Of a DNA stretch of 64,000 bases, positions 1 through 64,000 are shown in pieces. Source of the stretch: a virus; IMG/VR virus record IMGVR_UViG_3300034072_001021, positions 1 through 64,000 of that record. One strand, 5' to 3'. Below the pieces are notes generated by a model, which was not told where the DNA came from, ran no database searches, and worked only from the letters and a program-made list of their open reading frames with translations. The first letter of the stretch is position 1. Every line of letters begins with the position of its first letter. Both the position numbers and the translations under genes were made by a program.

Positions 1-2
1 TC

Positions 3-131
3 AGTGCTCTGGTAGAGCGTGTTACTCTCTTGACCAATCCAGAGTTTGGCTTGAACAGCTTCAACATACACTTCGAAACCCCTTCACCCACCGAAAGAAA
101 GTACGAGAAACTAAAGGACCCTGCTAAATGA
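3..131 (+). CDS. C-terminal end of an upstream gene (partial, unknown)
   Basis: The first bases read as an open frame of 42 residues ending in TGA at 129-131; the other two + frames stop earlier. The stop overlaps the next start codon as ATGA, the usual arrangement in this genome, which supports it as the tail of a real gene cut by the window edge. The residues (for example NPEFGLNSFNIHFETPSP) match no family I know, so no function can be given. Confidence 0.55.
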   Translation, partial: SALVERVTLLTNPEFGLNSFNIHFETPSPTERKYEKLKDPAK

Positions 132-451
132 CGATAGCCCAGAAGAAACCCTTCCAGAAGCCGCAAGGTCAAGGTCAGCGTTTCAACTCCTTCGATCGCC
201 TGAAGGATGTTGCTCGTCCGCGTGCCGAAGATGACGCGGTCGTCCGTCGCAAACCCCAGCCTCAACCAGAACCTCTGGTATTCACTGGCCAACTCAACGC
301 CTGGTATAAGACCGAGCGCAACGGCCGTGAATCCCGAGTGTACCTGGTGGAAGTCAAGAAAGACGTGGCGTACTACAAGGAAAGTGCGGAAGACAAGCAC
401 AGCCAGCACATGAGCCTGGCTAAGTTCTTGAAGTTCTACAAGGCCGTCTGA
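128..451 (+). CDS. Small basic protein of unknown function
   Basis: 107 residues. Residues 1-50 are low-complexity, rich in Lys, Gln, Pro and Arg, and probably unstructured; residues 50-107 look like a small folded domain with alternating strands (for example VYLVEVKKDVAYY) and a C-terminal helix. The ATG overlaps the stop of the preceding partial gene, so the two are translationally coupled. It is the last gene of its unit, because a strong UUCG hairpin follows. The mix of a charged tail and a small domain would suit a nucleic-acid-binding accessory protein, but that is only inference. Confidence 0.7.
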   Translation: MTIAQKKPFQKPQGQGQRFNSFDRLKDVARPRAEDDAVVRRKPQPQPEPLVFTGQLNAWYKTERNGRESRVYLVEVKKDVAYYKESAEDKHSQHMSLAKFLKFYKAV

Positions 452-456
452 TGTGT

Positions 457-484
457 AGCGGGGAGGGCTTCGGCTCTCCCCGCT
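457..484 (+). terminator. Intrinsic terminator-like hairpin with UUCG loop
   Basis: A 12-bp GC-rich stem (arms 457-468 and 473-484, with one G-T pair) closed by TTCG. There is no long T-run after it, only TATGCG, so it may act as a terminator or as a 3' end protector. Confidence 0.65.
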
Positions 485-510
485 ATGCGTCTTGACCTCC
501 AGGTGACGAA

Positions 511-759
511 TTGAAAAACATACCGATTATCTTAGTCACAGGTAGTAGGCTCGTGTTATCCAGACACAGTCCACTCAACACATACTTGGTCATCGAGGAT
601 TTCGACATTATTGAACATGTTTCCAAAGCAGGTGTCGATTTTAAAGATTTCTCAGGTACCGAGAAAGAAGCCACTGTGGCCCAGACCAAGTTAATGAACC
701 ATCTGATCAAATGTGGACTCATTCTTCCTGTTATTGAGGAGACCACTAAACCCCATTGA
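511..759 (+). CDS. Small unknown protein, TTG start
   Basis: 82 residues starting at TTG, with AGGTG six bases upstream as the ribosome-binding site; no ATG lies near. The N-terminus (NIPIILVTGSRLVL) has a strand-like hydrophobic stretch, followed by a helical, acidic middle. It is first in its unit after the hairpin at 457-484 and directly precedes a predicted membrane protein. No family recognised. The rare start codon makes its reality a little less certain than that of its neighbours. Confidence 0.5.
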   Translation: MKNIPIILVTGSRLVLSRHSPLNTYLVIEDFDIIEHVSKAGVDFKDFSGTEKEATVAQTKLMNHLIKCGLILPVIEETTKPH

Positions 760-767
760 GGTGCATC

Positions 768-1154
768 GTGTATAGGAACGAAGTCAGTTTTATCATGTTT
801 CGTGGCATGTGGCTTGTAGCCACGCATTTCATTGTTGATCTTCAAACTGGCAAGCAGAACATTCGCTCCTATGACGGTGCCTTCTTCATGGGCAACAACA
901 TCACTAGAACGATGGTGATGTGGGAGTCTGAGAAACCAGCTACTTACGAGGAGATCTACGAACACGCTCCAGAACCGTGCATGCGACAGGAAGATTACCG
1001 TATTTACCTGGACATGCAGGAGAAAGTTTCTCGTCAATACGCTAAGGCCCAGGCCGAAGCAGCCAGGAAAGGTACGGAGTGGTTTCTTAGAGGGCTGGTC
1101 ATCCTCTTAGGTGCCGCACTGGTCGTTTATTCGCTCCATCTGATCCCCACCTAG
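768..1154 (+). CDS. Small C-terminally anchored membrane protein
   Basis: About 128 residues. The frame opens at a TTG (756) overlapping the previous stop, but GTG 768 has TGAGG six bases upstream and is preferred; ATG 795 is a third option. The body is soluble, with a charged helix around residues 80-105 rich in Lys, Gln and Ala. The C-terminus (WFLRGLVILLGAALVVYSLH) is a clear single membrane helix with Arg on the upstream side, so the protein is probably a tail-anchored inner-membrane protein. No family recognised. Confidence 0.6.
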   Translation: MYRNEVSFIMFRGMWLVATHFIVDLQTGKQNIRSYDGAFFMGNNITRTMVMWESEKPATYEEIYEHAPEPCMRQEDYRIYLDMQEKVSRQYAKAQAEAARKGTEWFLRGLVILLGAALVVYSLHLIPT

Positions 1155-1203
1155 TAAACAAAAAATAAACAAGGGTATCATGTAGATAACCAAAGGAGCG
1201 TTT

Positions 1204-1761
1204 ATGAACCAGTTCAAACAGGTCATTAACTTCGACAATCGTGGTGACCTCGAGGAAGCGTTCGCCAAAGGTCAGTTGAGCACTGACAGCCTCATTCGCG
1301 TGCTCGACGACGATGTGTTCTATCGTCTCGATCCGTCTGGTAAGGGCTTCATCGAGATCCAAGATCCGGCCTCGGAAGAGAACGACAACATCATGATCTG
1401 GTGGCAGGACAAGATTCATGTCCGCTGGAACAACATGCTGCGTGAGAAAGCCCAGACCGCAGAAATGCGCATCCCTGTACTGCCAGGTGCGATCACCATG
1501 GCGCTCGACACCATCAACGAAGGTACGCGCTTCGAGGGCCAGATGATCGTCCCTCTGCCGCTGCGTCATTCGTTCGATCCGGATGTGGTCAACGATGTAG
1601 TCGATAGTCAATCCCTGAAGAACATCCTGATGAAGCAATTCGTCGGTATTCCCTTCGAGATCTGCCACTACGACAAGATCAAGCACTATGGCGGCATCAT
1701 CACCACGCTCGATCTGCGTGAACCCGACCTGTGCCTGATGCGAGATCGCCTGAGTATCTGA
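1204..1761 (+). CDS. Unknown acidic phage protein
   Basis: 185 residues, with AAAGGAG placed correctly before the ATG. Mixed alpha/beta composition with several Trp residues near 60-75 (IMIWWQDKIHVRWNN) and no membrane segment or known motif. It opens a unit after a 49-base AT-rich gap (1155-1203) that contains an imperfect hairpin, GGTATC-ATGTA-GATAACC, which may be a leader. It runs into the SLOG-like gene with only three bases between them. Function unknown. Confidence 0.75.
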   Translation: MNQFKQVINFDNRGDLEEAFAKGQLSTDSLIRVLDDDVFYRLDPSGKGFIEIQDPASEENDNIMIWWQDKIHVRWNNMLREKAQTAEMRIPVLPGAITMALDTINEGTRFEGQMIVPLPLRHSFDPDVVNDVVDSQSLKNILMKQFVGIPFEICHYDKIKHYGGIITTLDLREPDLCLMRDRLSI

Positions 1762-1764
1762 TTC

Positions 1765-2391
1765 ATGGAACTCTGGCAATCGATGGGCTTGCGCTGGAAG
1801 TTCATCTGGTGTGGTGTAGGTAGTCGTGAGGTGCCTGACGAGATCATTAAGCTTCAGATCTGGGTCGGGCACTGCATGGCATTGTTGGGTGGTGTCCTGT
1901 CCACTGGAGATGCTCCTGGATCGGACAGCAACTTTACAATCGGATATGAGCGTGGTAAGTCTGAAGACATGCCGCCTGCTCAGATCTACTACACCTGCCT
2001 TAAAAACCAAAAGGGATTGAGTCACGACCCCGTTAAAGGTTATCACGAAGCTGAACAGTATTCGACACACGAACACTCTAAGGCAATTGCGTTTAAAGCC
2101 AGAGGTTCTTTTGAAGGACTGTTTGCATCTGGCATTGGTCTTCATTCCCGTAACCCAATGCAAGTATTGAGTCACACACTCGAACATCCCGTTTGGATAA
2201 TCGTGTTTTACGCTCAGCCAGTCGGCAAACGTGGGAACGTAAAAGGTGGAACCAACACTGCTGTTAAAGTGGCCACCATGTACGACGTAAAGAAAGTGAA
2301 TCTTTACGTGGAAGAGCAGCGTGATAAGTTTGTCACTTGGCTCACCGATCAACTAAACAAGAAAGGCATACCAGTGCCTTCGATGGAGTAG
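1765..2391 (+). CDS. SLOG/DprA-like Rossmann-fold protein
   Basis: 208 residues. Residues 14-55 read as a SLOG/DprA-like nucleotide-binding start: strand, then GSREVPDEI, a helix, then GGVLSTGDAPGSD followed by F and G. This resembles the signature of DprA, LOG and related families, in which a Gly-rich loop binds a nucleotide or nucleic acid. A second Gly-rich segment, VKGGTNTAVKVA, lies near residue 165, where these folds place the second loop. Phages commonly carry such SLOG-like proteins of unknown substrate. It sits directly before thymidylate kinase, so a nucleotide-related role is plausible, but this is inference. Its stop lies two bases before the tmk start. Confidence 0.65.
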   Translation: MELWQSMGLRWKFIWCGVGSREVPDEIIKLQIWVGHCMALLGGVLSTGDAPGSDSNFTIGYERGKSEDMPPAQIYYTCLKNQKGLSHDPVKGYHEAEQYSTHEHSKAIAFKARGSFEGLFASGIGLHSRNPMQVLSHTLEHPVWIIVFYAQPVGKRGNVKGGTNTAVKVATMYDVKKVNLYVEEQRDKFVTWLTDQLNKKGIPVPSME

Positions 2392-2393
2392 CA

Positions 2394-3059
2394 ATGTCGT
2401 CGAATAAAAAGGGATTCTTCCTGTGTCTTGAGGGGATCGATGGGGCTGGCAAGACCACGCTGCGCGAATGGATTGTCGAGTGGTTCAAGTCCCAAGGAAT
2501 TACCCCTGTCGTGACTCGTGAGCCTGGCGGTACACCGTTGGCCGAAAAGATCCGCAACATCATCCTGGCCGAACGTGACGAACACATGCCGCCGATGGCC
2601 GAAACTCATCTCTTCATGGCAGCTCGCTCCGTTCATCTGGAGAACCTGGTTAAGCCACGAGTTGAAGCAGGTGATCTGGTTATCAGTGATCGTTTCTGCG
2701 ACAGTACCTTCTGCTACCAGGGTGCTGGCCGGGGTATTCCACTCGGCCAACTGATCACCATGCACGAGATGAGTTTCGGTCGCACCTATCCGGATCTGAC
2801 TCTGGTACTCGACGGTCGTCCTGAAGTCTTCCGTGAGCGTATGGCCGTACGTGGTGAACAAGGTCTCAACCATTTCGACCGCATGGGTCAAGAATTCCAC
2901 GATGCATCTCGAGCAATGTACCGTGGTTTTGCAGAACAGTATCCTGAGCGCTACGCGTTGATCGATGCCGAGCAACCGTTCGATCAAGTCTGCTCCCAGG
3001 TGATCACTCACCTGATGCGTATCGATGGCATTGTTCGCCGCCGTCCTGAAGTTAACTGA
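2394..3059 (+). CDS. tmk: Thymidylate kinase
   Basis: 221 residues, the usual size for bacterial and phage dTMP kinases. It phosphorylates dTMP to dTDP with ATP in the cytoplasm, feeding dTTP synthesis for phage replication. Visible motifs: the Walker A loop GIDGAGKT at residues 14-21, TREPGGT at about 41-47 (dTMP and phosphate binding), SDRFCDST with the DR(Y/F) motif near residue 100, and the YQGAGRG segment after it. The frame is open further upstream, but ATG 2394 with GGAG at 2385-2388 gives the normal N-terminus. It works with the thymidylate synthase and DHFR-like genes of this window. A strong hairpin follows the gene. Confidence 0.95.
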   Translation: MSSNKKGFFLCLEGIDGAGKTTLREWIVEWFKSQGITPVVTREPGGTPLAEKIRNIILAERDEHMPPMAETHLFMAARSVHLENLVKPRVEAGDLVISDRFCDSTFCYQGAGRGIPLGQLITMHEMSFGRTYPDLTLVLDGRPEVFRERMAVRGEQGLNHFDRMGQEFHDASRAMYRGFAEQYPERYALIDAEQPFDQVCSQVITHLMRIDGIVRRRPEVN

Positions 3060-3063
3060 ATAG

Positions 3064-3090
3064 GAGAGTGGTGGCACTGCCACCACTCTC
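3064..3090 (+). terminator. Intrinsic terminator after tmk
   Basis: Perfect 13-bp stem (3064-3076 with 3078-3090) and a minimal loop, followed by TTCTGCCTTTT. Confidence 0.75.
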
Positions 3091-3114
3091 TTCTGCCTTT
3101 TGACGGAGATAATC

Positions 3115-3507
3115 ATGTCTAACAAAGCACAGAAGCTGGCCGAGGCAATCACTGCAATTGAGACCAATATAACCTTGGTTGAGCAATTGGCTCAGGAAGC
3201 ACTGGCAGAAGGCGACTTCAATTTCGTTGATGACTTCCGTGATAAACGAGGTGGTAACCTTCAAGAAACGGGTGTCCTCATGGCAGCATTTGCCAAACGC
3301 ATGGCAGGTCATCTGAACACTCTCGGTAACGTCCTCTATATCCGCGAGATGGAAAGTACCAAGACGCCTTCCGACTGGCGCATGCACGCCGATAACGGCA
3401 AGAAGGTCGATGCTATCAAATCACTGAGGGAATGGACTGGTTCTAATTTCCTGTCCCTTTCCGAAGCTGTCAGCGTAGTTGACGCATATATCCAAAAACC
3501 GTTCTAA
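3115..3507 (+). CDS. Unknown helical protein
   Basis: 130 residues from ATG 3115, chosen because GGAG lies seven bases upstream; the TTG at 3100 is not needed. The first 60 residues are strongly helical and alternate charged and hydrophobic residues (AQKLAEAITAIETNITLVEQ). The C-terminal part, after a charged loop, has another helix pair. The helical N-terminus suggests oligomerisation. No known family. The stop is ten bases before the next start, in the same unit. Confidence 0.7.
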   Translation: MSNKAQKLAEAITAIETNITLVEQLAQEALAEGDFNFVDDFRDKRGGNLQETGVLMAAFAKRMAGHLNTLGNVLYIREMESTKTPSDWRMHADNGKKVDAIKSLREWTGSNFLSLSEAVSVVDAYIQKPF

Positions 3508-3517
3508 GGGGAACAAC

Positions 3518-4183
3518 ATGCACACATCTACTGTATCTTACCATCGTCTGTACTTCCGCAACATCGACAAGGCACCGAACGACTTCGCTCGTCTGGTTGA
3601 TGAGCTGGATATGGAAGCAACTGATCGTCCTGACGTGTTCGATATCGTCTTTGACGAGGGGTACTCTCTCTGTCTGGACGATGCCATCTATTCGCTGTTC
3701 CCTGAGAACAAGCTAGATGGTGATCCGGATAACTATCCCATCGAGCTATTGCTGTCGATGCTGAACACCATGGCACGGGATCAGGGCGTCAAGCTTCACA
3801 CCAACCTGTTCACCCGTACTGCCGAGAACGCTCCGTTCGATACTGACATTCAGCCAGATGAACTGTTCGACCTGATCAACACTCTCTCGAACGGTTACGA
3901 GCTGATCGGTATCTATACCGAGTGGGCGATGTTCAGCAACAAAAACGTATACGGTGCTCACAGCGGTGGTGCGGTGGTATCGACTCGTGAGTTCTCCCTG
4001 CCGACTACCATTCGTGGTGATCTGGCTGAAGAGATCATCATGAAGTTCTCCAACGAGTCCCCTGAAGAACTGGCTGACTTTTATGTCGACCAGTTCATCA
4101 AGCCTCGTATCGATCACATCGTCAGTGAACCTTTCAAGAACGCAGTCTTCGATGCCTTGCGGCGCCTGACAAGTTCTTGCTAG
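3518..4183 (+). CDS. Unknown protein
   Basis: 221 residues starting at ATG 3518 behind AAGGGG; the longer reading from TTG 3479 would overlap the previous gene without gaining a ribosome-binding site. Acidic, with alternating strands and helices and no membrane segment. The middle contains GAHSGGAVVSTREFSLP, which looks like a structured loop. No family recognised. Last gene before the hairpin at 4191. Confidence 0.75.
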   Translation: MHTSTVSYHRLYFRNIDKAPNDFARLVDELDMEATDRPDVFDIVFDEGYSLCLDDAIYSLFPENKLDGDPDNYPIELLLSMLNTMARDQGVKLHTNLFTRTAENAPFDTDIQPDELFDLINTLSNGYELIGIYTEWAMFSNKNVYGAHSGGAVVSTREFSLPTTIRGDLAEEIIMKFSNESPEELADFYVDQFIKPRIDHIVSEPFKNAVFDALRRLTSSC

Positions 4184-4190
4184 TCAACAT

Positions 4191-4214
4191 AGAGAGCGGC
4201 CTAGGCCGCTCTCT
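4191..4214 (+). terminator. Hairpin terminator
   Basis: Self-complementary GC-rich stem AGAGAGCGGCC/GGCCGCTCTCT. It belongs to the family with outer CATAGA/TCTATG-like bases and has no T-run. Confidence 0.55.
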
Positions 4215-4232
4215 CTAAGCGTAGGACACGTC

Positions 4233-5039
4233 ATGGAAAACAAATACCTGGAGTGCATGGCAGAATGTAAACGTCGTGTAGACGAGCGCAAGAGCCGCAA
4301 GAAAGACCACATCACAGACTCTCTCGAAATCTTGAAGGGGTCGAAGCGATTCATCATCGACGATGTTGACGGACTTATCGATTTCGGTAAAGTCCACCGT
4401 GCAGACAACCTGATGCTCCCGTTCAAATCGGTGGCAATTGAAACTCAGGGGCTGCGCAAAGATCCAGAGAAGAACTGGATTGGCGATACTGTCACCATCG
4501 TTAAACAAGTATCTGACAAAGAAATCTCACTGGCCGTATATTCGCGGATCAATGCCGAGAAAAAATGGGGCCGTCTGATGTCAGAAATCACTGTCAAACT
4601 GAACGACCGTGGTCTGTTTGATATCGGTTGTCGTCTTGTCGGCCCTAAGCTGAAACGTAAAGAAAAGACTGCCACCCAACAGACCATCAAGAACTACGCT
4701 GGTTCGTTAACCGCCGTGGTCTTTGGACTTATCTCGTTCCTGCAGAGAGAACCTAACGAGATCGTTTCAAGCAAACAACAACGAGACCGTAACCCAAGTA
4801 CTGCTAAACTGCCAGCTAGCGCAGACGCGTACATGACAGTGGTACTCGATCCCACCAAACGCACCAAAGGCAAATCTAAGGGCGGTACTCATGCTTCCCC
4901 TAGAGCCCATGAAAGAAGAGGATTCTGGCGCACAAGTAAGTGCGGAGTTAAACACTGGGTAGGTCCCACTATCGTTAATCCTTCGGCAGGTGCCATGGTC
5001 GTTAAAGACTATGTCATCAGTACATCGTCTGCAGCTTGA
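4233..5039 (+). CDS. Unknown protein with conserved basic C-terminal HERRGxWRxxK motif
   Basis: 268 residues. Residues 1-150 form an alpha/beta region beginning with a Lys/Arg-rich helix; a possible amphipathic helix follows near 165. The C-terminal third is basic and contains ASPRAHERRGFWRTSKCG followed by VKHWVGPTIVN. I have seen this arrangement (HxRRGHWR, then a G-x-x-x-W-V-x-P pattern) at the end of several phage and plasmid proteins, where it is conserved but of unknown role; the cluster of Arg, His and aromatic residues would suit nucleic-acid binding. First gene of the unit that runs to 7945. Its function is not established. Confidence 0.75.
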   Translation: MENKYLECMAECKRRVDERKSRKKDHITDSLEILKGSKRFIIDDVDGLIDFGKVHRADNLMLPFKSVAIETQGLRKDPEKNWIGDTVTIVKQVSDKEISLAVYSRINAEKKWGRLMSEITVKLNDRGLFDIGCRLVGPKLKRKEKTATQQTIKNYAGSLTAVVFGLISFLQREPNEIVSSKQQRDRNPSTAKLPASADAYMTVVLDPTKRTKGKSKGGTHASPRAHERRGFWRTSKCGVKHWVGPTIVNPSAGAMVVKDYVISTSSAA

Positions 5040-5049
5040 GATTTAGGTT

Positions 5050-5730
5050 ATGGAAGAAGAAAACGTTATTCAATATGACACCTTGGAGCAAGAGTCGGCT
5101 GTGCTGGCCATGTTCCAAGATATCAAGAACCCCAATGCCAAAAAGGTAAAGAAACTCGCAGCACGGTTGCACAACGAACTTCCCCTCGATATCCAGAAGC
5201 GTCTGTGCCGCGATATCTATCGCGCCGACGATCCTGTCAAATACCTTAACTCGTGCATCAACAAGATCCATGATTGTGCCATCCTCGTTAAGCAGTTTAT
5301 CGAGGAAGGTAAGCACGGCATGATCTTCACTGGTAAGAATGGTACAGACATCTACCCCATTCAGTTGGATACACGTTCCAACTGGCTGGAAGAAGGTAAA
5401 CGCTGGGACCCTGAGCAAGAGATGATCATCCAGCACGAGTCCGTCAGTAGCTGGATGAAGGAACATGACAAAGGTTACTTCTTCGGCAAGGTAGTGTTGT
5501 TCCCTACGTTCGGTTTCTCTGGTGAGCCGCGTATCATCGAGATGTCCTGCGGCGACACTGAGGGCATGATCAAATACCCTGGCACTAACTTCTACGTCAA
5601 GAAAGGTGCTGACCTAGACGTGAAAGCTGTAGCCCGTGCTCAACTGGATCTGGCAGAACACCGTCGTCAGAAGTCGGCACTGCTCGAACAGCAACTTAAG
5701 GCAGAGTTTGCCAAACTTAACAAGGAGTAG
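5050..5730 (+). CDS. Unknown protein with C-terminal coiled coil
   Basis: 226 residues, ten bases downstream of the previous stop and behind only a weak AGG. Residues 1-90 are helical and charged; the centre has several strands (for example YFFGKVVLFPTFGFSGE). The last 35 residues (RAQLDLAEHRRQKSALLEQQ onward) form a likely coiled coil, so the protein may oligomerise or bind a partner. No catalytic motif is visible. Confidence 0.75.
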   Translation: MEEENVIQYDTLEQESAVLAMFQDIKNPNAKKVKKLAARLHNELPLDIQKRLCRDIYRADDPVKYLNSCINKIHDCAILVKQFIEEGKHGMIFTGKNGTDIYPIQLDTRSNWLEEGKRWDPEQEMIIQHESVSSWMKEHDKGYFFGKVVLFPTFGFSGEPRIIEMSCGDTEGMIKYPGTNFYVKKGADLDVKAVARAQLDLAEHRRQKSALLEQQLKAEFAKLNKE

Positions 5731-5732
5731 AC

Positions 5733-6359
5733 ATGTCTAACAAACTGTTCATCGAGAACAACCAGGCAGTACGCGATGGCATGACGCTCCGTCGTTTCAA
5801 CTGGGATGCATCTGGTGCGTACCACATGGATGAATGGATCATGGATCATCTGGATATCGCCGAAGAATGTCCTGAGGGCTATCGTCCGGCAACTATCCAC
5901 ATCGTCCCATACACGATCGCAAATGGTCAAATCGTCTACTGGGCGTTCTCAGGCGCTCAACTTGCCACGGTGTATTCGTCGTTGCTGATTGAACCGGTTG
6001 ACTTCGTGGCCCGTGACGAGCAGAAAGATCGTACCATGTCCTTCTGCAAGACGGTGATCGGCAAGATCCTGCGCGTACTGGATCAACACCACATCAGTCT
6101 CCGAGTGAAGACCAACCAATTCCATTTCCCTGCGGTGATCGACGGTGAAGTGGTATGGGCTGTTGAGATCAAGGCATCTACTGCTGAAGATGAGAAAAAT
6201 CTCATCCAGCAACTCGGCACACCAATCGGCCAAATGAGGGCGTTCGAATTCGACAATCCGATTGTCCAGTTCGACTCCCTGTCGATCAAGATCGTCAACT
6301 ACAAAAAGGACAACCCTTCGTCGAAAGACATGATGAAGGAACCTGAGGGGGATGTGTGA
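5733..6359 (+). CDS. Unknown protein
   Basis: 208 residues. Alpha/beta, with two well-formed hydrophobic strands near 50-75 (PATIHIVPYTIANGQIVYWAF) and a charged C-terminus. It is translationally coupled to the next gene (GTGTGA overlap at 6356-6359) and two bases after the previous stop, so the three genes 5050-7084 are probably made in a fixed ratio. No family recognised. Confidence 0.75.
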   Translation: MSNKLFIENNQAVRDGMTLRRFNWDASGAYHMDEWIMDHLDIAEECPEGYRPATIHIVPYTIANGQIVYWAFSGAQLATVYSSLLIEPVDFVARDEQKDRTMSFCKTVIGKILRVLDQHHISLRVKTNQFHFPAVIDGEVVWAVEIKASTAEDEKNLIQQLGTPIGQMRAFEFDNPIVQFDSLSIKIVNYKKDNPSSKDMMKEPEGDV

Positions 6360-7084
6360 AATACGACAACGTCAGCGGGGCAATTGCGTTCCGTAAGCTA
6401 CTTGACCGTTACAACCATGACGATATCTTCCCGGAGGCTCGTCTGTCGCTCTACAGCATGGTCTCGGTAGTCGAGGCTTATCGCGTAATGAACGACTACC
6501 ATCCGGAAGGTATCGTTCCAGGCATTCGTTATGACGGTGTGATGCTGATTCGTGACAGCACTAACATCAGCATCAAGGACGGGCTGTACATGGACTGGAT
6601 CATCCAGGTCAAAGACAATCTCGACATGGTCTTTAAGGAGATTCGTGTTGCAGGGCGCCACGAGTCCATGAAACCCCTGATGGACGACCCTGCCCTGGTG
6701 CGGTTTGCTGATCAAGAAACAGACAGTCTTAATTTCAAGGATGTTCCTGCCGGCCTGGTGGTCGATCCGACTTATCTACTGACTGGCTATGCGGACTGTC
6801 TGGCTGCGTTGTTGTTCAATAACGACAACATCGTTGAAGTTGAACGGGCGATCACTGCACTGGATCTCGAGATCACGCAGAACATCGAAGTAGCTATCAA
6901 TGGGGTGATGCACTGTATCATCGAACCAGGTGACACACTGCGCATCGACGGGTGCCCTGATTCCTACGATTACATCAAGGTCTATGCTGTCATGGCTGCC
7001 ATGAGCCAGAAGATCTATTCGATGAATATCGTTCTGGATCGTGCGGCGGCGATATCGCCGATTTTCGCAGTCGAGCCTCTTTAA
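6356..7084 (+). CDS. Unknown protein, GTG start
   Basis: 242 residues. The GTG overlaps the preceding TGA, and GAGGGG lies just upstream. Acidic alpha/beta composition with no membrane segments; the C-terminal 60 residues have alternating strands and helices. The size and strand order resemble the preceding protein only loosely. Function unknown. Confidence 0.7.
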   Translation: MKYDNVSGAIAFRKLLDRYNHDDIFPEARLSLYSMVSVVEAYRVMNDYHPEGIVPGIRYDGVMLIRDSTNISIKDGLYMDWIIQVKDNLDMVFKEIRVAGRHESMKPLMDDPALVRFADQETDSLNFKDVPAGLVVDPTYLLTGYADCLAALLFNNDNIVEVERAITALDLEITQNIEVAINGVMHCIIEPGDTLRIDGCPDSYDYIKVYAVMAAMSQKIYSMNIVLDRAAAISPIFAVEPL

Positions 7085-7130
7085 AGATGGAAATGAGTGA
7101 TCTTATGACGTACAACCACGAGGTATGATC

Positions 7131-7640
7131 ATGGATCACTCATCTCCTGTCGTTTGGGCCAAACACCTTGTAAAGGCAGCCATTGAGTACTTCTGTGAAC
7201 GGAAGACTCGTTGCGGTATCCTGATCGATAACAGTATTCTTAAAGACGGTGTTCTGACCTCCATATCTGAACATCGTACAGACTTCATCATTTGCATAGC
7301 TCCTGGCTATGTGACTCAGATGGAGTATGGTCCGACGGAACTCGACATCACAGTCAAGTTTGATGACAGATGGCATGCCATGACGATCCCTTATGAAGCG
7401 ATCTTAATGGTGCTTGCTGTGGGCGCTAATAAGGTGGTCTCTGAAGAAGGCTACTTGAACATGATCAGTGTTCCGCCAGTCGTCTATCCCACCAACTCCA
7501 ATTATGTCCGTCGACAACAAGAATCTCGTCGCGTCATTGATGAGACTCAGGCTATTGAAGGTCAGCCGAAGCAGGAAGAACTGCTCTCTGACGTCAATGT
7601 CCATTTGTTCAATCGTCGTCGCAGTGATACAGGCTCGTAA
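7131..7640 (+). CDS. Unknown protein
   Basis: 169 residues from ATG 7131, eight bases after CGAGG; ATG 7125 is the alternative but leaves only two bases of spacing. A 13-codon micro-frame (7087-7128) ends just before this start and could be a leader peptide, but nothing else supports it. The protein has a basic, Arg- and Gln-rich C-terminus. Its stop overlaps the next start (TAATG). Confidence 0.65.
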   Translation: MDHSSPVVWAKHLVKAAIEYFCERKTRCGILIDNSILKDGVLTSISEHRTDFIICIAPGYVTQMEYGPTELDITVKFDDRWHAMTIPYEAILMVLAVGANKVVSEEGYLNMISVPPVVYPTNSNYVRRQQESRRVIDETQAIEGQPKQEELLSDVNVHLFNRRRSDTGS

Positions 7641-7945
7641 TGATCAAACAACTATTTAACGACACCTTCGATGAAATGGAAGGTTTCACGCAAGACCTCG
7701 AGAAAGAAAAGTCGGTCACTGCATTGATTGAAATGAAGTCCCTGTGGCGGATCATGAAATCCGTACAGATCAAGTATGTCAAAGATCTAGACGAAGAGCG
7801 TCTGATTCGGTTGGATAGAATCGTTGCTCGTCTTGAGATCAAGGACGTAGTCGCTACAGCCTTCAGTGAACATGAAGTTGTTGGTATCCTTACAGGTTTC
7901 AAAGACACCTGTGGATTCCGGCACGAACAAGTTACATCGGAGTAA
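7640..7945 (+). CDS. Small helical unknown protein
   Basis: 101 residues, predicted almost all helix: EMEGFTQDLEKEKSVTALIE and following heptad-like stretches suggest a coiled coil. Coupled by TAATG to the gene before it. No recognised domain. Confidence 0.7.
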   Translation: MIKQLFNDTFDEMEGFTQDLEKEKSVTALIEMKSLWRIMKSVQIKYVKDLDEERLIRLDRIVARLEIKDVVATAFSEHEVVGILTGFKDTCGFRHEQVTSE

Positions 7946-7980
7946 TCCGAATAAACCAGAAGCAACAATAAGGGGAAACC

Positions 7981-8634
7981 ATGAATATGCAAGTCATTCT
8001 GCCTGAGGATTCGAAGCCGAGCGTGTTCTTCGATCATCCGATCTGCTATATCAACGATTACGCAGCCGTTGAGCGTATCGTCGAGAAGATGACGAATATT
8101 CGCCAGTTCGTGGTGATCGCGGAGTCCGGTCTGAAGATCCCGCCCAAGATCAACCAGTACATCAAAGAGAAACGTGTCCAGGTGGTGCGCATTCGTGCGT
8201 CTGGTTCGTGGAACTCGCTGTATCGGCTCATTGCCGAATACGAGATCCTCAAGAACAAAGGCCAGTGCACGGAAGTAGAGGACATCATGTTCCTTTCCTT
8301 CCACAGCGCTCACGACATCTCGTCGGGCATGAAACGTCATCGAGCATTCGCTCAGTTGACCTGCCGTGAGCTGTACTACCTGTCGTTCATCGACAACCTC
8401 GATGTATCCATGGAAACGATCGAGCACACGCTGTCGATCATGCCGAACGTAGCCAGTTCGGTTTCCTACGGTGCGTTGTCGGTTGAACAACGTTTCAAGC
8501 TCAGTGCGTTTGAGTTCAGCCGCTACATGCGTCCTGTTCACTGCACTGAGTCGCTCGACCTTCTGTTCAAGGCCATCCCCTTCTACGAACGGAACCAGAA
8601 ACCTCTGGCTGAGCTGACCAAGCAGACCGCTTGA
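7981..8634 (+). CDS. Unknown protein
   Basis: 217 residues with AAGGGG before the ATG. The N-terminal half looks like an alpha/beta (Rossmann-like) arrangement, with RQFVVIAESGLKIPPKI followed by KRVQVVRIRASGSW; the C-terminal half is helical. No nucleotide-binding signature is clear. Ends the unit before a strong hairpin. Confidence 0.75.
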   Translation: MNMQVILPEDSKPSVFFDHPICYINDYAAVERIVEKMTNIRQFVVIAESGLKIPPKINQYIKEKRVQVVRIRASGSWNSLYRLIAEYEILKNKGQCTEVEDIMFLSFHSAHDISSGMKRHRAFAQLTCRELYYLSFIDNLDVSMETIEHTLSIMPNVASSVSYGALSVEQRFKLSAFEFSRYMRPVHCTESLDLLFKAIPFYERNQKPLAELTKQTA

Positions 8635-8635
8635 C

Positions 8636-8663
8636 ATAGATGGGGGCTCACGCCCCCATCTAT
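8636..8663 (+). terminator. Intrinsic terminator
   Basis: 12-bp perfect stem ATAGATGGGGGC/GCCCCCATCTAT with loop TCAC, then GCTGTTTATTTG. Confidence 0.7.
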
Positions 8664-8716
8664 GCTGTTTATTTGTAATAATCCATTTCATCTTTTGAAT
8701 ACATCGGGAGTATGCC

Positions 8717-8986
8717 ATGCAAGTTCATTATCAAGGTAAAGAAGGCAACCACATCTTCGCTTACAGTGACGGCGTCAAACTCGAACAGTGCCTGAAGTAC
8801 TGTCAGGAAAAGAACATTCCGTTCGCTACCCTACGCTTCGAAACCGATGACGATTCCGGTGGCGTCATCGTCATGGCTCCTGAGATCGAAGGTCGTGAAA
8901 ACGATCACGAATTCCTCATCGAGTACATCCGTAAGCACATGACCATCTTCAGTGAAGACCTGATCGCCAAGATCAAGCTTCCCTGA
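8717..8986 (+). CDS. Small acidic unknown protein
   Basis: 89 residues, GGGAG upstream of the ATG. Compact acidic alpha/beta domain with no cysteines beyond one. It follows an 80-base AT-rich gap with TTTTGAATACATCGG, a weak match to the ATACATTAT promoter-like motif, and so probably starts the unit running to thyA. Confidence 0.7.
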   Translation: MQVHYQGKEGNHIFAYSDGVKLEQCLKYCQEKNIPFATLRFETDDDSGGVIVMAPEIEGRENDHEFLIEYIRKHMTIFSEDLIAKIKLP

Positions 8987-9003
8987 ACAAATAGGAGGTG
9001 TCC

Positions 9004-9492
9004 ATGAAGATATTCGGCTTCGGCGCAAGCAAGTCGAACGGGACACCTCCAGCTCAGTCTCTTTATTCGCAAACTGGGCTGGAATATCGTCCGGCATTGG
9101 CAGGTCATCCTGTCCTCCGGATAGATTGGTTCCGTCGCATCCAATGGCCCAAAGCAGAAGGCCTGGATGAATTCCAAGCGATTCAGTACGAGAAGATCAT
9201 CAAGGACTTTGGTGATCGTGTCACAGGTACATCCAAATGGTTCACTATCTGTGATGTCGATAAAGTAATGGAGTTCTTTGGTATTGAGTTGAACGACTCG
9301 ACCAAGGAGATCCATCGTAAACTCCGTTGCCTTCACTGCGTACACTACGAGAACATACCTCCACATATCGTCGAGCAAATCCCGGACATGATGAACGCCA
9401 TCTTTACGGAAGGTGATTCACTGACCACGGTTGAAGGTGAGGTGGTTCGAGAAGAACCCAAACTCATTAAAAGCGAACAGGTAGAGAAATGA
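9004..9492 (+). CDS. Unknown protein
   Basis: 162 residues from ATG 9004, directly behind a perfect AGGAGG; the GTG at 8998 is part of that site. The N-terminus is Gly/Ser-rich, the middle helical, and it contains a short Cys/His cluster, LRCLHCVHYEN, near residue 115. The cluster hints at metal binding, but only two cysteines are present. Its stop overlaps the next ATG. Confidence 0.7.
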   Translation: MKIFGFGASKSNGTPPAQSLYSQTGLEYRPALAGHPVLRIDWFRRIQWPKAEGLDEFQAIQYEKIIKDFGDRVTGTSKWFTICDVDKVMEFFGIELNDSTKEIHRKLRCLHCVHYENIPPHIVEQIPDMMNAIFTEGDSLTTVEGEVVREEPKLIKSEQVEK

Positions 9493-9710
9493 GCGAAGAG
9501 CAGGAAGTAAAACTGAAACCAATCAAACACGTCACCGTCACCTACGAGAGCGGATGGCGTTATCCGGTAGGTCTCATCATACTGATGATGTACCTGTCTG
9601 GCATCGTACTCGCCAAGGGAGGGTGGGGTGTTACCTTCTCGATCGTCATTCCACCGTATGCGCTGTATCTGGTGGTCGAGCGTGTTATGCAGTTGATGGG
9701 GGTGACGTAA
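9489..9710 (+). CDS. Small two-helix membrane protein
   Basis: 73 residues: a short charged N-terminus, then two hydrophobic helices at about 20-42 (YPVGLIILMMYLSGIVLA) and 47-68 (VTFSIVIPPYALYLVVERVM). Probably an inner-membrane hairpin protein. Coupled on both sides (ATGA with 9492, TAATG with 9710). Role unknown. Confidence 0.7.
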   Translation: MSEEQEVKLKPIKHVTVTYESGWRYPVGLIILMMYLSGIVLAKGGWGVTFSIVIPPYALYLVVERVMQLMGVT

Positions 9711-10057
9711 TGGGTCTTTTGGCCGACAAATGTCCTGAAACGGTAGATGAACTCAAAGAGTCAATTACCAAACTGGTTATCGAAACGGGTCAGGGTCTTT
9801 GGAAGACAGTCATCTTCGAAGAAATACCTGGTGACGAACCCTGGTGTGCGTCTGAGTCAGCTGTTGGTTCGGGTGTTCGAGAAATCATCTACTGTGGACA
9901 CGAAGGCCTTAAGCGAAGTTATAAAGAATTGGTCGATTACAAACAGTTCATTGATTCAGGTGATGCTGATCGTTTTCGATTGAATGCTTCTGGTCGCAGC
10001 GCACTCCCTCCAACCGGAGAAGAGCCCCCTGAAATCAACGATGTAAACTTGGATTAA
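9710..10057 (+). CDS. Unknown protein
   Basis: 115 residues. The reading frame is open further upstream but overlaps the membrane protein; ATG 9710 in TAATG is the natural start. Acidic, with a Pro-rich C-terminus ([18 protein letters not shown]) that is probably disordered. No known family. Lies 29 bases before thyA. Confidence 0.7.
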
Positions 10058-10086
10058 CTGCTCGATCTAAATTAAGGAACCTGCTC

Positions 10087-10962
10087 ATGAAACAATACCT
10101 CGACCTCGTCCGTCTGATCCGCGACACCGGCAACTACAAGGGTGACCGTACTGGTACCGGCACCACCTCCATCTTCGGCCACCAGATGCGTTTCAATCTG
10201 GCTGATGGTTTTCCGCTGGTGACTGCCAAGCACACCCACCTGAAGTCCATCATTCACGAACTGCTCTGGTTCCTTCAGGGTGAGACCAACATCCGCTATC
10301 TGAAGGAAAACGGCGTCCGTATCTGGGACGAGTGGGTCAAGGAAGACACTGCAGAATATCGTGACATGGTGCCTGCTGAGATCCAGGTGGCGTTGGTCAA
10401 GTTCTTCAAAGCCACAGATTTCAATGCCATTTCGGTAGATAATCTAGAGACACCTAACCATTATCATCTTCATCGCAATGAGGATGATTCTGAGATAGTC
10501 CTCGAGTATTCCAGTGACGAATCTTGGAAGAATGTATATCGTGACATTATCGGTGGCGAGCCACGTGTACTGATCGCAGGTGAACTCGGTCCGGTCTATG
10601 GTTCGCAATGGCGTAGCTGGCCTGCCCCTGATGGCAAGTCAATTGATCAGATCGCCAACCTGATCGAAATGCTCAAGAAGAACCCTGACAGCCGTCGTGC
10701 CATCGTCTCGGCATGGAACCCGGCTGAAGTGGACAACATGGCCCTGCCGCCATGCCACACCATGTTCCAGTTCTACAGCAACTTCATGTCGCTCGAAGAG
10801 ATGGAAGATGTCATCGGTAAGGCTCATCTGACTGCCGACTACGTTCGTTTCGTCAATGAGCATGAGTGCGAGACCAACGATGCGGTGTACGATGCTGCAT
10901 TGCTGTTCTGTCAGGAGCATGATCTGCCGCGTCGTAAGCTCAGCTGCCAACTGTACCAGCGT
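10087..10962 (+). CDS. thyA: Thymidylate synthase, exon 1
   Basis: The gene makes dTMP from dUMP using methylene-tetrahydrofolate. Exon 1 encodes residues 1-292: the dUMP phosphate loop DRTGTGT at about 20-26, [12 protein letters not shown] at 57-68, GPVYGSQWR at 168-176, [12 protein letters not shown] at 201-212, and the catalytic Cys223 in [10 protein letters not shown]. It ends in KLSCQLYQR, which continues in exon 2 as [11 protein letters not shown], the usual family sequence. Compared with the E. coli enzyme there are two extra segments, about residues 88-164 and 231-283. Read without splicing, the frame stops at 10989, soon after the conserved sequence ends. Spliced length is 390 residues. 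RBS AAGGAAC. Confidence 0.95.
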
Positions 10963-12063
10963 AAACATCACTGCGCCCTTGTAGCGTGAGCTGCATTGAA
11001 TAACCTCTCTAAAACGGGAAACTCTCTTAGGAGACAATCCGTTGCTAACCCCGTAACTCGTTCCCTTCTAGTCAAAGGAGACGAGTATGTATCACGTTTA
11101 CGTAATCACTGATTTAAATACTGGGAACTATTACGTCGGAAGTACTGGAGAAATAGATAAGCGTCTAACACGACACGAAAATGAACTTCGGTCTGGCAGA
11201 CATCATAACCTTATCCTCCAGCAACTATTCGACGCCGGACACGATCTACGTGTATCGACCTACGAGTTCACGACTCGTGAGGAAGCTTACGCCAATGAGG
11301 ATCATTTGATCAACCGTGGTCAGATGAACCGACTCTGTATTAACATAGGGTCGAGCGCTATTGGTGGAGACAACCTCACCAGAAATCCAAATCGAGAAGA
11401 GATTATCTCTCGAATTGGTGAATCTGTCAGAACTCGGAACGAGTCTCTTGGTGAAGATGGTAGAAGGGCAGCTTACGGAAGAACAGGCCAACAAAACGGC
11501 ATGTTCGGAAGAAGTCATTCAGATGAATCTAAACGACTCATGTCGGAAGCTAATCTGGGTAACTCGTACGCTAAAGGAAGTATTCGCTCTGAAGATCAGA
11601 GAAGATTATTGTCTACCTTCGCCTCAACACGAACAGGGCGAGCTAACCCATTTTACGGGAAATCTCATTCTGAAGAGACCAGGAAGAAACTGTCGGAAGC
11701 CCGTAAAGGGAATGTACCACCGAACACACTCAGTGTGATAATCGATGGTGTCATTTATCCTTCGCTGGCCGAGGCAGGCCGGCAATTGGGAATTCCAGTC
11801 CCAACGATCCATTACCGGATCAAAAGCAACAACCCAAAATACAGTGGATACGAGTTACGGGAAACGCCCAACGACTAAGGAAAGGCGCCTCATTGATGAT
11901 AAAGGCGAACCGAGTACTGTAGGGTCCGAGTGGACTCGAAATGGGAGGAGTCTCCAAGGATGGAGGCTGTGATATAGTCTAAACTACATGGTGACATGTA
12001 GCGGTCAAGAACTGAAGAATCTTGACGGGTTAGGTCTAACGAACCTAGCTGAAGGTCGGCATG
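10963..12063 (+). ncRNA. Group I intron (td-like, subgroup IA2) in thyA
   Basis: 1101 bases. The 5' exon ends in CGT (U at the splice site) and the intron ends in G of CATG at 12063, the two classic group I boundary bases. The core strongly resembles the T4 td intron as I remember it: CTAAAACGGGAAACTCTC and GACAATCCGTTGCTAACC (P/Q strands, about 11007-11060) before the reading frame, then TAGGGTCCGAGTGGACTCGA (R region), GTGATATAGTCT (S region, about 11971), CTACATGGTGACATGTAG (a GGTGAC-capped stem) and CTAACGAACCTAGCTGAA near the 3' end. GCGC at 10973-10976 can pair with exon GCGT, leaving a U-G pair at the splice site. The intron must be removed to produce active thymidylate synthase. Confidence 0.93.
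11087..11878 (+). CDS. Intron-encoded GIY-YIG homing endonuclease (I-TevI-like)
   Basis: 263 residues, lying inside the thyA intron in the peripheral loop where td carries I-TevI. N-terminal nuclease domain: VYVIT at 4-8, YYVGS at 15-19 (GIY-YIG variant), and catalytic-type Arg26 with KRLTRH. Two NUMOD3 DNA-binding repeats follow (NGMFGRSHSDESKRLMSEA and NPFYGKSHSEETRKKLSEA), then a C-terminal helix-turn-helix, NUMOD1-like (SLAEAGRQLGIPVPTIHYRI). It would cut intron-less thyA alleles so that the intron is copied in. Codon use is more A/T-rich and less phage-adapted than the flanking exons, as expected of a mobile gene. RBS CAAAGGAG. Confidence 0.95.
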   Translation: MYHVYVITDLNTGNYYVGSTGEIDKRLTRHENELRSGRHHNLILQQLFDAGHDLRVSTYEFTTREEAYANEDHLINRGQMNRLCINIGSSAIGGDNLTRNPNREEIISRIGESVRTRNESLGEDGRRAAYGRTGQQNGMFGRSHSDESKRLMSEANLGNSYAKGSIRSEDQRRLLSTFASTRTGRANPFYGKSHSEETRKKLSEARKGNVPPNTLSVIIDGVIYPSLAEAGRQLGIPVPTIHYRIKSNNPKYSGYELRETPND

Positions 12064-12360
12064 AGTGCCGACGTCTTCCTCGGCGTGCCGTTCAACATCG
12101 CCAGCTACGCTCTGCTGACCATGATGGTTGCACAAGTGACCAACCACGTCGCTGGTGACTTTATCTGGACTGGGGGCGACTGCCATCTGTACGCTAACCA
12201 CAACGAGCAGGTAGAGCTTCTGCTGACCCGTAAGACCCATCCACTGCCGACCATGAAGATCAATCCGGAAGTCAAGGACATCTTCGGGTTCCAGTTCAGC
12301 GATTTTGAACTGGTTAACTATGTCAGTGAGCCGGTGATCTCAGCGCCGGTGGCTGTCTAA
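12064..12360 (+). CDS. thyA: Thymidylate synthase, exon 2
   Basis: 98 codons continuing exon 1: [20 protein letters not shown], then the folate/dUMP motif [16 protein letters not shown] and the C-terminal closing segment. The ATG at 12061 is not a real start: it is the last three intron bases. The final residues ([10 protein letters not shown]) contain the small hydrophobic tail that caps the active site in this family, here longer than in E. coli. After splicing, all catalytic elements are present, so the enzyme is probably functional. Confidence 0.93.
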
Positions 12361-12411
12361 ACCATCCGTGTAAACACGGTATAAACCATGTCCTCAATAG
12401 GAGCAACAACA

Positions 12412-12735
12412 ATGTCTGAAGTCGAACGTCTCAATGCAGAAATGCGCATCTGGGAACCTGTATTTGCGAAGGACGCCTACGCTAAACGGGTATCTGAAAT
12501 TTTCCCCGAGCTTGATGAAAAAGAGCATCGTCATCTGACCCAGCTATTGGTTTTCCAAACCTTCAAGAAAACACAACTGGAAGCCGATGAATTCCATCGC
12601 CGCGTCTCCAATATCGTTGGCGGCGATGACAAGGCACCAGAACTCGATTCGATGGTAGGTAACGTCATAGCTGCTTTCGTAGGTCTCGGGTCTGACATCA
12701 TCGAGTGTGATCCGACCATTGTAAAATGGTCGTAA
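12412..12735 (+). CDS. Small helical unknown protein
   Basis: 107 residues from ATG 12412 behind AGGAG; ATG 12388 has no site. Acidic and mostly helical (RLNAEMRIWEPVFAKDAYAK). Lies directly after thyA, 51 bases from its stop, and before a hairpin, so it could be co-transcribed with thyA. No known family. Confidence 0.65.
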   Translation: MSEVERLNAEMRIWEPVFAKDAYAKRVSEIFPELDEKEHRHLTQLLVFQTFKKTQLEADEFHRRVSNIVGGDDKAPELDSMVGNVIAAFVGLGSDIIECDPTIVKWS

Positions 12736-12745
12736 GTTAGTCAAC

Positions 12746-12770
12746 TGAGGGGAGACTACGTCTCCCCTCA
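12746..12770 (+). terminator. Hairpin, possible weak terminator
   Basis: Perfect 11-bp stem TGAGGGGAGAC/GTCTCCCCTCA with a 3-base loop, but TCATGCAAGG follows rather than T-rich sequence. Confidence 0.5.
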
Positions 12771-12790
12771 TCATGCAAGGCAGGATTATC

Positions 12791-13051
12791 ATGTCCAAAC
12801 CTCGACAACCCAATGTCACGTGTGTAGCGAACGGGATGTTCATCGTCAGGACACAGGCTGGTTTCCGAAAGGCCCTGAAGTGCGTGTGCGACGACCCAAG
12901 TACCTTGAAAGAGGTACCAAACTATCCCAAGTCCTATCCTGCACTGGTCTCTATATCGGTTGGTTATTGCGGATATGAGTACATGCATGTCAATGTCGTA
13001 CCACTTGACAAACTGAAAGATAAGCTTCGCGAACAAGCAGAGCTATTCTGA
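12791..13051 (+). CDS. Small unknown protein
   Basis: 86 residues from ATG 12791 (AGGA seven bases upstream); ATG 12773 overlaps the preceding hairpin. Basic N-terminus (SKPRQPNVTCVANG), three cysteines, and a strand-rich middle. No family recognised. A T-rich hairpin terminator follows. Confidence 0.65.
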   Translation: MSKPRQPNVTCVANGMFIVRTQAGFRKALKCVCDDPSTLKEVPNYPKSYPALVSISVGYCGYEYMHVNVVPLDKLKDKLREQAELF

Positions 13052-13056
13052 CATAA

Positions 13057-13077
13057 GGCCAGTCGTAATGACTGGTC
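13057..13077 (+). terminator. Intrinsic terminator
   Basis: Stem GGCCAGTC/GACTGGTC with loop GTAAT, followed by TATTTATTTTTATTTC: one of the few here with a good U-tract. Confidence 0.75.
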
Positions 13078-13099
13078 TATTTATTTTTATTTCTGTCTC

Positions 13100-13135
13100 A
13101 TTTCTTTTAAGTGATACATTATAAACCAGATACCA
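13100..13135 (+). promoter_or_regulatory. Putative phage promoter (GATACATTAT motif)
   Basis: AT-rich stretch after a terminator with ATACATTAT at 13114-13122, 32 bases before the ATG at 13154. The same 9-mer recurs at three other unit starts. Confidence 0.5.
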
Positions 13136-13153
13136 TCTACACAAGGAGTCGGT

Positions 13154-13576
13154 ATGAACAGAATCCAGTATCTCAGACAACACTGCAAGGCGATTAGCCA
13201 AGTTGAAGCCAATGAAATAATAGCTAATGGTAGCGGTATCGTTGTTGGTGGCGGATACGTCCATTACTCTGAAAATGGCTGTCATTACTATCATGCGTAC
13301 GGCACGTTCCCAGGATGTATGCGCGGAGGTCCGAGCGGTAACGTCAACGAAAAAATAAATGAATGGTATTCGGTATCTCCGTTGGACATTGTTTGTCTGG
13401 ACGGATATGTGCCGCACGATTACTATTCTCCTCCGGAAAGCTTTTCTAAGATGGACGGATGCCCCGATTGGAACGAACTGAATGACGTCCTCCTTTCTTC
13501 TAGCCTGAGCGACAGCGATCGCTCAGATCCAGATAAGAATGCTGCCTTCTGGCGACAATATTTTAACAGAGAGTGA
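13154..13576 (+). CDS. Unknown Gly/Tyr-rich protein
   Basis: 140 residues, AAGGAG before the ATG. The middle is rich in Gly, Tyr and His (GYVHYSENGCHYYHAYGTFP), which suggests a small beta-rich or metal-binding fold; the C-terminus is Ser/Asp-rich. Base use is more AT-rich than in neighbouring genes. First gene of a unit that continues through the HD hydrolase. Function unknown. Confidence 0.7.
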   Translation: MNRIQYLRQHCKAISQVEANEIIANGSGIVVGGGYVHYSENGCHYYHAYGTFPGCMRGGPSGNVNEKINEWYSVSPLDIVCLDGYVPHDYYSPPESFSKMDGCPDWNELNDVLLSSSLSDSDRSDPDKNAAFWRQYFNRE

Positions 13577-13578
13577 AA

Positions 13579-13923
13579 ATGGAAATACCATTCCTGACTA
13601 AAGAAGACGATGCTCGTCTTGAGTTTCTGCTCCGACTGCATCAGAGTGGAAAATCACCGCTAGTATCCGACAACAGCATCGACGGTGTAGCACAGCACAT
13701 CCATCATGTCCTGTTTCCCAATGGCCTGATGGGTTATGTCACTACTCGTCGTGTAGTCAACTTTCCTGACGCTCTTATCGAACGTCTGCAGAAAGCTGGC
13801 ATCTGGCTGAAGTTCTCCACAGGTTTCGCCCCTATCGGCGCAGCGAATATCGACATCACCTACTCTGATGTCAACGGAACTACGGTGTCGTACCGGGTAC
13901 CGTTGGTCTTCAAATTCCAGTAA
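13579..13923 (+). CDS. Unknown small protein
   Basis: 114 residues from ATG 13579, close behind the previous stop, with GAGAG as the site. A helical N-terminus is followed by a strand-rich C-terminal half (WLKFSTGFAPIGAANIDITY). No motif recognised. Confidence 0.7.
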   Translation: MEIPFLTKEDDARLEFLLRLHQSGKSPLVSDNSIDGVAQHIHHVLFPNGLMGYVTTRRVVNFPDALIERLQKAGIWLKFSTGFAPIGAANIDITYSDVNGTTVSYRVPLVFKFQ

Positions 13924-13932
13924 GGAAAACAC

Positions 13933-14592
13933 ATGCCCACTCTCCTCGAAATCATTTCAAGCGAGCTGGACAAACATCTCGAGCGCAATCCAAGCAAGGA
14001 CGTCCCTTATCACAATAACCAACACATGGCCAAGGTGTGGCAACTTGCCCAGTTCATGTGGAAGATCGAGAAAACCGATGTCGATCTCCATCTGGGAGAA
14101 CAGTGGTCTGAAATAGCCCTGATGTTGGCAGCGCGTCTTCATGACTGGGGACATTCTGCGGGTAAAGAAAAAGACGAAGTCAATATCCATGTGGCAAAGA
14201 TGAAAGCGAAGCTCATCATGAACTCGCTTTCAGTGGATGTCCCTAAACGTGTACAAGAAGTGGTGCTTGAAGCCATTGCGTGCACGCAGTTCCCGTTTGT
14301 TATCGAGCCTCGTAACCGCCTCGAAGAAGTTCTCCGTGACGCCGATCTCTTGTACACCGCCTGTACGGATGATCCGGTCATTGTGATGGAACATCTTCGT
14401 GCTGAGATGGAAGTGGCTTATGGCCGCAAGATCACTTACGCCGAGATGTGCAAGGGACAGAAAGCATTTCTTGAAAGTGCTCGTCTGTACACTTCCACCG
14501 GCGAACACAAGTGGTCACTGTTTGCCAAACCGTTCTTTAACAAGCTGGAACAATACGCCAAGGAGAGACAGAAATGCAGCTCGAAGAAGTAG
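13933..14592 (+). CDS. HD-domain metal-dependent phosphohydrolase
   Basis: 219 residues. The HD-superfamily pattern is clear: His in YHNNQH near residue 30, the HD doublet in RLHDWGH near 74-80, and the downstream Asp in LRDADLLYT near 137. These ligands hold one or two metal ions that hydrolyse phosphate esters or nucleotides. In phages such proteins are often nucleotidases or (p)ppGpp/cyclic-nucleotide hydrolases; the substrate here cannot be told. The spacing of the ligands resembles small PDEase-like HD proteins. The basic C-terminus overlaps the next gene by 19 bases. RBS AAGGAAAA. Confidence 0.85.
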   Translation: MPTLLEIISSELDKHLERNPSKDVPYHNNQHMAKVWQLAQFMWKIEKTDVDLHLGEQWSEIALMLAARLHDWGHSAGKEKDEVNIHVAKMKAKLIMNSLSVDVPKRVQEVVLEAIACTQFPFVIEPRNRLEEVLRDADLLYTACTDDPVIVMEHLRAEMEVAYGRKITYAEMCKGQKAFLESARLYTSTGEHKWSLFAKPFFNKLEQYAKERQKCSSKK

Positions 14593-15128
14593 CAGTCGGT
14601 TTGCTCGAAGGTAAAGGATTGTTTGTTTCCGAGACCCATTACGTCTTTGGTGACGGGTTTGGCAATAACTACGTCATCGGTAAGAAAGACCAATTCCCAT
14701 CAGGCATCCGCACTCTGCCGGGTGCTGCAATGTCTTTCCTCCATGCTTACGGGCCGTGGCGGCAGTCCTCTCCGAAAGAACTCCTGCTGGAAATGGGATA
14801 CGTGGTGGACAAACACCTCGATGTCCCGGAGTGGATCAAACGCATGGATACCAGTATCGATTGGGATCTGCTCGAACGTCATATGGACGATCCACTCACG
14901 AAAGCCGACAAGAAATACAACTTTAATCGGATTCGGTGTTTCTTCCAAGAGCAGGCCAAGAAAGTCGTCGAACCTGCCAGTAAACAAGACACCGAGCTTG
15001 TCATTGTGATTGACACGTGCGATCACGGTCACAAGTTCGCGAAGTTACCTGACCATCCGACCAAAGACGGTAAGGCACGTTGTCCTAACTGCATGGCAAT
15101 CGGTCTGGATAAACTACTCGCCAAATAA
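14574..15128 (+). CDS. Unknown protein with C-terminal Cys/His cluster
   Basis: 184 residues; the ATG lies inside the end of the HD gene behind AAGGAGAGA, so translation is coupled. An N-terminal alpha/beta region with FGDGFGNNYVIGKKDQF is followed by a helical middle. The end carries C-DHGHKF ... ARCPNCMAIGLDKL, a probable small zinc knuckle (two Cys at CPNC plus Cys/His in CDHGH). Function unknown. Confidence 0.75.
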   Translation: MQLEEVAVGLLEGKGLFVSETHYVFGDGFGNNYVIGKKDQFPSGIRTLPGAAMSFLHAYGPWRQSSPKELLLEMGYVVDKHLDVPEWIKRMDTSIDWDLLERHMDDPLTKADKKYNFNRIRCFFQEQAKKVVEPASKQDTELVIVIDTCDHGHKFAKLPDHPTKDGKARCPNCMAIGLDKLLAK

Positions 15129-15172
15129 TCAACCCAGCCTCTTTTGGAGAAAGTCATGATAGAGGTGCCTCA

Positions 15173-15718
15173 ATGAACGAACATGCCAATAAGGAATACT
15201 TCGAGCGCCTCGAGAAGCTGGTGAGTCGAGTCCGTGAAGTAGATGGGGTCATGATGTTGGATGTCTCCCATCCGGCGATTATCCTGAGTGAAGGTAAGGA
15301 AGACCTCATCACCATCGCTGATTTGGATGCCCTGGTGGATCTGTACCGCAAGCCTGAGCAGCATGCGCTGTACAACATGATCAACCGTTTCTTCATCGTG
15401 TTTTTAGGTAAAGCTTTCAAGTATCATCTGGACGTTCCTACCATCACGACCTTCGAATTCAAAGTAGAAGACAACGTCGTTAAGCTGTCGTTCGATACCA
15501 CCAAAGATGGTCGTTACGAAGAAGCAGTTACGCTGGTAGGTAAGTCAGATAGGCTGTACCTTGGCCGACTCCTGTCTGGTCTGAGTCCTGCGGTGGACGT
15601 ACGACCGAGCGCTGAAAACGATTACGTGTTCTCACTAAAGGACAGGGTGTTGTTGCTCGAAGAACTGAACAAAGAAACAGGGGGCGATGGTGTCGACGCA
15701 ACTGAGCATGGGACATGA
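15173..15718 (+). CDS. Unknown protein
   Basis: 181 residues. N-terminal helices (NKEYFERLEKLVSRVREVDG), then an alpha/beta core; no catalytic motif. The gap before it (15129-15172) contains a ribosome-site-like TTGGAG that seems to serve nothing except a six-codon frame. Overlaps the next gene by 32 bases. Confidence 0.7.
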   Translation: MNEHANKEYFERLEKLVSRVREVDGVMMLDVSHPAIILSEGKEDLITIADLDALVDLYRKPEQHALYNMINRFFIVFLGKAFKYHLDVPTITTFEFKVEDNVVKLSFDTTKDGRYEEAVTLVGKSDRLYLGRLLSGLSPAVDVRPSAENDYVFSLKDRVLLLEELNKETGGDGVDATEHGT

Positions 15719-15902
15719 TACCGATCAACTGATCGAGATCCTTCGTGAAGACGCTGGATTTGATGACGGTACAGATGCGATGGAAGAGGCGCATAATCTT
15801 GCGTTTGCCATGAATCGTCTGAATGCCGAAGTCGAAGCCGAGAACTTGGTCGAGACGACAGACGATCACGTGATCATCACGATCAAGATCCCACGGGCGT
15901 GA
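15687..15902 (+). CDS. Small acidic helical protein
   Basis: 71 residues, starting inside the previous gene behind AGGGGG; ATG 15708 is an alternative. Acidic, with a central helix and a short beta end (DHVIITIKIPRA). The small size and overlap make the exact start uncertain. Last gene of its unit. Confidence 0.6.
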   Translation: MVSTQLSMGHDTDQLIEILREDAGFDDGTDAMEEAHNLAFAMNRLNAEVEAENLVETTDDHVIITIKIPRA

Positions 15903-15906
15903 TACA

Positions 15907-15941
15907 GGCATAGAGAGAGGGGTGGTCCCTCTCTCTATGCC
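15907..15941 (+). terminator. Intrinsic terminator
   Basis: 15-bp perfect stem GGCATAGAGAGAGGG/CCCTCTCTCTATGCC with loop TGGT-type, followed by ATTTTATTTT. A model example of the GGCATAGAG/CTCTATGCC family. Confidence 0.8.
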
Positions 15942-15975
15942 ATTTTATTTTGGTCATACATTATTGTTTTGGTTA
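15942..15975 (+). promoter_or_regulatory. Putative phage promoter (CATACATTAT motif)
   Basis: TTTATTTTGGT directly precedes CATACATTAT (15955-15964). It lies between a terminator and the first gene of the next unit, 43 bases before ATG 16007. Confidence 0.55.
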
Positions 15976-16006
15976 TCGACCCAATTCATAAGTGAGGAAA
16001 CACTCC

Positions 16007-17128
16007 ATGGAACTTCATTTGCCAAGCTATGACCTCCTGTCAACTACTTCCCGTAATCAGTTGTCTCAGGATTACATTGCACTGCGTGTTGGTTCGAATG
16101 GTACGGGGAATGCCATATCTGCATCATTTGACGCTGCGGTGATCCGTGCTGGCGCTTCTTCGTCTTCTAAACACAGGTCATTGTTCATTCCTTATGGTGT
16201 CAAAGGTAAGGATCACCGTGATGAAATCAGGAGCGTCATCAATGCCCAGTTGGATCTACTGAAACTGAAATTTTTCGACATGGATAGTTCCATTAGTTTC
16301 ATACTCCATGACAATGTCATCATCGGGTATATGAAGATTGCTATTTATTCGACATACATCGACGTCAATGTGAGGGCGTTTGACAATCTCGCAACAATCA
16401 TCATTGATAAGCTGGAGGCTGAGTTCATGAAGAACCCTCCACCAACTGTTGAACGAGTCGTCATTTCGCCGCACGATAAAAGTCTGCGTTCAGATGATGT
16501 AACGTTACCCACCACCGAGTTCAAAGGCGATATCCATCTACTTTACCCTCATTTCGATCAAACTCCAGCTGAACTTTGGAAAAGTTTTGAAGAATCGAAC
16601 AGCAATGTAATGTTGCTGATTGGTCCTCCCGGTCTTGGTAAATCTTCATTCATCCGAGCCATGCTAGATGCCCGTGGCTGGGGTGAACACAAGACGTTCA
16701 TAGCAGAACGTACCGATGTTCTACTGCATCCTGGTCTTTCCGACTTCATTCGTTCGACACCGCGAAAATCAGTGTTCGTTACGGAAGACTCGGACGTCAT
16801 CGTCGCTAAACGCGATGACGGCAATAGTAACATGGCTGGCCTGCTCAATACTGCGTCTGGTATCATTCCGACCGACACAAAAATCATCATCTCCACCAAC
16901 TTGCCGAATCTCCGCCGTGTAGATGAAGCACTGCTCCGTCCAGGTCGTATGTTCCGCGTTCTGGAATTCAAGCCCCTGACCATCGAACACGGTCATGCCA
17001 TTCGCGACACCATGCAACTTCCTCCAGTCGATTTCGGAAACATGACCGAATTGACGCTGGCTGAAGTTATCAACTGGCATGATATCAACGGCACTATCAA
17101 TAAAGCGACACGTATCGGTTATACTTAA
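16007..17128 (+). CDS. AAA ATPase, BCS1-like
   Basis: 373 residues from ATG 16007 (GAGG nine bases upstream). The N-terminal 180 residues lack known motifs and probably form a substrate or oligomer domain. The AAA module follows: Walker A GPPGLGKS near residue 205, Walker B-like SVFVTEDSD near 255, sensor-1 IIISTNLPN near 295, and the arginine-finger segment LLRPGRMFRVLEF near 315. RPGR followed by a hydrophobic strand is typical of BCS1/FtsH-like AAA proteins. It would form an ATP-driven ring that remodels a protein partner. The Walker B Asp-Glu order is degenerate (TED instead of DE-D/E), so hydrolysis needs checking. First gene of its unit. Confidence 0.85.
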   Translation: MELHLPSYDLLSTTSRNQLSQDYIALRVGSNGTGNAISASFDAAVIRAGASSSSKHRSLFIPYGVKGKDHRDEIRSVINAQLDLLKLKFFDMDSSISFILHDNVIIGYMKIAIYSTYIDVNVRAFDNLATIIIDKLEAEFMKNPPPTVERVVISPHDKSLRSDDVTLPTTEFKGDIHLLYPHFDQTPAELWKSFEESNSNVMLLIGPPGLGKSSFIRAMLDARGWGEHKTFIAERTDVLLHPGLSDFIRSTPRKSVFVTEDSDVIVAKRDDGNSNMAGLLNTASGIIPTDTKIIISTNLPNLRRVDEALLRPGRMFRVLEFKPLTIEHGHAIRDTMQLPPVDFGNMTELTLAEVINWHDINGTINKATRIGYT

Positions 17129-17144
17129 TTGAATGGAGTTTCAA

Positions 17145-17696
17145 ATGTCGGATAAAGTGACGATGACGACCATCATCAACTCTGTTGAAGCTGAATGTCG
17201 TGAAGGTACGTTTGGCGAGAACGCCGCTGTCAAACGCATTCTCGAGCAAATTCAAAGTCTCGGCCGTATGGACAACTACAGCTCCAAACGCGTCTATCCA
17301 ATTACCATTGGTAGCGAGGATGACGGTGACTACATAACTGTCGACGGTTTGAAGATAGGTGTTTCTCTGCGTGCGATTGGGAAGAACGACAAAGAACCCA
17401 GACGCGTTTGGCTGAATTCTGGAGTGCCGGCAAACATACAGCATATATACGGTCGTAATTTCAAAACCAGCCCTCGCTATCATGTATTCATTGCCGTCGA
17501 CGATGAGTATAAGTTTTGCAGGGAACTCAGAAAGGGCGAAGTTATTTGGGTCGACGACGATATGTTCCGTGCTGCATTCTATCCGTTCGTCAAAGAAAAA
17601 CGGAACGACTCCATCTGGAGAATCCCACTCAACACGCTTCAGGAAGCAATTGACTGGCATCTGAAGGAAAATAAAGAAGATGGAAATCGTCTATAA
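17145..17696 (+). CDS. Unknown protein
   Basis: 183 residues from ATG 17145, with GGAG six bases upstream; ATG 17133 overlaps that site. Helical N-terminus, then a beta-rich stretch (YITVDGLKIGVSLRAIG). It follows the AAA ATPase by 16 bases and could be its partner or substrate adaptor, but only position suggests that. Overlaps the acetyltransferase start by 17 bases. Confidence 0.7.
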   Translation: MSDKVTMTTIINSVEAECREGTFGENAAVKRILEQIQSLGRMDNYSSKRVYPITIGSEDDGDYITVDGLKIGVSLRAIGKNDKEPRRVWLNSGVPANIQHIYGRNFKTSPRYHVFIAVDDEYKFCRELRKGEVIWVDDDMFRAAFYPFVKEKRNDSIWRIPLNTLQEAIDWHLKENKEDGNRL

Positions 17697-18177
17697 CGAC
17701 CAGGTCAAAGTGGCGGCCCGGTGTCTGCAAGCTGGACTCAATCGAGGCAGAATGAGTTCGTTACATTCTGCTCTCGATGATATCTGGGATGGAAGTAACG
17801 TCGGGCGGCACTTTGTAGTGGCTGCTGTAGAAGACGACGAGTTTATTGGTTGTGCTGTTTACTCTCGTCGTTCCAAGATGGTTCAGGTATTTGTCAAGGA
17901 AGAACATCGTCGTAAGGGTATTGGCAGCAAGCTTATCGCCTCACTTGAAGAGGTGACAGGCATACCCCGACAACTATACATCGCTAGGCCTGACAAGGAT
18001 ATAGAACCGTTCTTCGACAAGAACTACGTCATGTCAGATCCGTCCGATGGAGGTTATCCACTCAGCAAAGAAGAGACTACCCGCATCCTGGAGAACCCCT
18101 ACGAAGCAGCCAAGATCATCCGCAAGAAGCGTCGCGAGTACAGGCGCAATTGGCTCGACCGTATAAGCAAAAAATAA
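17680..18177 (+). CDS. GNAT-family N-acetyltransferase
   Basis: 165 residues. The acetyl-CoA-binding motif A is visible: a strand with VQVFVKEEHRRKGIGSKLIA near 72-91, carrying the R-x-x-G-x-G pyrophosphate loop (RRKGIGS), preceded by the FIGCAVYSRRSKMV beta hairpin and followed by a helix. The C-terminal 50 residues are highly basic (KKRREYRRNWLDRI). GNAT enzymes move an acetyl group to an amine of a protein, tRNA or small molecule; the basic tail could steer it to nucleic acid or an acidic partner. Phage GNATs sometimes modify host proteins. The substrate is unknown. Confidence 0.85.
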   Translation: MEIVYNDQVKVAARCLQAGLNRGRMSSLHSALDDIWDGSNVGRHFVVAAVEDDEFIGCAVYSRRSKMVQVFVKEEHRRKGIGSKLIASLEEVTGIPRQLYIARPDKDIEPFFDKNYVMSDPSDGGYPLSKEETTRILENPYEAAKIIRKKRREYRRNWLDRISKK

Positions 18178-18193
18178 ATAGAGAGGACTACAG

Positions 18194-18517
18194 GTGGAAA
18201 GCGATACTCCTAAAGATGAGTTCAAGATCCTGATTGTTGCAGCTCACACAGACCCCATCGTCAGTCGTTTTAAAGAAGCGGTTGAGTCGATGAAACGATG
18301 CAGTCGGATCAGGAACTTTCAGATTGAGCTGATTCATCCGAATCTCAACGACATTACTGTTCCTCGAGACGGTTCTGTCAAGTTTAAAACACTGGAGCAC
18401 ATGCTGGCCGCGCACAATTACACGTACAATACACTCGGCGGTTACCTGGGGCATATACCCCGCAGCGAACGTGTTCCTCATCGGCAACGTGCCGACAAGC
18501 GCAAATATCCTCATTAA
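18194..18517 (+). CDS. Unknown protein, possibly frameshifted at its C-terminus
   Basis: 107 residues from GTG 18194 with AGGA seven bases upstream. It begins like a Rossmann-type protein (FKILIVAAHTDPIVSRF). The last 22 residues are unlike a folded domain (SERVPHRQRADKRKYPH). In the +1 frame after GGGG at 18448-18451 the sequence instead continues as GIYPAANVFLIGNVPTSANI, a natural strand-loop-helix. A one-base insertion in the G run, or a programmed +1 shift, could explain this. If shifted, the frame runs into the next gene. No family recognised. Confidence 0.6.
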   Translation: MESDTPKDEFKILIVAAHTDPIVSRFKEAVESMKRCSRIRNFQIELIHPNLNDITVPRDGSVKFKTLEHMLAAHNYTYNTLGGYLGHIPRSERVPHRQRADKRKYPH

Positions 18518-18527
18518 GGAAATGAAG

Positions 18528-19283
18528 ATGGAAAAGAAAAAATCGTTCTGGCAAAAGGTGTGCGATTTCCTTAACTCTGAAAACGAGGTCACGATAACTC
18601 CCTTCAACAAACCGTTCATCACGATGAAGGCTGTTGGTGCTGAAACGCCGGCTGAAGAGCCCGTCAGCGTAACCGAGAAACCTCCACTTTCGGTACTTGA
18701 TATCGAAAAGGAAATCCGTCGGAAACAGGTAGAAGATTACATCACTATCCGTGGCAAGGTATTCCAAAGTGTCTGTGTCATCGGTCAGAAGTTCCACATG
18801 TGGACTGACCGTGATTACCAAGTGATCGACGATGATCACTATCCGCAGGAACTAGACGACATTCAGCCACCTCCTGCCTGGGTTAACAAAGTGGGCGAAC
18901 TGTGGTTATCGTTGCCTAAACTTGAAAAGACACTTGATGCGATTTATATCGCCAAGGCACTGTTCAAGAAAAAGAGCGATTGGCAGTTTATCGTTTCTAA
19001 CGACAATCACTATCCACTGATAAAGCTGTACACGGATAACTCCTGGATAGAGCATGGATGGGCTGGTCCTGCTATCGTGCCGTGTCATCTGGAAGGAAAA
19101 ACCAAGGCCATCGGTATCATTCCAGATAGCCTCACTGTTGTCCCTCTGGACGAAATGACTGCCATGGTCACCGGTCTGGGTGAAATGATAGCAGACATCC
19201 CTGAAGATTATGACGTCGTGCGCATGGCTAAGAAAATCATGGCAAGGTATGACGAGTTCATTAAAGGACTGGCCGATGAGTGA
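18528..19283 (+). CDS. Unknown protein
   Basis: 251 residues from ATG 18528 (AAGGA seven bases upstream). The frame is open upstream through the end of the preceding gene, which matters for the frameshift question noted there. Lys-rich amphipathic N-terminus (KKKSFWQKVCDFLNSE), then alpha/beta domains; no catalytic motif. ATG/TGA overlap couples it to the next gene. Confidence 0.7.
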   Translation: MEKKKSFWQKVCDFLNSENEVTITPFNKPFITMKAVGAETPAEEPVSVTEKPPLSVLDIEKEIRRKQVEDYITIRGKVFQSVCVIGQKFHMWTDRDYQVIDDDHYPQELDDIQPPPAWVNKVGELWLSLPKLEKTLDAIYIAKALFKKKSDWQFIVSNDNHYPLIKLYTDNSWIEHGWAGPAIVPCHLEGKTKAIGIIPDSLTVVPLDEMTAMVTGLGEMIADIPEDYDVVRMAKKIMARYDEFIKGLADE

Positions 19284-19968
19284 AATTCCAGGGCATACGC
19301 TTGAAGCGTTCGTCGAGTGGGAGTGGAACTTTGTAGTGATTGGGGAATCTGATAAGAACTTCAATCTGGCCGTAGCAGAGATGCTCAACGGCAACTACAA
19401 GCGCCCACACATCACCAAAGAGCAATTTGACAAACTGATCGCTCTCTACGAACCCTATCGCGAGATGATCGAGTATCGTCTTGATCAGTTCGACGAAGAA
19501 AACCAGTCGTGGCGCGGATACTGCAATTATGTCACCGAGGGAATTTCCCCTGATGACGAGTTGCTGATCAACACCATGGTGAAGCTGCTCAAAACTCAGG
19601 CAGATGAAGAGCTGGGTAAACAACAGCTCCGAATCCTGATTGTTGGTGGTGGTATTCGTCCAGAACACCTGACCGAATACGCCAAGCAAGAACTGATGAA
19701 GCTCCCTCAAATGGATGGAGGGGTGGAACATTTCATTGCCAAGAACCTCCAGCCCGCACCTGACCCGGATTGGACAGCGCACCTGGCCAAGCTGTCAGAA
19801 ATCGCTGATGAAGCATTCGTTTGCATCGACAGTATCTCCACTGGCCCAGAATACAAAAGCATGAGGAAGTTACTGGGCTTCGATGCCAAAGTAAAACGTC
19901 CTCGATCCGAACGCATCCCCCATCTCAAACGTGGTGCACGGGGTAGCAAATTCATTCGTCACAAGTAA
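19276..19968 (+). CDS. Unknown protein
   Basis: 230 residues from ATG 19276, overlapping the previous stop by eight bases; AAGGA lies eight bases upstream. Mainly helical and acidic in the first 120 residues; RILIVGGGIRPEHL near 120 looks like the start of a Gly-rich Rossmann strand but without a full motif. The C-terminus is very basic (KVKRPRSERIPHLKRGARGS). Confidence 0.7.
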   Translation: MSEIPGHTLEAFVEWEWNFVVIGESDKNFNLAVAEMLNGNYKRPHITKEQFDKLIALYEPYREMIEYRLDQFDEENQSWRGYCNYVTEGISPDDELLINTMVKLLKTQADEELGKQQLRILIVGGGIRPEHLTEYAKQELMKLPQMDGGVEHFIAKNLQPAPDPDWTAHLAKLSEIADEAFVCIDSISTGPEYKSMRKLLGFDAKVKRPRSERIPHLKRGARGSKFIRHK

Positions 19969-19978
19969 GGAGTGCTTT

Positions 19979-20518
19979 ATGCCGTACGCCATTTACCAGT
20001 TGAAAGTACCGAAGAAGATCCTGTCCAATGTCGGTGTTGTTTCCGGCAATCCTGACAAAGATGGTCTGGTTGTCGATACTCGGTTTACATCGATGGCCAA
20101 GTGCGCTGCCAAGGTGGTAGATGACGTACATCGGTTCGTTCACGAACACCTGTTCATTCATTCCAACCACGCCATCGATGAGTCAATCGATTCGATCGAA
20201 GAACTCAACTTCGAGATCATGATGGATTCGCAACTGTACTCGAGTCTGATGCGCTCCATCAAGGTTCAAGCAGTATGCATCATCCATCCCAAACACAACG
20301 AAGTGATCGATCGCGCACTTAATGCGCTGGACAATAAGAGCGCGTTGTTGTCTGCCGCTCGGGCCAAATCCCACCACAATGGTGAATGTGCCAAGTCGTG
20401 CCTGACCATGCTGGCGGATCTCACTAAGTTGTTGTTCGATGACTCGATGGCACATCGACACGACGTGACAGTGGCTCAGATGGACATGAGTCTGACGGAT
20501 CTTTATAAATGGCTCTGA
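19979..20518 (+). CDS. Unknown protein
   Basis: 179 residues with TAAGGAG before ATG 19979; the longer frame from 19931 overlaps the previous gene. Helical, with several His and Met residues. No recognised domain. An 18-bp palindrome lies immediately after its stop. Confidence 0.7.
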   Translation: MPYAIYQLKVPKKILSNVGVVSGNPDKDGLVVDTRFTSMAKCAAKVVDDVHRFVHEHLFIHSNHAIDESIDSIEELNFEIMMDSQLYSSLMRSIKVQAVCIIHPKHNEVIDRALNALDNKSALLSAARAKSHHNGECAKSCLTMLADLTKLLFDDSMAHRHDVTVAQMDMSLTDLYKWL

Positions 20519-20536
20519 TCATGTGAATTCACATGA
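20519..20536. promoter_or_regulatory. 18-bp perfect palindrome, possible operator
   Basis: TCATGTGAATTCACATGA reads identically on both strands and fills the gap between a stop codon (20518) and the ribosome-binding site of ATG 20547. It is the size and form of a dimeric repressor site. Confidence 0.35.
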
Positions 20537-20546
20537 GAGGTGTCCC

Positions 20547-21065
20547 ATGGAGATTACTCGTAACGGTCTATTGGCAGTGATCATTCCGACCCTGATTACT
20601 GCCTGTTTCACCACGATCGACAACTCACTGCGCTGGCGTGCAGAGATGGATCAGAAGCAATTCGATCGTCAGACCAAGATCCTCGATCAGATCATCAACA
20701 TCCCTGATGCAGAGCGTCGGCGAGCTATGGCGGAGTTCTACGTGTCTACCGGTGTATTCACTGGCGGTTATAAGGAAGAACTTACCAAGACGTTGGATAT
20801 CGCCAATGCTGAGCTGGCTCAGTTGGCTGCCAAAGCAGCTCGTGAGAAAGATCAGCAACAGGAACAGGAGGAACGTGAACTGCCGGTGTTAGCAGCACCA
20901 ACACCCATCCTCCCACCTCATGCCAAACCCATCATCGATTTCAACAGCCTGCCCGACATCCCTACATCGTCAACCGCTCCACTTGTCGAGCAGAAAGAAA
21001 TCACCGTACAACCTTCCGTCCAGAACATCTTCTTGTTGGACGACATTAAACGAGGAACGCAATAA
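20547..21065 (+). CDS. N-terminally anchored membrane protein with Pro-rich tail
   Basis: 172 residues from ATG 20547 behind AGAGG; GTG 20523 lies inside the palindrome. One membrane helix at about 7-27 (GLLAVIIPTLITACFTTI), then a charged helical region (RWRAEMDQKQFDRQTKILDQ) and a Glu/Gln-rich coiled-coil stretch near 100-118, ending in a Pro-rich segment. The topology is likely N-in with the coil in the other compartment, which would suit a spanin or membrane scaffold, but there is no lipoprotein partner next to it. Followed by another membrane protein. Confidence 0.7.
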   Translation: MEITRNGLLAVIIPTLITACFTTIDNSLRWRAEMDQKQFDRQTKILDQIINIPDAERRRAMAEFYVSTGVFTGGYKEELTKTLDIANAELAQLAAKAAREKDQQQEQEERELPVLAAPTPILPPHAKPIIDFNSLPDIPTSSTAPLVEQKEITVQPSVQNIFLLDDIKRGTQ

Positions 21066-21067
21066 CC

Positions 21068-21304
21068 GTGAAGGAGTATTTGCTTTACGTAATTTTCACC
21101 AGTGTGGTATCTGGCTTGCTGACTATCACCATCGCATCATTGGTGGCGTTCATCAAGACGTTCCATCCCGTTGAGGAAACTGGTACCGAGGATGACGAGG
21201 TCTTGGTAAATGACAGTGTGATCCAACACATGGTCAACTGTGGTCTCATCTACCCTGCTGTTTATACCTACGCCTGGATATTGATCTGGGCGTCTATCCG
21301 TTAA
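21068..21304 (+). CDS. Small two-helix membrane protein, GTG start
   Basis: 78 residues. Helix one at 3-28 (YLLYVIFTSVVSGLLTITIA) and helix two near 58-77 (LIYPAVYTYAWILIWASI), joined by an acidic loop (EETGTEDDEVLVND). Only two bases separate it from the preceding membrane protein, so the two probably act together in the membrane. No family recognised. Confidence 0.65.
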   Translation: MKEYLLYVIFTSVVSGLLTITIASLVAFIKTFHPVEETGTEDDEVLVNDSVIQHMVNCGLIYPAVYTYAWILIWASIR

Positions 21305-21320
21305 TATCGAGGAGACAACC

Positions 21321-21974
21321 ATGTCTGAAGCACTTCTGAAAGCTCTTGTTGGCAGCGCCGTATCTTCTCTGGGCCTTGCCATGATGGATCACAATTCACC
21401 TCGTGATTTCGTCAAAGAAGAACTGATCAAGAACATCAACGCCAATATCGCAAAGGGCGCCAAGTTCTTCATCACCAGCAACAAGACCGGTACCAAACAT
21501 GAAATCTACTCGCTGGAGGACATGAACGGTCACTACGTCAAGTTGATTGCCATCGACGACATGGGGATGCGTGTAAATGCATCTGTCTTCTATCGCACTG
21601 TACAGCACGGCTGCGATTGTGCGATGGATGAGGACGATGAGTACAAGCTGGATGACGCTGTCCAGTCGATCATCAGTGATTTCTTCGAAAGCAAGCACAA
21701 TACCATCGTTGAAGAGCACAACGCTCGTAGTCGGCGCCGGCTTGTAGAGACCCTGGCCAAGGTCACTGCCAAAGTCACTGTGGAAATCGGCAAGGCCTAC
21801 CAAATGGACGATCCGGATTGCGTGTTCTACGTCCTGAAAATCGATGAGAACACTCCCTCTGGCGTCCCGATGATCGGTGGGTTCATGATCGACATCACTG
21901 ACAGTGACGATGATGATTTCAAGATTGGTGCAGTGCCGTTCTATCGTCTGCGTGAAGAGTTCAAAATGGAGTAA
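21321..21974 (+). CDS. Unknown protein
   Basis: 217 residues with GAGGAG before the ATG. A hydrophobic N-terminal stretch (LLKALVGSAVSSLGLAMM) could be a weak membrane or amphipathic helix. The rest is acidic alpha/beta, with runs of Asp (SDDDDFK) near the end. No motif recognised. Confidence 0.7.
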   Translation: MSEALLKALVGSAVSSLGLAMMDHNSPRDFVKEELIKNINANIAKGAKFFITSNKTGTKHEIYSLEDMNGHYVKLIAIDDMGMRVNASVFYRTVQHGCDCAMDEDDEYKLDDAVQSIISDFFESKHNTIVEEHNARSRRRLVETLAKVTAKVTVEIGKAYQMDDPDCVFYVLKIDENTPSGVPMIGGFMIDITDSDDDDFKIGAVPFYRLREEFKME

Positions 21975-21976
21975 CC

Positions 21977-22270
21977 ATGTCGGAAGAGTTAACCGCAACA
22001 CTCAACCCTGATGCACGAGTCCTGTCGGACAGGACTCGTCTTAAGCTTCAGATGGACAAGGTCAGAAAGTTGATGCAGAAGGACGTCTCCGGGTTCAAGG
22101 TCGGTTCGTGGTATGAAGTAGAAGGTCGTGAGAAGACCATCTTCCTCATTAACGAGATCGGTCCACACCCGATTGATCGTCTTCCTACTGGATACGGTCT
22201 GATCATCACACCCACCGAGTCTGAGCCGCATTATTTGCATCTCTACGAATTGGGTAAACCGTTCGGCTAG
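21977..22270 (+). CDS. Unknown small protein
   Basis: 97 residues. A basic helical N-terminus (RTRLKLQMDKVRKLMQKDV) is followed by a beta-rich part (FKVGSWYEVEGREKTIFLIN) that could be a small SH3-like barrel. Two bases after the previous stop. Confidence 0.7.
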   Translation: MSEELTATLNPDARVLSDRTRLKLQMDKVRKLMQKDVSGFKVGSWYEVEGREKTIFLINEIGPHPIDRLPTGYGLIITPTESEPHYLHLYELGKPFG

Positions 22271-22279
22271 GAGCCTAGC

Positions 22280-22510
22280 ATGGATTGGATAAGTGATACA
22301 CATCCTGCTAAATTCAAAGATGCTGACTATGTGATCAGCACCACTGAAAAGAAGAACATGACTGTGCATCTGACGGTCACGTTCCTATTCAAGTTGTGGG
22401 CACGGTCATTCCCTGAGCTGGCAGATCAAGCGATACGCAAGTACATCAAGGACAAGTATTGCATCGAGAAGTGGGACATAGCCACCATCATTAAACGTCA
22501 CACCGTCTAA
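22280..22510 (+). CDS. Unknown small protein
   Basis: 76 residues, mixed strand (MTVHLTVTFLFKLWARSF) and basic helix. AGGAG before the ATG. No known domain; nine bases from each neighbour. Confidence 0.65.
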   Translation: MDWISDTHPAKFKDADYVISTTEKKNMTVHLTVTFLFKLWARSFPELADQAIRKYIKDKYCIEKWDIATIIKRHTV

Positions 22511-22518
22511 GGGGAACC

Positions 22519-22740
22519 ATGGACATTCAGATCCGTCGTATCAAAGATCTGGTTGAACTACTCGAACAACACCGTGAAAACGGTGGAGAGGCCGAATTGA
22601 CTCTCGTGGTCGAGGAGTTAGAGAAAGCTCGTGACAAGGCAGCGCGGCGACTACTGCTCAATGGTGAAACAGTGGGTACAGTCGTGATGTCACTTGCCAT
22701 GTCCCCGGCGCGGGTAAGAGAGTTGGCTAAAGACATGTGA
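22519..22740 (+). CDS. Small helical protein
   Basis: 73 residues, almost entirely charged helix (VELLEQHRENGGEAELTLVV, then EELEKARDKAARRLLL). Likely a coiled coil. Last gene of the left-hand block before the adhesin region. RBS AAGGGG. Confidence 0.7.
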   Translation: MDIQIRRIKDLVELLEQHRENGGEAELTLVVEELEKARDKAARRLLLNGETVGTVVMSLAMSPARVRELAKDM

Positions 22741-22745
22741 CATAG

Positions 22746-22772
22746 ACAGGGAGGAGCGATGCTCCTCCCTGT
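22746..22772 (+). terminator. Hairpin terminator
   Basis: 12-bp perfect stem ACAGGGAGGAGC/GCTCCTCCCTGT with loop GAT, followed by ATGCC and, 15 bases on, TTTATTTTTT. Confidence 0.65.
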
Positions 22773-22859
22773 ATGCCGTCTATCCTTTATTTTTTGGTAA
22801 TTCTATGTGCGAATTTTATTTCATGCCGGCTTAGTTTTAAGAAGCAAGGGAAAACAACC

Positions 22860-24446
22860 ATGTCGATTTCTATCGAAGCGCTCAAGACAAAGTTTGACTC
22901 GCTTCTTCAAACCATCTCCAATCACATTAACGGTAAGTTGGGGCGTGAAGAAGCAGCGGTCAGCGCCAACAAACTGACCAACCCGTTTACACTCTCTCTG
23001 TCCAACGATGCAACCGCTACAGCCAACGTAGATGGCAGTCAGGCGATCAACCTGAGCGTCATCTTGAAGACTGTGATGGCGGCACCAGGCACCTACGCCA
23101 AGGTCACTGTAGATGCCAAAGGCCGTGTCGTTGCAGCAGAAGCTCTGATTGCATCTGACATCCCCAATTTGGATGCCGGAAAGATTACCACAGGTGTGTT
23201 TGCAGTTGCTCGGATTCCGATCCTCAACCAGAATACTACCGGTAATGCTGCCACGGCTACCAGACTGGCTACGCCAAGACAGATTGCTATATCGGGTGAC
23301 GCAGCAGGCACATCACCGTTCGATGGAAGCGGTGATATCTCTATTTCGATCTCGCTCAAGAGTTCGGGTGTTGCAGCAGGTGCTTACGGTGATTCGGTAA
23401 CAATCCCTACCTTCTCAGTAGACGGTAAGGGTATCGTTACTCTGGCACAGAACGTAGCTATTCGTTCTGCCACTCTGACTCAGACTGGTCTGGTGCGCCT
23501 TAATAGCGCAGTCAATAGCACACTTGAAACACAAGCAGCCACTCCATTGGCAGTGAAGACTGCTTACGATCTGGCCGCTGCCGCTATCCCTGCTACGCAG
23601 AAAGGCACTGCAAGTGGTGTGTGTGAGTTAGATGCTGGCTCGTTTGTCCCAGTGTCTAGATTGCCTGATTCTGGGGCGGTTGCTGGTGTTTATCTGAAAG
23701 TTACTGTGGATGCCAAAGGCCGTGTAATGGGGGGTACTGCAGGACTTACTGCTGCCGATATCCCAGCACTCGATGCCAGTAAGGTTACCAGCGGTGTATT
23801 CGCCGCTGCTCGCATCCCGACACTGAATCAAAATACCACTGGTTCGGCTGGCTCCGTCAACGGTACTGGTGCAGGCGGTGCATTTGCTGATATGTACACC
23901 CGCCAAGGCGTTGTACATGCGTCTGTTGCCCATACCGGTAGCTCATATGCTCCTCTCGGTTCCATGCGTTATACGGGCACTGGCGGCGTTAAGGGCGAAT
24001 ACAGTTTTGGCCATCTGAGTGAGGTCGCAACCGACCCCGGCATGTTTGTCATCCACCACATCACCGATGCTGGGGTTGAGAAGCTCTGGACGTTCGATGG
24101 TGCCAACGGTGATTTCACTTCTGCTGGCGATGTTCTGAACTTCTCTGACAAACGTCTGAAAGAAGGCTTCAACGTAATTGACCATGCGCTCGACCGTATC
24201 GATTACGTCACCGGTTACACCTTCGTTATTAAGGAGACTGGTGAAGTCCAAGCAGGTTTCATTGCAGACGACTGGCTGTCGGCACTTCCTGAGGTTGTCA
24301 ATACCGATGGCGATTTCCTTCGTCTCGCATATGGCAACACCAACGCGCTGACTCTCAACGCCGTAAAGGAATTGAAAGCCATCGTTCTCAAGCAAGCTGG
24401 AGAAATTGAGGTTCTGAAGAATCTCGTGGCACAGCTTATCAAATGA
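22860..24446 (+). CDS. Tail fibre with collagen-like repeats and S74 chaperone domain
   Basis: 528 residues from ATG 22860. The N-terminal 45 residues (amphipathic helix, GKLG, then SANKLTNPF) match the starts of the fibres at 33510 and 43307 and are probably the virion-anchoring module. The shaft contains repeats of the type VTVDAKGRV...ADIP.LDA.K...GVF..ARIP.LNQNTTG near residues 80-130 and 275-330. The C-terminus is an intramolecular chaperone (peptidase S74, endosialidase type): SDKRLKEGFNVID near 430, GFIADDW, LPEVVNT and NAVKELKAI before a final coiled coil. Such domains trimerise the fibre and then cut themselves off at the Ser of SDKRLK. Preceded by 87 bases of AT-rich leader. Confidence 0.9.
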   Translation: MSISIEALKTKFDSLLQTISNHINGKLGREEAAVSANKLTNPFTLSLSNDATATANVDGSQAINLSVILKTVMAAPGTYAKVTVDAKGRVVAAEALIASDIPNLDAGKITTGVFAVARIPILNQNTTGNAATATRLATPRQIAISGDAAGTSPFDGSGDISISISLKSSGVAAGAYGDSVTIPTFSVDGKGIVTLAQNVAIRSATLTQTGLVRLNSAVNSTLETQAATPLAVKTAYDLAAAAIPATQKGTASGVCELDAGSFVPVSRLPDSGAVAGVYLKVTVDAKGRVMGGTAGLTAADIPALDASKVTSGVFAAARIPTLNQNTTGSAGSVNGTGAGGAFADMYTRQGVVHASVAHTGSSYAPLGSMRYTGTGGVKGEYSFGHLSEVATDPGMFVIHHITDAGVEKLWTFDGANGDFTSAGDVLNFSDKRLKEGFNVIDHALDRIDYVTGYTFVIKETGEVQAGFIADDWLSALPEVVNTDGDFLRLAYGNTNALTLNAVKELKAIVLKQAGEIEVLKNLVAQLIK

Positions 24447-24452
24447 CATAAT

Positions 24453-24474
24453 GGCTAGGGGTTATCCCCTAGCC
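24453..24474 (+). terminator. Intrinsic terminator
   Basis: 9-bp perfect stem GGCTAGGGG/CCCCTAGCC with loop TTAT, followed by TATTTTTC. Confidence 0.75.
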
Positions 24475-24493
24475 TATTTTTCGAGAGCTTGCG

Positions 24494-25534
24494 ATGACTA
24501 TTCCATCGACACAGTCTATTCGATTGAGCGATATCGCAGTCGAACTAGGACTTCCACGGAACACCAAGATATCACTAGGTCATCCGGACGTCAGGACGTT
24601 TCTCGGTATCTCGTCTGGTCAGATTCGTCTCGGTCAGTTGCGTGGTGCTACATTCGGTCGAGCAATTGTCTCCCGAGTGATCTCTGCACACAGTCAGAAC
24701 CTGACAATCAATCTCAATACATTGCCTGGTTACCAGGCGGGTAAATCCGACATCACGATCACCGTAGATCCTGGTATTTACGTATGGTCGGACAATGCCA
24801 ACCCAGCATTGACGATTACTGGGGGTACTACCGGCGATACCCTTAAGCTGGTGAACAATGGATTCATCATGGGTAAGGGCGGTACAGGACAAAGCTATCA
24901 CCCTGATGCATTAGACCGTGCAGCCACTCCAGGCAATCCGGCAATGTCGATTGGCATGAATATTGTCATCGATACGCAAAACGGATATATTGCCGGCGGT
25001 GGCGGTGGCGGTGGTGGCTGGATGTCGGGCGGTGGTGGCGCCGGTGGTGGACTGGGCGGACAGTACGACGGTTATTCAACAGGTGGTGCACCTGGTGCCA
25101 TAGGTCAGCCAGGCGGCAACGGAGTTGGCGAATATGGTCCTGGTGGTGGCGGTGGCCGTATACTTCCTGGTGTCGGCGGTGGCCGACGGACAGTTACCAC
25201 CATGGTAAGTCAGGTTGGTCTAGGTGGTCAATCGGGCGGTGGCGGTGGTATGAATTATCTGTGCGGGATGTCTCCTGGTGGTGGAGGTGGTGGCTGGGGT
25301 GCTAAGGGCGGTGACCAGATAACATCCACTACCTACGATGCAACTGGTTTTACGGCCACTTCCGGTAAAGGCGGCGATGCAAATAACAATGGTGAAAACT
25401 CATCTATTGTCGGCGGCGCTCAGAGCGTTGTTAACTACATAGGTGCTCCAGGCGGGAAGGCGATCATTACAAACGGTCGCGGGGTCACATATGTTGGTTC
25501 TTCTGCATCTCGCGTATTCGGTATTGTTGGATAG
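24494..25534 (+). CDS. Glycine-rich tail adhesin (gp38-like)
   Basis: 346 residues. The N-terminal 50 residues follow the common phage tail pattern SIRLSDIAVELGLP...ISLG...SGQIRLGQLRG. From about residue 155 on, the protein is dominated by polyglycine runs (for example GGGGGGGGWMSGGGGAGGG) separated by short variable loops, the architecture of T4-like gp38 adhesins in which stacked polyglycine-II helices display receptor-binding loops. It would sit at the fibre tip and choose the host receptor. The variable loops are where host-range changes are expected. It directly follows the S74 fibre. Confidence 0.85.
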   Translation: MTIPSTQSIRLSDIAVELGLPRNTKISLGHPDVRTFLGISSGQIRLGQLRGATFGRAIVSRVISAHSQNLTINLNTLPGYQAGKSDITITVDPGIYVWSDNANPALTITGGTTGDTLKLVNNGFIMGKGGTGQSYHPDALDRAATPGNPAMSIGMNIVIDTQNGYIAGGGGGGGGWMSGGGGAGGGLGGQYDGYSTGGAPGAIGQPGGNGVGEYGPGGGGGRILPGVGGGRRTVTTMVSQVGLGGQSGGGGGMNYLCGMSPGGGGGGWGAKGGDQITSTTYDATGFTATSGKGGDANNNGENSSIVGGAQSVVNYIGAPGGKAIITNGRGVTYVGSSASRVFGIVG

Positions 25535-25542
25535 AGGTAGGT

Positions 25543-25893
25543 ATGAGTATCGAAGTGCTTACTAAAGGTCATTTTTCAGCCAAACTGGTGATCCGTAACG
25601 AAGAAGAAGATACGGAGACTTGGTTGGACTATGACACGCGAGAACACGATGAAGATCCTGAAGTCGGTGTCATCCATGTGTTCAATTCTGATCTTGGTGT
25701 CTACGAGGCCTGTGCAAGTCTAGCTGAAGCAAAGGCCAGGTTTGAAGAGCGCACCAAACAACTGACCTACATCATTCCTGACGATGTGGATATGTTGAAA
25801 GCTAAGCGGGAAGAACTCGAAAGCCAAAACAAACATCTCAGGAACGTCAACCCATTTGTAATAGGTCCGGTGGTGAAGAATGATCCTGCGTAA
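25543..25893 (+). CDS. Unknown protein in adhesin cluster
   Basis: 116 residues, acidic; N-terminal strands (FSAKLVIRNEEEDTETWLDY) and a charged C-terminal helix (KARFEERTKQLTYI, then KAKREELESQNKHL). Overlaps the next gene by 14 bases. Its position between tail genes suggests a fibre accessory or assembly role, not shown by sequence. Confidence 0.7.
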   Translation: MSIEVLTKGHFSAKLVIRNEEEDTETWLDYDTREHDEDPEVGVIHVFNSDLGVYEACASLAEAKARFEERTKQLTYIIPDDVDMLKAKREELESQNKHLRNVNPFVIGPVVKNDPA

Positions 25894-26377
25894 ACCCATT
25901 TACAACGATGGTGTCTACGATGTTGTCAGATACGCAGCACGCGACGGCGAGGTGTTCTCTGTCGCTCTGCGTGGTGTCTCCAGCAATGCGGAGATTAACA
26001 AGTATCTGGTTTACGTCACTGGCACCATCATTGTCAGAGACACGGAAGGAAATACTGTACTGATTCGGAATGAAGGGGATACCACTGACAGCAGTCATGT
26101 AGAGATCCCTGAGGGTATATACCTGTTCGAAGCAGACGGTGAGCTTTCCGAGTTCTACAGCGTCAGTAAAATGGATGGCACTGCGGTCATCCGAAAAGAA
26201 AACCGAATGCAGGAAAACGAAGAACTTCAAATCACTGAAGACTCTCTCGTATTCTTGGCGATTGGCACTATCATTAACGGGAACGGTGATGAGGTAGTTG
26301 CACCTGCCTGCTTCAATGCTGTAGCAGGAGATACTATCCTCACCACTTCTCAAACATTACTCGTCGAGCTTCGATAA
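25880..26377 (+). CDS. Unknown beta-rich protein in adhesin cluster
   Basis: 165 residues made largely of alternating strands (VFSVALRGVSSNAEINKYLV), consistent with a virion or tail-tip structural protein. The ATG lies inside the previous gene and its stop is adjacent to the next ATG. No catalytic motif or known family. Confidence 0.7.
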   Translation: MILRKPIYNDGVYDVVRYAARDGEVFSVALRGVSSNAEINKYLVYVTGTIIVRDTEGNTVLIRNEGDTTDSSHVEIPEGIYLFEADGELSEFYSVSKMDGTAVIRKENRMQENEELQITEDSLVFLAIGTIINGNGDEVVAPACFNAVAGDTILTTSQTLLVELR

Positions 26378-27043
26378 ATGATCAAGAACCTGTTCTTTCG
26401 CTTCCTAGCCTGGCTTGAGAAGAAAGGAAGACGACATGCACTGGTCACCTTCGATGGTGAAGTCATTGCATTCAAGTACTGCCTTCTCTATAACGAACTG
26501 GCTGGTCGTGAATCTGGCTGGCCAAACATCTACATCCATCAGTTCATGCGTGTCGGCGGCATTGATGGTGAGGATTTGATTCACTCGCATCCACACAGTA
26601 CGATCTCGATCATTCTGATCGGCGGTTATACTGAGTTCGTTAAGAAGCTGGGTAAAGAAGTCGAACGCAAACCAGGCGATGTCATTCGCATGCGGTACGA
26701 TGAAGATCACTCAATCGTGAAGGTCACTCCAGATACTTTCACGTTGTTCATGCATTGGTTCGAGAAGAAACGCTGGGCTATTGGTCTGCGTCCTTGTGAA
26801 GTCGTGTGTGAGCGCTGTGCATCTGAGTTCGGTCGTTGTGAGAAAGGCATCAACACCATTGATATCAAGGACATCCTCGAATACCCCGACATGGCTGTCA
26901 AATGGCGAGGTACTCGATGGGTGCAGGTGACTCCGGATTTTGATAGCAAGATCCGTATCCGTAAGGAAGCCATCGCCAAGACTGGCGTCAAGGCAAAAGA
27001 GATCACTGATTTCACTGACTTCAAAGAAATCAGACATAAATGA
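26378..27043 (+). CDS. Cupin-like protein
   Basis: 221 residues. A cupin-type metal-binding motif is visible: EDLIHSHPHSTISIILIGGY near 68-87, followed by a Glu and then KPGDVIRMRYDEDHSI near 105, giving the two cupin half-motifs with His ligands (HSHPH, and the His in DEDHS). A Cys-rich insert (RPCEVVCERCASEFGRC) follows near 145 and may bind a second metal. Cupins can be structural or enzymatic (oxygenases, sugar isomerases). In an adhesin cluster it might modify or display a ligand, but this is open. Confidence 0.7.
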   Translation: MIKNLFFRFLAWLEKKGRRHALVTFDGEVIAFKYCLLYNELAGRESGWPNIYIHQFMRVGGIDGEDLIHSHPHSTISIILIGGYTEFVKKLGKEVERKPGDVIRMRYDEDHSIVKVTPDTFTLFMHWFEKKRWAIGLRPCEVVCERCASEFGRCEKGINTIDIKDILEYPDMAVKWRGTRWVQVTPDFDSKIRIRKEAIAKTGVKAKEITDFTDFKEIRHK

Positions 27044-27059
27044 ATGGGCGCATTGATCA

Positions 27060-27749
27060 ATGAAGAGTTTATTGATGGCAGCATCGTTATCTGCTGGCCG
27101 TTATCCATTGAATATTCTTCAGGATATCGTAAGTCAGATAACGTTCCGTAACAACGTCGCAGTGGATGAAAGGACAAAACAACAACTGAGTCTTTCAGGA
27201 GCTGCCGCTGCACCATTTGTAGAAAATGGCCAGCTGGTAGTTATGAACCAGTCAGCATCCAGGTATCTGTTCCAGATACCTTATTTTGGAGCTGGAGACT
27301 TTACATACGAAATAATGTTTAGGCAAACCAGTGTTATTTCTGGAGAGGCGCTTCTACTGCCTTCGCAATGGCATAATGGCGCCATCAGCAATCCCGATAA
27401 CCGTCTACTGATCAGCGTGAGGCCAAATGGTTTACTGCGTGTTCAGCTAGCTCGTGGCAATACAGGGACTAGCGTTTACGGTGACAGTGCACCCAATACC
27501 ATTCTACTGAATAACGATTATCACCTTGTAGTCGAAAGGTACAATGGCGTTATTAAGGCATTTGTTAATGGGGTTGAAGTCCTGTCGTTTGCACACGCTC
27601 TACCGCTTTATGGAGAAACAAATAACCGTCTGTATAACTACTACAACGGCACCGGTTATGCCTCTTACCGCTGGTGGAATTTCAGACTGGCTAAACGAGC
27701 GATGTATCGTCACTCCGTTACCGTACCTGTGTCTCTTCCAAGAATCTGA
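27060..27749 (+). CDS. LamG/concanavalin-like tail protein
   Basis: 229 residues. Residues 75-215 form a concanavalin-like jelly roll: FGAGDFTYEIMFR, WHNGAISNPDNRLLISV, PNGLLRVQLARGN, YHLVVERYNGVIKAFVNGVE and RWWNFRLAKRAMYRHS. It is a clear paralogue of the second domain of the 599-residue protein at 28861 (shared VERYNGIIK.FVNGVE and I.KRAMYKH). Such domains bind sugars and act as receptor-binding parts of phage tails. The start has a weak ribosome-binding site. Confidence 0.8.
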   Translation: MKSLLMAASLSAGRYPLNILQDIVSQITFRNNVAVDERTKQQLSLSGAAAAPFVENGQLVVMNQSASRYLFQIPYFGAGDFTYEIMFRQTSVISGEALLLPSQWHNGAISNPDNRLLISVRPNGLLRVQLARGNTGTSVYGDSAPNTILLNNDYHLVVERYNGVIKAFVNGVEVLSFAHALPLYGETNNRLYNYYNGTGYASYRWWNFRLAKRAMYRHSVTVPVSLPRI

Positions 27750-27760
27750 TGGAGATCATC

Positions 27761-28198
27761 ATGGATCTGCTTCTCCCGCAGTACACTGTCGATGAGGACA
27801 AGAAGTTCAGTAATTTCGATACCCGTGAGATCGGGCGTCGTCATTATCTGATGTTGGATGACTTCTACTACTATGACGAGGTCTTCGGGCCTATCAAAGT
27901 AGAGAAGGGATTCGATACCAACTACGCAAGTCTCGATGCACTGCGTAACTTGGTCCTGTTCCCTGTCTACGCGCTTCTCGCCGATTACGGCGATAAAGCG
28001 TCAACCGTTCACGATCGTCTTTATCATGGTGTTCCTGTCGAAATGGCCGACGGTACCATGAAAATCTTTACAAGGAAAGAAGCCGATGAAGTCTTTTATC
28101 GCGCTCTGCGCTCTGAAGGAATTGCTCGCTGGCGGGCTGCTATGTTCTATGCGGGTGTCCGTGTTGGCGGCGCATCTGCATATCGCTCAGCCGAATAA
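27761..28198 (+). CDS. DUF1353-family protein
   Basis: 145 residues from ATG 27761 (GGAG six bases upstream). DUF1353 pattern: the KVEKGFDTNYASLDALRN stretch, the Asp/His-containing VHDRLYHGV near 88-96, KEADEVFYRALRSEGI and a final WRAAMFYAGVRVGG. The family is common in tailed phages next to tail or lysis genes; its function is unknown, though the conserved His-Asp is suggestive of metal binding. A much more diverged relative lies at 54168. Confidence 0.85.
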   Translation: MDLLLPQYTVDEDKKFSNFDTREIGRRHYLMLDDFYYYDEVFGPIKVEKGFDTNYASLDALRNLVLFPVYALLADYGDKASTVHDRLYHGVPVEMADGTMKIFTRKEADEVFYRALRSEGIARWRAAMFYAGVRVGGASAYRSAE

Positions 28199-28211
28199 GC
28201 CACAAGACGAC

Positions 28212-28240
28212 GACTATCTTCCAATTGTATGAGGGTAGTC
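28212..28240 (+). terminator. Weak hairpin terminator
   Basis: GACTATC/GGTAGTC (7 pairs including one G-T) with a 15-base loop, followed by TTTAAA. Just after it, CTATTCGAATAG (28258-28269) is a perfect 12-bp palindrome in the leader of the next gene. Confidence 0.4.
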
Positions 28241-28278
28241 TTTAAACTCTCTGACTCCTATTCGAATAGAGGTTTACC

Positions 28279-28785
28279 ATGTCTCAACTTCAAACTCTGC
28301 TGACTTCGATCGGCAATTTTTCCGACAAGGTCAAGCTGGCCATCGAAACCGGCGATGCCGCTTCGGTAGCCGAAATCGATCGCCTGATGCTCGAACTGCG
28401 TAACGAAATGGACGAGCAGACTGTTCTGATGGGCATCCCTGCCGGCGGCAACGTCGGCGTGGCCATCACCGAGCAGCTGGTCGACCTGGGCGCTGGCAAC
28501 GATATCAACTGCTCGGCCGCCAACCACTTCCTGAAGACCATCGCTGGTGCCACCACCTTCACCGTGTCGCAAGTACCGGCTGCTGGTCGTGTCTGTACCT
28601 TCACCCTGCGTCTGAAAAACGGCGGTGCCGGTACCATCACCTGGTGGAGCGCCATCAAGTGGTCCGAAGGCCAGGCTCCGACCCTGACCGCTTCCGGCAC
28701 CGACGTGATCGCGTTCACCACCGTCGATGGCGGCGTGACCTGGGAAGGCTACCTGCTCGGCAAGGACATGAAGCCGGTTGCCTAA
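28279..28785 (+). CDS. Tail/fibre-associated structural protein, probably abundant
   Basis: 168 residues. A helical N-terminal 60 residues is followed by a beta domain of a type often found in phage tail proteins: LGAGNDINCSAANHFLKTIA, TTFTVSQVPAAGRVCTFTLR, GTITWWSAIKW, then GTDVIAFTTVDGGVTWEG. The gene is markedly richer in C-ending codons than its neighbours, which usually marks high expression. It is alone between a leader palindrome and a strong terminator, so it is probably made in large amounts as a virion protein. Confidence 0.75.
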   Translation: MSQLQTLLTSIGNFSDKVKLAIETGDAASVAEIDRLMLELRNEMDEQTVLMGIPAGGNVGVAITEQLVDLGAGNDINCSAANHFLKTIAGATTFTVSQVPAAGRVCTFTLRLKNGGAGTITWWSAIKWSEGQAPTLTASGTDVIAFTTVDGGVTWEGYLLGKDMKPVA

Positions 28786-28806
28786 CCGCTTCTGACCAAC
28801 CGCCAT

Positions 28807-28836
28807 AGACCACGAGAACATCAGTTCTCGTGGTCT
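28807..28836 (+). terminator. Intrinsic terminator
   Basis: 12-bp perfect stem AGACCACGAGAA/TTCTCGTGGTCT with loop CATCAG, followed by TATTTATTTTTG. Confidence 0.8.
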
Positions 28837-28860
28837 TATTTATTTTTGTAGGAGAGTAGG

Positions 28861-30660
28861 ATGCGTTCTTTAATTCTTGCTTCTGCGGCCAGGTTTATTG
28901 GTGGCTTTAAGCTAGCACCTTTGGCAAATCAATGGTCGTTTCATGACAACGAACCAATCGACGATGTAAGTGAAAAGTTCTTTTCGTATGTCGTCAATCC
29001 GACATCGTATTCACCGTATGGTTACGTATCTGGTCAACGCATTGTTGAAAACGATGACAACTACGGAACTAACTTGGCAATTGATTTCGCGCCAGGCCAG
29101 AACGAACCTTTCTGCATTCAGTGTAAGTTCAGATTGACTGCAATAAACACCGCTTATCAGGCAGGCGTCATCGCAAGGTGGCATGATACCGATACTACTC
29201 AGCGCAGCTGGGGACTTTGGATCTGGAATGACGGCAAGATCCAGTTCTCCATCTCCAATGACGGTACTGATACAAATGTGTACTGGCTGACGAGCGCGCC
29301 TGGCTTGGTTCAGATGAACCGCAATTATCATGTTGCTGTCGAACGAAATGCAGCTAATCAAATCACCATTTACTTGGATGGCATCGCGGTTGCAAGCGGA
29401 GTCGATGGACGTGAAGCATATTCTGAGTCCACCGCTTTAGTGGCTGTGCGGCGCGGTGTGCTAGGCAGTGTATGGGATATGAAGCTCTCCAAAGAGGTCG
29501 TCTTTGGCGCACCGTTTGGATCTAATGTACCAGGTAAATTTGGTAAGATCACCGAAGCACAGCGTCAGAAATACACTGACGCAATCGCTGCAGATATTGT
29601 TTATCAAATGACTGGTCGCCGCAGCTCCAGTGTTAACGAGAAGAACGGCACCCCGATGGTGCTAAACAAGAGCAATATGTACAACGGTAAGTTGTTCGTA
29701 TCCAACTTGAATGGGACGGCCTATTACTCGGCTCCGGTCGATTACTTCGGTGCCGGTGACTTTACGCTGGAGTGTAAACTTACCGTCGAATCGAGCATCA
29801 ATGGCGACGGCCTACTTGTGATGTCGCATTGGTACAATGGCGGCGTGACAAACAACAATAACCGATGGATTGTCTGTATTTTGCCTAATGGCGCTATACA
29901 GGTGGTATTTGCTAGATCTGGAGTCGCGGGTGATTACACTGCTCGCGTTACGGCCGCTGGAACCATCGTCCAGAACAAGCGATATCACATAGTTGTAGAA
30001 CGCTATAACGGCATCATTAAGCTTTTCGTGAATGGTGTTGAAAAACTATCGTGGAGTCAACCGGAACCACTGTGGGCAACTTCTGGGAATAAGATTTCCA
30101 ATACGTTCAATGGATCGTCATACGCCCAACATCGTATCTGGGATATTCGGATTGCTAAGCGAGCGATGTATAAACATGTCTCTCCGAAGCGTGTCGAGTC
30201 TTTCCCCAAAATGCCGGTTGACTGGAGAACGCAGAAGCCAACTCATCGGTTGATCGTAGGCTCTAATGACGTAGCCAATGGAAGTGTGGTGTATAGGGGA
30301 TTTGCTAAGCATTTCCTCTATGGCTCCTCTACGGTTTCGTTTGGAGAACTGCCGCACGAACTCTATTACAACACTCAGACCGGTAAGGTCATGCGCATTG
30401 TGGCGCTGATCCATCAGACAAATGGACATATCTTGTTTGCACTTAAGGAATCCAATGAACCATACGTTCAAGGGATGCCGACCATGACAAACAAGATCAA
30501 GATTGCAGGCGGTCCTACGGTTGACTTTGATCTAGGGATTGCGTTGCCGGCTGCCACAGATCCGACAATATTGGCAAGAAGCTTCGGTAAAGACAATGTC
30601 GCAAACTGGGCTACAGCGTTTGCAACTGACGAGACTGAAGTATCGTTCTCGTTTGTATAA
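28861..30660 (+). CDS. Two-domain LamG/concanavalin-like tail adhesin
   Basis: 599 residues. Domain one (about 60-215): FCIQCKFRLTAIN, WGLWIWNDGKIQFSISNDG, YHVAVERNAANQITIYLDGI. Domain two (about 290-430): YFGAGDFTLECKLTV, HWYNGGVTNNNNRWIV, RYHIVVERYNGIIKLFVNG. Both are jelly-roll sugar-binding folds; domain two is close to the single domain of the gene at 27060. The C-terminal 150 residues are different and probably attach or cap the protein. Codon use is more AT-rich than in housekeeping phage genes, as is common in exchangeable adhesins. Confidence 0.82.
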   Translation: MRSLILASAARFIGGFKLAPLANQWSFHDNEPIDDVSEKFFSYVVNPTSYSPYGYVSGQRIVENDDNYGTNLAIDFAPGQNEPFCIQCKFRLTAINTAYQAGVIARWHDTDTTQRSWGLWIWNDGKIQFSISNDGTDTNVYWLTSAPGLVQMNRNYHVAVERNAANQITIYLDGIAVASGVDGREAYSESTALVAVRRGVLGSVWDMKLSKEVVFGAPFGSNVPGKFGKITEAQRQKYTDAIAADIVYQMTGRRSSSVNEKNGTPMVLNKSNMYNGKLFVSNLNGTAYYSAPVDYFGAGDFTLECKLTVESSINGDGLLVMSHWYNGGVTNNNNRWIVCILPNGAIQVVFARSGVAGDYTARVTAAGTIVQNKRYHIVVERYNGIIKLFVNGVEKLSWSQPEPLWATSGNKISNTFNGSSYAQHRIWDIRIAKRAMYKHVSPKRVESFPKMPVDWRTQKPTHRLIVGSNDVANGSVVYRGFAKHFLYGSSTVSFGELPHELYYNTQTGKVMRIVALIHQTNGHILFALKESNEPYVQGMPTMTNKIKIAGGPTVDFDLGIALPAATDPTILARSFGKDNVANWATAFATDETEVSFSFV

Positions 30661-30690
30661 CTGTCCTTGATTTAAATTCATGAGGTAAAC

Positions 30691-31344
30691 ATGGCTATTC
30701 AAAGACTTCTGGCTGCTGCACAGACCAGACTGAGGAAATCGTTCCCCAGTGGACTTAAGTACTGGTGGAAACTCCAGACTGATTACGCTGACTCGGTTGG
30801 TGGCAAGAACGGTACTCCTTCAGGTTCTCTGAGTTTTGTTACTCATCTTGGTCGGAAGGCACTTAGACTCGTTCCGAATGGTGGCTGGGTGACGATCCCC
30901 AACTTGACATTCGGTAACCAACCATGGACTTTGAGTCTCTGGTATGCTCCGGTGGACATGAGTGTTTATCATCACTTGCTGAGCAGTGAAGATCACGCCA
31001 CACTGCTGTTCAAAATCGCTCGTAGTGATGATCCTAATGCGGGTAAATCTTACGTTTACGCCGCATCTGCACTTCCCGCTGGAAGCAAGTTTTCCAGCAT
31101 TGTTGTGCCTTCTGGTGTATGGACTCTCATCACGTATGTTTACGACGGCAGCACATTGAAGTTCTACTTCAATAACGTTCTGCGTGGTTCTTCGCCAGTG
31201 ACCATGAACGCTCCTGCGCGTAATTTCCGAATTGGCTACGGTAACGCTGGCGAATACTCGAAGGGTTATCAATCCGATGTACGGATCTTCGACCGTGCCC
31301 TGACTGTTCAAGAGATTGAGCAGATCATGAACACTGTTCAATGA
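30691..31344 (+). CDS. LamG/concanavalin-like tail protein
   Basis: 217 residues: a single jelly roll with RKALRLVPNGGWVTIPNLTF, QPWTLSLWYAPVDMS, GVWTLITYVYDGSTLKFYFN and the typical ending GYQSDVRIFDRALTVQEIEQ. That last pattern (R.FDRALT..EI) is a hallmark of LamG-like domains. It is probably one more receptor-binding module. It converges with the minus-strand fibre gene and shares a terminator with it. Confidence 0.82.
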   Translation: MAIQRLLAAAQTRLRKSFPSGLKYWWKLQTDYADSVGGKNGTPSGSLSFVTHLGRKALRLVPNGGWVTIPNLTFGNQPWTLSLWYAPVDMSVYHHLLSSEDHATLLFKIARSDDPNAGKSYVYAASALPAGSKFSSIVVPSGVWTLITYVYDGSTLKFYFNNVLRGSSPVTMNAPARNFRIGYGNAGEYSKGYQSDVRIFDRALTVQEIEQIMNTVQ

Positions 31345-31349
31345 TACGG

Positions 31350-31382
31350 CATACAGGCAGGGACGATGTCCCTGCCTGTATG
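31350..31382. terminator. Bidirectional terminator between convergent genes
   Basis: 15-bp perfect stem CATACAGGCAGGGAC/GTCCCTGCCTGTATG with loop GAT. It ends 30691-31344 on + and 31385-33397 on -. Confidence 0.7.
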
Positions 31383-31384
31383 GT

Positions 31385-33397
31385 TTATGCCGCGAGTGCG
31401 GCTTGCACTACAGTGTTTTCACCGACCACGAAGTTACTAACGTAACGTCCACGACCTTGAGTAGCGCGAACACGAGCGATATTCATCCGATAACCAGCTG
31501 CAGCCTCTGCAGCGATGTTGTAACCGATTTGAATATTGCCATTGTAGTCGGCTACGCGTGTCATGGCTGCCTGGGCAACTAAACTACCATCGACGTACAG
31601 GTAAGCTGTACCTGACCGAATTGAGACGGCTACATGATGCCACTGACTGTCGGCAATCACTGTAGATGACTCGATGTAAACACCACTACGAACGAAGAAC
31701 ACAGCTTTACCGTTAGCGATACCCAGCATCCACGACCCTGCAGTGCTTGCATGATACTGACCAACGATAGGCATTGCTGTCACACCCATGTAGTCGGTAT
31801 TGACCCAACCTTCGATCGTACTGTCAACTGCACCCAACATAGCACGAGTGCCGTTGTTATAGTTGATGCCACCGGCAGCCCCAGACTGGACCGTCAACGT
31901 ATCTTGACCGAAAAGTTTACGAGAAGGATCGATCGATACGCCAGCTCGTTGGGAGACGATCTGGAACATATCTACGCCCGCCGACACGTCCTTGCTGAAC
32001 GGGAACATGGCGTTGACCTTAGCGTAGTAAGGATCATACGCTGATTGCACGACCGTACCGTTGGTCGCAAAAGCTGTCTTCATCTTCGGAGTGAAGTTGC
32101 TGTAGTAGCGGCCATCACCACGGGTAATGCGCACCCCAGAAATGAAACCAGTGAACTGCTCTGTGGCGTCGTTAGAGGCACCGATAGTTACAGGGATGGT
32201 GCTGGGTTGGATTGCTGCTGTGATTGACACTGTACCAATAAGCTCACCATCTACAAACAGACTAATGGTGTTACCGACACGAGTCGCTGCCAGGTGAGTC
32301 CAGCGGTTAGGTTGGATTGCCGAGCCTGTCACAGGACCAACCACTGTGGTCCATGATGAGTTATTGATGGACGTTCCGATAACAGGCTGCATGTTATTCA
32401 GACCGAGCTTCCATCCACCTGACTGAGCTGCTGTACGACGACCGACCAGGTGGACGTTCCCAGAAATCACTGCTGATGGACGAACCCAACATTCGACGCA
32501 CCATTCCTGAGAACCGAAATCAAACAGACCGTTTTGGTCTGCGCGGTAGTAACTTCCAGCTGAGGCGAACTCCATGCTGGCACTACCGATCTTCTTGGTC
32601 AGTGTACTGATATTGGGCGACCCTACCGCTGTGAGTGTAGCGGCGCTGGCTTGGTTAACCATTGCGCTTCCAGAATGATTCTGGAGAAGCAGAGTGACAT
32701 TAACCCAATAAGGGTCGAAGGATGCCTCAGCGCTGCCGATTTCAAACGGTAAAGTTGGCGGTGTAAAGTTAGCAGTGTAGACGGCTTCTGCCGAAACACG
32801 TACTTGGTCTACTCGACCATTAACGTGATAGTTACCGCCACCGCTGTAGTTACCGACAGTGAACGCAGTATGTGCCAAGCTAGTCGCAAACGTGTTTTGA
32901 CCGCGCATTACACCATCTACATACAGCTGTACCAGACCATTGCGGCGAACAACCGCCATGTGATGCCATTTGCCGACTGTCGGAACGTAGCCAGTTGGGA
33001 TCAGGACTGTTCCCGCGTTACTATTGAGGATAATTTCCCCGTTGTAGTAACGGAGAATGAATCCGTTATTGCCATAATCGAAAATGTACTGGTTACTGGC
33101 CGCCAGACTGTCGAAGTTGACAAACAACTCGATGGTGAAGTCGGTATGGAGTGCAAACGGACTGCCGCCGACAGTGAAGCGAGTACCAGATGCGCAGCGG
33201 AAACACTGACCACCAAATACACCAACACCTATCTGATGACTACGAGCGTTGACGATGGGGTTGCGAGGGTCTACCTGGACACCTTCCTCAACCATGGGCA
33301 TTGCAATTACATTGTCCCAATTACCTACAGCCGGAACGACCTCAGGAGTGCTATTGATAGCATTCATGATAGCCGCCGCAAGAATAATCTTGTTCAT
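31385..33397 (-). CDS. Three-domain LamG-like tail adhesin on the minus strand
   Basis: 670 residues. Three concanavalin/LamG modules are visible: about 75-220 (DFTIELFVNFDSL, KWHHMAVVRRNGLVQLYVDG, VDQVRVSAEAVYTANF), 285-440 (EWCVECWVRPSAV, RWTHLAATRVGNTISLFVDG, ISGVRITRGDGRYYSNF) and 500-655 (STIEGWVNTDYMG, QWHHVAVSIRSGTAYLYVDG, IARVRATQGRGRYVSNF). Each has the W-x-H-x-A ... LYVDG core. The gene is the only minus-strand gene in the adhesin region, with its own GAGG site and a 112-base divergent intergenic region. It may be an inverted or newly acquired module. Confidence 0.85.
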   Translation of the reverse strand: MNKIILAAAIMNAINSTPEVVPAVGNWDNVIAMPMVEEGVQVDPRNPIVNARSHQIGVGVFGGQCFRCASGTRFTVGGSPFALHTDFTIELFVNFDSLAASNQYIFDYGNNGFILRYYNGEIILNSNAGTVLIPTGYVPTVGKWHHMAVVRRNGLVQLYVDGVMRGQNTFATSLAHTAFTVGNYSGGGNYHVNGRVDQVRVSAEAVYTANFTPPTLPFEIGSAEASFDPYWVNVTLLLQNHSGSAMVNQASAATLTAVGSPNISTLTKKIGSASMEFASAGSYYRADQNGLFDFGSQEWCVECWVRPSAVISGNVHLVGRRTAAQSGGWKLGLNNMQPVIGTSINNSSWTTVVGPVTGSAIQPNRWTHLAATRVGNTISLFVDGELIGTVSITAAIQPSTIPVTIGASNDATEQFTGFISGVRITRGDGRYYSNFTPKMKTAFATNGTVVQSAYDPYYAKVNAMFPFSKDVSAGVDMFQIVSQRAGVSIDPSRKLFGQDTLTVQSGAAGGINYNNGTRAMLGAVDSTIEGWVNTDYMGVTAMPIVGQYHASTAGSWMLGIANGKAVFFVRSGVYIESSTVIADSQWHHVAVSIRSGTAYLYVDGSLVAQAAMTRVADYNGNIQIGYNIAAEAAAGYRMNIARVRATQGRGRYVSNFVVGENTVVQAALAA

Positions 33398-33509
33398 CTA
33401 GTGATGACCTCTTAAAGATGATGGAAATAAACGTTCCCTCATAGCATTCGGTCACAGTTAGCGACAATCCTATGACATGAATCCTCTTTCCGTTAATGGA
33501 GTAATGAAA

Positions 33510-34667
33510 ATGTCTGGAGATACTCCGGCAACAACTGTCGCAGCAATCAATCGATTTTTCACCAGTCTGATGAATCGTCTGGCTGGCAAGCTAGATTCCG
33601 ACGCCCCTGCTGTGGCAGCTGCTAAACTGACTGACCCTTTTGATGTCGTCCTTCAAGGGGATGCCAGTGCAACCGGGAGTACTGATGGTTCTGATACGCT
33701 GACTCTGACGTTGGCTTTGGCTAATAGCGGTGTCAGTGCTGGTCAATACGGTGCCAACAACAAGATTCCGGTAGTGACTCTCGATGCCAAAGGTCGTGTA
33801 GTCTCTGCCCAAGAAGTCACTGCAAGAAGCGCTATTCAAGAATACGCAACCCCGGCCAACTTCCCAGCTACCGGCGAAGAGAATCTTCTCTACATCGCAA
33901 CAGTCGGTGGTTATCGCAACTTCTTTGTCTGGGGTGGGACTGCATACGTTAATATCACGTCCACTCTGGCAGTAGCTCAGTTGGCAGATGAAGCCACCAA
34001 GCTTGCCGATCCTGTTTCTATTAGCATCACTGGTGACGCTTCCTGGACAATTTCGTTTGATGGCTCCGCTAACCAGTCGGCAGCATTGACACTGGCTAAC
34101 ACCGGGGTAACTCCCGGCACGTACGCCAAGATGACAGTCGACGCTAAAGGTCGTGTTACCGCAGGGTCGGCTCTGGTGGCTGCAGACATCCCGTCTCTGG
34201 ATGCCAGTAAAGTAAATTCAGGTGTGTTTGATTCTGCTCGAATTCCAACCCTGAATCAGAACACCACCGGAACTGCAGCCAGTGCTGCAAAATGGACAAC
34301 TCCACGATCACTGACCATCACTGGTGATGGCAGTTGGACAATCTCTATTGACGGTTCTGCGGACGCATCTGCAGCATTTACCTTGGCTAATTCTGGTGTA
34401 GTCGCTGGAACTTATTCAAAAGTGACAGTGGATGCCAAAGGCCGTGTTACGGTAGGTGGCGCGCTGACCGCCGCAGACATTCCTTCACTCGACGCTAGCA
34501 AGATTGGTTCTGGTTCCATTCCGGTTAGTCGTGGCGGTACTGGTGGTACTGATCAGGCCACAGGCCGTGCCGGCCTTGGCATTGGCAGCATGGCCACTCG
34601 TAACGTGACTATCAGTACTGCTGGTCCTTCGGGCGGAGCTGACGGTGACGTCTGGTTCCAGTACTAA
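33510..34667 (+). CDS. Tail fibre with collagen-like repeats
   Basis: 385 residues from ATG 33510 (GGAG eight bases upstream). The N-terminus (AINRFFTSLMNRLAGKLDSD, then AAAKLTDPF) matches the anchor of the 22860 fibre. The shaft has repeats near residues 205-260 and 300-340 of the form VTVDAKGRV.AG.AL.AADIPSLDASK, shared with the 22860 fibre, so the two genes could recombine through them. It ends without an S74 domain, in RGGTGGTDQATGRAGLGIGS then DVWFQY. It is followed by likely partner and assembly genes. Confidence 0.85.
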   Translation: MSGDTPATTVAAINRFFTSLMNRLAGKLDSDAPAVAAAKLTDPFDVVLQGDASATGSTDGSDTLTLTLALANSGVSAGQYGANNKIPVVTLDAKGRVVSAQEVTARSAIQEYATPANFPATGEENLLYIATVGGYRNFFVWGGTAYVNITSTLAVAQLADEATKLADPVSISITGDASWTISFDGSANQSAALTLANTGVTPGTYAKMTVDAKGRVTAGSALVAADIPSLDASKVNSGVFDSARIPTLNQNTTGTAASAAKWTTPRSLTITGDGSWTISIDGSADASAAFTLANSGVVAGTYSKVTVDAKGRVTVGGALTAADIPSLDASKIGSGSIPVSRGGTGGTDQATGRAGLGIGSMATRNVTISTAGPSGGADGDVWFQY

Positions 34668-34677
34668 GGAGTTATAG

Positions 34678-35169
34678 ATGAAAGCTAGAGTAGCTGGAGT
34701 CTGGAGAAACGCACTCAATCTCTACGCTCGTGTAGCTGGATCGTGGAGACAGGTGCGTTATCAGTACGTGCGAGTTGCAGGTGTGTGGCGCAGAGCGTAC
34801 AGGGCCGACAATGCCCTGTACGACGGCAACATCACCATGGGTTACACCAACTTTGCTGGTGTGGATAACTGGGGATTCAGTAACGGTAACTATGGCTCTG
34901 CCAGTCCGACAACACTGAAAGACGGAACCGCTCTGTTACTGGCTCAGGTGGCCAATGATTCTAGGGGCGCATACGGTCCTAGGCGCTGGCTCCAGATTGG
35001 CATTCCTGGTAACGTGCCAGCTCCAGATATCAACAAGGCCATTTTCGGCGGGATCACCAGCGTAGCTGTTGTGTCCGTTACTTACGTCTCAGCATTCAAC
35101 CTGACTGAGATCATTCTTGGGTTCAATAGTCAGCTCCCCAACACCGGGACTGTCAGTCTTAAATTCTGA
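34678..35169 (+). CDS. Tail fibre accessory protein with VAGxWR repeats
   Basis: 163 residues. The N-terminus has three repeats of the kind ARVAGVWRNALNLY, ARVAGSWRQVRYQY and VRVAGVWRRAYRAD. In many phage tail proteins such repeats (V..GVW..) form a short beta segment joining fibre parts. The rest is a beta-rich domain. It lies ten bases after the fibre and eleven before an assembly protein, as a fibre-tip component would. Confidence 0.75.
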   Translation: MKARVAGVWRNALNLYARVAGSWRQVRYQYVRVAGVWRRAYRADNALYDGNITMGYTNFAGVDNWGFSNGNYGSASPTTLKDGTALLLAQVANDSRGAYGPRRWLQIGIPGNVPAPDINKAIFGGITSVAVVSVTYVSAFNLTEIILGFNSQLPNTGTVSLKF

Positions 35170-35179
35170 GGTCTAGTCA

Positions 35180-35764
35180 ATGTACTTCTCTCCCTCTCAA
35201 TTGGGCTTCTTTGACAGTCCTGCGTTTGCTGATTGCAAACAGGTCAGCGATGAAGTCCATAATGCTGTAATGGACATGGTGTCCCAGGGCGGTCAAATTG
35301 CTGCTGACGAGAACGGCGATCCGGTTGCAGTTCCTCCTGCTTCAGCTGCACCGACAACCATCCAAGACGTATTCGATGCCAAGCTGAAACAATGCAATGC
35401 AGATTACGAACAGGCAGTCGCTGCGCTTCGTGGTGAATATCCTTTCTCCGAGACTACCACTTGGCCCGTCCAGATCAAAGAAGCTCAAGATTACGCTGCG
35501 TGGCGTGCTGCTGGATCTGTCGGAAACCCTCCGGCTACGCCGTTCCTGACCGATCTCAGTAACGAGCGTGATGCACGTGATGTTGGTGCTGGGTTGGAAG
35601 ATCTGGTTGATCGTGTGATCGCTAACAATGAAATATATGGTCCGGAAATGGCTCGTCTGACAGCTATCCGTCATGATGCTGAACTCGAACTCTACACCGC
35701 ACTAAGTAGCAACAACCAGAGTGCCGTTGAAGCAGTAACTTGGAGTTACGCGCCAGCTCAATGA
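35180..35764 (+). CDS. Tail fibre assembly (chaperone-like) protein
   Basis: 194 residues resembling Caudovirales tail-fibre assembly proteins: a short N-terminal beta segment (MYFSPSQLGFFDSPA), a GGQIAADENGDPVAVPP hairpin, then a helical domain with YPFSETTTWPVQIKEAQDY, followed by helices rich in Arg, Glu and Ala. These proteins help fold or join fibres and are not usually in the virion. A paralogue sharing the same order (SADVNGFPVAI, then YPPSEVDTWTIQITEARAI) follows at 36334. Confidence 0.82.
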   Translation: MYFSPSQLGFFDSPAFADCKQVSDEVHNAVMDMVSQGGQIAADENGDPVAVPPASAAPTTIQDVFDAKLKQCNADYEQAVAALRGEYPFSETTTWPVQIKEAQDYAAWRAAGSVGNPPATPFLTDLSNERDARDVGAGLEDLVDRVIANNEIYGPEMARLTAIRHDAELELYTALSSNNQSAVEAVTWSYAPAQ

Positions 35765-35776
35765 TGCCCTATTCTA

Positions 35777-35883
35777 TGTACAGGTAAAAATCCTGTCTTG
35801 AAGGGGGTGATCCAGCTCGGTTTCTCCGACTGCATCAGCGGCCTCGACGTGAAGTTGACACCCGCAGTCACGGCACCTGTACA
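35777..35883 (+). ncRNA. Compact structured RNA with two exclusive folds
   Basis: The outer stem TGTACAGGT (35777-35785) pairs exactly with ACCTGTACA (35875-35883). Inside it are GGGTG/CACCC (35805-35809 with 35859-35863) and two hairpins: TCGG-TTTCT-CCGA (35817-35829) and TCGAC-GTGAA-GTTGA (35844-35858). The 5' strand can instead pair locally: ACAGG (35780-35784) with CCTGT (35792-35796). A strong terminator starts two bases after the element. This fits a switch or a stable small RNA; no known class was recognised. Confidence 0.5.
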
Positions 35884-35884
35884 G

Positions 35885-35917
35885 ATGACACGTATGGCCA
35901 AGTGCCATACGTGTCAT
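35885..35917 (+). terminator. Strong intrinsic terminator
   Basis: 14-bp perfect stem ATGACACGTATGGC/GCCATACGTGTCAT with loop CAAGT, followed by TTTATGACG. Confidence 0.75.
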
Positions 35918-35955
35918 TTTATGACGTTCAACACAAATACTTACCGAGAATTATC

Positions 35956-36327
35956 ATGAGCGAAACCTCTCTCGAAATGCTCAGAACCAGTCTTGACAGG
36001 TATTTGTCAAGGATAGTCAATACAGCCAAACAAGTTGGTAGAAGGGCATTTAATTCTACTGGACTTATTCCCGAAGGAACCATTAAAGAATGGTACGGGA
36101 TGACCACCTCTTCGAATGGACAGTGGTCTGTTGACATATCGTCGGCCCAGTTTAGCCAGATACTGCACATCGACCCACAGGCAATATATAACGACACCAG
36201 AGACAATCAGCAAGTCACAGCGTCCCTTAATACTGCATCGTTGACCAGCGTGTCAGGACGTGTCATACGCGACGGCAGCAAGGTGGGTGCCAACTGCACA
36301 GTCATGGTGAAGGTAACTGGGAGATAA
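35956..36327 (+). CDS. Tail-associated unknown protein
   Basis: 123 residues from ATG 35956. An N-terminal amphipathic helix (SLEMLRTSLDRYLSRIVNTA) resembles in style the helical starts of the fibres; the rest is a strand-rich domain with TASLNTASLTSVSGRVIRDG near the end. It is probably a small fibre or tip component, since it lies between the two assembly-protein paralogues. Expression may depend on read-through of the terminator at 35885. Confidence 0.65.
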   Translation: MSETSLEMLRTSLDRYLSRIVNTAKQVGRRAFNSTGLIPEGTIKEWYGMTTSSNGQWSVDISSAQFSQILHIDPQAIYNDTRDNQQVTASLNTASLTSVSGRVIRDGSKVGANCTVMVKVTGR

Positions 36328-36333
36328 TGTGCT

Positions 36334-36951
36334 ATGTATTTTTTTAATCCAGACGAGAAAGTATTCAATTATGGATCGTCTATCTGGCCAAATGCCGTCG
36401 AGGTCAGTGATGAAACCTATGCCCAATTGATGACGTTATTAAACAACGGATATACGTTATCGGCGGATGTAAACGGATTCCCTGTCGCAATAGCACCGAC
36501 CGAACCTCCACTGATCGATATAACAGAACGTTTTAAAGAACGTCTTAGTATTCTGAACGGTGACTATGAGAGTGCGGTAACCTATCTGAAATCCACGTAT
36601 CCTCCATCTGAAGTAGATACCTGGACTATTCAGATTACCGAAGCAAGAGCCATCTTCAAATGGCTTGAAGATAACCCCACATTGACCATTGATGACATGC
36701 CTGAATCAGTGGCGCCATTCCTGGTTACGTTGAGTGCATCTCGACTTGCTCTAGGTTATCCCAACGGTCTCGAGCATTTGGCTCAGCGGGTCATTGAAAA
36801 TAATGACTTGTTCACTCCCGCACTTACCCAGGTGACTGCGATTCGACATGCCACAGAACGCGAAATGTTGCTCGCCGTGGCTGAAGATGATTTGAGTGCA
36901 CTGAACAATGTGACGTGGTCTTTCCCATGGCCTCCTGTATTGGTCGAATGA
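36334..36951 (+). CDS. Tail fibre assembly protein paralogue
   Basis: 205 residues, clearly related to the gene at 35180: MYFFNPDEKVFNY start, GYTLSADVNGFPVAI, ERFKERLSILNGDYESAVTY, YPPSEVDTWTIQITEA and a final VTAIRHATEREMLLAV. Two assembly proteins in one cluster suggest that two fibres need separate chaperones. Weak ribosome-binding site; six bases after the previous stop. Confidence 0.8.
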   Translation: MYFFNPDEKVFNYGSSIWPNAVEVSDETYAQLMTLLNNGYTLSADVNGFPVAIAPTEPPLIDITERFKERLSILNGDYESAVTYLKSTYPPSEVDTWTIQITEARAIFKWLEDNPTLTIDDMPESVAPFLVTLSASRLALGYPNGLEHLAQRVIENNDLFTPALTQVTAIRHATEREMLLAVAEDDLSALNNVTWSFPWPPVLVE

Positions 36952-36968
36952 AATAAAAGTCAACGATA

Positions 36969-36995
36969 CATGATGGTGGTGTATTAACCATCATG
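36969..36995. promoter_or_regulatory. Inverted repeat upstream of 37013
   Basis: CATGATGGT and ACCATCATG, 9-bp perfect arms with a 9-base spacer, just before the ribosome-binding site. It could be an operator or a transcript hairpin; no T-run follows. Confidence 0.4.
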
Positions 36996-37012
36996 ACCAA
37001 TGGAGGTCATTC

Positions 37013-37387
37013 GTGAAAGAACATGGAATTAACCTCATCGTTGCAGACTCTGCTGAGGAGATTGAGAACCTTCGAGTGATTCTCGGTGTGGGTGCAGTAA
37101 GCTCATTGAAGTCATTCGAACAGATGATCTTTGTCGATCCTGACACGGTCTTCTTCTCGATCCTCAGAAGTAAGTCAGAGATGGAGAAACTGTTTGGTTT
37201 CTTCACTGTCAAACGTGGTGTGATGAGCTACGGTGGTCATCGTGATCTCGTTGGGTTCAACATCGATTGGACGAAGAAGATTCTGGCAGGCAATAAACCT
37301 CAGCCCGAAGTCCGCAAACCAATTGAAATACCCCAGCCTGAAGAGAAAGATGACCCGTATGTTGATCTGGGTTACCATCGTCGATAG
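37013..37387 (+). CDS. Unknown protein, GTG start
   Basis: 124 residues; GGAGG six bases before GTG. An N-terminal alpha/beta domain is followed by a Pro- and Lys-rich tail (KPQPEVRKPIEIPQPEEKDD), probably disordered. No family recognised. It stands alone between an inverted repeat and a strong hairpin. Confidence 0.65.
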   Translation: MKEHGINLIVADSAEEIENLRVILGVGAVSSLKSFEQMIFVDPDTVFFSILRSKSEMEKLFGFFTVKRGVMSYGGHRDLVGFNIDWTKKILAGNKPQPEVRKPIEIPQPEEKDDPYVDLGYHRR

Positions 37388-37388
37388 A

Positions 37389-37425
37389 ACATAGAGACGG
37401 AGCGGGATGACCGCTCCGTCTCTAT
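37389..37425 (+). terminator. Hairpin terminator
   Basis: 16-bp stem CATAGAGACGGAGCGG/CCGCTCCGTCTCTATG with loop GATGA, ending in CCGC rather than a T-run. Confidence 0.65.
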
Positions 37426-37436
37426 GCCGCTTCCAC

Positions 37437-37465
37437 TTTAATTTTTTATGGTCATACATTATACT
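37437..37465 (+). promoter_or_regulatory. Putative phage promoter (CATACATTAT motif)
   Basis: TTTAATTTTTTATGGT followed by CATACATTAT at 37453-37462, 46 bases before ATG 37508. Confidence 0.55.
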
Positions 37466-37507
37466 GTTAGAAGAAACACCATAAACCAAAGACCCAAGGG
37501 GAACACT

Positions 37508-38053
37508 ATGTCCGGTAATTACGACACAACCATGATCGAACGAGCGATGAAAGAACTCGAGCAGCCGTCTGGCGCAGAGGATGCTGGTAATCGGGCTCGA
37601 GAAGCTCTCAAACGCCGCGCACAGCAAGCTAAGCGGGCTATGTTCAACCTCTATCTGATCGTGACCACGTTCGTCACGATCTTCGTTATTGGTTTAGGCG
37701 CGTTCACCTACACCGAATTCCAGAAAACCAGCAAATGGGTCACCGACATTCGCCCTTGTCGCTTCGTCGATCCGAAGACTGAACAAGAAATCACCGGTAC
37801 TCGCGAGTACAACTACCAGTCGAAGAGCATCTTCGGTATCGATTACCGTATGTCTGACCAGGTTGAGGTGAAAACCAAGCTTGATCTGAAAGGCGAGGCG
37901 ATGAATATCACCGGTATCAGTAATGACGGATGGTGGTCGCTCTACTCCGACATCGGTGAACGTGGTATTCTGCTTATTAAACCGGCCAGCCTGTACGTAA
38001 TTGCCATGGGCAAGAATACTTATGTCTTTCAGGACAAAGATTTCTGCCGTTAA
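37508..38053 (+). CDS. Membrane protein with N-terminal anchor
   Basis: 181 residues from ATG 37508 behind AAGGGG. A charged cytoplasmic start (KELEQPSGAEDAGNRAREAL, then RRAQQAKR) leads into one membrane helix at about 42-65 (NLYLIVTTFVTIFVIGLGAF). The C-terminal domain is probably periplasmic and beta-rich, and contains two cysteines. Arg/Lys before the helix predict N-in topology. No family recognised; first gene of the unit reaching 43219. Confidence 0.75.
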   Translation: MSGNYDTTMIERAMKELEQPSGAEDAGNRAREALKRRAQQAKRAMFNLYLIVTTFVTIFVIGLGAFTYTEFQKTSKWVTDIRPCRFVDPKTEQEITGTREYNYQSKSIFGIDYRMSDQVEVKTKLDLKGEAMNITGISNDGWWSLYSDIGERGILLIKPASLYVIAMGKNTYVFQDKDFCR

Positions 38054-38064
38054 GGAATAGGTAA

Positions 38065-38394
38065 ATGACCGAAGGTGTTGTGAAATGGCTTCACAACCCC
38101 ACCTCCAGACGTGGAAAGCGTCTGGAGGACGTAGGTCCTGGGTGTTTTGTGCTTGAGCATGATGCAACAGGGCGTTTCTACGTAGGGGAAAGTAACAATG
38201 TAAGTGCCGAGGTGGACAAACAGTTAGCTCAACTGGCTAAAGGGAGTCATCCTTGCAAACTTCTTAACCGACTTTACGAGCGTGATGACATTATCAGGGT
38301 GTTTGAATACCCGACCAAGTCAATGAAAGAGCGAAAAACGCTCATGAAGTCGATCATCGCAGCCGCAAATACACCTTACCTCTATCTCAAGTGA
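38065..38394 (+). CDS. Degenerate GIY-YIG domain protein
   Basis: 109 residues built like a GIY-YIG nuclease domain: GCFVLEHDATGRFYVGESNN at about 26-45 fits the G-I-Y...Y-I-G-x-S pattern, followed by a helix, a G-SHPCKLLNRLYERDD segment (as in H-N..L...), and a late strand (IIRVFEYPTK) and helix. The Arg normally found in the first helix (R...H) is replaced by EVDKQ, so cutting activity is unlikely. It is not in an intron, unlike the endonuclease at 11087. It may be a domesticated DNA-binding or regulatory derivative. Confidence 0.65.
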   Translation: MTEGVVKWLHNPTSRRGKRLEDVGPGCFVLEHDATGRFYVGESNNVSAEVDKQLAQLAKGSHPCKLLNRLYERDDIIRVFEYPTKSMKERKTLMKSIIAAANTPYLYLK

Positions 38395-38400
38395 GAAAAC

Positions 38401-38859
38401 ATGAACTACGAGAACATTTTCAGTGGTTTCTTCTGGGCAGTCTACAATGAACTGTTGCCGAACACCAAGCGCATTCACGTGATGATTCGTTCCAGTGACG
38501 ATTTCGTCCTGCGCAACCCGTTTGTTGTCCCGTATCTCACGAAAAGTGATAACGGCAACTTCCTGGTGATCAATCTGTCTCACGAAGCGACCAAATCCCT
38601 TCGTGTAGAAGACGGTTTCATGTACGTGGAACTGTCCTTCTCGAAAATCATGCGTTCGATGAAGATCGACCTGTTCGAAATCGAACAAATGGGCGATCCT
38701 GACACCAACAACTACATCGATTTCAACTGTCTGATGGCACTGACTCCGAATGGTTACGCTATTTTGAGCGCGCTGCCGAAACACATGCGCCAGGGCCAGA
38801 ATCAAGAACAGAAAGTCGGTGAAAAACGCAGCCGAGCACACCTCACCGTCGTCAAATAA
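38401..38859 (+). CDS. Unknown protein
   Basis: 152 residues. Alpha/beta with clear strands (GNFLVINLSHEA, MYVELSFSKIM) and a basic C-terminal tail after residue 130 (HMRQGQNQEQKVGEKRSRAH). No motif recognised. Codon use is slightly shifted to C-ending triplets. Confidence 0.75.
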   Translation: MNYENIFSGFFWAVYNELLPNTKRIHVMIRSSDDFVLRNPFVVPYLTKSDNGNFLVINLSHEATKSLRVEDGFMYVELSFSKIMRSMKIDLFEIEQMGDPDTNNYIDFNCLMALTPNGYAILSALPKHMRQGQNQEQKVGEKRSRAHLTVVK

Positions 38860-38868
38860 GGAGATGAC

Positions 38869-39354
38869 ATGATTCGTCAGTGCGTGTTGGATATGTTCGA
38901 GCCTAATTCTCCTCATGCATTCGATGATCAGGCGGAAGTTATGCTTCCGCTTGACTCTGTTGAGGGTATGGGTGAGGAAGAAATCAAGAAACTCATTAAG
39001 AACGACGTACTTCCCATCTTTGTCGAGTGGCCAGTGCGTAATTTCCCGAAGCCAGTCACCTGGTATGGCAACGGAAAGCTATATGGAGTGATCATTGACC
39101 TGTATCGTCACCTCAAACCCAAGCAGATTGGCGTCTTCGGTGTACACGGTGTTGTAAAAGTAAACGGATCGTACAAATTACATGGCACGATCCACTATTA
39201 CGGCGGTCGACTACTTGACCCAAACCGAATCAGTACCATGAGGGCAGTTCTGATGAGCTGCAGTCTTGGCTTCGAGGAGCATCCGGATGATCGTGTACCG
39301 ATGATGTTCCATAAAGTGATCGCAACCCCTATCGAACAAACAATCGGACATTGA
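38869..39354 (+). CDS. Unknown protein
   Basis: 161 residues, AAGGAG before the ATG. Contains YGNGKLYGVIIDLYRHLKPK and GVFGVHGVVKVNGSYKLHGT, strands with Gly turns. It precedes ligA by 19 bases and may be co-expressed with it. No family recognised. Confidence 0.75.
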   Translation: MIRQCVLDMFEPNSPHAFDDQAEVMLPLDSVEGMGEEEIKKLIKNDVLPIFVEWPVRNFPKPVTWYGNGKLYGVIIDLYRHLKPKQIGVFGVHGVVKVNGSYKLHGTIHYYGGRLLDPNRISTMRAVLMSCSLGFEEHPDDRVPMMFHKVIATPIEQTIGH

Positions 39355-39373
39355 TCCGGTTGTCCCGGAGCGC

Positions 39374-41359
39374 ATGATGCGAGAAGAAATCAAGAAGTTG
39401 CGGGCGGAGTTGCTGAGACTCAATGACCTGTACTACAACAAAGGCGAGTCTGACGTGGAGGACGCTGTATACGACTCCATGAAGAAACGTCTGCTTGAGC
39501 TGGAAGGGGAAAGTGACGATCCCCTATCCCCTCTGAACCGAGTGGGCGCTCCCTCGGACGGGGGTTTCGCCAAAGTGACTCACAAGTCACCCATGCTCAG
39601 TCTCATGAACCTCTACAACGAGAGTGAGGTGATTGAATGGGTGGCTAATATCGGCTTTCCTTATCAAGCTCGGCTGGAACATAAACTTGATGGTGCTAGC
39701 CTCAGTCTCCTATATCACAAAGGCAAGCTGATCAGTGCAGCCACTCGTGGTGATGGTGAAGTTGGTGATGATATTACCGACAACGCAATCTTCTTCGAGG
39801 GTGTTCCGACAGAAGTTCCTTCGTTTGACTTCTTCATCGAAGTCCGTGGTGAAGTGATCTGCCCACACCATCACTTTAAAGTGGCGTGTGAACGCCGCCT
39901 AGTAGCAGGTAAGACCGTTTACGCCAATCCACGTAACATGGTAGCGGGTCTCATGCGTAAGAAGGAAGGCGGTGCTCTACAGGGCCTTGGTCTTCGTTTC
40001 ATCGCGTATGACATTGTGGTGCATGGCGGTGATCGTCCTGCTTCTGTTCCGTACGATTACATCAGTGAGGAGTTTGCAGCCTGTTTCAACTTTGTTGAGA
40101 GTGTCTGGGAAGGCGGTCTCGATGCAGACAAGATCATGGACGCTATCAATGAACTGACCAAGGTACGTGATCAACTCGACTACGATATCGATGGTGCGGT
40201 TCTGAAGATCTCTGATGTCGATGTCCGTATGGATCTGGGCAGTCGTTCCACATCCCCTCGTTGGGCTGCTGCTTATAAGTTCGAGGCTCAAACAGCCACA
40301 TCGATCCTTGAGCGTATTGAAGTCCAGGTAGGTCGTACTGGTGTACTTACCCCGGTTGCCAAGATCAAACCGATCAAGCTATGCGGCGTAACCATCAGTA
40401 GTGTGACCCTGCACAACTTCGATGAGATCGAACGCCTGGATCTCCATATCGGCGATACGGTCATCGTTTCTCGTCGTGGTGACGTCATCCCGAAGATCGA
40501 AGGTGTCGTCAAGAACCTGCGTGTCGATGAACACGGGATTGTCCGTGTACCGACCGAATGCCCATGTTGCGGTGGTGTAGTCGGGAAGATTGGTGAAGGT
40601 GTCGAATTATATTGCACCAATAAAACCAGTTGTCCTGCGCAAGTCATCAACAAGATGGTTTACTTCGTTAGCCGTGACGGCATCGATGTGAAACACCTTG
40701 GCCCAGCTGCGGTAGAGTCATTGATCGTGACTGGTGTGTTGGGTTCATTCAGTAGTCTCTTCTATCTGTCGGATGCTGACTTCTACGCTGCCGGCGTCGG
40801 CGAAGCCATGACCGATAAGATCCTGGCTAGCATTGAGTCGTGCAAGAAGCTCCCGTTCTATAAGGTGCTTCGGGCTGTCGGTCTGACGGATATCGGTGAT
40901 GTCACAGCTCGTGCTCTGGCAGAACGCTTCCCGTCGTTCGATAAGCTGTTCAGTGCCAGTGAGAAAGAACTGCTTGAGATTCCTGACGTAGGGCCTGCGG
41001 TAGTGGCGAGCATCATGACTCGTGATGACCTGATGGAAGGTGATCTTCTGGGTCTCGACAAGCTCATCACTTACACCGATGAAGTCATCGAGAAGGCTGA
41101 AGTCCAAGACCTTCAAGGTAAGCGGGTCGTAGTGACCGGTTCCAACTTTGAGGGTAAGTCGCGCAAGGCGATGGAAAAGGAAGTCATCTCTCGTGGCGGT
41201 AAGCTGACATCGTCCGTTAGCAAGAATACCGACTTTATCTATGTAGGGGACGGGGCTGGTCCTGACAAGATCAAGACCGCCAAAGAACTCAACTTCTGGG
41301 AAGATGGGATTCGTCTCGTAAACCCGAACACCATCACTCGTTTAGAAACCAAGGAGTAA
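39374..41359 (+). CDS. ligA: NAD-dependent DNA ligase
   Basis: 661 residues, the full length of bacterial LigA. It seals 3'-OH/5'-phosphate nicks during replication and repair, using NAD+. Domains in order: an N-terminal Ia domain (1-70); the adenylation domain with KLDG (AMP-accepting Lys104), RGDGEVGDD and a further KFEAQ motif; an OB fold with TLHNFDEIERLDLHIGD; a four-Cys zinc finger (CPCCGG ... YCTNKTSCPAQ near 395-420); helix-hairpin-helix repeats (EIPDVGPAVVASI near 540); and a C-terminal BRCT domain (LQGKRVVVTGSN). All parts are intact, so the enzyme is probably active. An NAD-dependent rather than ATP-dependent ligase is a minority choice among phages but is known in jumbo phages. 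Confidence 0.96.
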   Translation: MMREEIKKLRAELLRLNDLYYNKGESDVEDAVYDSMKKRLLELEGESDDPLSPLNRVGAPSDGGFAKVTHKSPMLSLMNLYNESEVIEWVANIGFPYQARLEHKLDGASLSLLYHKGKLISAATRGDGEVGDDITDNAIFFEGVPTEVPSFDFFIEVRGEVICPHHHFKVACERRLVAGKTVYANPRNMVAGLMRKKEGGALQGLGLRFIAYDIVVHGGDRPASVPYDYISEEFAACFNFVESVWEGGLDADKIMDAINELTKVRDQLDYDIDGAVLKISDVDVRMDLGSRSTSPRWAAAYKFEAQTATSILERIEVQVGRTGVLTPVAKIKPIKLCGVTISSVTLHNFDEIERLDLHIGDTVIVSRRGDVIPKIEGVVKNLRVDEHGIVRVPTECPCCGGVVGKIGEGVELYCTNKTSCPAQVINKMVYFVSRDGIDVKHLGPAAVESLIVTGVLGSFSSLFYLSDADFYAAGVGEAMTDKILASIESCKKLPFYKVLRAVGLTDIGDVTARALAERFPSFDKLFSASEKELLEIPDVGPAVVASIMTRDDLMEGDLLGLDKLITYTDEVIEKAEVQDLQGKRVVVTGSNFEGKSRKAMEKEVISRGGKLTSSVSKNTDFIYVGDGAGPDKIKTAKELNFWEDGIRLVNPNTITRLETKE

Positions 41360-41361
41360 CC

Positions 41362-41811
41362 ATGAGTACCGAGCTTGTCAAGCTTGAACAACCCACTGAC
41401 GTGGAACAGGTCGTTTCCAAGGCACTGGATGTCGGCGCTGCTCTGGGCTGGGGTGTCCAGTCCATGACGCGTGACACCGTCAGTGCCATGGTGCTGCTGG
41501 CCAGCTCGCGTAGCGAACACTACCGTTACGCGATTGCTGTGTCTCCGGACATCGCCCAGTACATGATGGATCTGCCTCCGGGTGCTACCACTTCGCGCGA
41601 GCACATCATCCAGACTGCCAATCCGACCGGTTCTCTGATCGGTCAGTTTGACATGATGGATCTACATGCCATCCAGGAAGAGAATGGCGAGAGCTACATC
41701 GCTCTCCTCATCCTCGACGACAACCGTAAAGTGGACAGCTACATCATCTCTCGACTGCGTCGGGCAGAAGATCACGTAGTCCACAACATCATCAAACGTA
41801 AGGACGTGTAA
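41362..41811 (+). CDS. Unknown protein
   Basis: 149 residues, AAGGAG; starts two bases after ligA. Alpha/beta, with GWGVQSMTRDTVSAMVLLAS and a final helix. Rich in C-ending codons. Coupled by TAATG to the next gene. Confidence 0.75.
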   Translation: MSTELVKLEQPTDVEQVVSKALDVGAALGWGVQSMTRDTVSAMVLLASSRSEHYRYAIAVSPDIAQYMMDLPPGATTSREHIIQTANPTGSLIGQFDMMDLHAIQEENGESYIALLILDDNRKVDSYIISRLRRAEDHVVHNIIKRKDV

Positions 41812-42359
41812 TGAAAGCACTGATCGAGCACCTGCGTCAGAAACTCAACGATGCCTGCAAAGCCAACGAAGATCTGTCTCTGACAGTCCATGGCAAACCA
41901 GGTCAAGGCAACGTCCGCATGACGGTGCACTACATGCGCGACAACCTGGTCTGCGCGATGCTCTATCGTGCCGATCTGCGTAAGGCAGAAGAGACGTCCG
42001 GTGAGAAGGTGGACATGTACCTGAGCCTGTTGCCTCACGGTAACCAGCCCTGGACTGAAGTTCCCAAGAAGGAACTCACCCACCTCAACAAGATCCCGGC
42101 CATCGTCGGCCGTGCGCCGGAGACCACCCTTCCAGAATCCATGGAAGTGGCCCAGGTACTGCTCAATGCGCTCGAAGACTTCGAGCGTAAGCACGCCTAC
42201 ATCCGTCAATGGCGTGCAGCCAATGGCGGTACCGGTGTCGAGATCATTTTCGTCTGTGAAGAAGACGGCAAGCGTCATGTGTTCGAACTGGCAGTGAACT
42301 TCTACTTCAAAGCCAACACCGACGCCATCGCCGAGCTAATCAAGAACAAACAGCAATAA
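41811..42359 (+). CDS. Unknown protein
   Basis: 182 residues, coupled to its predecessor. Helical N-terminus (ALIEHLRQKLNDACKANEDL), then strand-rich parts (GNVRMTVHYMRDNLVCAMLY; GGTGVEIIFVCEEDGKRHVF). The two halves show a similar rhythm of charged helix and strands, but no repeat is certain. Function unknown. Confidence 0.75.
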   Translation: MKALIEHLRQKLNDACKANEDLSLTVHGKPGQGNVRMTVHYMRDNLVCAMLYRADLRKAEETSGEKVDMYLSLLPHGNQPWTEVPKKELTHLNKIPAIVGRAPETTLPESMEVAQVLLNALEDFERKHAYIRQWRAANGGTGVEIIFVCEEDGKRHVFELAVNFYFKANTDAIAELIKNKQQ

Positions 42360-42371
42360 GGAAAAGAACCC

Positions 42372-42890
42372 ATGAAGCTTTCTCTGATCTACGCGCAGCT
42401 GGATAACGGCTCGCTTGGTTACGCCGGCCCCGAGCCGATGGCCTGGAACATCCCCGAGGATCTCCAGCACTTCAAAGCACTGACTATGGGCAAGGCATTG
42501 CTCATGGGTTCGAACACCTTCGATTCGCTGCCGCGTCTGCTGCCTGGACGTTTCCATTTCGTGCTGACCAAACGTAAAGGTCTGCATCGACTGGGGCGGT
42601 TGGATCAAGTGCAGTTTGTCCCGTCGATTGATGAAGCCATTCGACTGGCTGAAGAGGTCGGTTTTGACGAGCTGGTCGGTATCGGCGGTGCTGACGTAGC
42701 CAGTCAGATGGTCGGTCGAGTAGAAGTTGTTCATCGTACCGTTATTCGTGGTGTGGTGCTGACCGAGAAAAAGATGCAAATCTCTGCTCCAGATCTCGAA
42801 GCATACGACTTCGATATGGTCGAACAGTACGCGGCCGAGACCCAAGGTGTGTGGTTCCAGACCTGGGTCAAGAAGGCTGAAGAAGAATGA
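42372..42890 (+). CDS. Dihydrofolate reductase-like protein
   Basis: 172 residues, typical DHFR size. DHFR reduces dihydrofolate to tetrahydrofolate with NADPH and so recycles the product of thymidylate synthase. Visible: the LSLIYAQLDNGSLGYAG start (usual LI.A....GIG), MAWNIPEDLQHFKALTMGKA (usual PW.LP.D...F...T.G), LLMGSNTFDSLPRLLPGR (usual MGR.T..S....LP.R), and IGGADVASQM (NADPH-binding IGG). The M-G-x-x-T-F and GG motifs are intact. Trp in PW becomes Ala-Trp (MAWNIP). It makes functional sense with the thyA and tmk of this window. Confidence 0.88.
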   Translation: MKLSLIYAQLDNGSLGYAGPEPMAWNIPEDLQHFKALTMGKALLMGSNTFDSLPRLLPGRFHFVLTKRKGLHRLGRLDQVQFVPSIDEAIRLAEEVGFDELVGIGGADVASQMVGRVEVVHRTVIRGVVLTEKKMQISAPDLEAYDFDMVEQYAAETQGVWFQTWVKKAEEE

Positions 42891-43219
42891 GCATCTCCTC
42901 TATCTTCTTGGCGACCACTCTCACTGCCAGCAGTCCGGTCTTCGTGATGACTGAGCCTCATTGCGAAATGCTGTCGAAACATGCCGACATGGCAATGACC
43001 ATGAAAGGTAACGGCGAGACCTATCAAGACTTCGTAAGGGGTCTCATGGAAGGCTATCGTTACTCTAGTGGTGAATCTGTGTTGATCATGGATCACATTT
43101 TGCCGTACTCGCTCGAGGTCGGTTACGAGTATTTCCACAGCCCCTTCGATCCGAACACCCCTTATTCGAGGGTTGTTTACGAGCGTTGCATGGACAACGT
43201 GGGTACTCCGTCGAAATAA
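42887..43219 (+). CDS. Putative exported small protein
   Basis: 110 residues overlapping the DHFR-like gene by ATGA. The first 20 residues (SISSIFLATTLTASSPVFVM) look like a signal peptide, though without a basic N-region; the mature part has three cysteines and an acidic, Tyr-rich composition. If exported it would act in the periplasm. No family recognised. Confidence 0.6.
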   Translation: MSISSIFLATTLTASSPVFVMTEPHCEMLSKHADMAMTMKGNGETYQDFVRGLMEGYRYSSGESVLIMDHILPYSLEVGYEYFHSPFDPNTPYSRVVYERCMDNVGTPSK

Positions 43220-43220
43220 G

Positions 43221-43242
43221 GATAGGGGCTTCGGCCCCTATC
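43221..43242 (+). terminator. Intrinsic terminator with UUCG loop
   Basis: 9-bp stem GATAGGGGC/GCCCCTATC closed by TTCG and followed by TTTTTATTTTT, a textbook form. Confidence 0.85.
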
Positions 43243-43306
43243 TTTTTATTTTTGCCCATTTTATGAACTTGCTTTTCACTTTTCCCTAGAATCATGGAAT
43301 TCCGTC

Positions 43307-44494
43307 ATGGGCAAAATCGCCGAACTCAGCGCCAAGCTACAGGCACTGCTGACAAAGATTCACACAGCAGTAAGCGGTAAGCTTGATGCCACTGCTACCG
43401 CAGTCAATTCGGATAAACTCGAAGGTAAGTCCCTGAGTGAAGTCCGTACACTTTCCTCGTCCGATGCTGTTACCCAAGTGGCATTGGATGATGCTCCGCG
43501 TAAAGGTCTGCGCGGAGAAATCGCCTACTTCGATCAAGACAACTCCCCGATGGCTATCAAAGGTATGCCGTTACTTAAGACGGTAAGCCTTGTGGCCAGT
43601 GATGCGGATCTCACTACTGCCAAAGCGGCAACAGTACCGTTTTCCGAGATCTTCAATAAATGGCGTCGTATCAGTCATTCGACTACCGGTATCTTCCCTG
43701 CCAGTGAAGGTGAACTTTCGGGCTGGTCCTATGATGCCGGCACTGACACGGTAAGTTCTACAATCAACAGCGGTACTGTGATTGGTCTTATCAGTAATGA
43801 TCGGTTTGAAGAGTACGTTTTTGAAACGATCATCAAATCGAACAATGCTGATAACGATGGTGTCGGTTTCTGCCTCGCGTTCAGCAAGGTAGGTGATCGA
43901 GAATACACGTTTATCGCCATGATCGATAGTGGCGGGCTTGCCAGTGACGCTAGCATTCCTAACGGTGATGTGCCGAAGTTGGTCATTGCTGTCAACTATG
44001 GCCAAGGCCCTGCGTGGGGTCACCAGGTCATCGCTCAATTGCCGTTTGGTTTTGTGGGTCAGGGCTGGACTGGTGTAGATTTTGCAGCTGGTATTAAGCT
44101 CAACGCAAAACGACTGAACACAGGTATGTTTGAAATCACCTGCACTCGCGCAGACGGCTCTCCACTGCCGACTCCAGTATACTGGACAGGCAACATTCCT
44201 GAACAGTTTGCAGGGCCGTGTGCCATCGGTTTGGTTGCCTATTCGCAACCCGGCGCAAGCTGGGAAATCGACCAAATGCCGACCATCAAACGCGATGTCA
44301 TCGATACGCGCACGATGGATGTCCATCGCTGGAATGGTACTGCATGGGCCGTAGCTGGTAAGCTCACTGACCTAGACGTCATGATGCCAGGTCGTATTTA
44401 CAAGAATACGTTCGCGGCACCATACCTGTCATTCTACCTTGACCACGATGGTTCGACCTACGTCCTTGGTGGTCCAGGTCAGATCGGGCTATAA
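43307..44494 (+). CDS. Tail fibre with shared N-terminal anchor
   Basis: 395 residues. The first 50 residues (AELSAKLQALLTKIHTAVSG, KLDAT, SDKLEGKSLSEV) match in pattern the anchors of the fibres at 22860 and 33510: amphipathic helix, GKL, then a KL motif. The centre (about 115-330) is a beta-sandwich, similar in tone to LamG domains (FEEYVFETIIKSNN, GVGFCLAFSKVGD, PGASWEIDQMPTIK). It lies 6 kb from the main adhesin cluster, alone in its unit, and may be an alternative or side fibre. Confidence 0.78.
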   Translation: MGKIAELSAKLQALLTKIHTAVSGKLDATATAVNSDKLEGKSLSEVRTLSSSDAVTQVALDDAPRKGLRGEIAYFDQDNSPMAIKGMPLLKTVSLVASDADLTTAKAATVPFSEIFNKWRRISHSTTGIFPASEGELSGWSYDAGTDTVSSTINSGTVIGLISNDRFEEYVFETIIKSNNADNDGVGFCLAFSKVGDREYTFIAMIDSGGLASDASIPNGDVPKLVIAVNYGQGPAWGHQVIAQLPFGFVGQGWTGVDFAAGIKLNAKRLNTGMFEITCTRADGSPLPTPVYWTGNIPEQFAGPCAIGLVAYSQPGASWEIDQMPTIKRDVIDTRTMDVHRWNGTAWAVAGKLTDLDVMMPGRIYKNTFAAPYLSFYLDHDGSTYVLGGPGQIGL

Positions 44495-44495
44495 A

Positions 44496-44516
44496 TGGAG
44501 GGGCATTGCCCCTCCA
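44496..44516 (+). terminator. Hairpin terminator
   Basis: 9-bp perfect stem TGGAGGGGC/GCCCCTCCA with loop ATT; the sequence after it is only mildly T-rich. Confidence 0.55.
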
Positions 44517-44520
44517 ATCA

Positions 44521-44545
44521 ACTTTAATCCAACCATACATTATCG
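44521..44545 (+). promoter_or_regulatory. Putative phage promoter (CATACATTAT motif)
   Basis: TTTAATCCAAC then CATACATTAT at 44534-44543, 45 bases before ATG 44588. Confidence 0.55.
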
Positions 44546-44562
44546 GAGTGTCTATCCGATAA
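44540..44562 (+). promoter_or_regulatory. Inverted repeat at promoter 3' edge
   Basis: TTATCGGA and TCCGATAA, 8-bp perfect arms with a 7-base spacer, overlapping the end of the ATACATTAT motif. It could be an operator or a leader hairpin. Confidence 0.45.
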
Positions 44563-44587
44563 GGGAGACATATAAGGACCCCCTGAG

Positions 44588-45064
44588 ATGCCTGCAGGAA
44601 AGTATGTAATGCCGATCGTCATGGGTGAAGCTTCGAGAGAAGTATTCCTCATTCAAGGTGAGATGGCTAAATCTGAAGAAGTCTTCCTGCTTCGTCACGT
44701 GAAGACTCGAGCAGTTCTGCCCAAAGATGAGCGCCACATCACTCGTCTTCTGGAGAATAATCGTCGAGCTGAACGACCGGTAAGGATCATGGAGCTGGAG
44801 ATCATCTGCGATGCCAATAAAGGGTCAATAGAACCCCATGAGGCATGCTTGATTCACGGCTACATCACGAATTTACTTCCGGGTGCTTTCAAGGCACCTG
44901 AGCTGAATGACTGGTTCATTCTCGAGAAGCCTAGTGAACTGACCTCTTTGAAGATGGCTAGGTTCGCAATCAATCTTCTGGATTCTGCTTCTCGCGCTCG
45001 TCTGCTTTCGTTTCTGCACAGTCGGAACAAGACAGACGCTTCCAAGTACGGCAAGTACAAGTGA
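44588..45064 (+). CDS. Unknown protein
   Basis: 158 residues; AGGA lies nine bases before the ATG. N-terminal strands (KYVMPIVMGEASREVFLIQG) are followed by helices; the C-terminus is basic (RARLLSFLHSRNKTDASKYG). First and only gene between a promoter motif and a hairpin, so expressed alone. No family recognised. Confidence 0.7.
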   Translation: MPAGKYVMPIVMGEASREVFLIQGEMAKSEEVFLLRHVKTRAVLPKDERHITRLLENNRRAERPVRIMELEIICDANKGSIEPHEACLIHGYITNLLPGAFKAPELNDWFILEKPSELTSLKMARFAINLLDSASRARLLSFLHSRNKTDASKYGKYK

Positions 45065-45070
45065 ATACAT

Positions 45071-45094
45071 GGGGCAGGGCCAACGCCCTGCCCC
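45071..45094 (+). terminator. Hairpin terminator
   Basis: 10-bp perfect stem GGGGCAGGGC/GCCCTGCCCC with loop CAAC, followed by TATGCCGC. Confidence 0.6.
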
Positions 45095-45153
45095 TATGCC
45101 GCATGTCAAAAGAAAAATAACCATCCGAACTATGACCAACTGGAGTCTTAGCT

Positions 45154-46164
45154 ATGACTGATATTTTCAAGAAAGGTAATGTCCTCAACATCCTTTTCAA
45201 TAAGCATGCTGATTTATCACCTACCCGTGTCCAAGCCAGACACGATGTACTGGTAGAGTTCATGCGTGATTGCTTCCCACTTGAGAATATCGTGGAAGAA
45301 GACATCACCATCGTAGAAGATGGTATTTGTCTGCGCGGTGCCGAAGTGGCCAAGTTCACCGTCACCTACGAGCCGGTCGATCAGATCAAACTCTCCAACC
45401 TGTGCGAAGAGATGTCCCCTCCACCGATTCCCCAAGACATCCTGACAGGTCAGCAGTGGATAGAGTTGCTGCGAGATCTGTTGCGTGACGGTCACATTAC
45501 TGAAGCTCGTCTGCACCTCGATAATCTTCCTCCCGTAATGAAGGATATCGTTAAGGTCGGCGATACACACGTCATCGTACCGAACGCCGATAACGTCACT
45601 GAAGAGATGCTGGATGCTCCTCGTGGCGTCATGTTGTACACCGACGTAATGAATGACCATAACGCCGAGCATGTCCGCAAGATGCTCTTGGCCGACGTTC
45701 ATTACGCCAAGTATCTGCCCGAGTGGTTCCTGAAAATGGAAGGCCATATGACCAAGGCAGATCGTCTGCACTTGATTTATGCCCTCACGCTGGCTGGCTA
45801 CAGTGATCCCGAACCGCCTTACGTACCGAAAGCACGTGCGAAGAAACCAGACCCACAGAAGTTTTCCTTGAAGATCTATCTCGAGGGCAATCCACTGTTC
45901 CTGGACATCTCTCGCGAATACGAGCCGCGTTTTTCGCTCAAGGATCTGGAAGGCATCGACCTAAAGATCAATCGTCACCAGCTTCCCGAGCAATGGAAAG
46001 CGTTGTTCCGTAAGCAGGCCATTGACCTGAGTCTCGTTCTGAAGAAAGAGAACGGTCAGTACAAGATCACCAACTCCAAGGTACGTCTGGGTCTGAAAGA
46101 ACAGTACGTCGACAAAGTACGCTTTGAACTTACGGATGGTTCTGATGGCACTCGGTCTGCGTAA
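45154..46164 (+). CDS. Unknown protein
   Basis: 336 residues with TGGAG before the ATG. Three parts can be seen: an N-terminal acidic alpha/beta region; a helical middle that includes LPEWFLKMEGHMTKADRLHL; and, after a Pro/Lys linker (PPYVPKARAKKPDPQKF), a C-terminal beta-rich domain. The linker suggests two independently folded domains. No catalytic motif or known family. First gene of the unit ending at 48739. Confidence 0.75.
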   Translation: MTDIFKKGNVLNILFNKHADLSPTRVQARHDVLVEFMRDCFPLENIVEEDITIVEDGICLRGAEVAKFTVTYEPVDQIKLSNLCEEMSPPPIPQDILTGQQWIELLRDLLRDGHITEARLHLDNLPPVMKDIVKVGDTHVIVPNADNVTEEMLDAPRGVMLYTDVMNDHNAEHVRKMLLADVHYAKYLPEWFLKMEGHMTKADRLHLIYALTLAGYSDPEPPYVPKARAKKPDPQKFSLKIYLEGNPLFLDISREYEPRFSLKDLEGIDLKINRHQLPEQWKALFRKQAIDLSLVLKKENGQYKITNSKVRLGLKEQYVDKVRFELTDGSDGTRSA

Positions 46165-46175
46165 AGGAGATGACG

Positions 46176-46574
46176 ATGAACCATCCTAACGTAGGCGTCG
46201 CAGTCATTCTTCAACGAGCTGATTGCATCCTGCTAGGTCGTCGAAAATCCGATCATGGTAAGGGCACTTATTCGGTTCCGGGTGGTCATCTGGAAATGGG
46301 AGAAGAACCCTACGACGCAGCAGTTCGTGAGCTGGCTGAAGAAACCGGCATTACAGTTGATGAGTTGGAATTCATCGGTTTCACCAACGATGTGTTCAGT
46401 CGGGAGAAGCACTACATTACGCTTTTCTTCACGACGCACTGTGATAAAGAGCCTGTCAATCAGGAACCCGAGAAGTGTGAAGGTTGGGAGTGGCACAGTC
46501 TGATGAATCTTCCCGAAGATCTGTTCCTCCCACTGCAAAACTACTTCACTGGTAAAGGTCATTTCCATCGCTAG
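46176..46574 (+). CDS. Nudix hydrolase
   Basis: 132 residues from ATG 46176, with AAAGGAG at 46164-46169; ATG 46170 would leave no spacing. The Nudix box G-x5-E-x7-REL-x-EE-x-G-I is complete: GGHLEMGEEPYDAAVRELAE then ETGI near residues 37-60. The acidic residues bind Mg2+ and the enzyme splits X-linked nucleoside diphosphates. PGGHLE and the downstream FFTTHC strand recall MutT/NudG-type nucleotide pyrophosphatases, which act on dNTPs or damaged dNTPs, consistent with the nucleotide-pool genes nearby. Confidence 0.93.
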   Translation: MNHPNVGVAVILQRADCILLGRRKSDHGKGTYSVPGGHLEMGEEPYDAAVRELAEETGITVDELEFIGFTNDVFSREKHYITLFFTTHCDKEPVNQEPEKCEGWEWHSLMNLPEDLFLPLQNYFTGKGHFHR

Positions 46575-46582
46575 GAGCGGTC

Positions 46583-46855
46583 ATGTGTATTCGCCTCGGT
46601 AAGAAGCACTCGCAATACGTTGGTTCCGATGGACTCGAACGTCTGAAACGGGATAAGACCATCCGCAATCCCAAGCGCCGACTCTGGGATACCTACAAGG
46701 TACAGATCCTTCTGGCATCGACCAGTCTGCGTGACGTACTGTGGAACCCTCAGTGCAACAATCCTGAGGGAATCTCCAAACGCCTCAAGCCCAGCAAAGC
46801 TGCGTTCTACGCCAAGCTGGATAAGTATCAGAGCCGCGCTGATACTGGCCGTTAA
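46583..46855 (+). CDS. Small basic protein
   Basis: 90 residues with high Lys and Arg content throughout (RLKRDKTIRNPKRRLWDTYK) and one predicted helix pair. Probably nucleic-acid binding, on charge alone. It lies between the Nudix gene and the 619-residue gene. No family recognised. Confidence 0.7.
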   Translation: MCIRLGKKHSQYVGSDGLERLKRDKTIRNPKRRLWDTYKVQILLASTSLRDVLWNPQCNNPEGISKRLKPSKAAFYAKLDKYQSRADTGR

Positions 46856-46879
46856 CAATTTATAACCAAGGAGCAAACC

Positions 46880-48739
46880 ATGTACGAAAACATCCACTAC
46901 CACGAGTCGCTGGAACAGCTGAAGGAAGAGGCCACTGCTCTTCTGTCGAACGGTGCAGGTGTCATCTTCACCACCAACGTCGGCAAGAAGCTGAACTACA
47001 AGTACCTGCGTCTGATGCACGAGGCAGCGGTGAAGCACGGTCTCAATCCGGAAGAAGTGGTCAAACACTTCAACTGCTCCACCTGCGCTCGTTTCATGGC
47101 ACGAGTCGGTCATCTGGTCGTCAGCCGCGAAGGCGAAGTGCGTTCCGTGTACTGGAATCCGCACGTGGTCATCGATCCGCTGATGAAAGAAGTCGTCGCT
47201 GGCATGAAAGCCTACGTCGAAGGCGCCCGTATCCAGAACGTCTTCAACGTCAACGGCCCGTACCGTAACTACACCGAGGTAACCAACCTCGGTGGTAAGG
47301 AGTACAAGCACTATTTCATCGAGAAGGAAGTGCTGCTCCATCGCGTACCGCTGCTCAAGACCGACATCGACATGTCCGACTTCTCCAAGAAGTTCGATCA
47401 GGTGGCGGCGTTGATCCGTCTCACCAACGAGATCAACCTGGACACCGTGCTCTTCGTCGACAGCCTGTTCCAGGCCCGCACCATCGAGCACGTCGGTGCC
47501 TCCGAGAAGACGGTCAAGGGCCTGCGTGATCTGGTTAGCGATCTCCAGATCGCCAAGTGTCTTCCGGCGTACGAAACTGCCAGCAGCCCGTATGAGCGCG
47601 AAACCATCCTGGTCAACAAAACCTGGATGTTCGCCATGAAGAACCCTAACCTCCTGTCGGCTCGCGGTTCCATCCTCGGCAAACTGATGTCCTACGTCCA
47701 GAGCGCGCTGACTCAAGGTGCTCGTGATTCGCAGATCGAAGGCATTGTCAAGTTCTGGCGTGAGCAGACCAGTGGCCTGAAGTACATGCGTACTACTCGT
47801 GAGGCCTCCGAAAGCCAGATCTCCAAGACCGCTCGTTTCCTCGACGAAGGTGGCTGGAACAACTCGCTGAAGCAGGTCGAGGCTGCTGAAAAGGATATCC
47901 CGGTACATTGGGAAGCCAAGGCGCGTTGGGCGTTCGAAGAAGGTGACGAGCCGATCGTCAACGACTTCACCGCGTTCGCTGCTCGCAAGGGCATCGAGGT
48001 CGAAGCGAAATCCAAGCCGAAGCCGATCGATCTGGGTTACTTCATCAACGAAGTCCTCCAGTACGTCGAGTCCATGGGTTTGGTGGCCACTGGTCTGACC
48101 TTCCGTCCGATCATGATCAACCGCATGGCCGACATGAACGCCAAGCCGATCTTCTCGTGGGATAGTGAAGAATCGCGTGCACCGTTCATTCCGTGGCGTT
48201 ACGATCGCAACTTCCAAGTGCGTGATCTGCGCCCGGAAGAAGGCCTCAGCTACAACGGTCAGACGGTTCTGCCGATCCTGTCCATCACCAGCGACAAAGC
48301 CATTGGCTATGTCGGTCGTCGTGCTGAAGACACCAACGTGTTCTTCCAGTTCGGCGGCATTTCCATGCCTGAAGACCCGCGTCCGGCACTGTTCGCCGAG
48401 TCCATGAAGTCCGAGTTCTACGAGCATCGTCGTGCACTCGAAGACTATAGCCGTGCCACCAAGATCGAACGCTCCACCACGCAACAGTCGATCTCGATGG
48501 TGTTCAGTGCGCGCCACCCGCAGCAGTCCGAGACGGTTAACGTCCTTCTGCATGTTCGTTTCAACGAGCAAGGCCAGGCGCTGTTCGGTTGCCGTAACGC
48601 CATCTATCGCTTCGATGCGAATGGCTACACGGTTAAGCCGGACTTCGATAAGTTCGGTGTTATCACCGATCGTTCGGGTTTCATGGCCAGTGCTGCTCCG
48701 GCTTCGACCGTAGCGTCCGCTGAAATGTCCTCTCTCTGA
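46880..48739 (+). CDS. Abundant 619-residue protein of unknown function
   Basis: No family recognised. N-terminal alpha/beta (1-120) with a Cys pair in HFNCSTCARFM; a long helical centre (180-350) with charged helices; a Lys/Pro hinge near 375; a second alpha/beta domain from 380 to 595; and a low-complexity Ala/Ser tail (ASAAPASTVASAEMSS). Codons are strongly C-ending, far more than in surrounding genes, which suggests very high expression. The strong AAGGAG and dedicated hairpin agree. The size, flexible tail and expression would suit a structural or compartment-forming protein, such as the nuclear-shell protein of some jumbo phages, but no sequence link is visible; this is a hypothesis only. 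Confidence 0.8.
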   Translation: MYENIHYHESLEQLKEEATALLSNGAGVIFTTNVGKKLNYKYLRLMHEAAVKHGLNPEEVVKHFNCSTCARFMARVGHLVVSREGEVRSVYWNPHVVIDPLMKEVVAGMKAYVEGARIQNVFNVNGPYRNYTEVTNLGGKEYKHYFIEKEVLLHRVPLLKTDIDMSDFSKKFDQVAALIRLTNEINLDTVLFVDSLFQARTIEHVGASEKTVKGLRDLVSDLQIAKCLPAYETASSPYERETILVNKTWMFAMKNPNLLSARGSILGKLMSYVQSALTQGARDSQIEGIVKFWREQTSGLKYMRTTREASESQISKTARFLDEGGWNNSLKQVEAAEKDIPVHWEAKARWAFEEGDEPIVNDFTAFAARKGIEVEAKSKPKPIDLGYFINEVLQYVESMGLVATGLTFRPIMINRMADMNAKPIFSWDSEESRAPFIPWRYDRNFQVRDLRPEEGLSYNGQTVLPILSITSDKAIGYVGRRAEDTNVFFQFGGISMPEDPRPALFAESMKSEFYEHRRALEDYSRATKIERSTTQQSISMVFSARHPQQSETVNVLLHVRFNEQGQALFGCRNAIYRFDANGYTVKPDFDKFGVITDRSGFMASAAPASTVASAEMSSL

Positions 48740-48745
48740 AATCAC

Positions 48746-48766
48746 TAGGGGTGTAATGCACCCCTA
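48746..48766 (+). terminator. Hairpin between two highly expressed genes
   Basis: 8-bp stem TAGGGGTG/CACCCCTA with loop TAATG. There is no T-run; it may be partial, or shape the relative levels of the two genes. Confidence 0.5.
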
Positions 48767-48792
48767 TCCAATCCCCACCAAGGAGCAACACC

Positions 48793-49944
48793 ATGCAACA
48801 AGTGCAAGTACAGCCGTACGTGAAGCAAAAGCGTGACGAAATGACCTTCGGTTACCTGCCGGATCACGTCCTGCCGAACATCGTCCCGGACATGACCGGT
48901 TCCGCCAAGTTCTACGACCCGGACGAAGTCCGTAACCTGATGATGCAGATGGACTCCGGCTTCGTCGGTATGCGTCGCTCCACCATCGACAAGACCAACG
49001 CCGTGCGCCAGCTGATCCTGTACACGATGGTCGCCAAGGTCGTCGACGCCGAACTGCGTCTGGCTGTATACCAGCGTGCCGCCGGTGCTGAAGCCAAGCT
49101 GAAAGACGGCTTCTCCTTCGGCTTCGGCGGTCATGTCGAGGCCATCGATCTCGGCCCGCACATGAACGAGAAGGAAGACGGCTCGGTCGAAAGCTTCAAC
49201 GAGTGCCCGTCCTCGTACTTCTCCACCATGCACAGCGGCCTGCGCGAAGTGAGCGAAGAAGTCCACTTCTTCAATCCGGAGCACAAGGCAGTTCCGATGC
49301 AGCCGCAGGAAATGGCCAACGAGATCCTCGGTCACTTCTCCTTCACCAACGTGCGTTCGGAACCGGTGGTCGACGGTACTCTGGACGACTACAAGGCTTC
49401 GGCGGTGTTCGTCGGTGAAAACTTCGTCCTGCTGCGTGAAGAAGGCGCTCCGCAAAACGGCAAGCTGATCTTCTCCAAGCCCACCGGCCCGGATCAGGTC
49501 TACCGTGAAGTGTTCGGTAAGGAACCGGTCAGCACCCGCGTCAACCACATCGACACCGAACTGCTGCCGGTCGGCTTCCTGTCCGACATCAAACCGGAAA
49601 ACCCGTCCTTCATCGGCAACACTCACTTCGCCGTCCTGGGCTTCATGCTGGTGCCGGATGACCTGGAGTTCAAGGTCGCCGAAAGCAACTACACCACCAT
49701 CGGCTGGATGAGCAAGGACGAGATCCGTGAAGCGGCTGCTCGTTTCGAGCCGTGGTCGCAGATCCTGGTCGGTCACCTCGACGAGATCGAGAACATGGCC
49801 GTGCGTGAAGAAGCTCTGCGTCTGCGCCGTATCATCGAGCAGGAAGATGCGGCTCGTGAACAGACTGACGAACTTTCGTCTGACGCAGTACTTCGCGAAA
49901 AGCACAAGCAGGGCGCTGAAGAGCAAACTACTCAGCCCGTGTAA
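48793..49944 (+). CDS. Nudix-like protein, probably abundant
   Basis: 383 residues. Residues 105-165 carry a Nudix-like core in which the usual spacing is broken by an insertion: FGFGGHVEAIDLG, then 25 residues, then the intact helix LREVSEEVHF (RE-x2-EE). This arrangement resembles the predicted MutT-family phosphoesterases of the COG4112 type. The C-terminal half contains the IGWMSKDEIREAAARFEPWS segment, which in Nudix proteins follows the last strand. Codons are as biased as those of the 619-residue gene. The charged tail after 340 is probably unstructured. The substrate is unknown; the high expression is unusual for a Nudix enzyme. Confidence 0.75.
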   Translation: MQQVQVQPYVKQKRDEMTFGYLPDHVLPNIVPDMTGSAKFYDPDEVRNLMMQMDSGFVGMRRSTIDKTNAVRQLILYTMVAKVVDAELRLAVYQRAAGAEAKLKDGFSFGFGGHVEAIDLGPHMNEKEDGSVESFNECPSSYFSTMHSGLREVSEEVHFFNPEHKAVPMQPQEMANEILGHFSFTNVRSEPVVDGTLDDYKASAVFVGENFVLLREEGAPQNGKLIFSKPTGPDQVYREVFGKEPVSTRVNHIDTELLPVGFLSDIKPENPSFIGNTHFAVLGFMLVPDDLEFKVAESNYTTIGWMSKDEIREAAARFEPWSQILVGHLDEIENMAVREEALRLRRIIEQEDAAREQTDELSSDAVLREKHKQGAEEQTTQPV

Positions 49945-49953
49945 CGGCATAAG

Positions 49954-49980
49954 TAGAGCCAGGGGTAACCCCTGGCTCTA
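49954..49980 (+). terminator. Intrinsic terminator
   Basis: 12-bp perfect stem TAGAGCCAGGGG/CCCCTGGCTCTA with loop TAA, inside an outer GGCA/TGCC pairing. Confidence 0.65.
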
Positions 49981-50027
49981 TGCCCGAATTGATAACACCT
50001 ACTAATCAAGACTAAAAGGAACACACC

Positions 50028-51278
50028 GTGGCTAATGTATCTCAAATCAACATCAACAGCTATGACAACCACCTTCTGATTACTGGTGTTGATCAGAGCA
50101 ATCTGATTGATCATGTGCCCGCTATGGTCTATCGTGCGCGCATGACTCGTGAAGGCCTCGTCCTGATCAAAGATAGACCGAACTTCACCCTGCCTCAGTT
50201 GCGCTTCGGTAAGCACAACCGTTATTTCTCTGCCATCTGTGCCGAATACGATCCGCTTGGATCTAGCACGGGTGTTCTGCTCGCTGGTCATAAGGGTTCT
50301 GGCAAGTCTCTCATGGCTGAAGAACTCGGTAACTGGATGATCAAACGCGATCTCCCGGTTATCATGATCGATGACGATCTCTGCCATCACACCATCAACC
50401 TCATCATCCGTGCTGTCGGTCCCTGCATGGTGTTGTTCGACGAGTTTGGTAAAGTGTACTCGGACGAAGACAAGCGCAATCGCCTGTTGACAGTGTTCAG
50501 TGACACGTCCTACGTCGGTGTCATGTTCGTGATCACCGGTAACTGCCGTGAAGAGTTCGGCGAATTCCTGGTAAACCGTCCACAGCGCTTCCGTTTTGCG
50601 ATTCATTATGAATCGGGTGTCGATGTCGAGTTGGCATGTGACGTCCTCAAGAAAATGCAAGTGCGTGAGGAAATGCACGAGACGTTGCTGGCGTATGTAC
50701 AAGGCCAACAAATCCAGCACGGTGGTCTGAATATCGACTCTTTCTTGGCAGTGGTGCGGGCTTCTGCGAACTGCAAGACTGTGGCTGAATTGGAAGAAGT
50801 CACCGAGATCATGAACGTACCGCGCATGGTCAAAAAGGAGTGGCGGGTCATCAGTGTCGTAGCGACTCCGAAACACGAACTGGCTGAAGATTTCGGATAC
50901 AGCGCCGATATCACCAAGTCGTTTGTCATCGACGGCAATCCACTGATGCTGAGCATCGCCGAAAACCGTAACACTGGCCGTAGCTGGGAAAAGGACGAGG
51001 AGGGATGTTACATCACCAAGTCGTTTGATCCCAGTGAAGATTTTTCGGATGTTGTAATTAACCACGAAGGACAATACTATGATTTCGAGATCATAGTCAG
51101 TTATTGTTATTCGGTCAACGCACAAGGTAAACCGACCAGTAAGCGTGGTAAGGACCATCCTCGCATGGCGGAGATGGAAAGCCTTCATGCTCAACGCAAT
51201 GGTAACAGTCGCACGGCTATGTTTGGTATGGAATACACCCCGTCTGCTTTTCTTGCTGCAAAACACCAACAGGGCTAA
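50028..51278 (+). CDS. AAA+ ATPase
   Basis: 416 residues, GTG start behind AAAAGGAAC. Residues 1-85 are a unique N-domain. AAA+ core: Walker A GHKGSGKS near 92-99; VIMIDDDLCHHTIN; Walker B CMVLFDEFGK near 135-144 with the catalytic Glu; sensor-1 VMFVITGNCREEFG near 165; and RPQRFRFAIHY carrying a likely Arg finger. After the lid domain a C-terminal 130-residue region ends in basic sequence. It would form a ring that uses ATP to remodel or unfold a partner. The next unit begins 370 bases later with a proteasome-like hydrolase, so a protease pair is possible but unproven. Confidence 0.88.
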   Translation: MANVSQININSYDNHLLITGVDQSNLIDHVPAMVYRARMTREGLVLIKDRPNFTLPQLRFGKHNRYFSAICAEYDPLGSSTGVLLAGHKGSGKSLMAEELGNWMIKRDLPVIMIDDDLCHHTINLIIRAVGPCMVLFDEFGKVYSDEDKRNRLLTVFSDTSYVGVMFVITGNCREEFGEFLVNRPQRFRFAIHYESGVDVELACDVLKKMQVREEMHETLLAYVQGQQIQHGGLNIDSFLAVVRASANCKTVAELEEVTEIMNVPRMVKKEWRVISVVATPKHELAEDFGYSADITKSFVIDGNPLMLSIAENRNTGRSWEKDEEGCYITKSFDPSEDFSDVVINHEGQYYDFEIIVSYCYSVNAQGKPTSKRGKDHPRMAEMESLHAQRNGNSRTAMFGMEYTPSAFLAAKHQQG

Positions 51279-51288
51279 GGAGTCCATC

Positions 51289-51609
51289 ATGAAGATCGAA
51301 CAAAACGAAAACCTGCTCGGCATGCTGCGTCATCTGGCCAAAGACCAAGAGAAGCTGAACGCGGTCGTGGAATCTCATGCCAACCATCAGCTGACCTTCC
51401 GTATCGACGACAGCATCCAGCTGGGCGTCAAGGTCGATGCCAAAAAGGGCCTGAAGAAAGGCCAGTCCATCCAGATCGTGATGACTGACCTCTCCATCGA
51501 ATCCGACGACAAGGCCACTCCGGTGCCTGCCAGTGCTGTGCAGAAGGCTTCTCCGAGCCGGGGCTGCAGTCTGGAAGACAAGGCCGAGATGAAGGCCCTG
51601 TACCGCTGA
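51289..51609 (+). CDS. Small protein downstream of AAA+ ATPase
   Basis: 106 residues from ATG 51289 (TAAGGAG). Helical N-terminus (NLLGMLRHLAKDQEKLNAVV), then a strand-rich middle (LTFRIDDSIQLGVKVDAKKG) and a disordered basic tail. Codons are strongly C-ending, unlike those of the ATPase before it, suggesting high expression. It might be a substrate or adaptor of the ATPase; nothing but position supports this. Confidence 0.7.
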   Translation: MKIEQNENLLGMLRHLAKDQEKLNAVVESHANHQLTFRIDDSIQLGVKVDAKKGLKKGQSIQIVMTDLSIESDDKATPVPASAVQKASPSRGCSLEDKAEMKALYR

Positions 51610-51616
51610 TCATCAC

Positions 51617-51636
51617 TGGGAGGCTTCGGCCTCCCA
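51617..51636 (+). terminator. Hairpin with UUCG loop
   Basis: 8-bp perfect stem TGGGAGGC/GCCTCCCA closed by TTCG, followed by TCTATTCC. Confidence 0.7.
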
Positions 51637-51653
51637 TCTATTCCGGGGGCAAC

Positions 51654-52181
51654 ATGACCGCTATTGTGTTTCATCAAGGTAAGTTGATGGGCGATCGTAA
51701 GAACGCTCTCTTTACCAATCCGGTTACCTTTGTCGATGCGCCTAAGGTTTTCGTCAGTGAAGACAAGATGTTTGCATTCGGCATCAGTGGTAAAACGATC
51801 TCGGCAGAAACCAAGCCGCGTTATGAAGAGATCATCCGTAAGATCATCGAACACATGACGATCTCAGGTACTGATCGAAAAGCAGTTGACCAGATCGTTG
51901 AGATCGAGAACGGCCCGATCGACTTCACTCACGGCATCATCTGCACCAAGACGCAACAGTTCCTCATTCAGGACATTGGTAAGGTCTATGTGCGGCGATT
52001 TGATGGTGCCACGCATGGGTGTGGCACAGGTGGTGCTCAGATGGCTGTAATGCTGCGCTGTGGGCTCTCTCCGACCCAGGCGTACAACAAGATCACCATG
52101 ATCGATCACTTGTCCGGTGCAAAGTTCGACAGCATCGACACAAGTCGTCTGAAACCATTCGTCATTAAAGGGGATAAGTGA
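51654..52181 (+). CDS. HslV/proteasome-like N-terminal nucleophile hydrolase
   Basis: 175 residues, the size of HslV. Removal of Met1 would expose Thr as residue 1 (MTAIVFHQGKLMGDR). By eye the order matches HslV: Thr1, an Asp at 13 in GDR (HslV Asp17), Lys30 in APKVFVSEDKMFAFGISG (HslV Lys33 region KV...DK..AGFAG), and a late GCGTGGAQMAVMLRCGLSP (HslV GSGG-xxA with helix). The helix TQAYNKITMIDHLSG then follows as in HslV. It would be a threonine peptidase acting in a ring. The next gene is a diverged relative. An AAA+ ATPase lies 370 bases upstream. No measured activity is implied. Confidence 0.72.
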   Translation: MTAIVFHQGKLMGDRKNALFTNPVTFVDAPKVFVSEDKMFAFGISGKTISAETKPRYEEIIRKIIEHMTISGTDRKAVDQIVEIENGPIDFTHGIICTKTQQFLIQDIGKVYVRRFDGATHGCGTGGAQMAVMLRCGLSPTQAYNKITMIDHLSGAKFDSIDTSRLKPFVIKGDK

Positions 52182-52699
52182 TGCCTGCCATTTATCGTGA
52201 CGGTAAACTGGGTTTCCGTCTTAACCCTCATGTTCGAGAGGGTGTGTACGTAAAGTACATGATCGATGGGTTCGATCATTTCTTTACCAAACACGGTTTC
52301 ATCTATCCGATGGGAAGTCTCGGTCCCAGTCTTGAATCTGTGCTGGAAGGTCGCCCTGTATTCGGAGATAAGTTCCGCAATTCGATTAACTGCAGCTATA
52401 TCGTAGTTGATCATTACGGGCAGATCGTCCAGGCTGACGTCTACGTCAACGACGATAAAGAATACACCGTTGATGTGCACAGTCTGCCTCAAGGCTCTGG
52501 GGTGAAGTGGGTAGCCGCCGATCGTGAATGGGATCGTGATATCATTTCGGCCATTCTTATGGCGGATCTGAGTGATTCCGAAATGAACCAGCAGTTCAAC
52601 GAGCAGGGTGTTAACGAAGGTCACAACTTCGTTTTCTTGATGGTCGACTACATCGTCACCAAACTCAATGAACTGTTCCCAAAAGAACCCAAAAACTGA
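52178..52699 (+). CDS. Probable inactive paralogue of the HslV-like hydrolase
   Basis: 173 residues, ATGA-coupled to the preceding gene. The layout follows its neighbour: PAIYRDGKLGFR (compare TAIVFHQGKLMGDR), a middle FDHFFTKHGFIYPMGSLG, then CSYIVVDHYGQIVQADVYVN and QGSGVKWVAADREW, followed by DIISAILMADLSDSEM, comparable with the GTGG and helix of the neighbour. Thr1 is missing (Met-Met-Pro), so it cannot be a self-activated nucleophile hydrolase. A catalytic/non-catalytic pair would resemble the alpha/beta division of proteasomes. The similarity is weak and needs structure comparison. Confidence 0.55.
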   Translation: MMPAIYRDGKLGFRLNPHVREGVYVKYMIDGFDHFFTKHGFIYPMGSLGPSLESVLEGRPVFGDKFRNSINCSYIVVDHYGQIVQADVYVNDDKEYTVDVHSLPQGSGVKWVAADREWDRDIISAILMADLSDSEMNQQFNEQGVNEGHNFVFLMVDYIVTKLNELFPKEPKN

Positions 52700-52712
52700 C
52701 ATCGGTGCAAGC

Positions 52713-53144
52713 GTGAAAAAGAAAGTCGTGATCGTTGGTTTCCCAGGCATTGGGATGACTGAACTGACCAAGCGGCAAAAAGAATACGTGGAGGTAGAAA
52801 CCTCTGCGTCGGGGGTATCGGCAGGTGTCATCAAGAACCTGCTCGATGAAGGTCTTAAAGTCCTTATTCCGTTCGACAAGGATATCTGTGACGCACTGGT
52901 CAAAGAGAAGATCAAGTTCGTCATCGTGTATCCGAGTCGTTCGCTTAAGGCTGACATCTGTAGTCGCATCAGTCCGAGAAGTATCGACGACACTCGCATC
53001 ACCGATCTCATCAACCACTGGGACGAACACATCGACCAGTGCTCGACACAGGAGTGTTATACCCGAGTAGTACTCACCAAGTCTAACAGTTATCTGTGTG
53101 ACCTGGTCGTCTACATTGAGAATCTGTTTACCAATTGTAAATAA
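52713..53144 (+). CDS. P-loop-like protein with degenerate Walker A
   Basis: 143 residues from GTG 52713, chosen because the longer reading overlaps the previous gene and this start gives KKKVVIVGFPGIGMTEL at the N-terminus. The Walker A-like loop GFPGIGMT lacks the essential Lys (Met instead), so normal ATP binding is doubtful. It continues with KFVIVYPSRSLKADICSRIS, like the strand and helix after the second kinase motif. It may be a remnant or regulatory form of a small kinase. Last gene before the large non-coding region. Confidence 0.6.
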   Translation: MKKKVVIVGFPGIGMTELTKRQKEYVEVETSASGVSAGVIKNLLDEGLKVLIPFDKDICDALVKEKIKFVIVYPSRSLKADICSRISPRSIDDTRITDLINHWDEHIDQCSTQECYTRVVLTKSNSYLCDLVVYIENLFTNCK

Positions 53145-53189
53145 TTACAGTTGGCGCGTTCTCTATGTGAACAGAAAATAATTAACTCA

Positions 53190-54130
53190 CAACAAGGACG
53201 GATTCGATGTTTGGGCTACTAACATCGTCCGTGCTTCGTCTGGCACTGAGTGCGGGTCGGTGGGTTGCAGATCTCTTAGTGGAACTGCCGCCTTTACCGA
53301 CCGAACGGTCAGGACCCATCCTGACCTTGTCTCCTGAGCCCGAACCGGCAGCTGGCGCCAACCGCGACCTTAAGGCGGTCGTATGGAGGCGTGCAGTAGC
53401 CTGAAGCACGTAATTTGATCATGCATAAGCCGATCCTGGCCGGGCGCTGGCCAGCATAATGCAATAAGGGGAGTGTAGCCATAGAAATCAATGCGCTTGT
53501 GATAGCAGCTCTAGCTGTACTAAGCGCTGGTGATATTGATGCTCGTACTGGAGGACTCGTGATGACCGCCGATGTCGGTGTTCACTACGAGATGCCGCTT
53601 ACTGAGTCGCCGGAAGACCCGGTCATACTCCGTCAGGCCATGCCTGATTGGTTACTTGGTGAAGCGAGGGCAATTCTGGACGAGGATCGTCATCAGTGGC
53701 TTAGCACAGTCGAAAGCTTTGCTAGCACATGGACGCACTGTGGGAACTGGCACGGGCACTGCGGGTCCCGTAAGCCAAACCATAGAGCCGTCTACCAATA
53801 TCCACGGTGACTAAACCTTCGAAACCGATTAAGTTCGGCCTTAGAGCCAGTGGGCTCTCTCATGCAGCCGTGCATATAGCGAAATGCAAGTCTCTTGATC
53901 AACTGTAAGGTCATCATCTGCGACTATCCAATAGGGTTTCATGAGGCCAAGGCGGATATTGTAGTTATGGCAGCAGTGGGGATGAGCAGCGTCTTCTGAA
54001 AGTGATAATGGGACAACGACACCGAATGAACTAACGCTCGGCAGCCTCCAAGAGGAGGAAACAGTACCCAGATGGGGCTGTGCGCGAGTATTGTTGGATC
54101 GGTGTCAATGTCTTTCCTTTATTTTCTTTT
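53190..54130 (+). ncRNA. Giant structured non-coding RNA candidate (~0.92 kb)
   Basis: A 1-kb gap with no credible gene but many perfect helices. 5' end: ACGGA-TT-CGATGTT with AACATCG-TCCGT (53198-53232). Then GGTCGGT/ACCGACC (53255, 53296); GGTCAGGA-CCCA-TCCTGACC (53307-53326); CGACC/GGTCG (53365-53381); CGTGC/GCACG (53390-53410); TGCAT/ATGCA enclosing CTGGCC/GGCCAG (53422-53463); GCGCTT/AAGCGC (53493-53527) with an inner hairpin; CAGGC/GCCTG (53634-53646); ACGGG/CCCGT (53752-53771); AGAGCC/GGCTCT (53843-53858); ATGCA/TGCAT (53862-53875). The 3' domain is closed by GACACCGA/TCGGTGTC (54018, 54099), with inner GCAGCC/GGCTGT and CTCG/CGAG, followed by a T-rich tail. The architecture recalls ornate phage RNAs such as GOLLD or ROOL, but no conserved motif was matched. 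Confidence 0.65.
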
Positions 54131-54167
54131 GCCGATTTTATGAGGATCAACCTTTATAAGGACTGTT

Positions 54168-54551
54168 ATGTCATTCCAAAGTGACTTCGATGTAAGGCAC
54201 TTGCCAGAAGGACGCAAGTACTTACTGAAAGAGTTTGTCTTTAATGACCCTGAACACGGCAAGGTAGTGGTTTATCCAGAATACCTTACTGGCAGACGGG
54301 TAAGGCGACGACCCATGCTCTGGCCCACCATACAGCGTCTAAGCTGGGGTAGGGCAGACAGAGCCGAAACCATAAGAGACTATCTGTACAACGGGGGCAT
54401 CGTGCACTGCAATGTCCCAAACAAGAAAGAAGCAGATGAGATATTCCACCGTGCGATGATCGCGGAGGGTGTCCCGAAATGGCGACGTATTACTTTGTAC
54501 AATTATGTCCGCTTGTTTGGTCGACCTCTCTGGAAAGGATGGAGTAAATGA
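54168..54551 (+). CDS. Diverged DUF1353-like protein
   Basis: 127 residues. The C-terminal part follows DUF1353: ETIRDYLYNGGIVHCNV, KKEADEIFHRAMIAEGVPKW, then RITLYNYVRLFGRPLW, matching KEADEVFYRALRSEGI...W...MFYAGVRVGG of the gene at 27761. The usual VHD is replaced by IRD (His lost), so if the family is catalytic this copy may not be. The N-terminal half differs and is basic. Preceded by an AT-rich region with ATTTTATGAGG. Coupled to the next gene by ATGA. Confidence 0.7.
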   Translation: MSFQSDFDVRHLPEGRKYLLKEFVFNDPEHGKVVVYPEYLTGRRVRRRPMLWPTIQRLSWGRADRAETIRDYLYNGGIVHCNVPNKKEADEIFHRAMIAEGVPKWRRITLYNYVRLFGRPLWKGWSK

Positions 54552-54853
54552 ATAGTCTTGTCTCTGTATCTGCTGCAAACACTGGCGCTCCAGGTACGCC
54601 CTCGAGCCCTGAGCGTTGGCTAGCCGCACGTATCACCGCCAGCAACCTCAACGTGTTTCTTCAAATGTGGAAACGCACGCCTAAAGAACTTCTCACAGGC
54701 GATGAGTTCGAGGCTGCCAAACACATGGTCACCCACATCCAAGCCAGCGCCGGTGTCTTTATCGATGCTATCCATACTGCCCACACCATGGATCAGCTCA
54801 TCGACATTAACCAAGAATTTTACAATATGGCTGCTGCTAAAAGTGGTGTCTGA
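54548..54853 (+). CDS. Small helical protein
   Basis: 101 residues; residues 1-22 are Ser/Ala/Pro-rich and disordered, the rest is nearly all helix (ERWLAARITASNLNVFLQMW). Coupled to the DUF1353-like gene, so possibly a partner. No family recognised. Confidence 0.7.
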   Translation: MNSLVSVSAANTGAPGTPSSPERWLAARITASNLNVFLQMWKRTPKELLTGDEFEAAKHMVTHIQASAGVFIDAIHTAHTMDQLIDINQEFYNMAAAKSGV

Positions 54854-54855
54854 TA

Positions 54856-54879
54856 AGAGGGAGGCTCAAGCCTCCCTCT
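54856..54879 (+). terminator. Hairpin terminator
   Basis: 10-bp perfect stem AGAGGGAGGC/GCCTCCCTCT with loop TCAA, then ATGCCGACTCG. Almost the same stem recurs at 58703 and 59429. Confidence 0.6.
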
Positions 54880-54884
54880 ATGCC

Positions 54885-54960
54885 GACTCGATTCGAATAT
54901 TTTTCAACAATACATAGTGGTGTTGAATAGGAAGAATGATCTTCCATATAACCTTCTTGA
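54885..54960 (+). promoter_or_regulatory. Promoter and leader, copy 1 of a duplicated element
   Basis: CGATTCGAATATTTTTC then CAATACATAGTG (54908-54919), followed by a leader hairpin GGAAGA-ATGA-TCTTCC (54930-54945) and TAACC. It aligns almost base for base with 59465-59528. Confidence 0.6.
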
Positions 54961-54976
54961 TCGCAGGAGATCAATC

Positions 54977-55123
54977 ATGGGCTTTAGTTTCCGTTGCAAA
55001 GTAACTCGTCCTGATGGCAGCCATGCTGTAAACATCGACAAGCGAGTTTCGTTTGGCTGGAAAACCGTAGCGGCTGTAGTGGTAGTCGCTGCAGCTGTAA
55101 CTGCTGTCGTAACCAACAAGTAA
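54977..55123 (+). CDS. Tiny C-terminally anchored membrane protein
   Basis: 48 residues from ATG 54977 with CAGGAG. A soluble, basic first half (FSFRCKVTRPDGSHAVNIDK) and a hydrophobic Val/Ala helix at the end (TVAAVVVVAAAVTAVVTNK). It lies behind a duplicated promoter/leader; the other copy also drives a tiny membrane protein (59547). Role unknown. Confidence 0.65.
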   Translation: MGFSFRCKVTRPDGSHAVNIDKRVSFGWKTVAAVVVVAAAVTAVVTNK

Positions 55124-55152
55124 AAAACTAACCAAACTTAGAGGAAGTTAAC

Positions 55153-55827
55153 ATGAGCAAAGAAAATGCAATTGCCCTGGGCGTAGCTGTGGGTGCTGTT
55201 GTTCTGGGCGGTCTGGGTATCCGGGCTTTCCGTAATCGTCAGTTGAAGAAGGCTGCAGCCAACGCAATGGCAACTGCCATGGCCAACTCGACACCTCAAG
55301 AGCGTGCCGCTGTTGTCCAAGCTGTAACTCGGCCTGCGCCGGCACCGGCTCCCAAGGAAGTCGTTCAGGAGCCAGTCAAGGCAGAAGAGCCTCAGGTTGA
55401 AGTCCAGCCTGAAGTTCCCGAAGTCGAAACCAACAATGAAACCATCATCGACAACGATGTAGTGATGCAGATCGTCACTGATCGGCAAGAGGAGATCACC
55501 TCGGTCTCTCGAATCCGTCTCCCGGAGGCAGGTGGTGCGCCTGTCTTCTGGGAAGCCGGTCAGCGTAAGATCCGTCGTCCTGAAGTCATCGCTCTCACTG
55601 AAGGTGATTTCGATGGAGGACGAAACGACTACGCTCGCGGATTCCATCACTGCACCCTGGACGGCGTAGCCGGTATCCTGCATGTCACCAAGAACAACTT
55701 CTCGGCCGTCATCATGACTGCCGATGGGGAGTTCCATGGTATCAGTACCAGCGCCGCTAAGTTCGGAGGTAAGAAGCTCAGCAATATCTCTGCTGAGCGT
55801 GCCAAAGTGTTCCTGAACGGGAACTGA
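55153..55827 (+). CDS. N-terminally anchored membrane protein
   Basis: 224 residues. Membrane helix at about 5-25 (AIALGVAVGAVVLGGLGIRA) followed by Arg/Lys (RNRQLKKA), so the bulk is probably cytoplasmic. An Ala/Pro/Glu-rich linker (about 58-95) separates it from a C-terminal beta-rich domain (DGVAGILHVTKNNFSAVIMT). The start resembles in layout the tiny protein at 59547 (IIAGLGACLIVGGYLIYNRS). No family recognised. Confidence 0.72.
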   Translation: MSKENAIALGVAVGAVVLGGLGIRAFRNRQLKKAAANAMATAMANSTPQERAAVVQAVTRPAPAPAPKEVVQEPVKAEEPQVEVQPEVPEVETNNETIIDNDVVMQIVTDRQEEITSVSRIRLPEAGGAPVFWEAGQRKIRRPEVIALTEGDFDGGRNDYARGFHHCTLDGVAGILHVTKNNFSAVIMTADGEFHGISTSAAKFGGKKLSNISAERAKVFLNGN

Positions 55828-55833
55828 CGGCAT

Positions 55834-55861
55834 AGAGAGGAGGGCAACTGCCCTCCTCTCT
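55834..55861. terminator. Bidirectional intrinsic terminator
   Basis: 12-bp perfect stem AGAGAGGAGGGC/GCCCTCCTCTCT with loop AACT, then TTCTTTTTTTTG on the + strand. It separates convergent genes. Confidence 0.8.
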
Positions 55862-55876
55862 TTCTTTTTTTTGTTT

Positions 55877-56347
55877 CTACCAGTTCATGGCCGATTTCTT
55901 GTGCTTGATGGACACTTTCTTACGACTGAGCCATTTCTTCAGATCGATCTGATCAGACTTGATAATGGCGTGTTTCTCAATGATACTGGTAGTCTTGAAC
56001 TCATTGTCCATACCGTTGTGAAGATTGTTCACCTTCACCCACTTGTGTTCGGGCAAGTTGCGGATATTGTAGAGGAAGACATCTAACTTGGAAAGGTCTT
56101 CCAGACTTGGGAGTTTGCCATCGAAGATGAAGACAAGTTCGCTGCCATGAGATTGGAACCGGCAGAGCTGGAACGTCTTCTCGACTACGGAGCAGAAACC
56201 TTGAGCAATGGCTTCTTCCATCACCGAGGAAGCGTACAGCCACTCGTTGGATTCTGTCTTATCCCACTCGACCTTGACACCCGTGTAATGGATGCCTGGT
56301 TTGAGTTCTTCTTGAAGATACCCAGATCCATGATAAAGAATGTGCAT
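55877..56347 (-). CDS. Minus-strand protein, possible ADP-ribosyltransferase-like fold
   Basis: 156 residues, ATG at 56347 with AGGG upstream. The N-terminus HILYHGSGYLQEELKPGIHY and then EWLYASSVMEEAIAQGF resemble the LYHGS...L.pG...vYAs...eA pattern found in ART/RES-like and related toxin folds, where the His and Tyr bind NAD+. No clear catalytic Glu motif was found, so this is a weak suggestion. The C-terminus is basic (KKWLSRKKVSIKHKKS). It is the only isolated minus-strand gene between 33.4 and 62 kb. Confidence 0.6.
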   Translation of the reverse strand: MHILYHGSGYLQEELKPGIHYTGVKVEWDKTESNEWLYASSVMEEAIAQGFCSVVEKTFQLCRFQSHGSELVFIFDGKLPSLEDLSKLDVFLYNIRNLPEHKWVKVNNLHNGMDNEFKTTSIIEKHAIIKSDQIDLKKWLSRKKVSIKHKKSAMNW

Positions 56348-56409
56348 GTCATTGCCCTGTAATTTAATAATGCCGACTCAGATCATGTAGAAGGTGACGA
56401 GTCTACACC

Positions 56410-56940
56410 ATGAAAAAGATGATTGTGATACGGGAAGGAGGACCACCTAATTCCCGTGAGCTGGACGACTACCTATACAATAGTGAAGTGACTCGTTCAG
56501 ATTTCATAGACATGACGCCTGTGTCTGAAGAAGCGTTTTACAAGGATGGCATGAGTATCCATGTATCCGATTGGGACGTGGTGTCTAAGGATGGTGATAA
56601 GTACGATCAATGGCATCTGATTGCCGATATCGAGACGATGTACAGTTTCGATGATCGTCGTTACAAAGCCATGTTAGTGTTGGAGAAGTATAGGTCTGCA
56701 CATTGCTCACCTGTCATTGTCTCCCACACCCCTACTTATTTTTTCTTTGTGTATCGCGTTAAGAAGAAAATATCTAACCTGATTAGCCAAAACCTCAAGG
56801 CCATCTTAGAGAGTTTTAATGGAGAGTGCTATGACTACGCGATTGACGAACAGTCTGTTGGATCTGTTGGCGTATCCATACAGGAAGAGGAAGATGCTGA
56901 AGACGCTCGAGAGATTCGTGAAAGAAAAGGTACTCGATGA
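56410..56940 (+). CDS. Unknown protein
   Basis: 176 residues, divergent from the previous gene with a 62-base AT-rich gap that probably holds promoters for both. Alpha/beta, with YFFFVYRVKKKISNLISQNL near 115-135. The last 35 residues are acidic and then basic (EEEDAEDAREIRERKGTR) and overlap the next gene by about 110 bases, so the true end or the next start may need revision. Confidence 0.65.
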   Translation: MKKMIVIREGGPPNSRELDDYLYNSEVTRSDFIDMTPVSEEAFYKDGMSIHVSDWDVVSKDGDKYDQWHLIADIETMYSFDDRRYKAMLVLEKYRSAHCSPVIVSHTPTYFFFVYRVKKKISNLISQNLKAILESFNGECYDYAIDEQSVGSVGVSIQEEEDAEDAREIRERKGTR

Positions 56941-57382
56941 ACGTACCTACTTCATGTTCATGGAAATCAAGACAGCATCAGGATCTGACTTTGCCAGAAT
57001 GTGTTTGATCAATGTCATCCGTGACATGATCGTGACTATGTACCGGCAACGTAACCTGGAATACGAATACTACACCGGTGGCATGGCTTTCCATGTAGAG
57101 TACTGGGTACGGAACATCGTTCTTTACCAGATGCCGACTATTACCAAGGGTTATCCGATATACATGTTCAAACACAAGTCTGGGGCATTTGCTAAGCGCA
57201 TTCTGTTTGCAGCAGGTGACCATGCAATGAACAGACTGAGCGATATGCCATCTACCCAGATGGATGTCGCTGATCTTGTTTGTAACCTGATGGGCATCAA
57301 GGGTAAAGAAGGTGTGATGCCGTTGGTGTTCTCTGATTCTGACCGATTTGCCAATCTATTTGAGCTTAAAGATGCAGCATAA
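56831..57382 (+). CDS. Unknown helical protein
   Basis: 183 residues from ATG 56831 (GGAG seven bases before). ATG 56894, behind AGGAAGAGG, would reduce the overlap with the preceding gene from 110 to 47 bases and is a good alternative. Basic, helical N-terminus (YPYRKRKMLKTLERFVKEKV), many Met and Tyr residues, and no recognised domain. Confidence 0.65.
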   Translation: MTTRLTNSLLDLLAYPYRKRKMLKTLERFVKEKVLDERTYFMFMEIKTASGSDFARMCLINVIRDMIVTMYRQRNLEYEYYTGGMAFHVEYWVRNIVLYQMPTITKGYPIYMFKHKSGAFAKRILFAAGDHAMNRLSDMPSTQMDVADLVCNLMGIKGKEGVMPLVFSDSDRFANLFELKDAA

Positions 57383-57436
57383 TCCGATTATATGACGGAC
57401 AGTGTGTCCTCATTCCAACTCAAAGGAACTACATCT

Positions 57437-57841
57437 ATGACGACCCAGTCGACTGCGGCTAAGAAGCCGGCAGCCAAGAAACCAGCTGCGAAGAAACCCG
57501 TTGCCAAGAAACCGGTCGCTTCCATCAAAGTACCGACCACCGCGTCGGCAAAAGCCGCTCCAGTAAAGAAGGCTGCTGCTGCCAAGCCGGTGGCTAAGAA
57601 GCCTGCTGTGAAGAAGACCTCGCCGGCCAAGGTGAAAGGCCCGGCTCCGTTCAGCCTCCTGTCGGAAGAGATCGAGAAGTTGGCCAAGTCCATCGTCGAA
57701 GCCGAGGGTCGTACCGAGACCCTGGGCGGTCGCATCACCAAGGCTCAGAAAGAAGTCCTGGCTAAAGAAGCCAAGCGTCTCGGTGTCAAGCCCGCTCAAC
57801 TGTCGGCTGCCATCGTGATCGCGTATCTGTCGCGCCTGTGA
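57437..57841 (+). CDS. Histone H1-like basic DNA-binding protein
   Basis: 134 residues. Residues 5-70 are a Lys/Ala/Pro tail with repeats of the AAKKPAAKKPVAKKP kind, as in eukaryotic H1 tails and bacterial HctB/AlgP-type proteins. Residues 72-134 form a compact helical domain (FSLLSEEIEKLAKSIVEAEG, then RITKAQKEVLAKEAKRLGVK). The tail would bind DNA without sequence preference; the domain may dimerise. The codons are strongly C-ending and the gene has its own leader and perfect hairpin, so it is probably abundant. It might coat phage DNA in the cell or in the capsid. Start ATG 57437 follows AAAGGAAC; ATG 57392 is less likely. Confidence 0.8.
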   Translation: MTTQSTAAKKPAAKKPAAKKPVAKKPVASIKVPTTASAKAAPVKKAAAAKPVAKKPAVKKTSPAKVKGPAPFSLLSEEIEKLAKSIVEAEGRTETLGGRITKAQKEVLAKEAKRLGVKPAQLSAAIVIAYLSRL

Positions 57842-57850
57842 TAGTGCCTG

Positions 57851-57880
57851 TAGAGAGCCGTCCATATGGACGGCTCTCTA
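57851..57880 (+). terminator. Hairpin terminator, 30-bp perfect palindrome
   Basis: 13-bp arms TAGAGAGCCGTCC/GGACGGCTCTCTA around ATAT; the whole 30 bases are self-complementary. Confidence 0.7.
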
Positions 57881-57921
57881 TGCCGCTTTACTATGAGTAA
57901 ATCCATTAAGGAGTATTCCAC

Positions 57922-58434
57922 ATGGGTGGGATTTTTAGCGCACTGGGATTGAAAGCCAAGATCGCAGTGCTGATCGTTATTGCTGCCATTGTGGGCGGGT
58001 TGATCTTCTGGGTGAATTGGTCTGCAGGCAAGATTGCAGAAGTCACTCAGCTGAATGAAACCATCACGCAGCAGAAGAAAACCATCGAAGATCTCCGTAA
58101 GGAAATCAAAGACTACACCACGCGTAAAGAGGAATTGGACGTTGGGTTCAAAGAGATCGAAGACAGTCAAATCGATCTTCTCTGTGCTGCACGTGGCAAT
58201 TCAACCATCACGATTCCTGTCAAAGTACCGACCATCGTAGAAGTGGTCAAGTACGTCGACCGCAACACAGGCTGCCCGACTACTGATAAGGAAAAGACAG
58301 AACCCTACGATCCGAATGTATCAGTACTTCGTCCGACCAATGAGGCCATCTCACTCCAGACGCTGAACAACTCCTGGAAGGCTTACTGCCTGGCGACGAA
58401 CAACGAGGAAAAATCATGCGAACCCTTCCGATGA
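57922..58434 (+). CDS. Probable i-spanin (Rz-like)
   Basis: 170 residues with an N-terminal membrane helix at about 14-32 (AVLIVIAAIVGGLIFWVNW) and a periplasmic coiled coil (about 45-75: LNETITQQKKTIEDLRKEIK). The C-terminal half is an extended domain with three cysteines. The topology, coil and partner fit the inner-membrane member of a spanin pair, which joins inner and outer membranes at lysis. The next gene is a lipoprotein whose start overlaps this one by 19 bases, the standard Rz/Rz1 layout. No sequence identity to a particular Rz is claimed. Confidence 0.75.
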   Translation: MGGIFSALGLKAKIAVLIVIAAIVGGLIFWVNWSAGKIAEVTQLNETITQQKKTIEDLRKEIKDYTTRKEELDVGFKEIEDSQIDLLCAARGNSTITIPVKVPTIVEVVKYVDRNTGCPTTDKEKTEPYDPNVSVLRPTNEAISLQTLNNSWKAYCLATNNEEKSCEPFR

Positions 58435-58703
58435 CCGGTAAACCTGGTCGACCCTACCAAGATCTGGCAATCATTCTCATCCTGGTGGCAATTTTGTTCC
58501 TGCCCGGATGTGCTAACAAAGATTACCAGATGGTGCCTGAGTGCGAAGTAGCGGCTCCGCCAGATCCAGATCGATTTATCAAAGCTGGTGTGGATGAGCG
58601 ATTGGTGTTGATGACCAACTCCTATATCAAAGCATCCAAGTACGTGGGCGAGTGCAATAACCGTATCAAAGTGGTCAATGCTGCCAATAAATCAGCTGAA
58701 TAA
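58416..58703 (+). CDS. Probable o-spanin lipoprotein (Rz1-like)
   Basis: 95 residues. A basic N-terminus, then a hydrophobic signal (DLAIILILVAILFLPGC) with lipobox LPGC and lipid-attachment Cys near 33, followed by Ala-Asn and a Pro-containing mature part (CEVAAPPDPDRF). Signal peptidase II would release an outer-membrane lipoprotein, which pairs with the upstream i-spanin to fuse the membranes in the last step of lysis. Start ATG 58416 has GAGGAAAA upstream. Confidence 0.8.
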   Translation: MRTLPMTGKPGRPYQDLAIILILVAILFLPGCANKDYQMVPECEVAAPPDPDRFIKAGVDERLVLMTNSYIKASKYVGECNNRIKVVNAANKSAE

Positions 58704-58730
58704 TAGAGGGAGGCTCAGGCCTCCCTCTAT
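58703..58730 (+). terminator. Hairpin terminator
   Basis: 12-bp stem ATAGAGGGAGGC/GCCTCCCTCTAT with loop TCAG, near-identical to 59429-59458. Confidence 0.65.
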
Positions 58731-58767
58731 GCTCGAATCCTATGTAACTATCTAAAGGATCACTTCC

Positions 58768-59427
58768 ATGAGCATTCGTAACACAATGGCTGCTGCAGAG
58801 CAGCGTAAACGACCAACTCTTCCTGAGGGGTTCGTTGGAGAGATTTCCTTTTCTGCGTTCATAGATCAGAATAGCTTAGAAACCCTTTCTGGATTTAATA
58901 CTGTGGCAACTGGCACCAGTCAAATTAACACTGGTTCCAATGCATGGCTTAAATTCAATATTGGTGGCAAAGAACTTTACGTTGCGAAGAAACCAATCCG
59001 GGCCGCCGTTAATGGAGAGAAGCTACAGTCAATCGGAGTTATTGACGGGGCCAAAATAATCACATTTGCTGGCAAACAGTACAAGATGCGTCTGCTAACT
59101 GGTACTGACAACATCTCTGACAATCCGCCTGCCCCAAACACTGCTCCTGGTGGAGAATGGGATTCTATCCTTGTTAGAGTACATGAGAGTCATCCGGCGG
59201 CTACACGCTGGGCAAGTTATTCGAGTGCTGATCTAGGGATGTTTAACGCAAACGGATCTAACGGGGTCGTTTGTATTTGTCAGGGCAAGTACGTTAGTGC
59301 CAACGGAATCACTACCGGTCGCTTCTGTAGGGGTTATCCAGATCCTGTAAGAGGAGTGTGGTATCTCCCGTACGGCGATGTCGGGAATGGTAACTACGGT
59401 TGGCGTCCTGTGTTGGAACGTATCTAA
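58768..59427 (+). CDS. Tail fibre/adhesin-like protein with C-terminal WRPVLE motif
   Basis: 219 residues. The C-terminus (GYPDPVRGVWYLPYGDVGNGNYGWRPVLE) carries the terminal WRPVLE seen in many phage tail receptor-binding domains, where it closes a beta-rich tip. The centre has GGEWDSILVRVHESHPAATR and NGVVCICQGKY. It is probably a receptor-binding or tail-tip domain, apart from the other adhesins. Alone between two nearly identical hairpins. Confidence 0.72.
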   Translation: MSIRNTMAAAEQRKRPTLPEGFVGEISFSAFIDQNSLETLSGFNTVATGTSQINTGSNAWLKFNIGGKELYVAKKPIRAAVNGEKLQSIGVIDGAKIITFAGKQYKMRLLTGTDNISDNPPAPNTAPGGEWDSILVRVHESHPAATRWASYSSADLGMFNANGSNGVVCICQGKYVSANGITTGRFCRGYPDPVRGVWYLPYGDVGNGNYGWRPVLERI

Positions 59428-59428
59428 T

Positions 59429-59458
59429 CATAGAGGGAGGCCAGAGCCTCCCTCTATG
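59429..59458 (+). terminator. Hairpin terminator
   Basis: 13-bp stem CATAGAGGGAGGC/GCCTCCCTCTATG with loop CAGA. Confidence 0.65.
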
Positions 59459-59459
59459 C

Positions 59460-59540
59460 CGAGTCGATTCCAATTTATTTTGACAATACATAGTGTCGGT
59501 GAATGGGAAGAAGAGTCTTCCTTTAACCAGTCCTCTGGAG
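59460..59540 (+). promoter_or_regulatory. Promoter and leader, copy 2 of a duplicated element
   Basis: GAGTCGATTCCAATTTATTTTGA then CAATACATAGTG (59484-59495) and the leader hairpin GGAAGA-AGAG-TCTTCC (59506-59521), then TTTAACC. Same order and spacing as 54885-54960. Confidence 0.6.
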
Positions 59541-59546
59541 GACATC

Positions 59547-59720
59547 ATGAGTATCGATCCGAAGAATGCAATCATTGCTGGATTGGGCGCCTGCCTTATC
59601 GTAGGCGGTTACCTGATCTACAATCGCAGTAAAGAGAATGACAAGAAGATGAAGGAGATGCAAGAGCGCGTCCAATCCCTCATCAAAGACGTACCTGAGA
59701 TCGTCAAACCGTCTCGTTAA
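59547..59720 (+). CDS. Tiny N-terminally anchored membrane protein
   Basis: 57 residues from ATG 59547 (GGAGG before it). Membrane helix at 9-24 (AIIAGLGACLIVGGYLIY) then a basic, helical tail (KENDKKMKEMQERVQSLIKD). Its upstream region is the second copy of the 54.9-kb leader, which also drives a tiny membrane protein. Layout similar to the start of the 55153 protein. Confidence 0.68.
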   Translation: MSIDPKNAIIAGLGACLIVGGYLIYNRSKENDKKMKEMQERVQSLIKDVPEIVKPSR

Positions 59721-59757
59721 GCAATACCCTAACCTAGCCCTAAGGAGGGCAAACATC

Positions 59758-59970
59758 ATGTTGTACAATAATGCCCTCTCTAAGAAGGTAGCTGAAAAAC
59801 GAGCCAGTATCGATGAGATGCTGGCTCCCCTTTATGCCGAAGCAGAATACCTGCTGGTAACCATTGAGGCTGACAAGAAAGAAGGTCTGGAAGTTAGCCT
59901 CCAGGACGAGCGTCACTACAGGATCGATGAACTGATGGATCAGATCAGCGACCTGATTAACCAGATCTAA
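59758..59970 (+). CDS. Small helical coiled-coil protein
   Basis: 70 residues, nearly all charged helix (AEKRASIDEMLAPLYAEAEY; RYRIDELMDQISDLINQI-like end). Probably a coiled-coil dimer. Strong site AAGGAGGGC. No family recognised. Confidence 0.68.
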   Translation: MLYNNALSKKVAEKRASIDEMLAPLYAEAEYLLVTIEADKKEGLEVSLQDERHYRIDELMDQISDLINQI

Positions 59971-59980
59971 GGAGATCACA

Positions 59981-60526
59981 ATGGGAATATCTGATTGGCT
60001 TGAAGACTATCATCCAGAGCGTCTGTCTATTGAAGAAGCTCTGGATATGGCCGGTGCAGCATATACTGGAATGTGGGCGTTGTCAGACAACCCCATTATT
60101 CCTAAGAAGCTACCACCCATGCCGAAACACTACGAAAAACTACTTGAGGAGTGTGATAAACGCGAACCTCAGATAGTGGGTAAATTCCGTAGTTTTGTTT
60201 CATGGCAGGAAGTCTTCAATCTAGTTGTTTCCATTAGCTACACGGACTACCGGAAAGCTTTCCAGAGAGCCCACAACTCGTTTGGTTACAATAACCTCGT
60301 AAACGTGGTTTCTTGCCACACTGGTGGAATCATCATCTCTACCATTCACGGACATCGAGAGATCGTGCGTGCTGAATTCGATGACGTGAGCAATTACCTT
60401 CTGATGATGGACGGTAGGAAGGTACGGGTCATTGATGGTGACGATGGCATTGAGCGTTTCTTCACTGTCCATGTTTCAGCTGACAGCAAAATCGTTGTCA
60501 TCAGCATCAGTCCTTTTAAAGACTGA
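59981..60526 (+). CDS. Unknown protein
   Basis: 181 residues with AAGGAG. Helical start (DWLEDYHPERLSIEEALDMA), then a beta-rich C-terminal half (NVVSCHTGGIIISTIHGHRE). The AT-rich codons differ from those of the genes on either side. No recognised domain. Confidence 0.72.
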   Translation: MGISDWLEDYHPERLSIEEALDMAGAAYTGMWALSDNPIIPKKLPPMPKHYEKLLEECDKREPQIVGKFRSFVSWQEVFNLVVSISYTDYRKAFQRAHNSFGYNNLVNVVSCHTGGIIISTIHGHREIVRAEFDDVSNYLLMMDGRKVRVIDGDDGIERFFTVHVSADSKIVVISISPFKD

Positions 60527-60553
60527 CCATTAACCACGACCTAAGGAGGTCAC

Positions 60554-61027
60554 ATGAAACTCAAATTCACTGACATCGAACATTTCGAAGAGATTCGAAA
60601 TGGTGCGGTTGCATACATGGAAGATGGTTTTCCAGAATGCGATCTGCGCATGGTTCCCATCGTAGCTGCTCTCAATGCCTGTGAATCCGTTGCGGTTCGT
60701 TGGTGTTGTGAGGGTCATCCGACTGGGACCTCTGAGAAGGATCACTTCTACGTAGCCATGGCAATCAAAGACCAGGTAGGTCTTGAATACGTGGTCGCCA
60801 TTTACGAGAAAGCGGTTGAGATCCTTTCCAAGAAATGGAATGACTACTTCATTGAGCTGAATACAGGTCATCTGTATTTCGATGATACGTCGTTGTGGCG
60901 TCGTTGGTGTATCGAAGGGTACATTGACACTGACGATAAGGAACCATATATCTCCAGTCTGGAGGAAGCCTGTCGTCTGGTGTCTGAAGAGCACCGTTAC
61001 GCTGAAAAGTCGTTCTCCCTAGCTTGA
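60554..61027 (+). CDS. Unknown protein with WCCEGH motif
   Basis: 157 residues behind AAGGAGG. Contains VAVRWCCEGHPTGTSEKDHF near 48-67, with a Cys-Cys-x2-His cluster that could bind metal or lie in an active site; the second half has WRRWCIEGYID. The pattern of aromatic residues and cysteines is distinctive, but no family was recognised. Confidence 0.72.
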   Translation: MKLKFTDIEHFEEIRNGAVAYMEDGFPECDLRMVPIVAALNACESVAVRWCCEGHPTGTSEKDHFYVAMAIKDQVGLEYVVAIYEKAVEILSKKWNDYFIELNTGHLYFDDTSLWRRWCIEGYIDTDDKEPYISSLEEACRLVSEEHRYAEKSFSLA

Positions 61028-61065
61028 TCTGCAATACCCCTACCCAACTGCTTAAGGAGCAGAGC

Positions 61066-61707
61066 ATGTCGTATACTTTCGTCACCAACAACAACAAACT
61101 GGAAGAAGCTCGCAGCAACACCACCGAGCCCTTCAAGAACCTGTTCATCACCAAGATGGATAACGACGAAATCGGTTACGAAGTACAAGGTGACGTCATT
61201 GTCATCAAGTACGAGATGGTAGATGACGAGCGTTTCGTCATCCGTTCCAATCAGACCTACGAAGAGAACGGGTACATCACCCCGCTCCCTTCTCTGTTTG
61301 GGATGGCTGCTAAACTCCATGGTTGCAAGACTATGGTGATCGGTTCTTCTAAGTTCGCCATTGATGTAGCGGTGAACTCTGAGGAGTCTGAGTATGTAGC
61401 TGCTCGTGCTAAGGTCGGTTACGTCGAGTACCACCAATCGAACGGCGTTGTGTTCGAACTGGTTGGTAATCGCTACGTCGCCGTATCGAACAACATGATC
61501 AAGGCTATCCGTGATTCTTACGTAGCCAAAGGTCTGCACGGGATGATTCCCGAGAAGTACATGGTTCGCTTCCAAGTGGGTGACCGTTTCGTTTACAGTC
61601 ATCTGGCTAACGCATACCGCGATCCGCTGGTGGCACATTCCTTTAACCGTGAGATCCCGGAGAAACTCTGGGAGGATCTCAAAATGACCCTGTCGGGTCT
61701 GGAGTAA
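61066..61707 (+). CDS. Unknown protein
   Basis: 213 residues from ATG 61066 (AAGGAGC). Mixed alpha/beta; strand pairs near 35-60 (IGYEVQGDVIVIKYEMVDDE) and 120-150. The C-terminus is helical. Codon use is moderately C-ending. No catalytic motif recognised. Confidence 0.74.
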   Translation: MSYTFVTNNNKLEEARSNTTEPFKNLFITKMDNDEIGYEVQGDVIVIKYEMVDDERFVIRSNQTYEENGYITPLPSLFGMAAKLHGCKTMVIGSSKFAIDVAVNSEESEYVAARAKVGYVEYHQSNGVVFELVGNRYVAVSNNMIKAIRDSYVAKGLHGMIPEKYMVRFQVGDRFVYSHLANAYRDPLVAHSFNREIPEKLWEDLKMTLSGLE

Positions 61708-61711
61708 CATC

Positions 61712-62014
61712 ATGTCGCAAGTAAACGTGTATCACCAAGAAGAAGGCCTGGTCTTCCGCAAGATCACTGCCGAGTCTGGCATCAGTTACATCGCTGTAGA
61801 CCTCGCCGATATCGGCGACGACAAGAGTGACCTGCTGGTACGTCACGGTGACCCTGAGAAGGGTTACTGTGGCTACTATCCGGTCAAGTTGCTGTACGCC
61901 GATCGTGGTGTGCGTCAACGTGCCGCTATCAAAGCTCGTAAACGCGCTCCCGGTGAGTATTGGGTGCGTCGTCAGCGTCAGGCTCTTGAAGAGTCTGGCT
62001 TCAAATACAACTGA
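61712..62014 (+). CDS. Small basic-ended unknown protein
   Basis: 100 residues. A beta-rich first half (GISYIAVDLADIGDDKSDLL) and an Arg-rich helical end (RGVRQRAAIKARKRAPGEYW). The charge at the end suggests nucleic-acid contact. It starts four bases after the previous stop. Confidence 0.7.
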   Translation: MSQVNVYHQEEGLVFRKITAESGISYIAVDLADIGDDKSDLLVRHGDPEKGYCGYYPVKLLYADRGVRQRAAIKARKRAPGEYWVRRQRQALEESGFKYN

Positions 62015-62024
62015 GGTATCAACG

Positions 62025-62237
62025 ATGTCCGAAGCACACATTGAAGCAATGGAAGTCCTCAAACGTAAGAAGCAAGAGTACCGTGCTACGCGTCAAGGAG
62101 TCCATCAATCCTCTGGCAGAACAACGGTGCATAATCCCAATGCAGTGGCCGAGTGTCAGCTCCTGCTTCTGGAGATCACCTATCTGGAAAGTCGGATACT
62201 CTCCTTGTCCAACATGGACTTGGACTTCATAGTCTGA
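62025..62237 (+). CDS. Small helical unknown protein
   Basis: 70 residues from ATG 62025; the longer frame upstream overlaps the preceding gene in another phase and is unlikely. Two helices (IEAMEVLKRKKQEYRATRQG; ECQLLLLEITYLESRILSL). Last + gene before the convergent helicase. Confidence 0.65.
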   Translation: MSEAHIEAMEVLKRKKQEYRATRQGVHQSSGRTTVHNPNAVAECQLLLLEITYLESRILSLSNMDLDFIV

Positions 62238-62244
62238 CACGGCA

Positions 62245-62272
62245 TAGAGAGGAGCCCTAGGGCTCCCCTCTA
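62245..62272. terminator. Bidirectional terminator
   Basis: 13-bp stem TAGAGAGGAGCCC/GGGCTCCCCTCTA (one mismatch) with a 2-base centre, then GCTATTTCTTTTTTTG on +; it lies between convergent genes. Confidence 0.7.
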
Positions 62273-62289
62273 GCTATTTCTTTTTTTGT

Positions 62290-63999
62290 TTAGAACAGCA
62301 CGCTTCCTGCAGCTGCCAGCAACTCACCCACTCCAATCACAGCGCCTTTGGCAACCTTGCCAGCAACACTCCCAACGGTCTTGACCGCATCGGTCAATGC
62401 ACCCTCCATCCCCTCATCAGCAGAAAGATCCACTGCATCCTCAGGCATCATCTCACGCAACTGATCAATGAACTTCTCACCATCATCCAATGTGGCAGAG
62501 GGGTTCTCAATCAGGTTCTCAAGAGATGTCTCCAAATCGTCCGGAGTCTTGACGCCCAGGATTGCAGCGACCTGTTCTTTAGACCATTGCAGAATGTCTT
62601 TGGAGCGAGTCGATACGTTGGGCTCTTCGCCTGTATCGAGGAATACGTCAAACACATCGCAGCGATGTACCTGACCTACCCGATCAACACGAGCGATGGT
62701 CTGAGTCCGTTCGTAGTCACGGAATGGCGAGTTAGTGAAGACCAGGGTGTTGGCCATCACCAAGGGCATTGCTGTCGACAACGACTTGAAGGTAGCGATC
62801 AGGGGGTTGATATCCTCACTCTCACCAAACTTCTTGATGATTGCTGGGAGATCTTTGTTGGTTTCACCATAGACCAGAATCGGCTTGTAGCCTGCTTCAG
62901 TCAACAGACGATCCAGTTCCTTGACCACTTCAACGTAGCTGGTGAAGATGACAGTCTTGCTCTTGGCATTGTCAATGATCCGATCCAGCGGAATCTTCGG
63001 CAGCATGTCCAGATGACACTGGATACGCATCTTGCCCAGAACCTGACTCAGCGCTTCGCCCATGACCTTGAGATCGACGTACTTGATGATCGCACGGACA
63101 TTCAAGAACGGTTTCCGGTAACGGTCTGGGAGAGAAGGTACGATGGTCTTCAGCTCGTAGCGATTACAGAACATCACCATATCCTTCATGGTGACTGGAT
63201 CATAACCCTTACGGATCTGCTTGATGTAGCCAGTGTAAAGGTTGAAGTCTTGGACACCTCGACCACTCAGTGACTTGGCATGAAGTTCCATGCAGGTCGC
63301 GTAGAGCTTTTCATACTCCGGCATTCCCTTACGGTAGAACTCCAGACGTTCTTTGATGAACGCCCCCATCTTGTCACGGACGCTGGCCAGCGTGTAGTCC
63401 TTACCATTGGAGATCGAGATCTTCTCCTCGTGGTAATCCACACCGGGTGTTTCGACTTCCTCTTTCAGTACCTTAAAGGAAACGATACCGATACGGTTAG
63501 CCAGAATCTCGTTGGCGCGCTTGGCTTCTTTGCCGAAGATCTTCTTGAACGCCATCTTGACTTCTGGTGTGAAGTCATTACAGATCGTGGTCAGGAGTGT
63601 GATTGCTTCGGAGCCAATGGCCTTGAACGGTGTACCGGAAGCATGGACGGTGTCGCGGGAATTCAGAACCTTGATCAGCTCGATGAGGAACGATGTACGG
63701 CCTGACTCTTCGTTGAAATTGTGCGACTCGTCGATCCCGGTGTACACCTTACCGAAGTTACCCGAATTGCGCTTGGCGAACTCAAGGAATTTCTCGAGGT
63801 AGTCGAAGTGGACAATGTAGTACTTCTTACCTGGAACAGGATCGGTACCACTCAGGCTGTGCCAGTAATCCACAGGACCTGACTTGAACAGGGTGTTGGC
63901 TGTCTTGACCCAGACATCGATGACCGAGTTCTTCGGCACGATGAACACGTTGGTATCTACACCGAGACAATGTCCCAACGCATAGTTGGTGATCGTCTT
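62290..63999 (-). CDS. SNF2-type helicase/translocase (partial at window edge)
   Basis: At least 570 residues; the frame has no start before the window ends, so the N-terminus is missing. At the edge it reads KTITNYALGHC, the end of motif I (GxGKT). Motif II is DESH in YTGIDESHNF; motif III is SGTPFKA; then a helical insert with a large charged middle; and the second RecA lobe with KTVIFTSYVEVVKELDRL, LIATFKSLSTAMPLVMANTL and motif VI YERTQTIARVDRVGQVHRC, the Q-x3-R-x2-R-x-GQ arrangement of SNF2 proteins. The last 40 residues (SVAGKVAKGAVIGVGELLAA) are a hydrophobic/Gly tail. It would move along DNA to remodel bound proteins or branched DNA. Transcribed against the preceding genes. Confidence 0.9.
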   Translation of the reverse strand, partial: KTITNYALGHCLGVDTNVFIVPKNSVIDVWVKTANTLFKSGPVDYWHSLSGTDPVPGKKYYIVHFDYLEKFLEFAKRNSGNFGKVYTGIDESHNFNEESGRTSFLIELIKVLNSRDTVHASGTPFKAIGSEAITLLTTICNDFTPEVKMAFKKIFGKEAKRANEILANRIGIVSFKVLKEEVETPGVDYHEEKISISNGKDYTLASVRDKMGAFIKERLEFYRKGMPEYEKLYATCMELHAKSLSGRGVQDFNLYTGYIKQIRKGYDPVTMKDMVMFCNRYELKTIVPSLPDRYRKPFLNVRAIIKYVDLKVMGEALSQVLGKMRIQCHLDMLPKIPLDRIIDNAKSKTVIFTSYVEVVKELDRLLTEAGYKPILVYGETNKDLPAIIKKFGESEDINPLIATFKSLSTAMPLVMANTLVFTNSPFRDYERTQTIARVDRVGQVHRCDVFDVFLDTGEEPNVSTRSKDILQWSKEQVAAILGVKTPDDLETSLENLIENPSATLDDGEKFIDQLREMMPEDAVDLSADEGMEGALTDAVKTVGSVAGKVAKGAVIGVGELLAAAGSVLF

Positions 64000-64000
64000 A

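Follow-up and report, generated by a model that had tools for sequence, protein, structure and literature searches.

A conserved folded RNA unit of phiKZ-like phages with a probable coding frame that starts at AUC or AUA

GOLLD and ROOL, the large structured RNAs with which the locus described here invites comparison, are frequently found near phage tRNA islands (PMC12286853). Among the giant phages related to phiKZ, Grad-seq of phiKZ itself has yielded non-coding RNA candidates that are UTR-derived and ~100 and ~180 nt long (PMC8545117). The late promoters of phiKZ carry TATG, with the G as +1, and its middle promoters carry AAnnTTACc near -24 (PMC4666361). As for unusual start codons, the AUU of E. 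coli infC is, according to works cited in PMC9845219, the classic case of a start codon that limits expression and is sensitive to IF3.

The window, a stretch of 64,000 nt, belongs to a record of 259,140 bases (IMGVR_UViG_3300034072_001021) and contains a gap at 53145-54167 (Table 1). The gene before the gap stops at 53144, and a tail-assembly-chaperone-like gene (PHROG 1158) begins at 54168. No ORF of at least 110 aa with a conventional start lies within the gap, and it is the sole ORF-free gap above 700 nt across the 259-kb record, which was read in pieces of twenty kilobases, three stretches aside: two at piece ends (203267-204000 and 258358-259140) and the tRNA region (228905-230584). The record encodes two tRNAs (Asn and Thr, ~229.5-230.1 kb) and a multisubunit RNA polymerase. 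An earlier note on this DNA had seen no credible gene here, which stands for conventional-start frames of that length and fails for a frame with a non-standard start, ORF B (53481-53810), which the analyses below support as protein-coding. Two more frames with an AUH start and an SD-like motif, hardly overlapping any called gene, were seen at G000 159584-160207 and 250354-251088; these may be ordinary genes overlooked by a simple caller.

Table 1. Positions and properties of the features proposed in and around the gap, in window coordinates.
Feature	Position	Strand	Details
Putative phiKZ-type promoter	53140-53167	+	AATAATTAC 53140-53148, TATG 53164-53167; proposed +1 G53167
Proposed transcript, ~0.94 kb plus U-rich tail	53167-54140	+	promoter-like start and stem/tail at equivalent ends, 11 homologues
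ORF A	53194-53404	+	SD AAGGA 53194-53198, ATG 53207, 65 codons
Bulged 12-bp hairpin	53198-53232	+	encloses the ORF A start codon
E5 hairpin	53365-53381	+	CGACC-UUAAGGC-GGUCG; 5 bp, 7-nt loop
ORF B	53466-53810	+	SD AAGGGGAG 53466-53473, start ATA 53481, stop 53808-53810, 109 codons
Alternative conventional start	53562-53564	+	ATG after GGAGG, window only; would drop the hydrophobic N-terminus
T hairpin	53825-53838	+	CCGA-UUAAGU-UCGG; equivalent place in 11/11
H2 hairpin	53843-53858	+	AGAGCC-AGUG-GGCUCU; stem at equivalent place in 7/11
Terminal stem, branched domain and U-rich tail	54018-54140	+	8-bp stem, GACACCGA 54018-54025 paired with TCGGTGTC 54099-54106

Homologues were reached via gene order, using the AAA gene at 50028-51278 and a small gene at 54548-54853. 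Nine IMG/VR contigs also carry the full unit, as does Pseudomonas phage pPa_SNUABM_DT01 (locus L007), a phiKZ-like phage closest to Noxifer (PMC8541153); these ten relatives and the window gave 11 units for comparison. All 11 are 830-990 bases long and lie upstream of the same small gene, separated from it by one or two additional genes in several relatives, and the unit is single copy wherever examined. By blastn, the window RNA matched no phage, and blastn/tblastn searches of other sequenced phages with the RNA and the small gene returned pPa_SNUABM_DT01 alone, besides short chance-level matches to cyanophages; the small gene found no homologue in the bacterial genomes searched. Two groups were close enough for alignment, group 1 (L002, L003, L004, L006, L007) and group 2 (L005, L015, L022, L025). 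Between them, the best-conserved piece of the unit is its first 24-31 nt, and in most units AAGG motifs are more frequent than expected.

Inside the units of close relatives (L002-L007, L015, L022, L025) identity shifts abruptly. L002 and L003 share ~97% identity with 67% in the terminal domain, L003 and L004 share 93-100% in the 5' and terminal domains with ~57% in ORF B, and L005 and L015 share 85-100% in ORF B and little else. Judged from these comparisons, parts of the unit are swapped as modules. In L005 and L024 the unit has tail-fibre-assembly-like genes beside it, and in the window the neighbour is the tail-assembly-chaperone-like gene. Two further loci were of note. In L020 (IMGVR_UViG_3300018405_000014, 116,699 bases) the small neighbour gene has no RNA unit upstream, and none was found elsewhere in the fragment by blastn. 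At L019 3700-3990 (IMGVR_UViG_3300035492_000309) the AAA gene is truncated after ~40 codons and joined to the 3' end of the RNA unit; the junction lies on a short shared stretch, AGGCGCTGGT, and the fusion could be either a short-homology deletion or an assembly chimera.

The unit opens with promoter-like sequence. AATAATTAC resembles the middle motif AAnnTTACc, its centre lying 23 bases upstream of G53167, and nine homologous units open with TATGTAGTAGCAC[T/G]GTGACA at the equivalent position. Within the window, CTATG has 4.5 times the density in intergenic sequence that it has within genes, and CCTATG ~14 times (small counts, 3 and 3), an enrichment as would be expected of phiKZ-type promoters. 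At the other end, the terminal stem has arms of 7-11 nt in the 11 units, complementary in each and differing in letters by lineage, with a U-rich tail immediately after. It is a probable terminator, although too long a stem to be scored by a simple terminator scan. From the promoter-like start, the terminal stem and the U-rich tail we infer the transcript and its limits; in pPa_SNUABM_DT01 the equivalent transcript would run from the G of TATG at about 249884 of the record to near 250790.

The earlier note had also proposed an elaborately folded RNA, and on this point the comparison bears it out: the helices it named, from the bulged 12-bp hairpin to the 8-bp terminal stem with its T-rich tail, are present, folding is stronger than in shuffled sequences, and the homologues show the covarying helices that it had suggested looking for. 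The + strand had a folding energy of -374 kcal/mol, compared with -330 +/- 10 in its dinucleotide shuffles (z -4.3, 0/20 shuffles). The - strand scored similarly (z -4.6, dinucleotide shuffles), hence the strand was assigned from the coding frame, the tail and the orientation of signals rather than from energy. Since the energies of individual segments are modest across the 11 homologues (mean z -2.2, -1.8 and -2.7; ordinary coding pieces -1.3), covariation provides the strong evidence for structure.

Covariation is clearest in E5, where all five pairs are intact in 11/11 sequences and four of the five show two-sided changes. Its covariation score is 0.856, against 0.239 when shuffled (0/500), with 100% of cells paired across nine distinct sequences, and shifting the partner abolishes the signal. 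A pseudoknot between its UAAGG loop and a fixed partner was considered and rejected, as no consistent pairing partner emerged. The T hairpin follows the consensus YCGA-UURARU-UCGR with one exchanged pair, the outer C-G in nine units and U-A in two. Perfect H2 stems of 6-7 bp with unrelated letters occur in seven of the 11 units, some individually beating shuffles, and the changes within group 2 are compensatory; in L002, L003, L004 and L006 the stem is at chance level, with no excess over shuffles. Taken over the 11 homologues, these covarying helices, counted on few and related sequences, indicate that the unit is a conserved folded RNA. Around the end of ORF B, mutually exclusive helices were seen in two relatives, GGACUAU/AUAGUCC versus AAUCAAUAGUC/GACUAUUGAUU in L002 (11394-11490) and ACUGUCA/UGACAGU versus CAGUAUCGG/CCGAUACUG in L007 (7464-7550); each set might act as a switch that translation of ORF B operates.

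ORF B occupies the middle third of the unit and is open in 11/11 units (98-117 codons); in pPa_SNUABM_DT01 it lies at L007 7201-7527, with its AUC at record position 250200. It begins with AUC in ten and with AUA in the window, 6-8 nt past the SD core, and AUG, GUG or UUG is absent at this position throughout. The spacing between the upstream SD and the AUC differs by single bases (L002, L004, L007), therefore the frame begins at or beside the AUC. Indels in group 1 are multiples of three, except for one alignment-ambiguous 1+2, and group 2 has none. A custom-written, RNAcode-like coding score, usable on the two alignable groups, gave frame 0 z values of 4.6 and 3.2 and none of the remaining five frames more than 2.3. 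On the other side of the balance, dN/dS is only mildly below 1 (0.39-0.88). The window protein was unmatched among its relatives except at the N-terminus of L024, where the first 16 codons gave an in-frame z of 3.6, and at a C-terminal HGxCGSRK, also in-frame in group 2. This signal between the window and L024 lies upstream of the conventional ATG at 53562, which is disfavoured for that reason. Position, covarying structure, coding frame and AUH start are thus all conserved, and the retention of AUC/AUA across deeply diverged phages amid changing surroundings implies selection for the start codon, a rare and testable case.

The N-termini of ORF B are strongly hydrophobic in 11/11 units, more so than shuffled residues (p 0.0015-0.0185), and several have a basic residue first and A-x-A after. 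The product is apparently a small protein with a signal-peptide-like N-terminus, exported or membrane-bound. It had no match in PHROGs and none over the Pfam cut-off, and AlphaFold returned no fold (pLDDT 40). Without a standard start codon such a frame is easily overlooked; gene callers that accept only AUG, GUG and UUG cannot see it, and it is unannotated in the sole GenBank relative, pPa_SNUABM_DT01. In the predicted ensemble the SD is 33-64% and the start 31-83% unpaired. A hidden Shine-Dalgarno site was accordingly rejected, and structure-based repression of ORF B is unproven, because predicted local folding does not bury the start. Neither a phage-encoded IF3 (IF3_C had no match in the record) nor a phage isoleucine tRNA (the record has Asn and Thr only) could be put forward as serving the AUC start.

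Upstream, the SD and start of ORF A are kept in all 11 units, as ATG or, in L002-L004, TTG. The first 35 codons score z 2.1 and 2.6 and the entire frame z 1.1-1.5; frame-breaking indels and this weak score led us to reject ORF A as a full-length gene, and it is probably a second, short upstream frame of the mRNA. Its start codon is 98% paired in the window prediction, with lower values in relatives.

Our preferred reading, held with moderate confidence, is a middle or late phage mRNA of ~0.94 kb for ORF B, and probably for ORF A, controlled by an AUH start and by structure. The phage's own RNA polymerase would transcribe the unit from the putative middle/late promoter, and the transcript would end at the long terminal stem with its U-rich tail. 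A good Shine-Dalgarno site would direct translation of ORF B from AUC/AUA, yielding a protein of ~100 residues that is exported or membrane-bound, and ORF A would probably be translated too. Because of its start, ORF B initiation should be weak and IF3-sensitive, giving a low or late dose, while the conserved hairpins that precede, lie within and follow the frames would control stability or ribosome loading, as in other mRNAs that are structured and encode small membrane-active proteins. Transcription from the TATG, translation, export and dose control by the start codon are the parts that we infer, and the role of ORF B is guesswork, with lysis timing, superinfection exclusion or another effect on the envelope as candidates. 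More tentatively, and on balance doubtfully, the conserved AUC/AUA inside a covarying mRNA could be a regulatory device in its own right, with IF3 availability timing or dosing an exported protein, and the unit a new class of phage RNA.

A lesser but serious possibility is that the folded RNA itself does most of the work, by binding to ribosomes, to RNA or to protein, with ORF B a weakly translated passenger as in RNAIII. The 3' domain (196-320 nt) has no frame with a coding score above 2.0 and holds several hairpins with compensatory changes, and the conserved first 24-31 nt and the excess of AAGG motifs point the same way; however, no RNA-level target or partner was found, the E5 loop lacking a consistent one, and promoter sequence may account for the 5' conservation. 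It is unlikely that the unit is purely non-coding, as the earlier note had suggested, a GOLLD- or ROOL-like RNA in which the ORFs would be accidental. The note had named a protein-coding signal kept in a single frame by the homologues as grounds for refuting it, and the middle third shows such a signal. Low folding energy, covariation and a frame lacking both a standard start and a Pfam or PHROGs match would fit, but a frame-specific coding signal with whole-codon indels in the middle third, an SD at the same 6-8 nt in 11/11 units and hydrophobic N-termini argue against it. Least probable, and in our view improbable, is a hok-like type I toxin mRNA, silent at full length and activated by processing, with ORF A as a mok-like leader. 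A structured mRNA, an upstream frame with its own SD and the hydrophobic N-terminus of ORF B recall such a system, whereas the ORF B start is not predicted to be buried and type I toxins are typically shorter than the ORF B product. For large, seemingly gene-free structured phage RNAs in general, coding should be checked before a non-coding label is applied.

The unit shares features with several known systems and coincides with none of them. As the earlier note had supposed, it matches no known family: Rfam covariance models gave no match at the gathering score for the window and seven homologous loci, nor for the gap even at E<=1. A tRNA or tmRNA identity was rejected since none was found, and no tRNA lies in the window or the ten homologous loci. 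Like GOLLD and ROOL, the unit is phage-encoded, of comparable length and rich in helices; unlike them, it has no Rfam match, no nearby tRNA and an embedded coding frame, and it is seen in one phiKZ-like phage group only, so the assignment to their kind was not upheld. The Grad-seq candidates (PMC8545117) are likewise RNAs of a phiKZ phage, and differ from the unit in size. From hok-type mRNAs, with which it shares a structured mRNA, a leader frame and a hydrophobic peptide, the unit differs in a product of ~100 aa with a signal-peptide-like N-terminus and in a start not hidden in the prediction. Like S. aureus RNAIII and other dual-function RNAs, the unit is a structured RNA that embeds a small coding frame, and the conserved non-coding 3' domain suggests a possible role at the RNA level besides coding; in contrast to those RNAs, it is phage-borne and its ORF starts with AUH. 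With infC-type AUU/AUC genes it shares an apparent non-AUG AUH start after an SD, in 11/11 units, though ORF B starts with AUC or AUA and would encode a small secreted-like protein rather than IF3.
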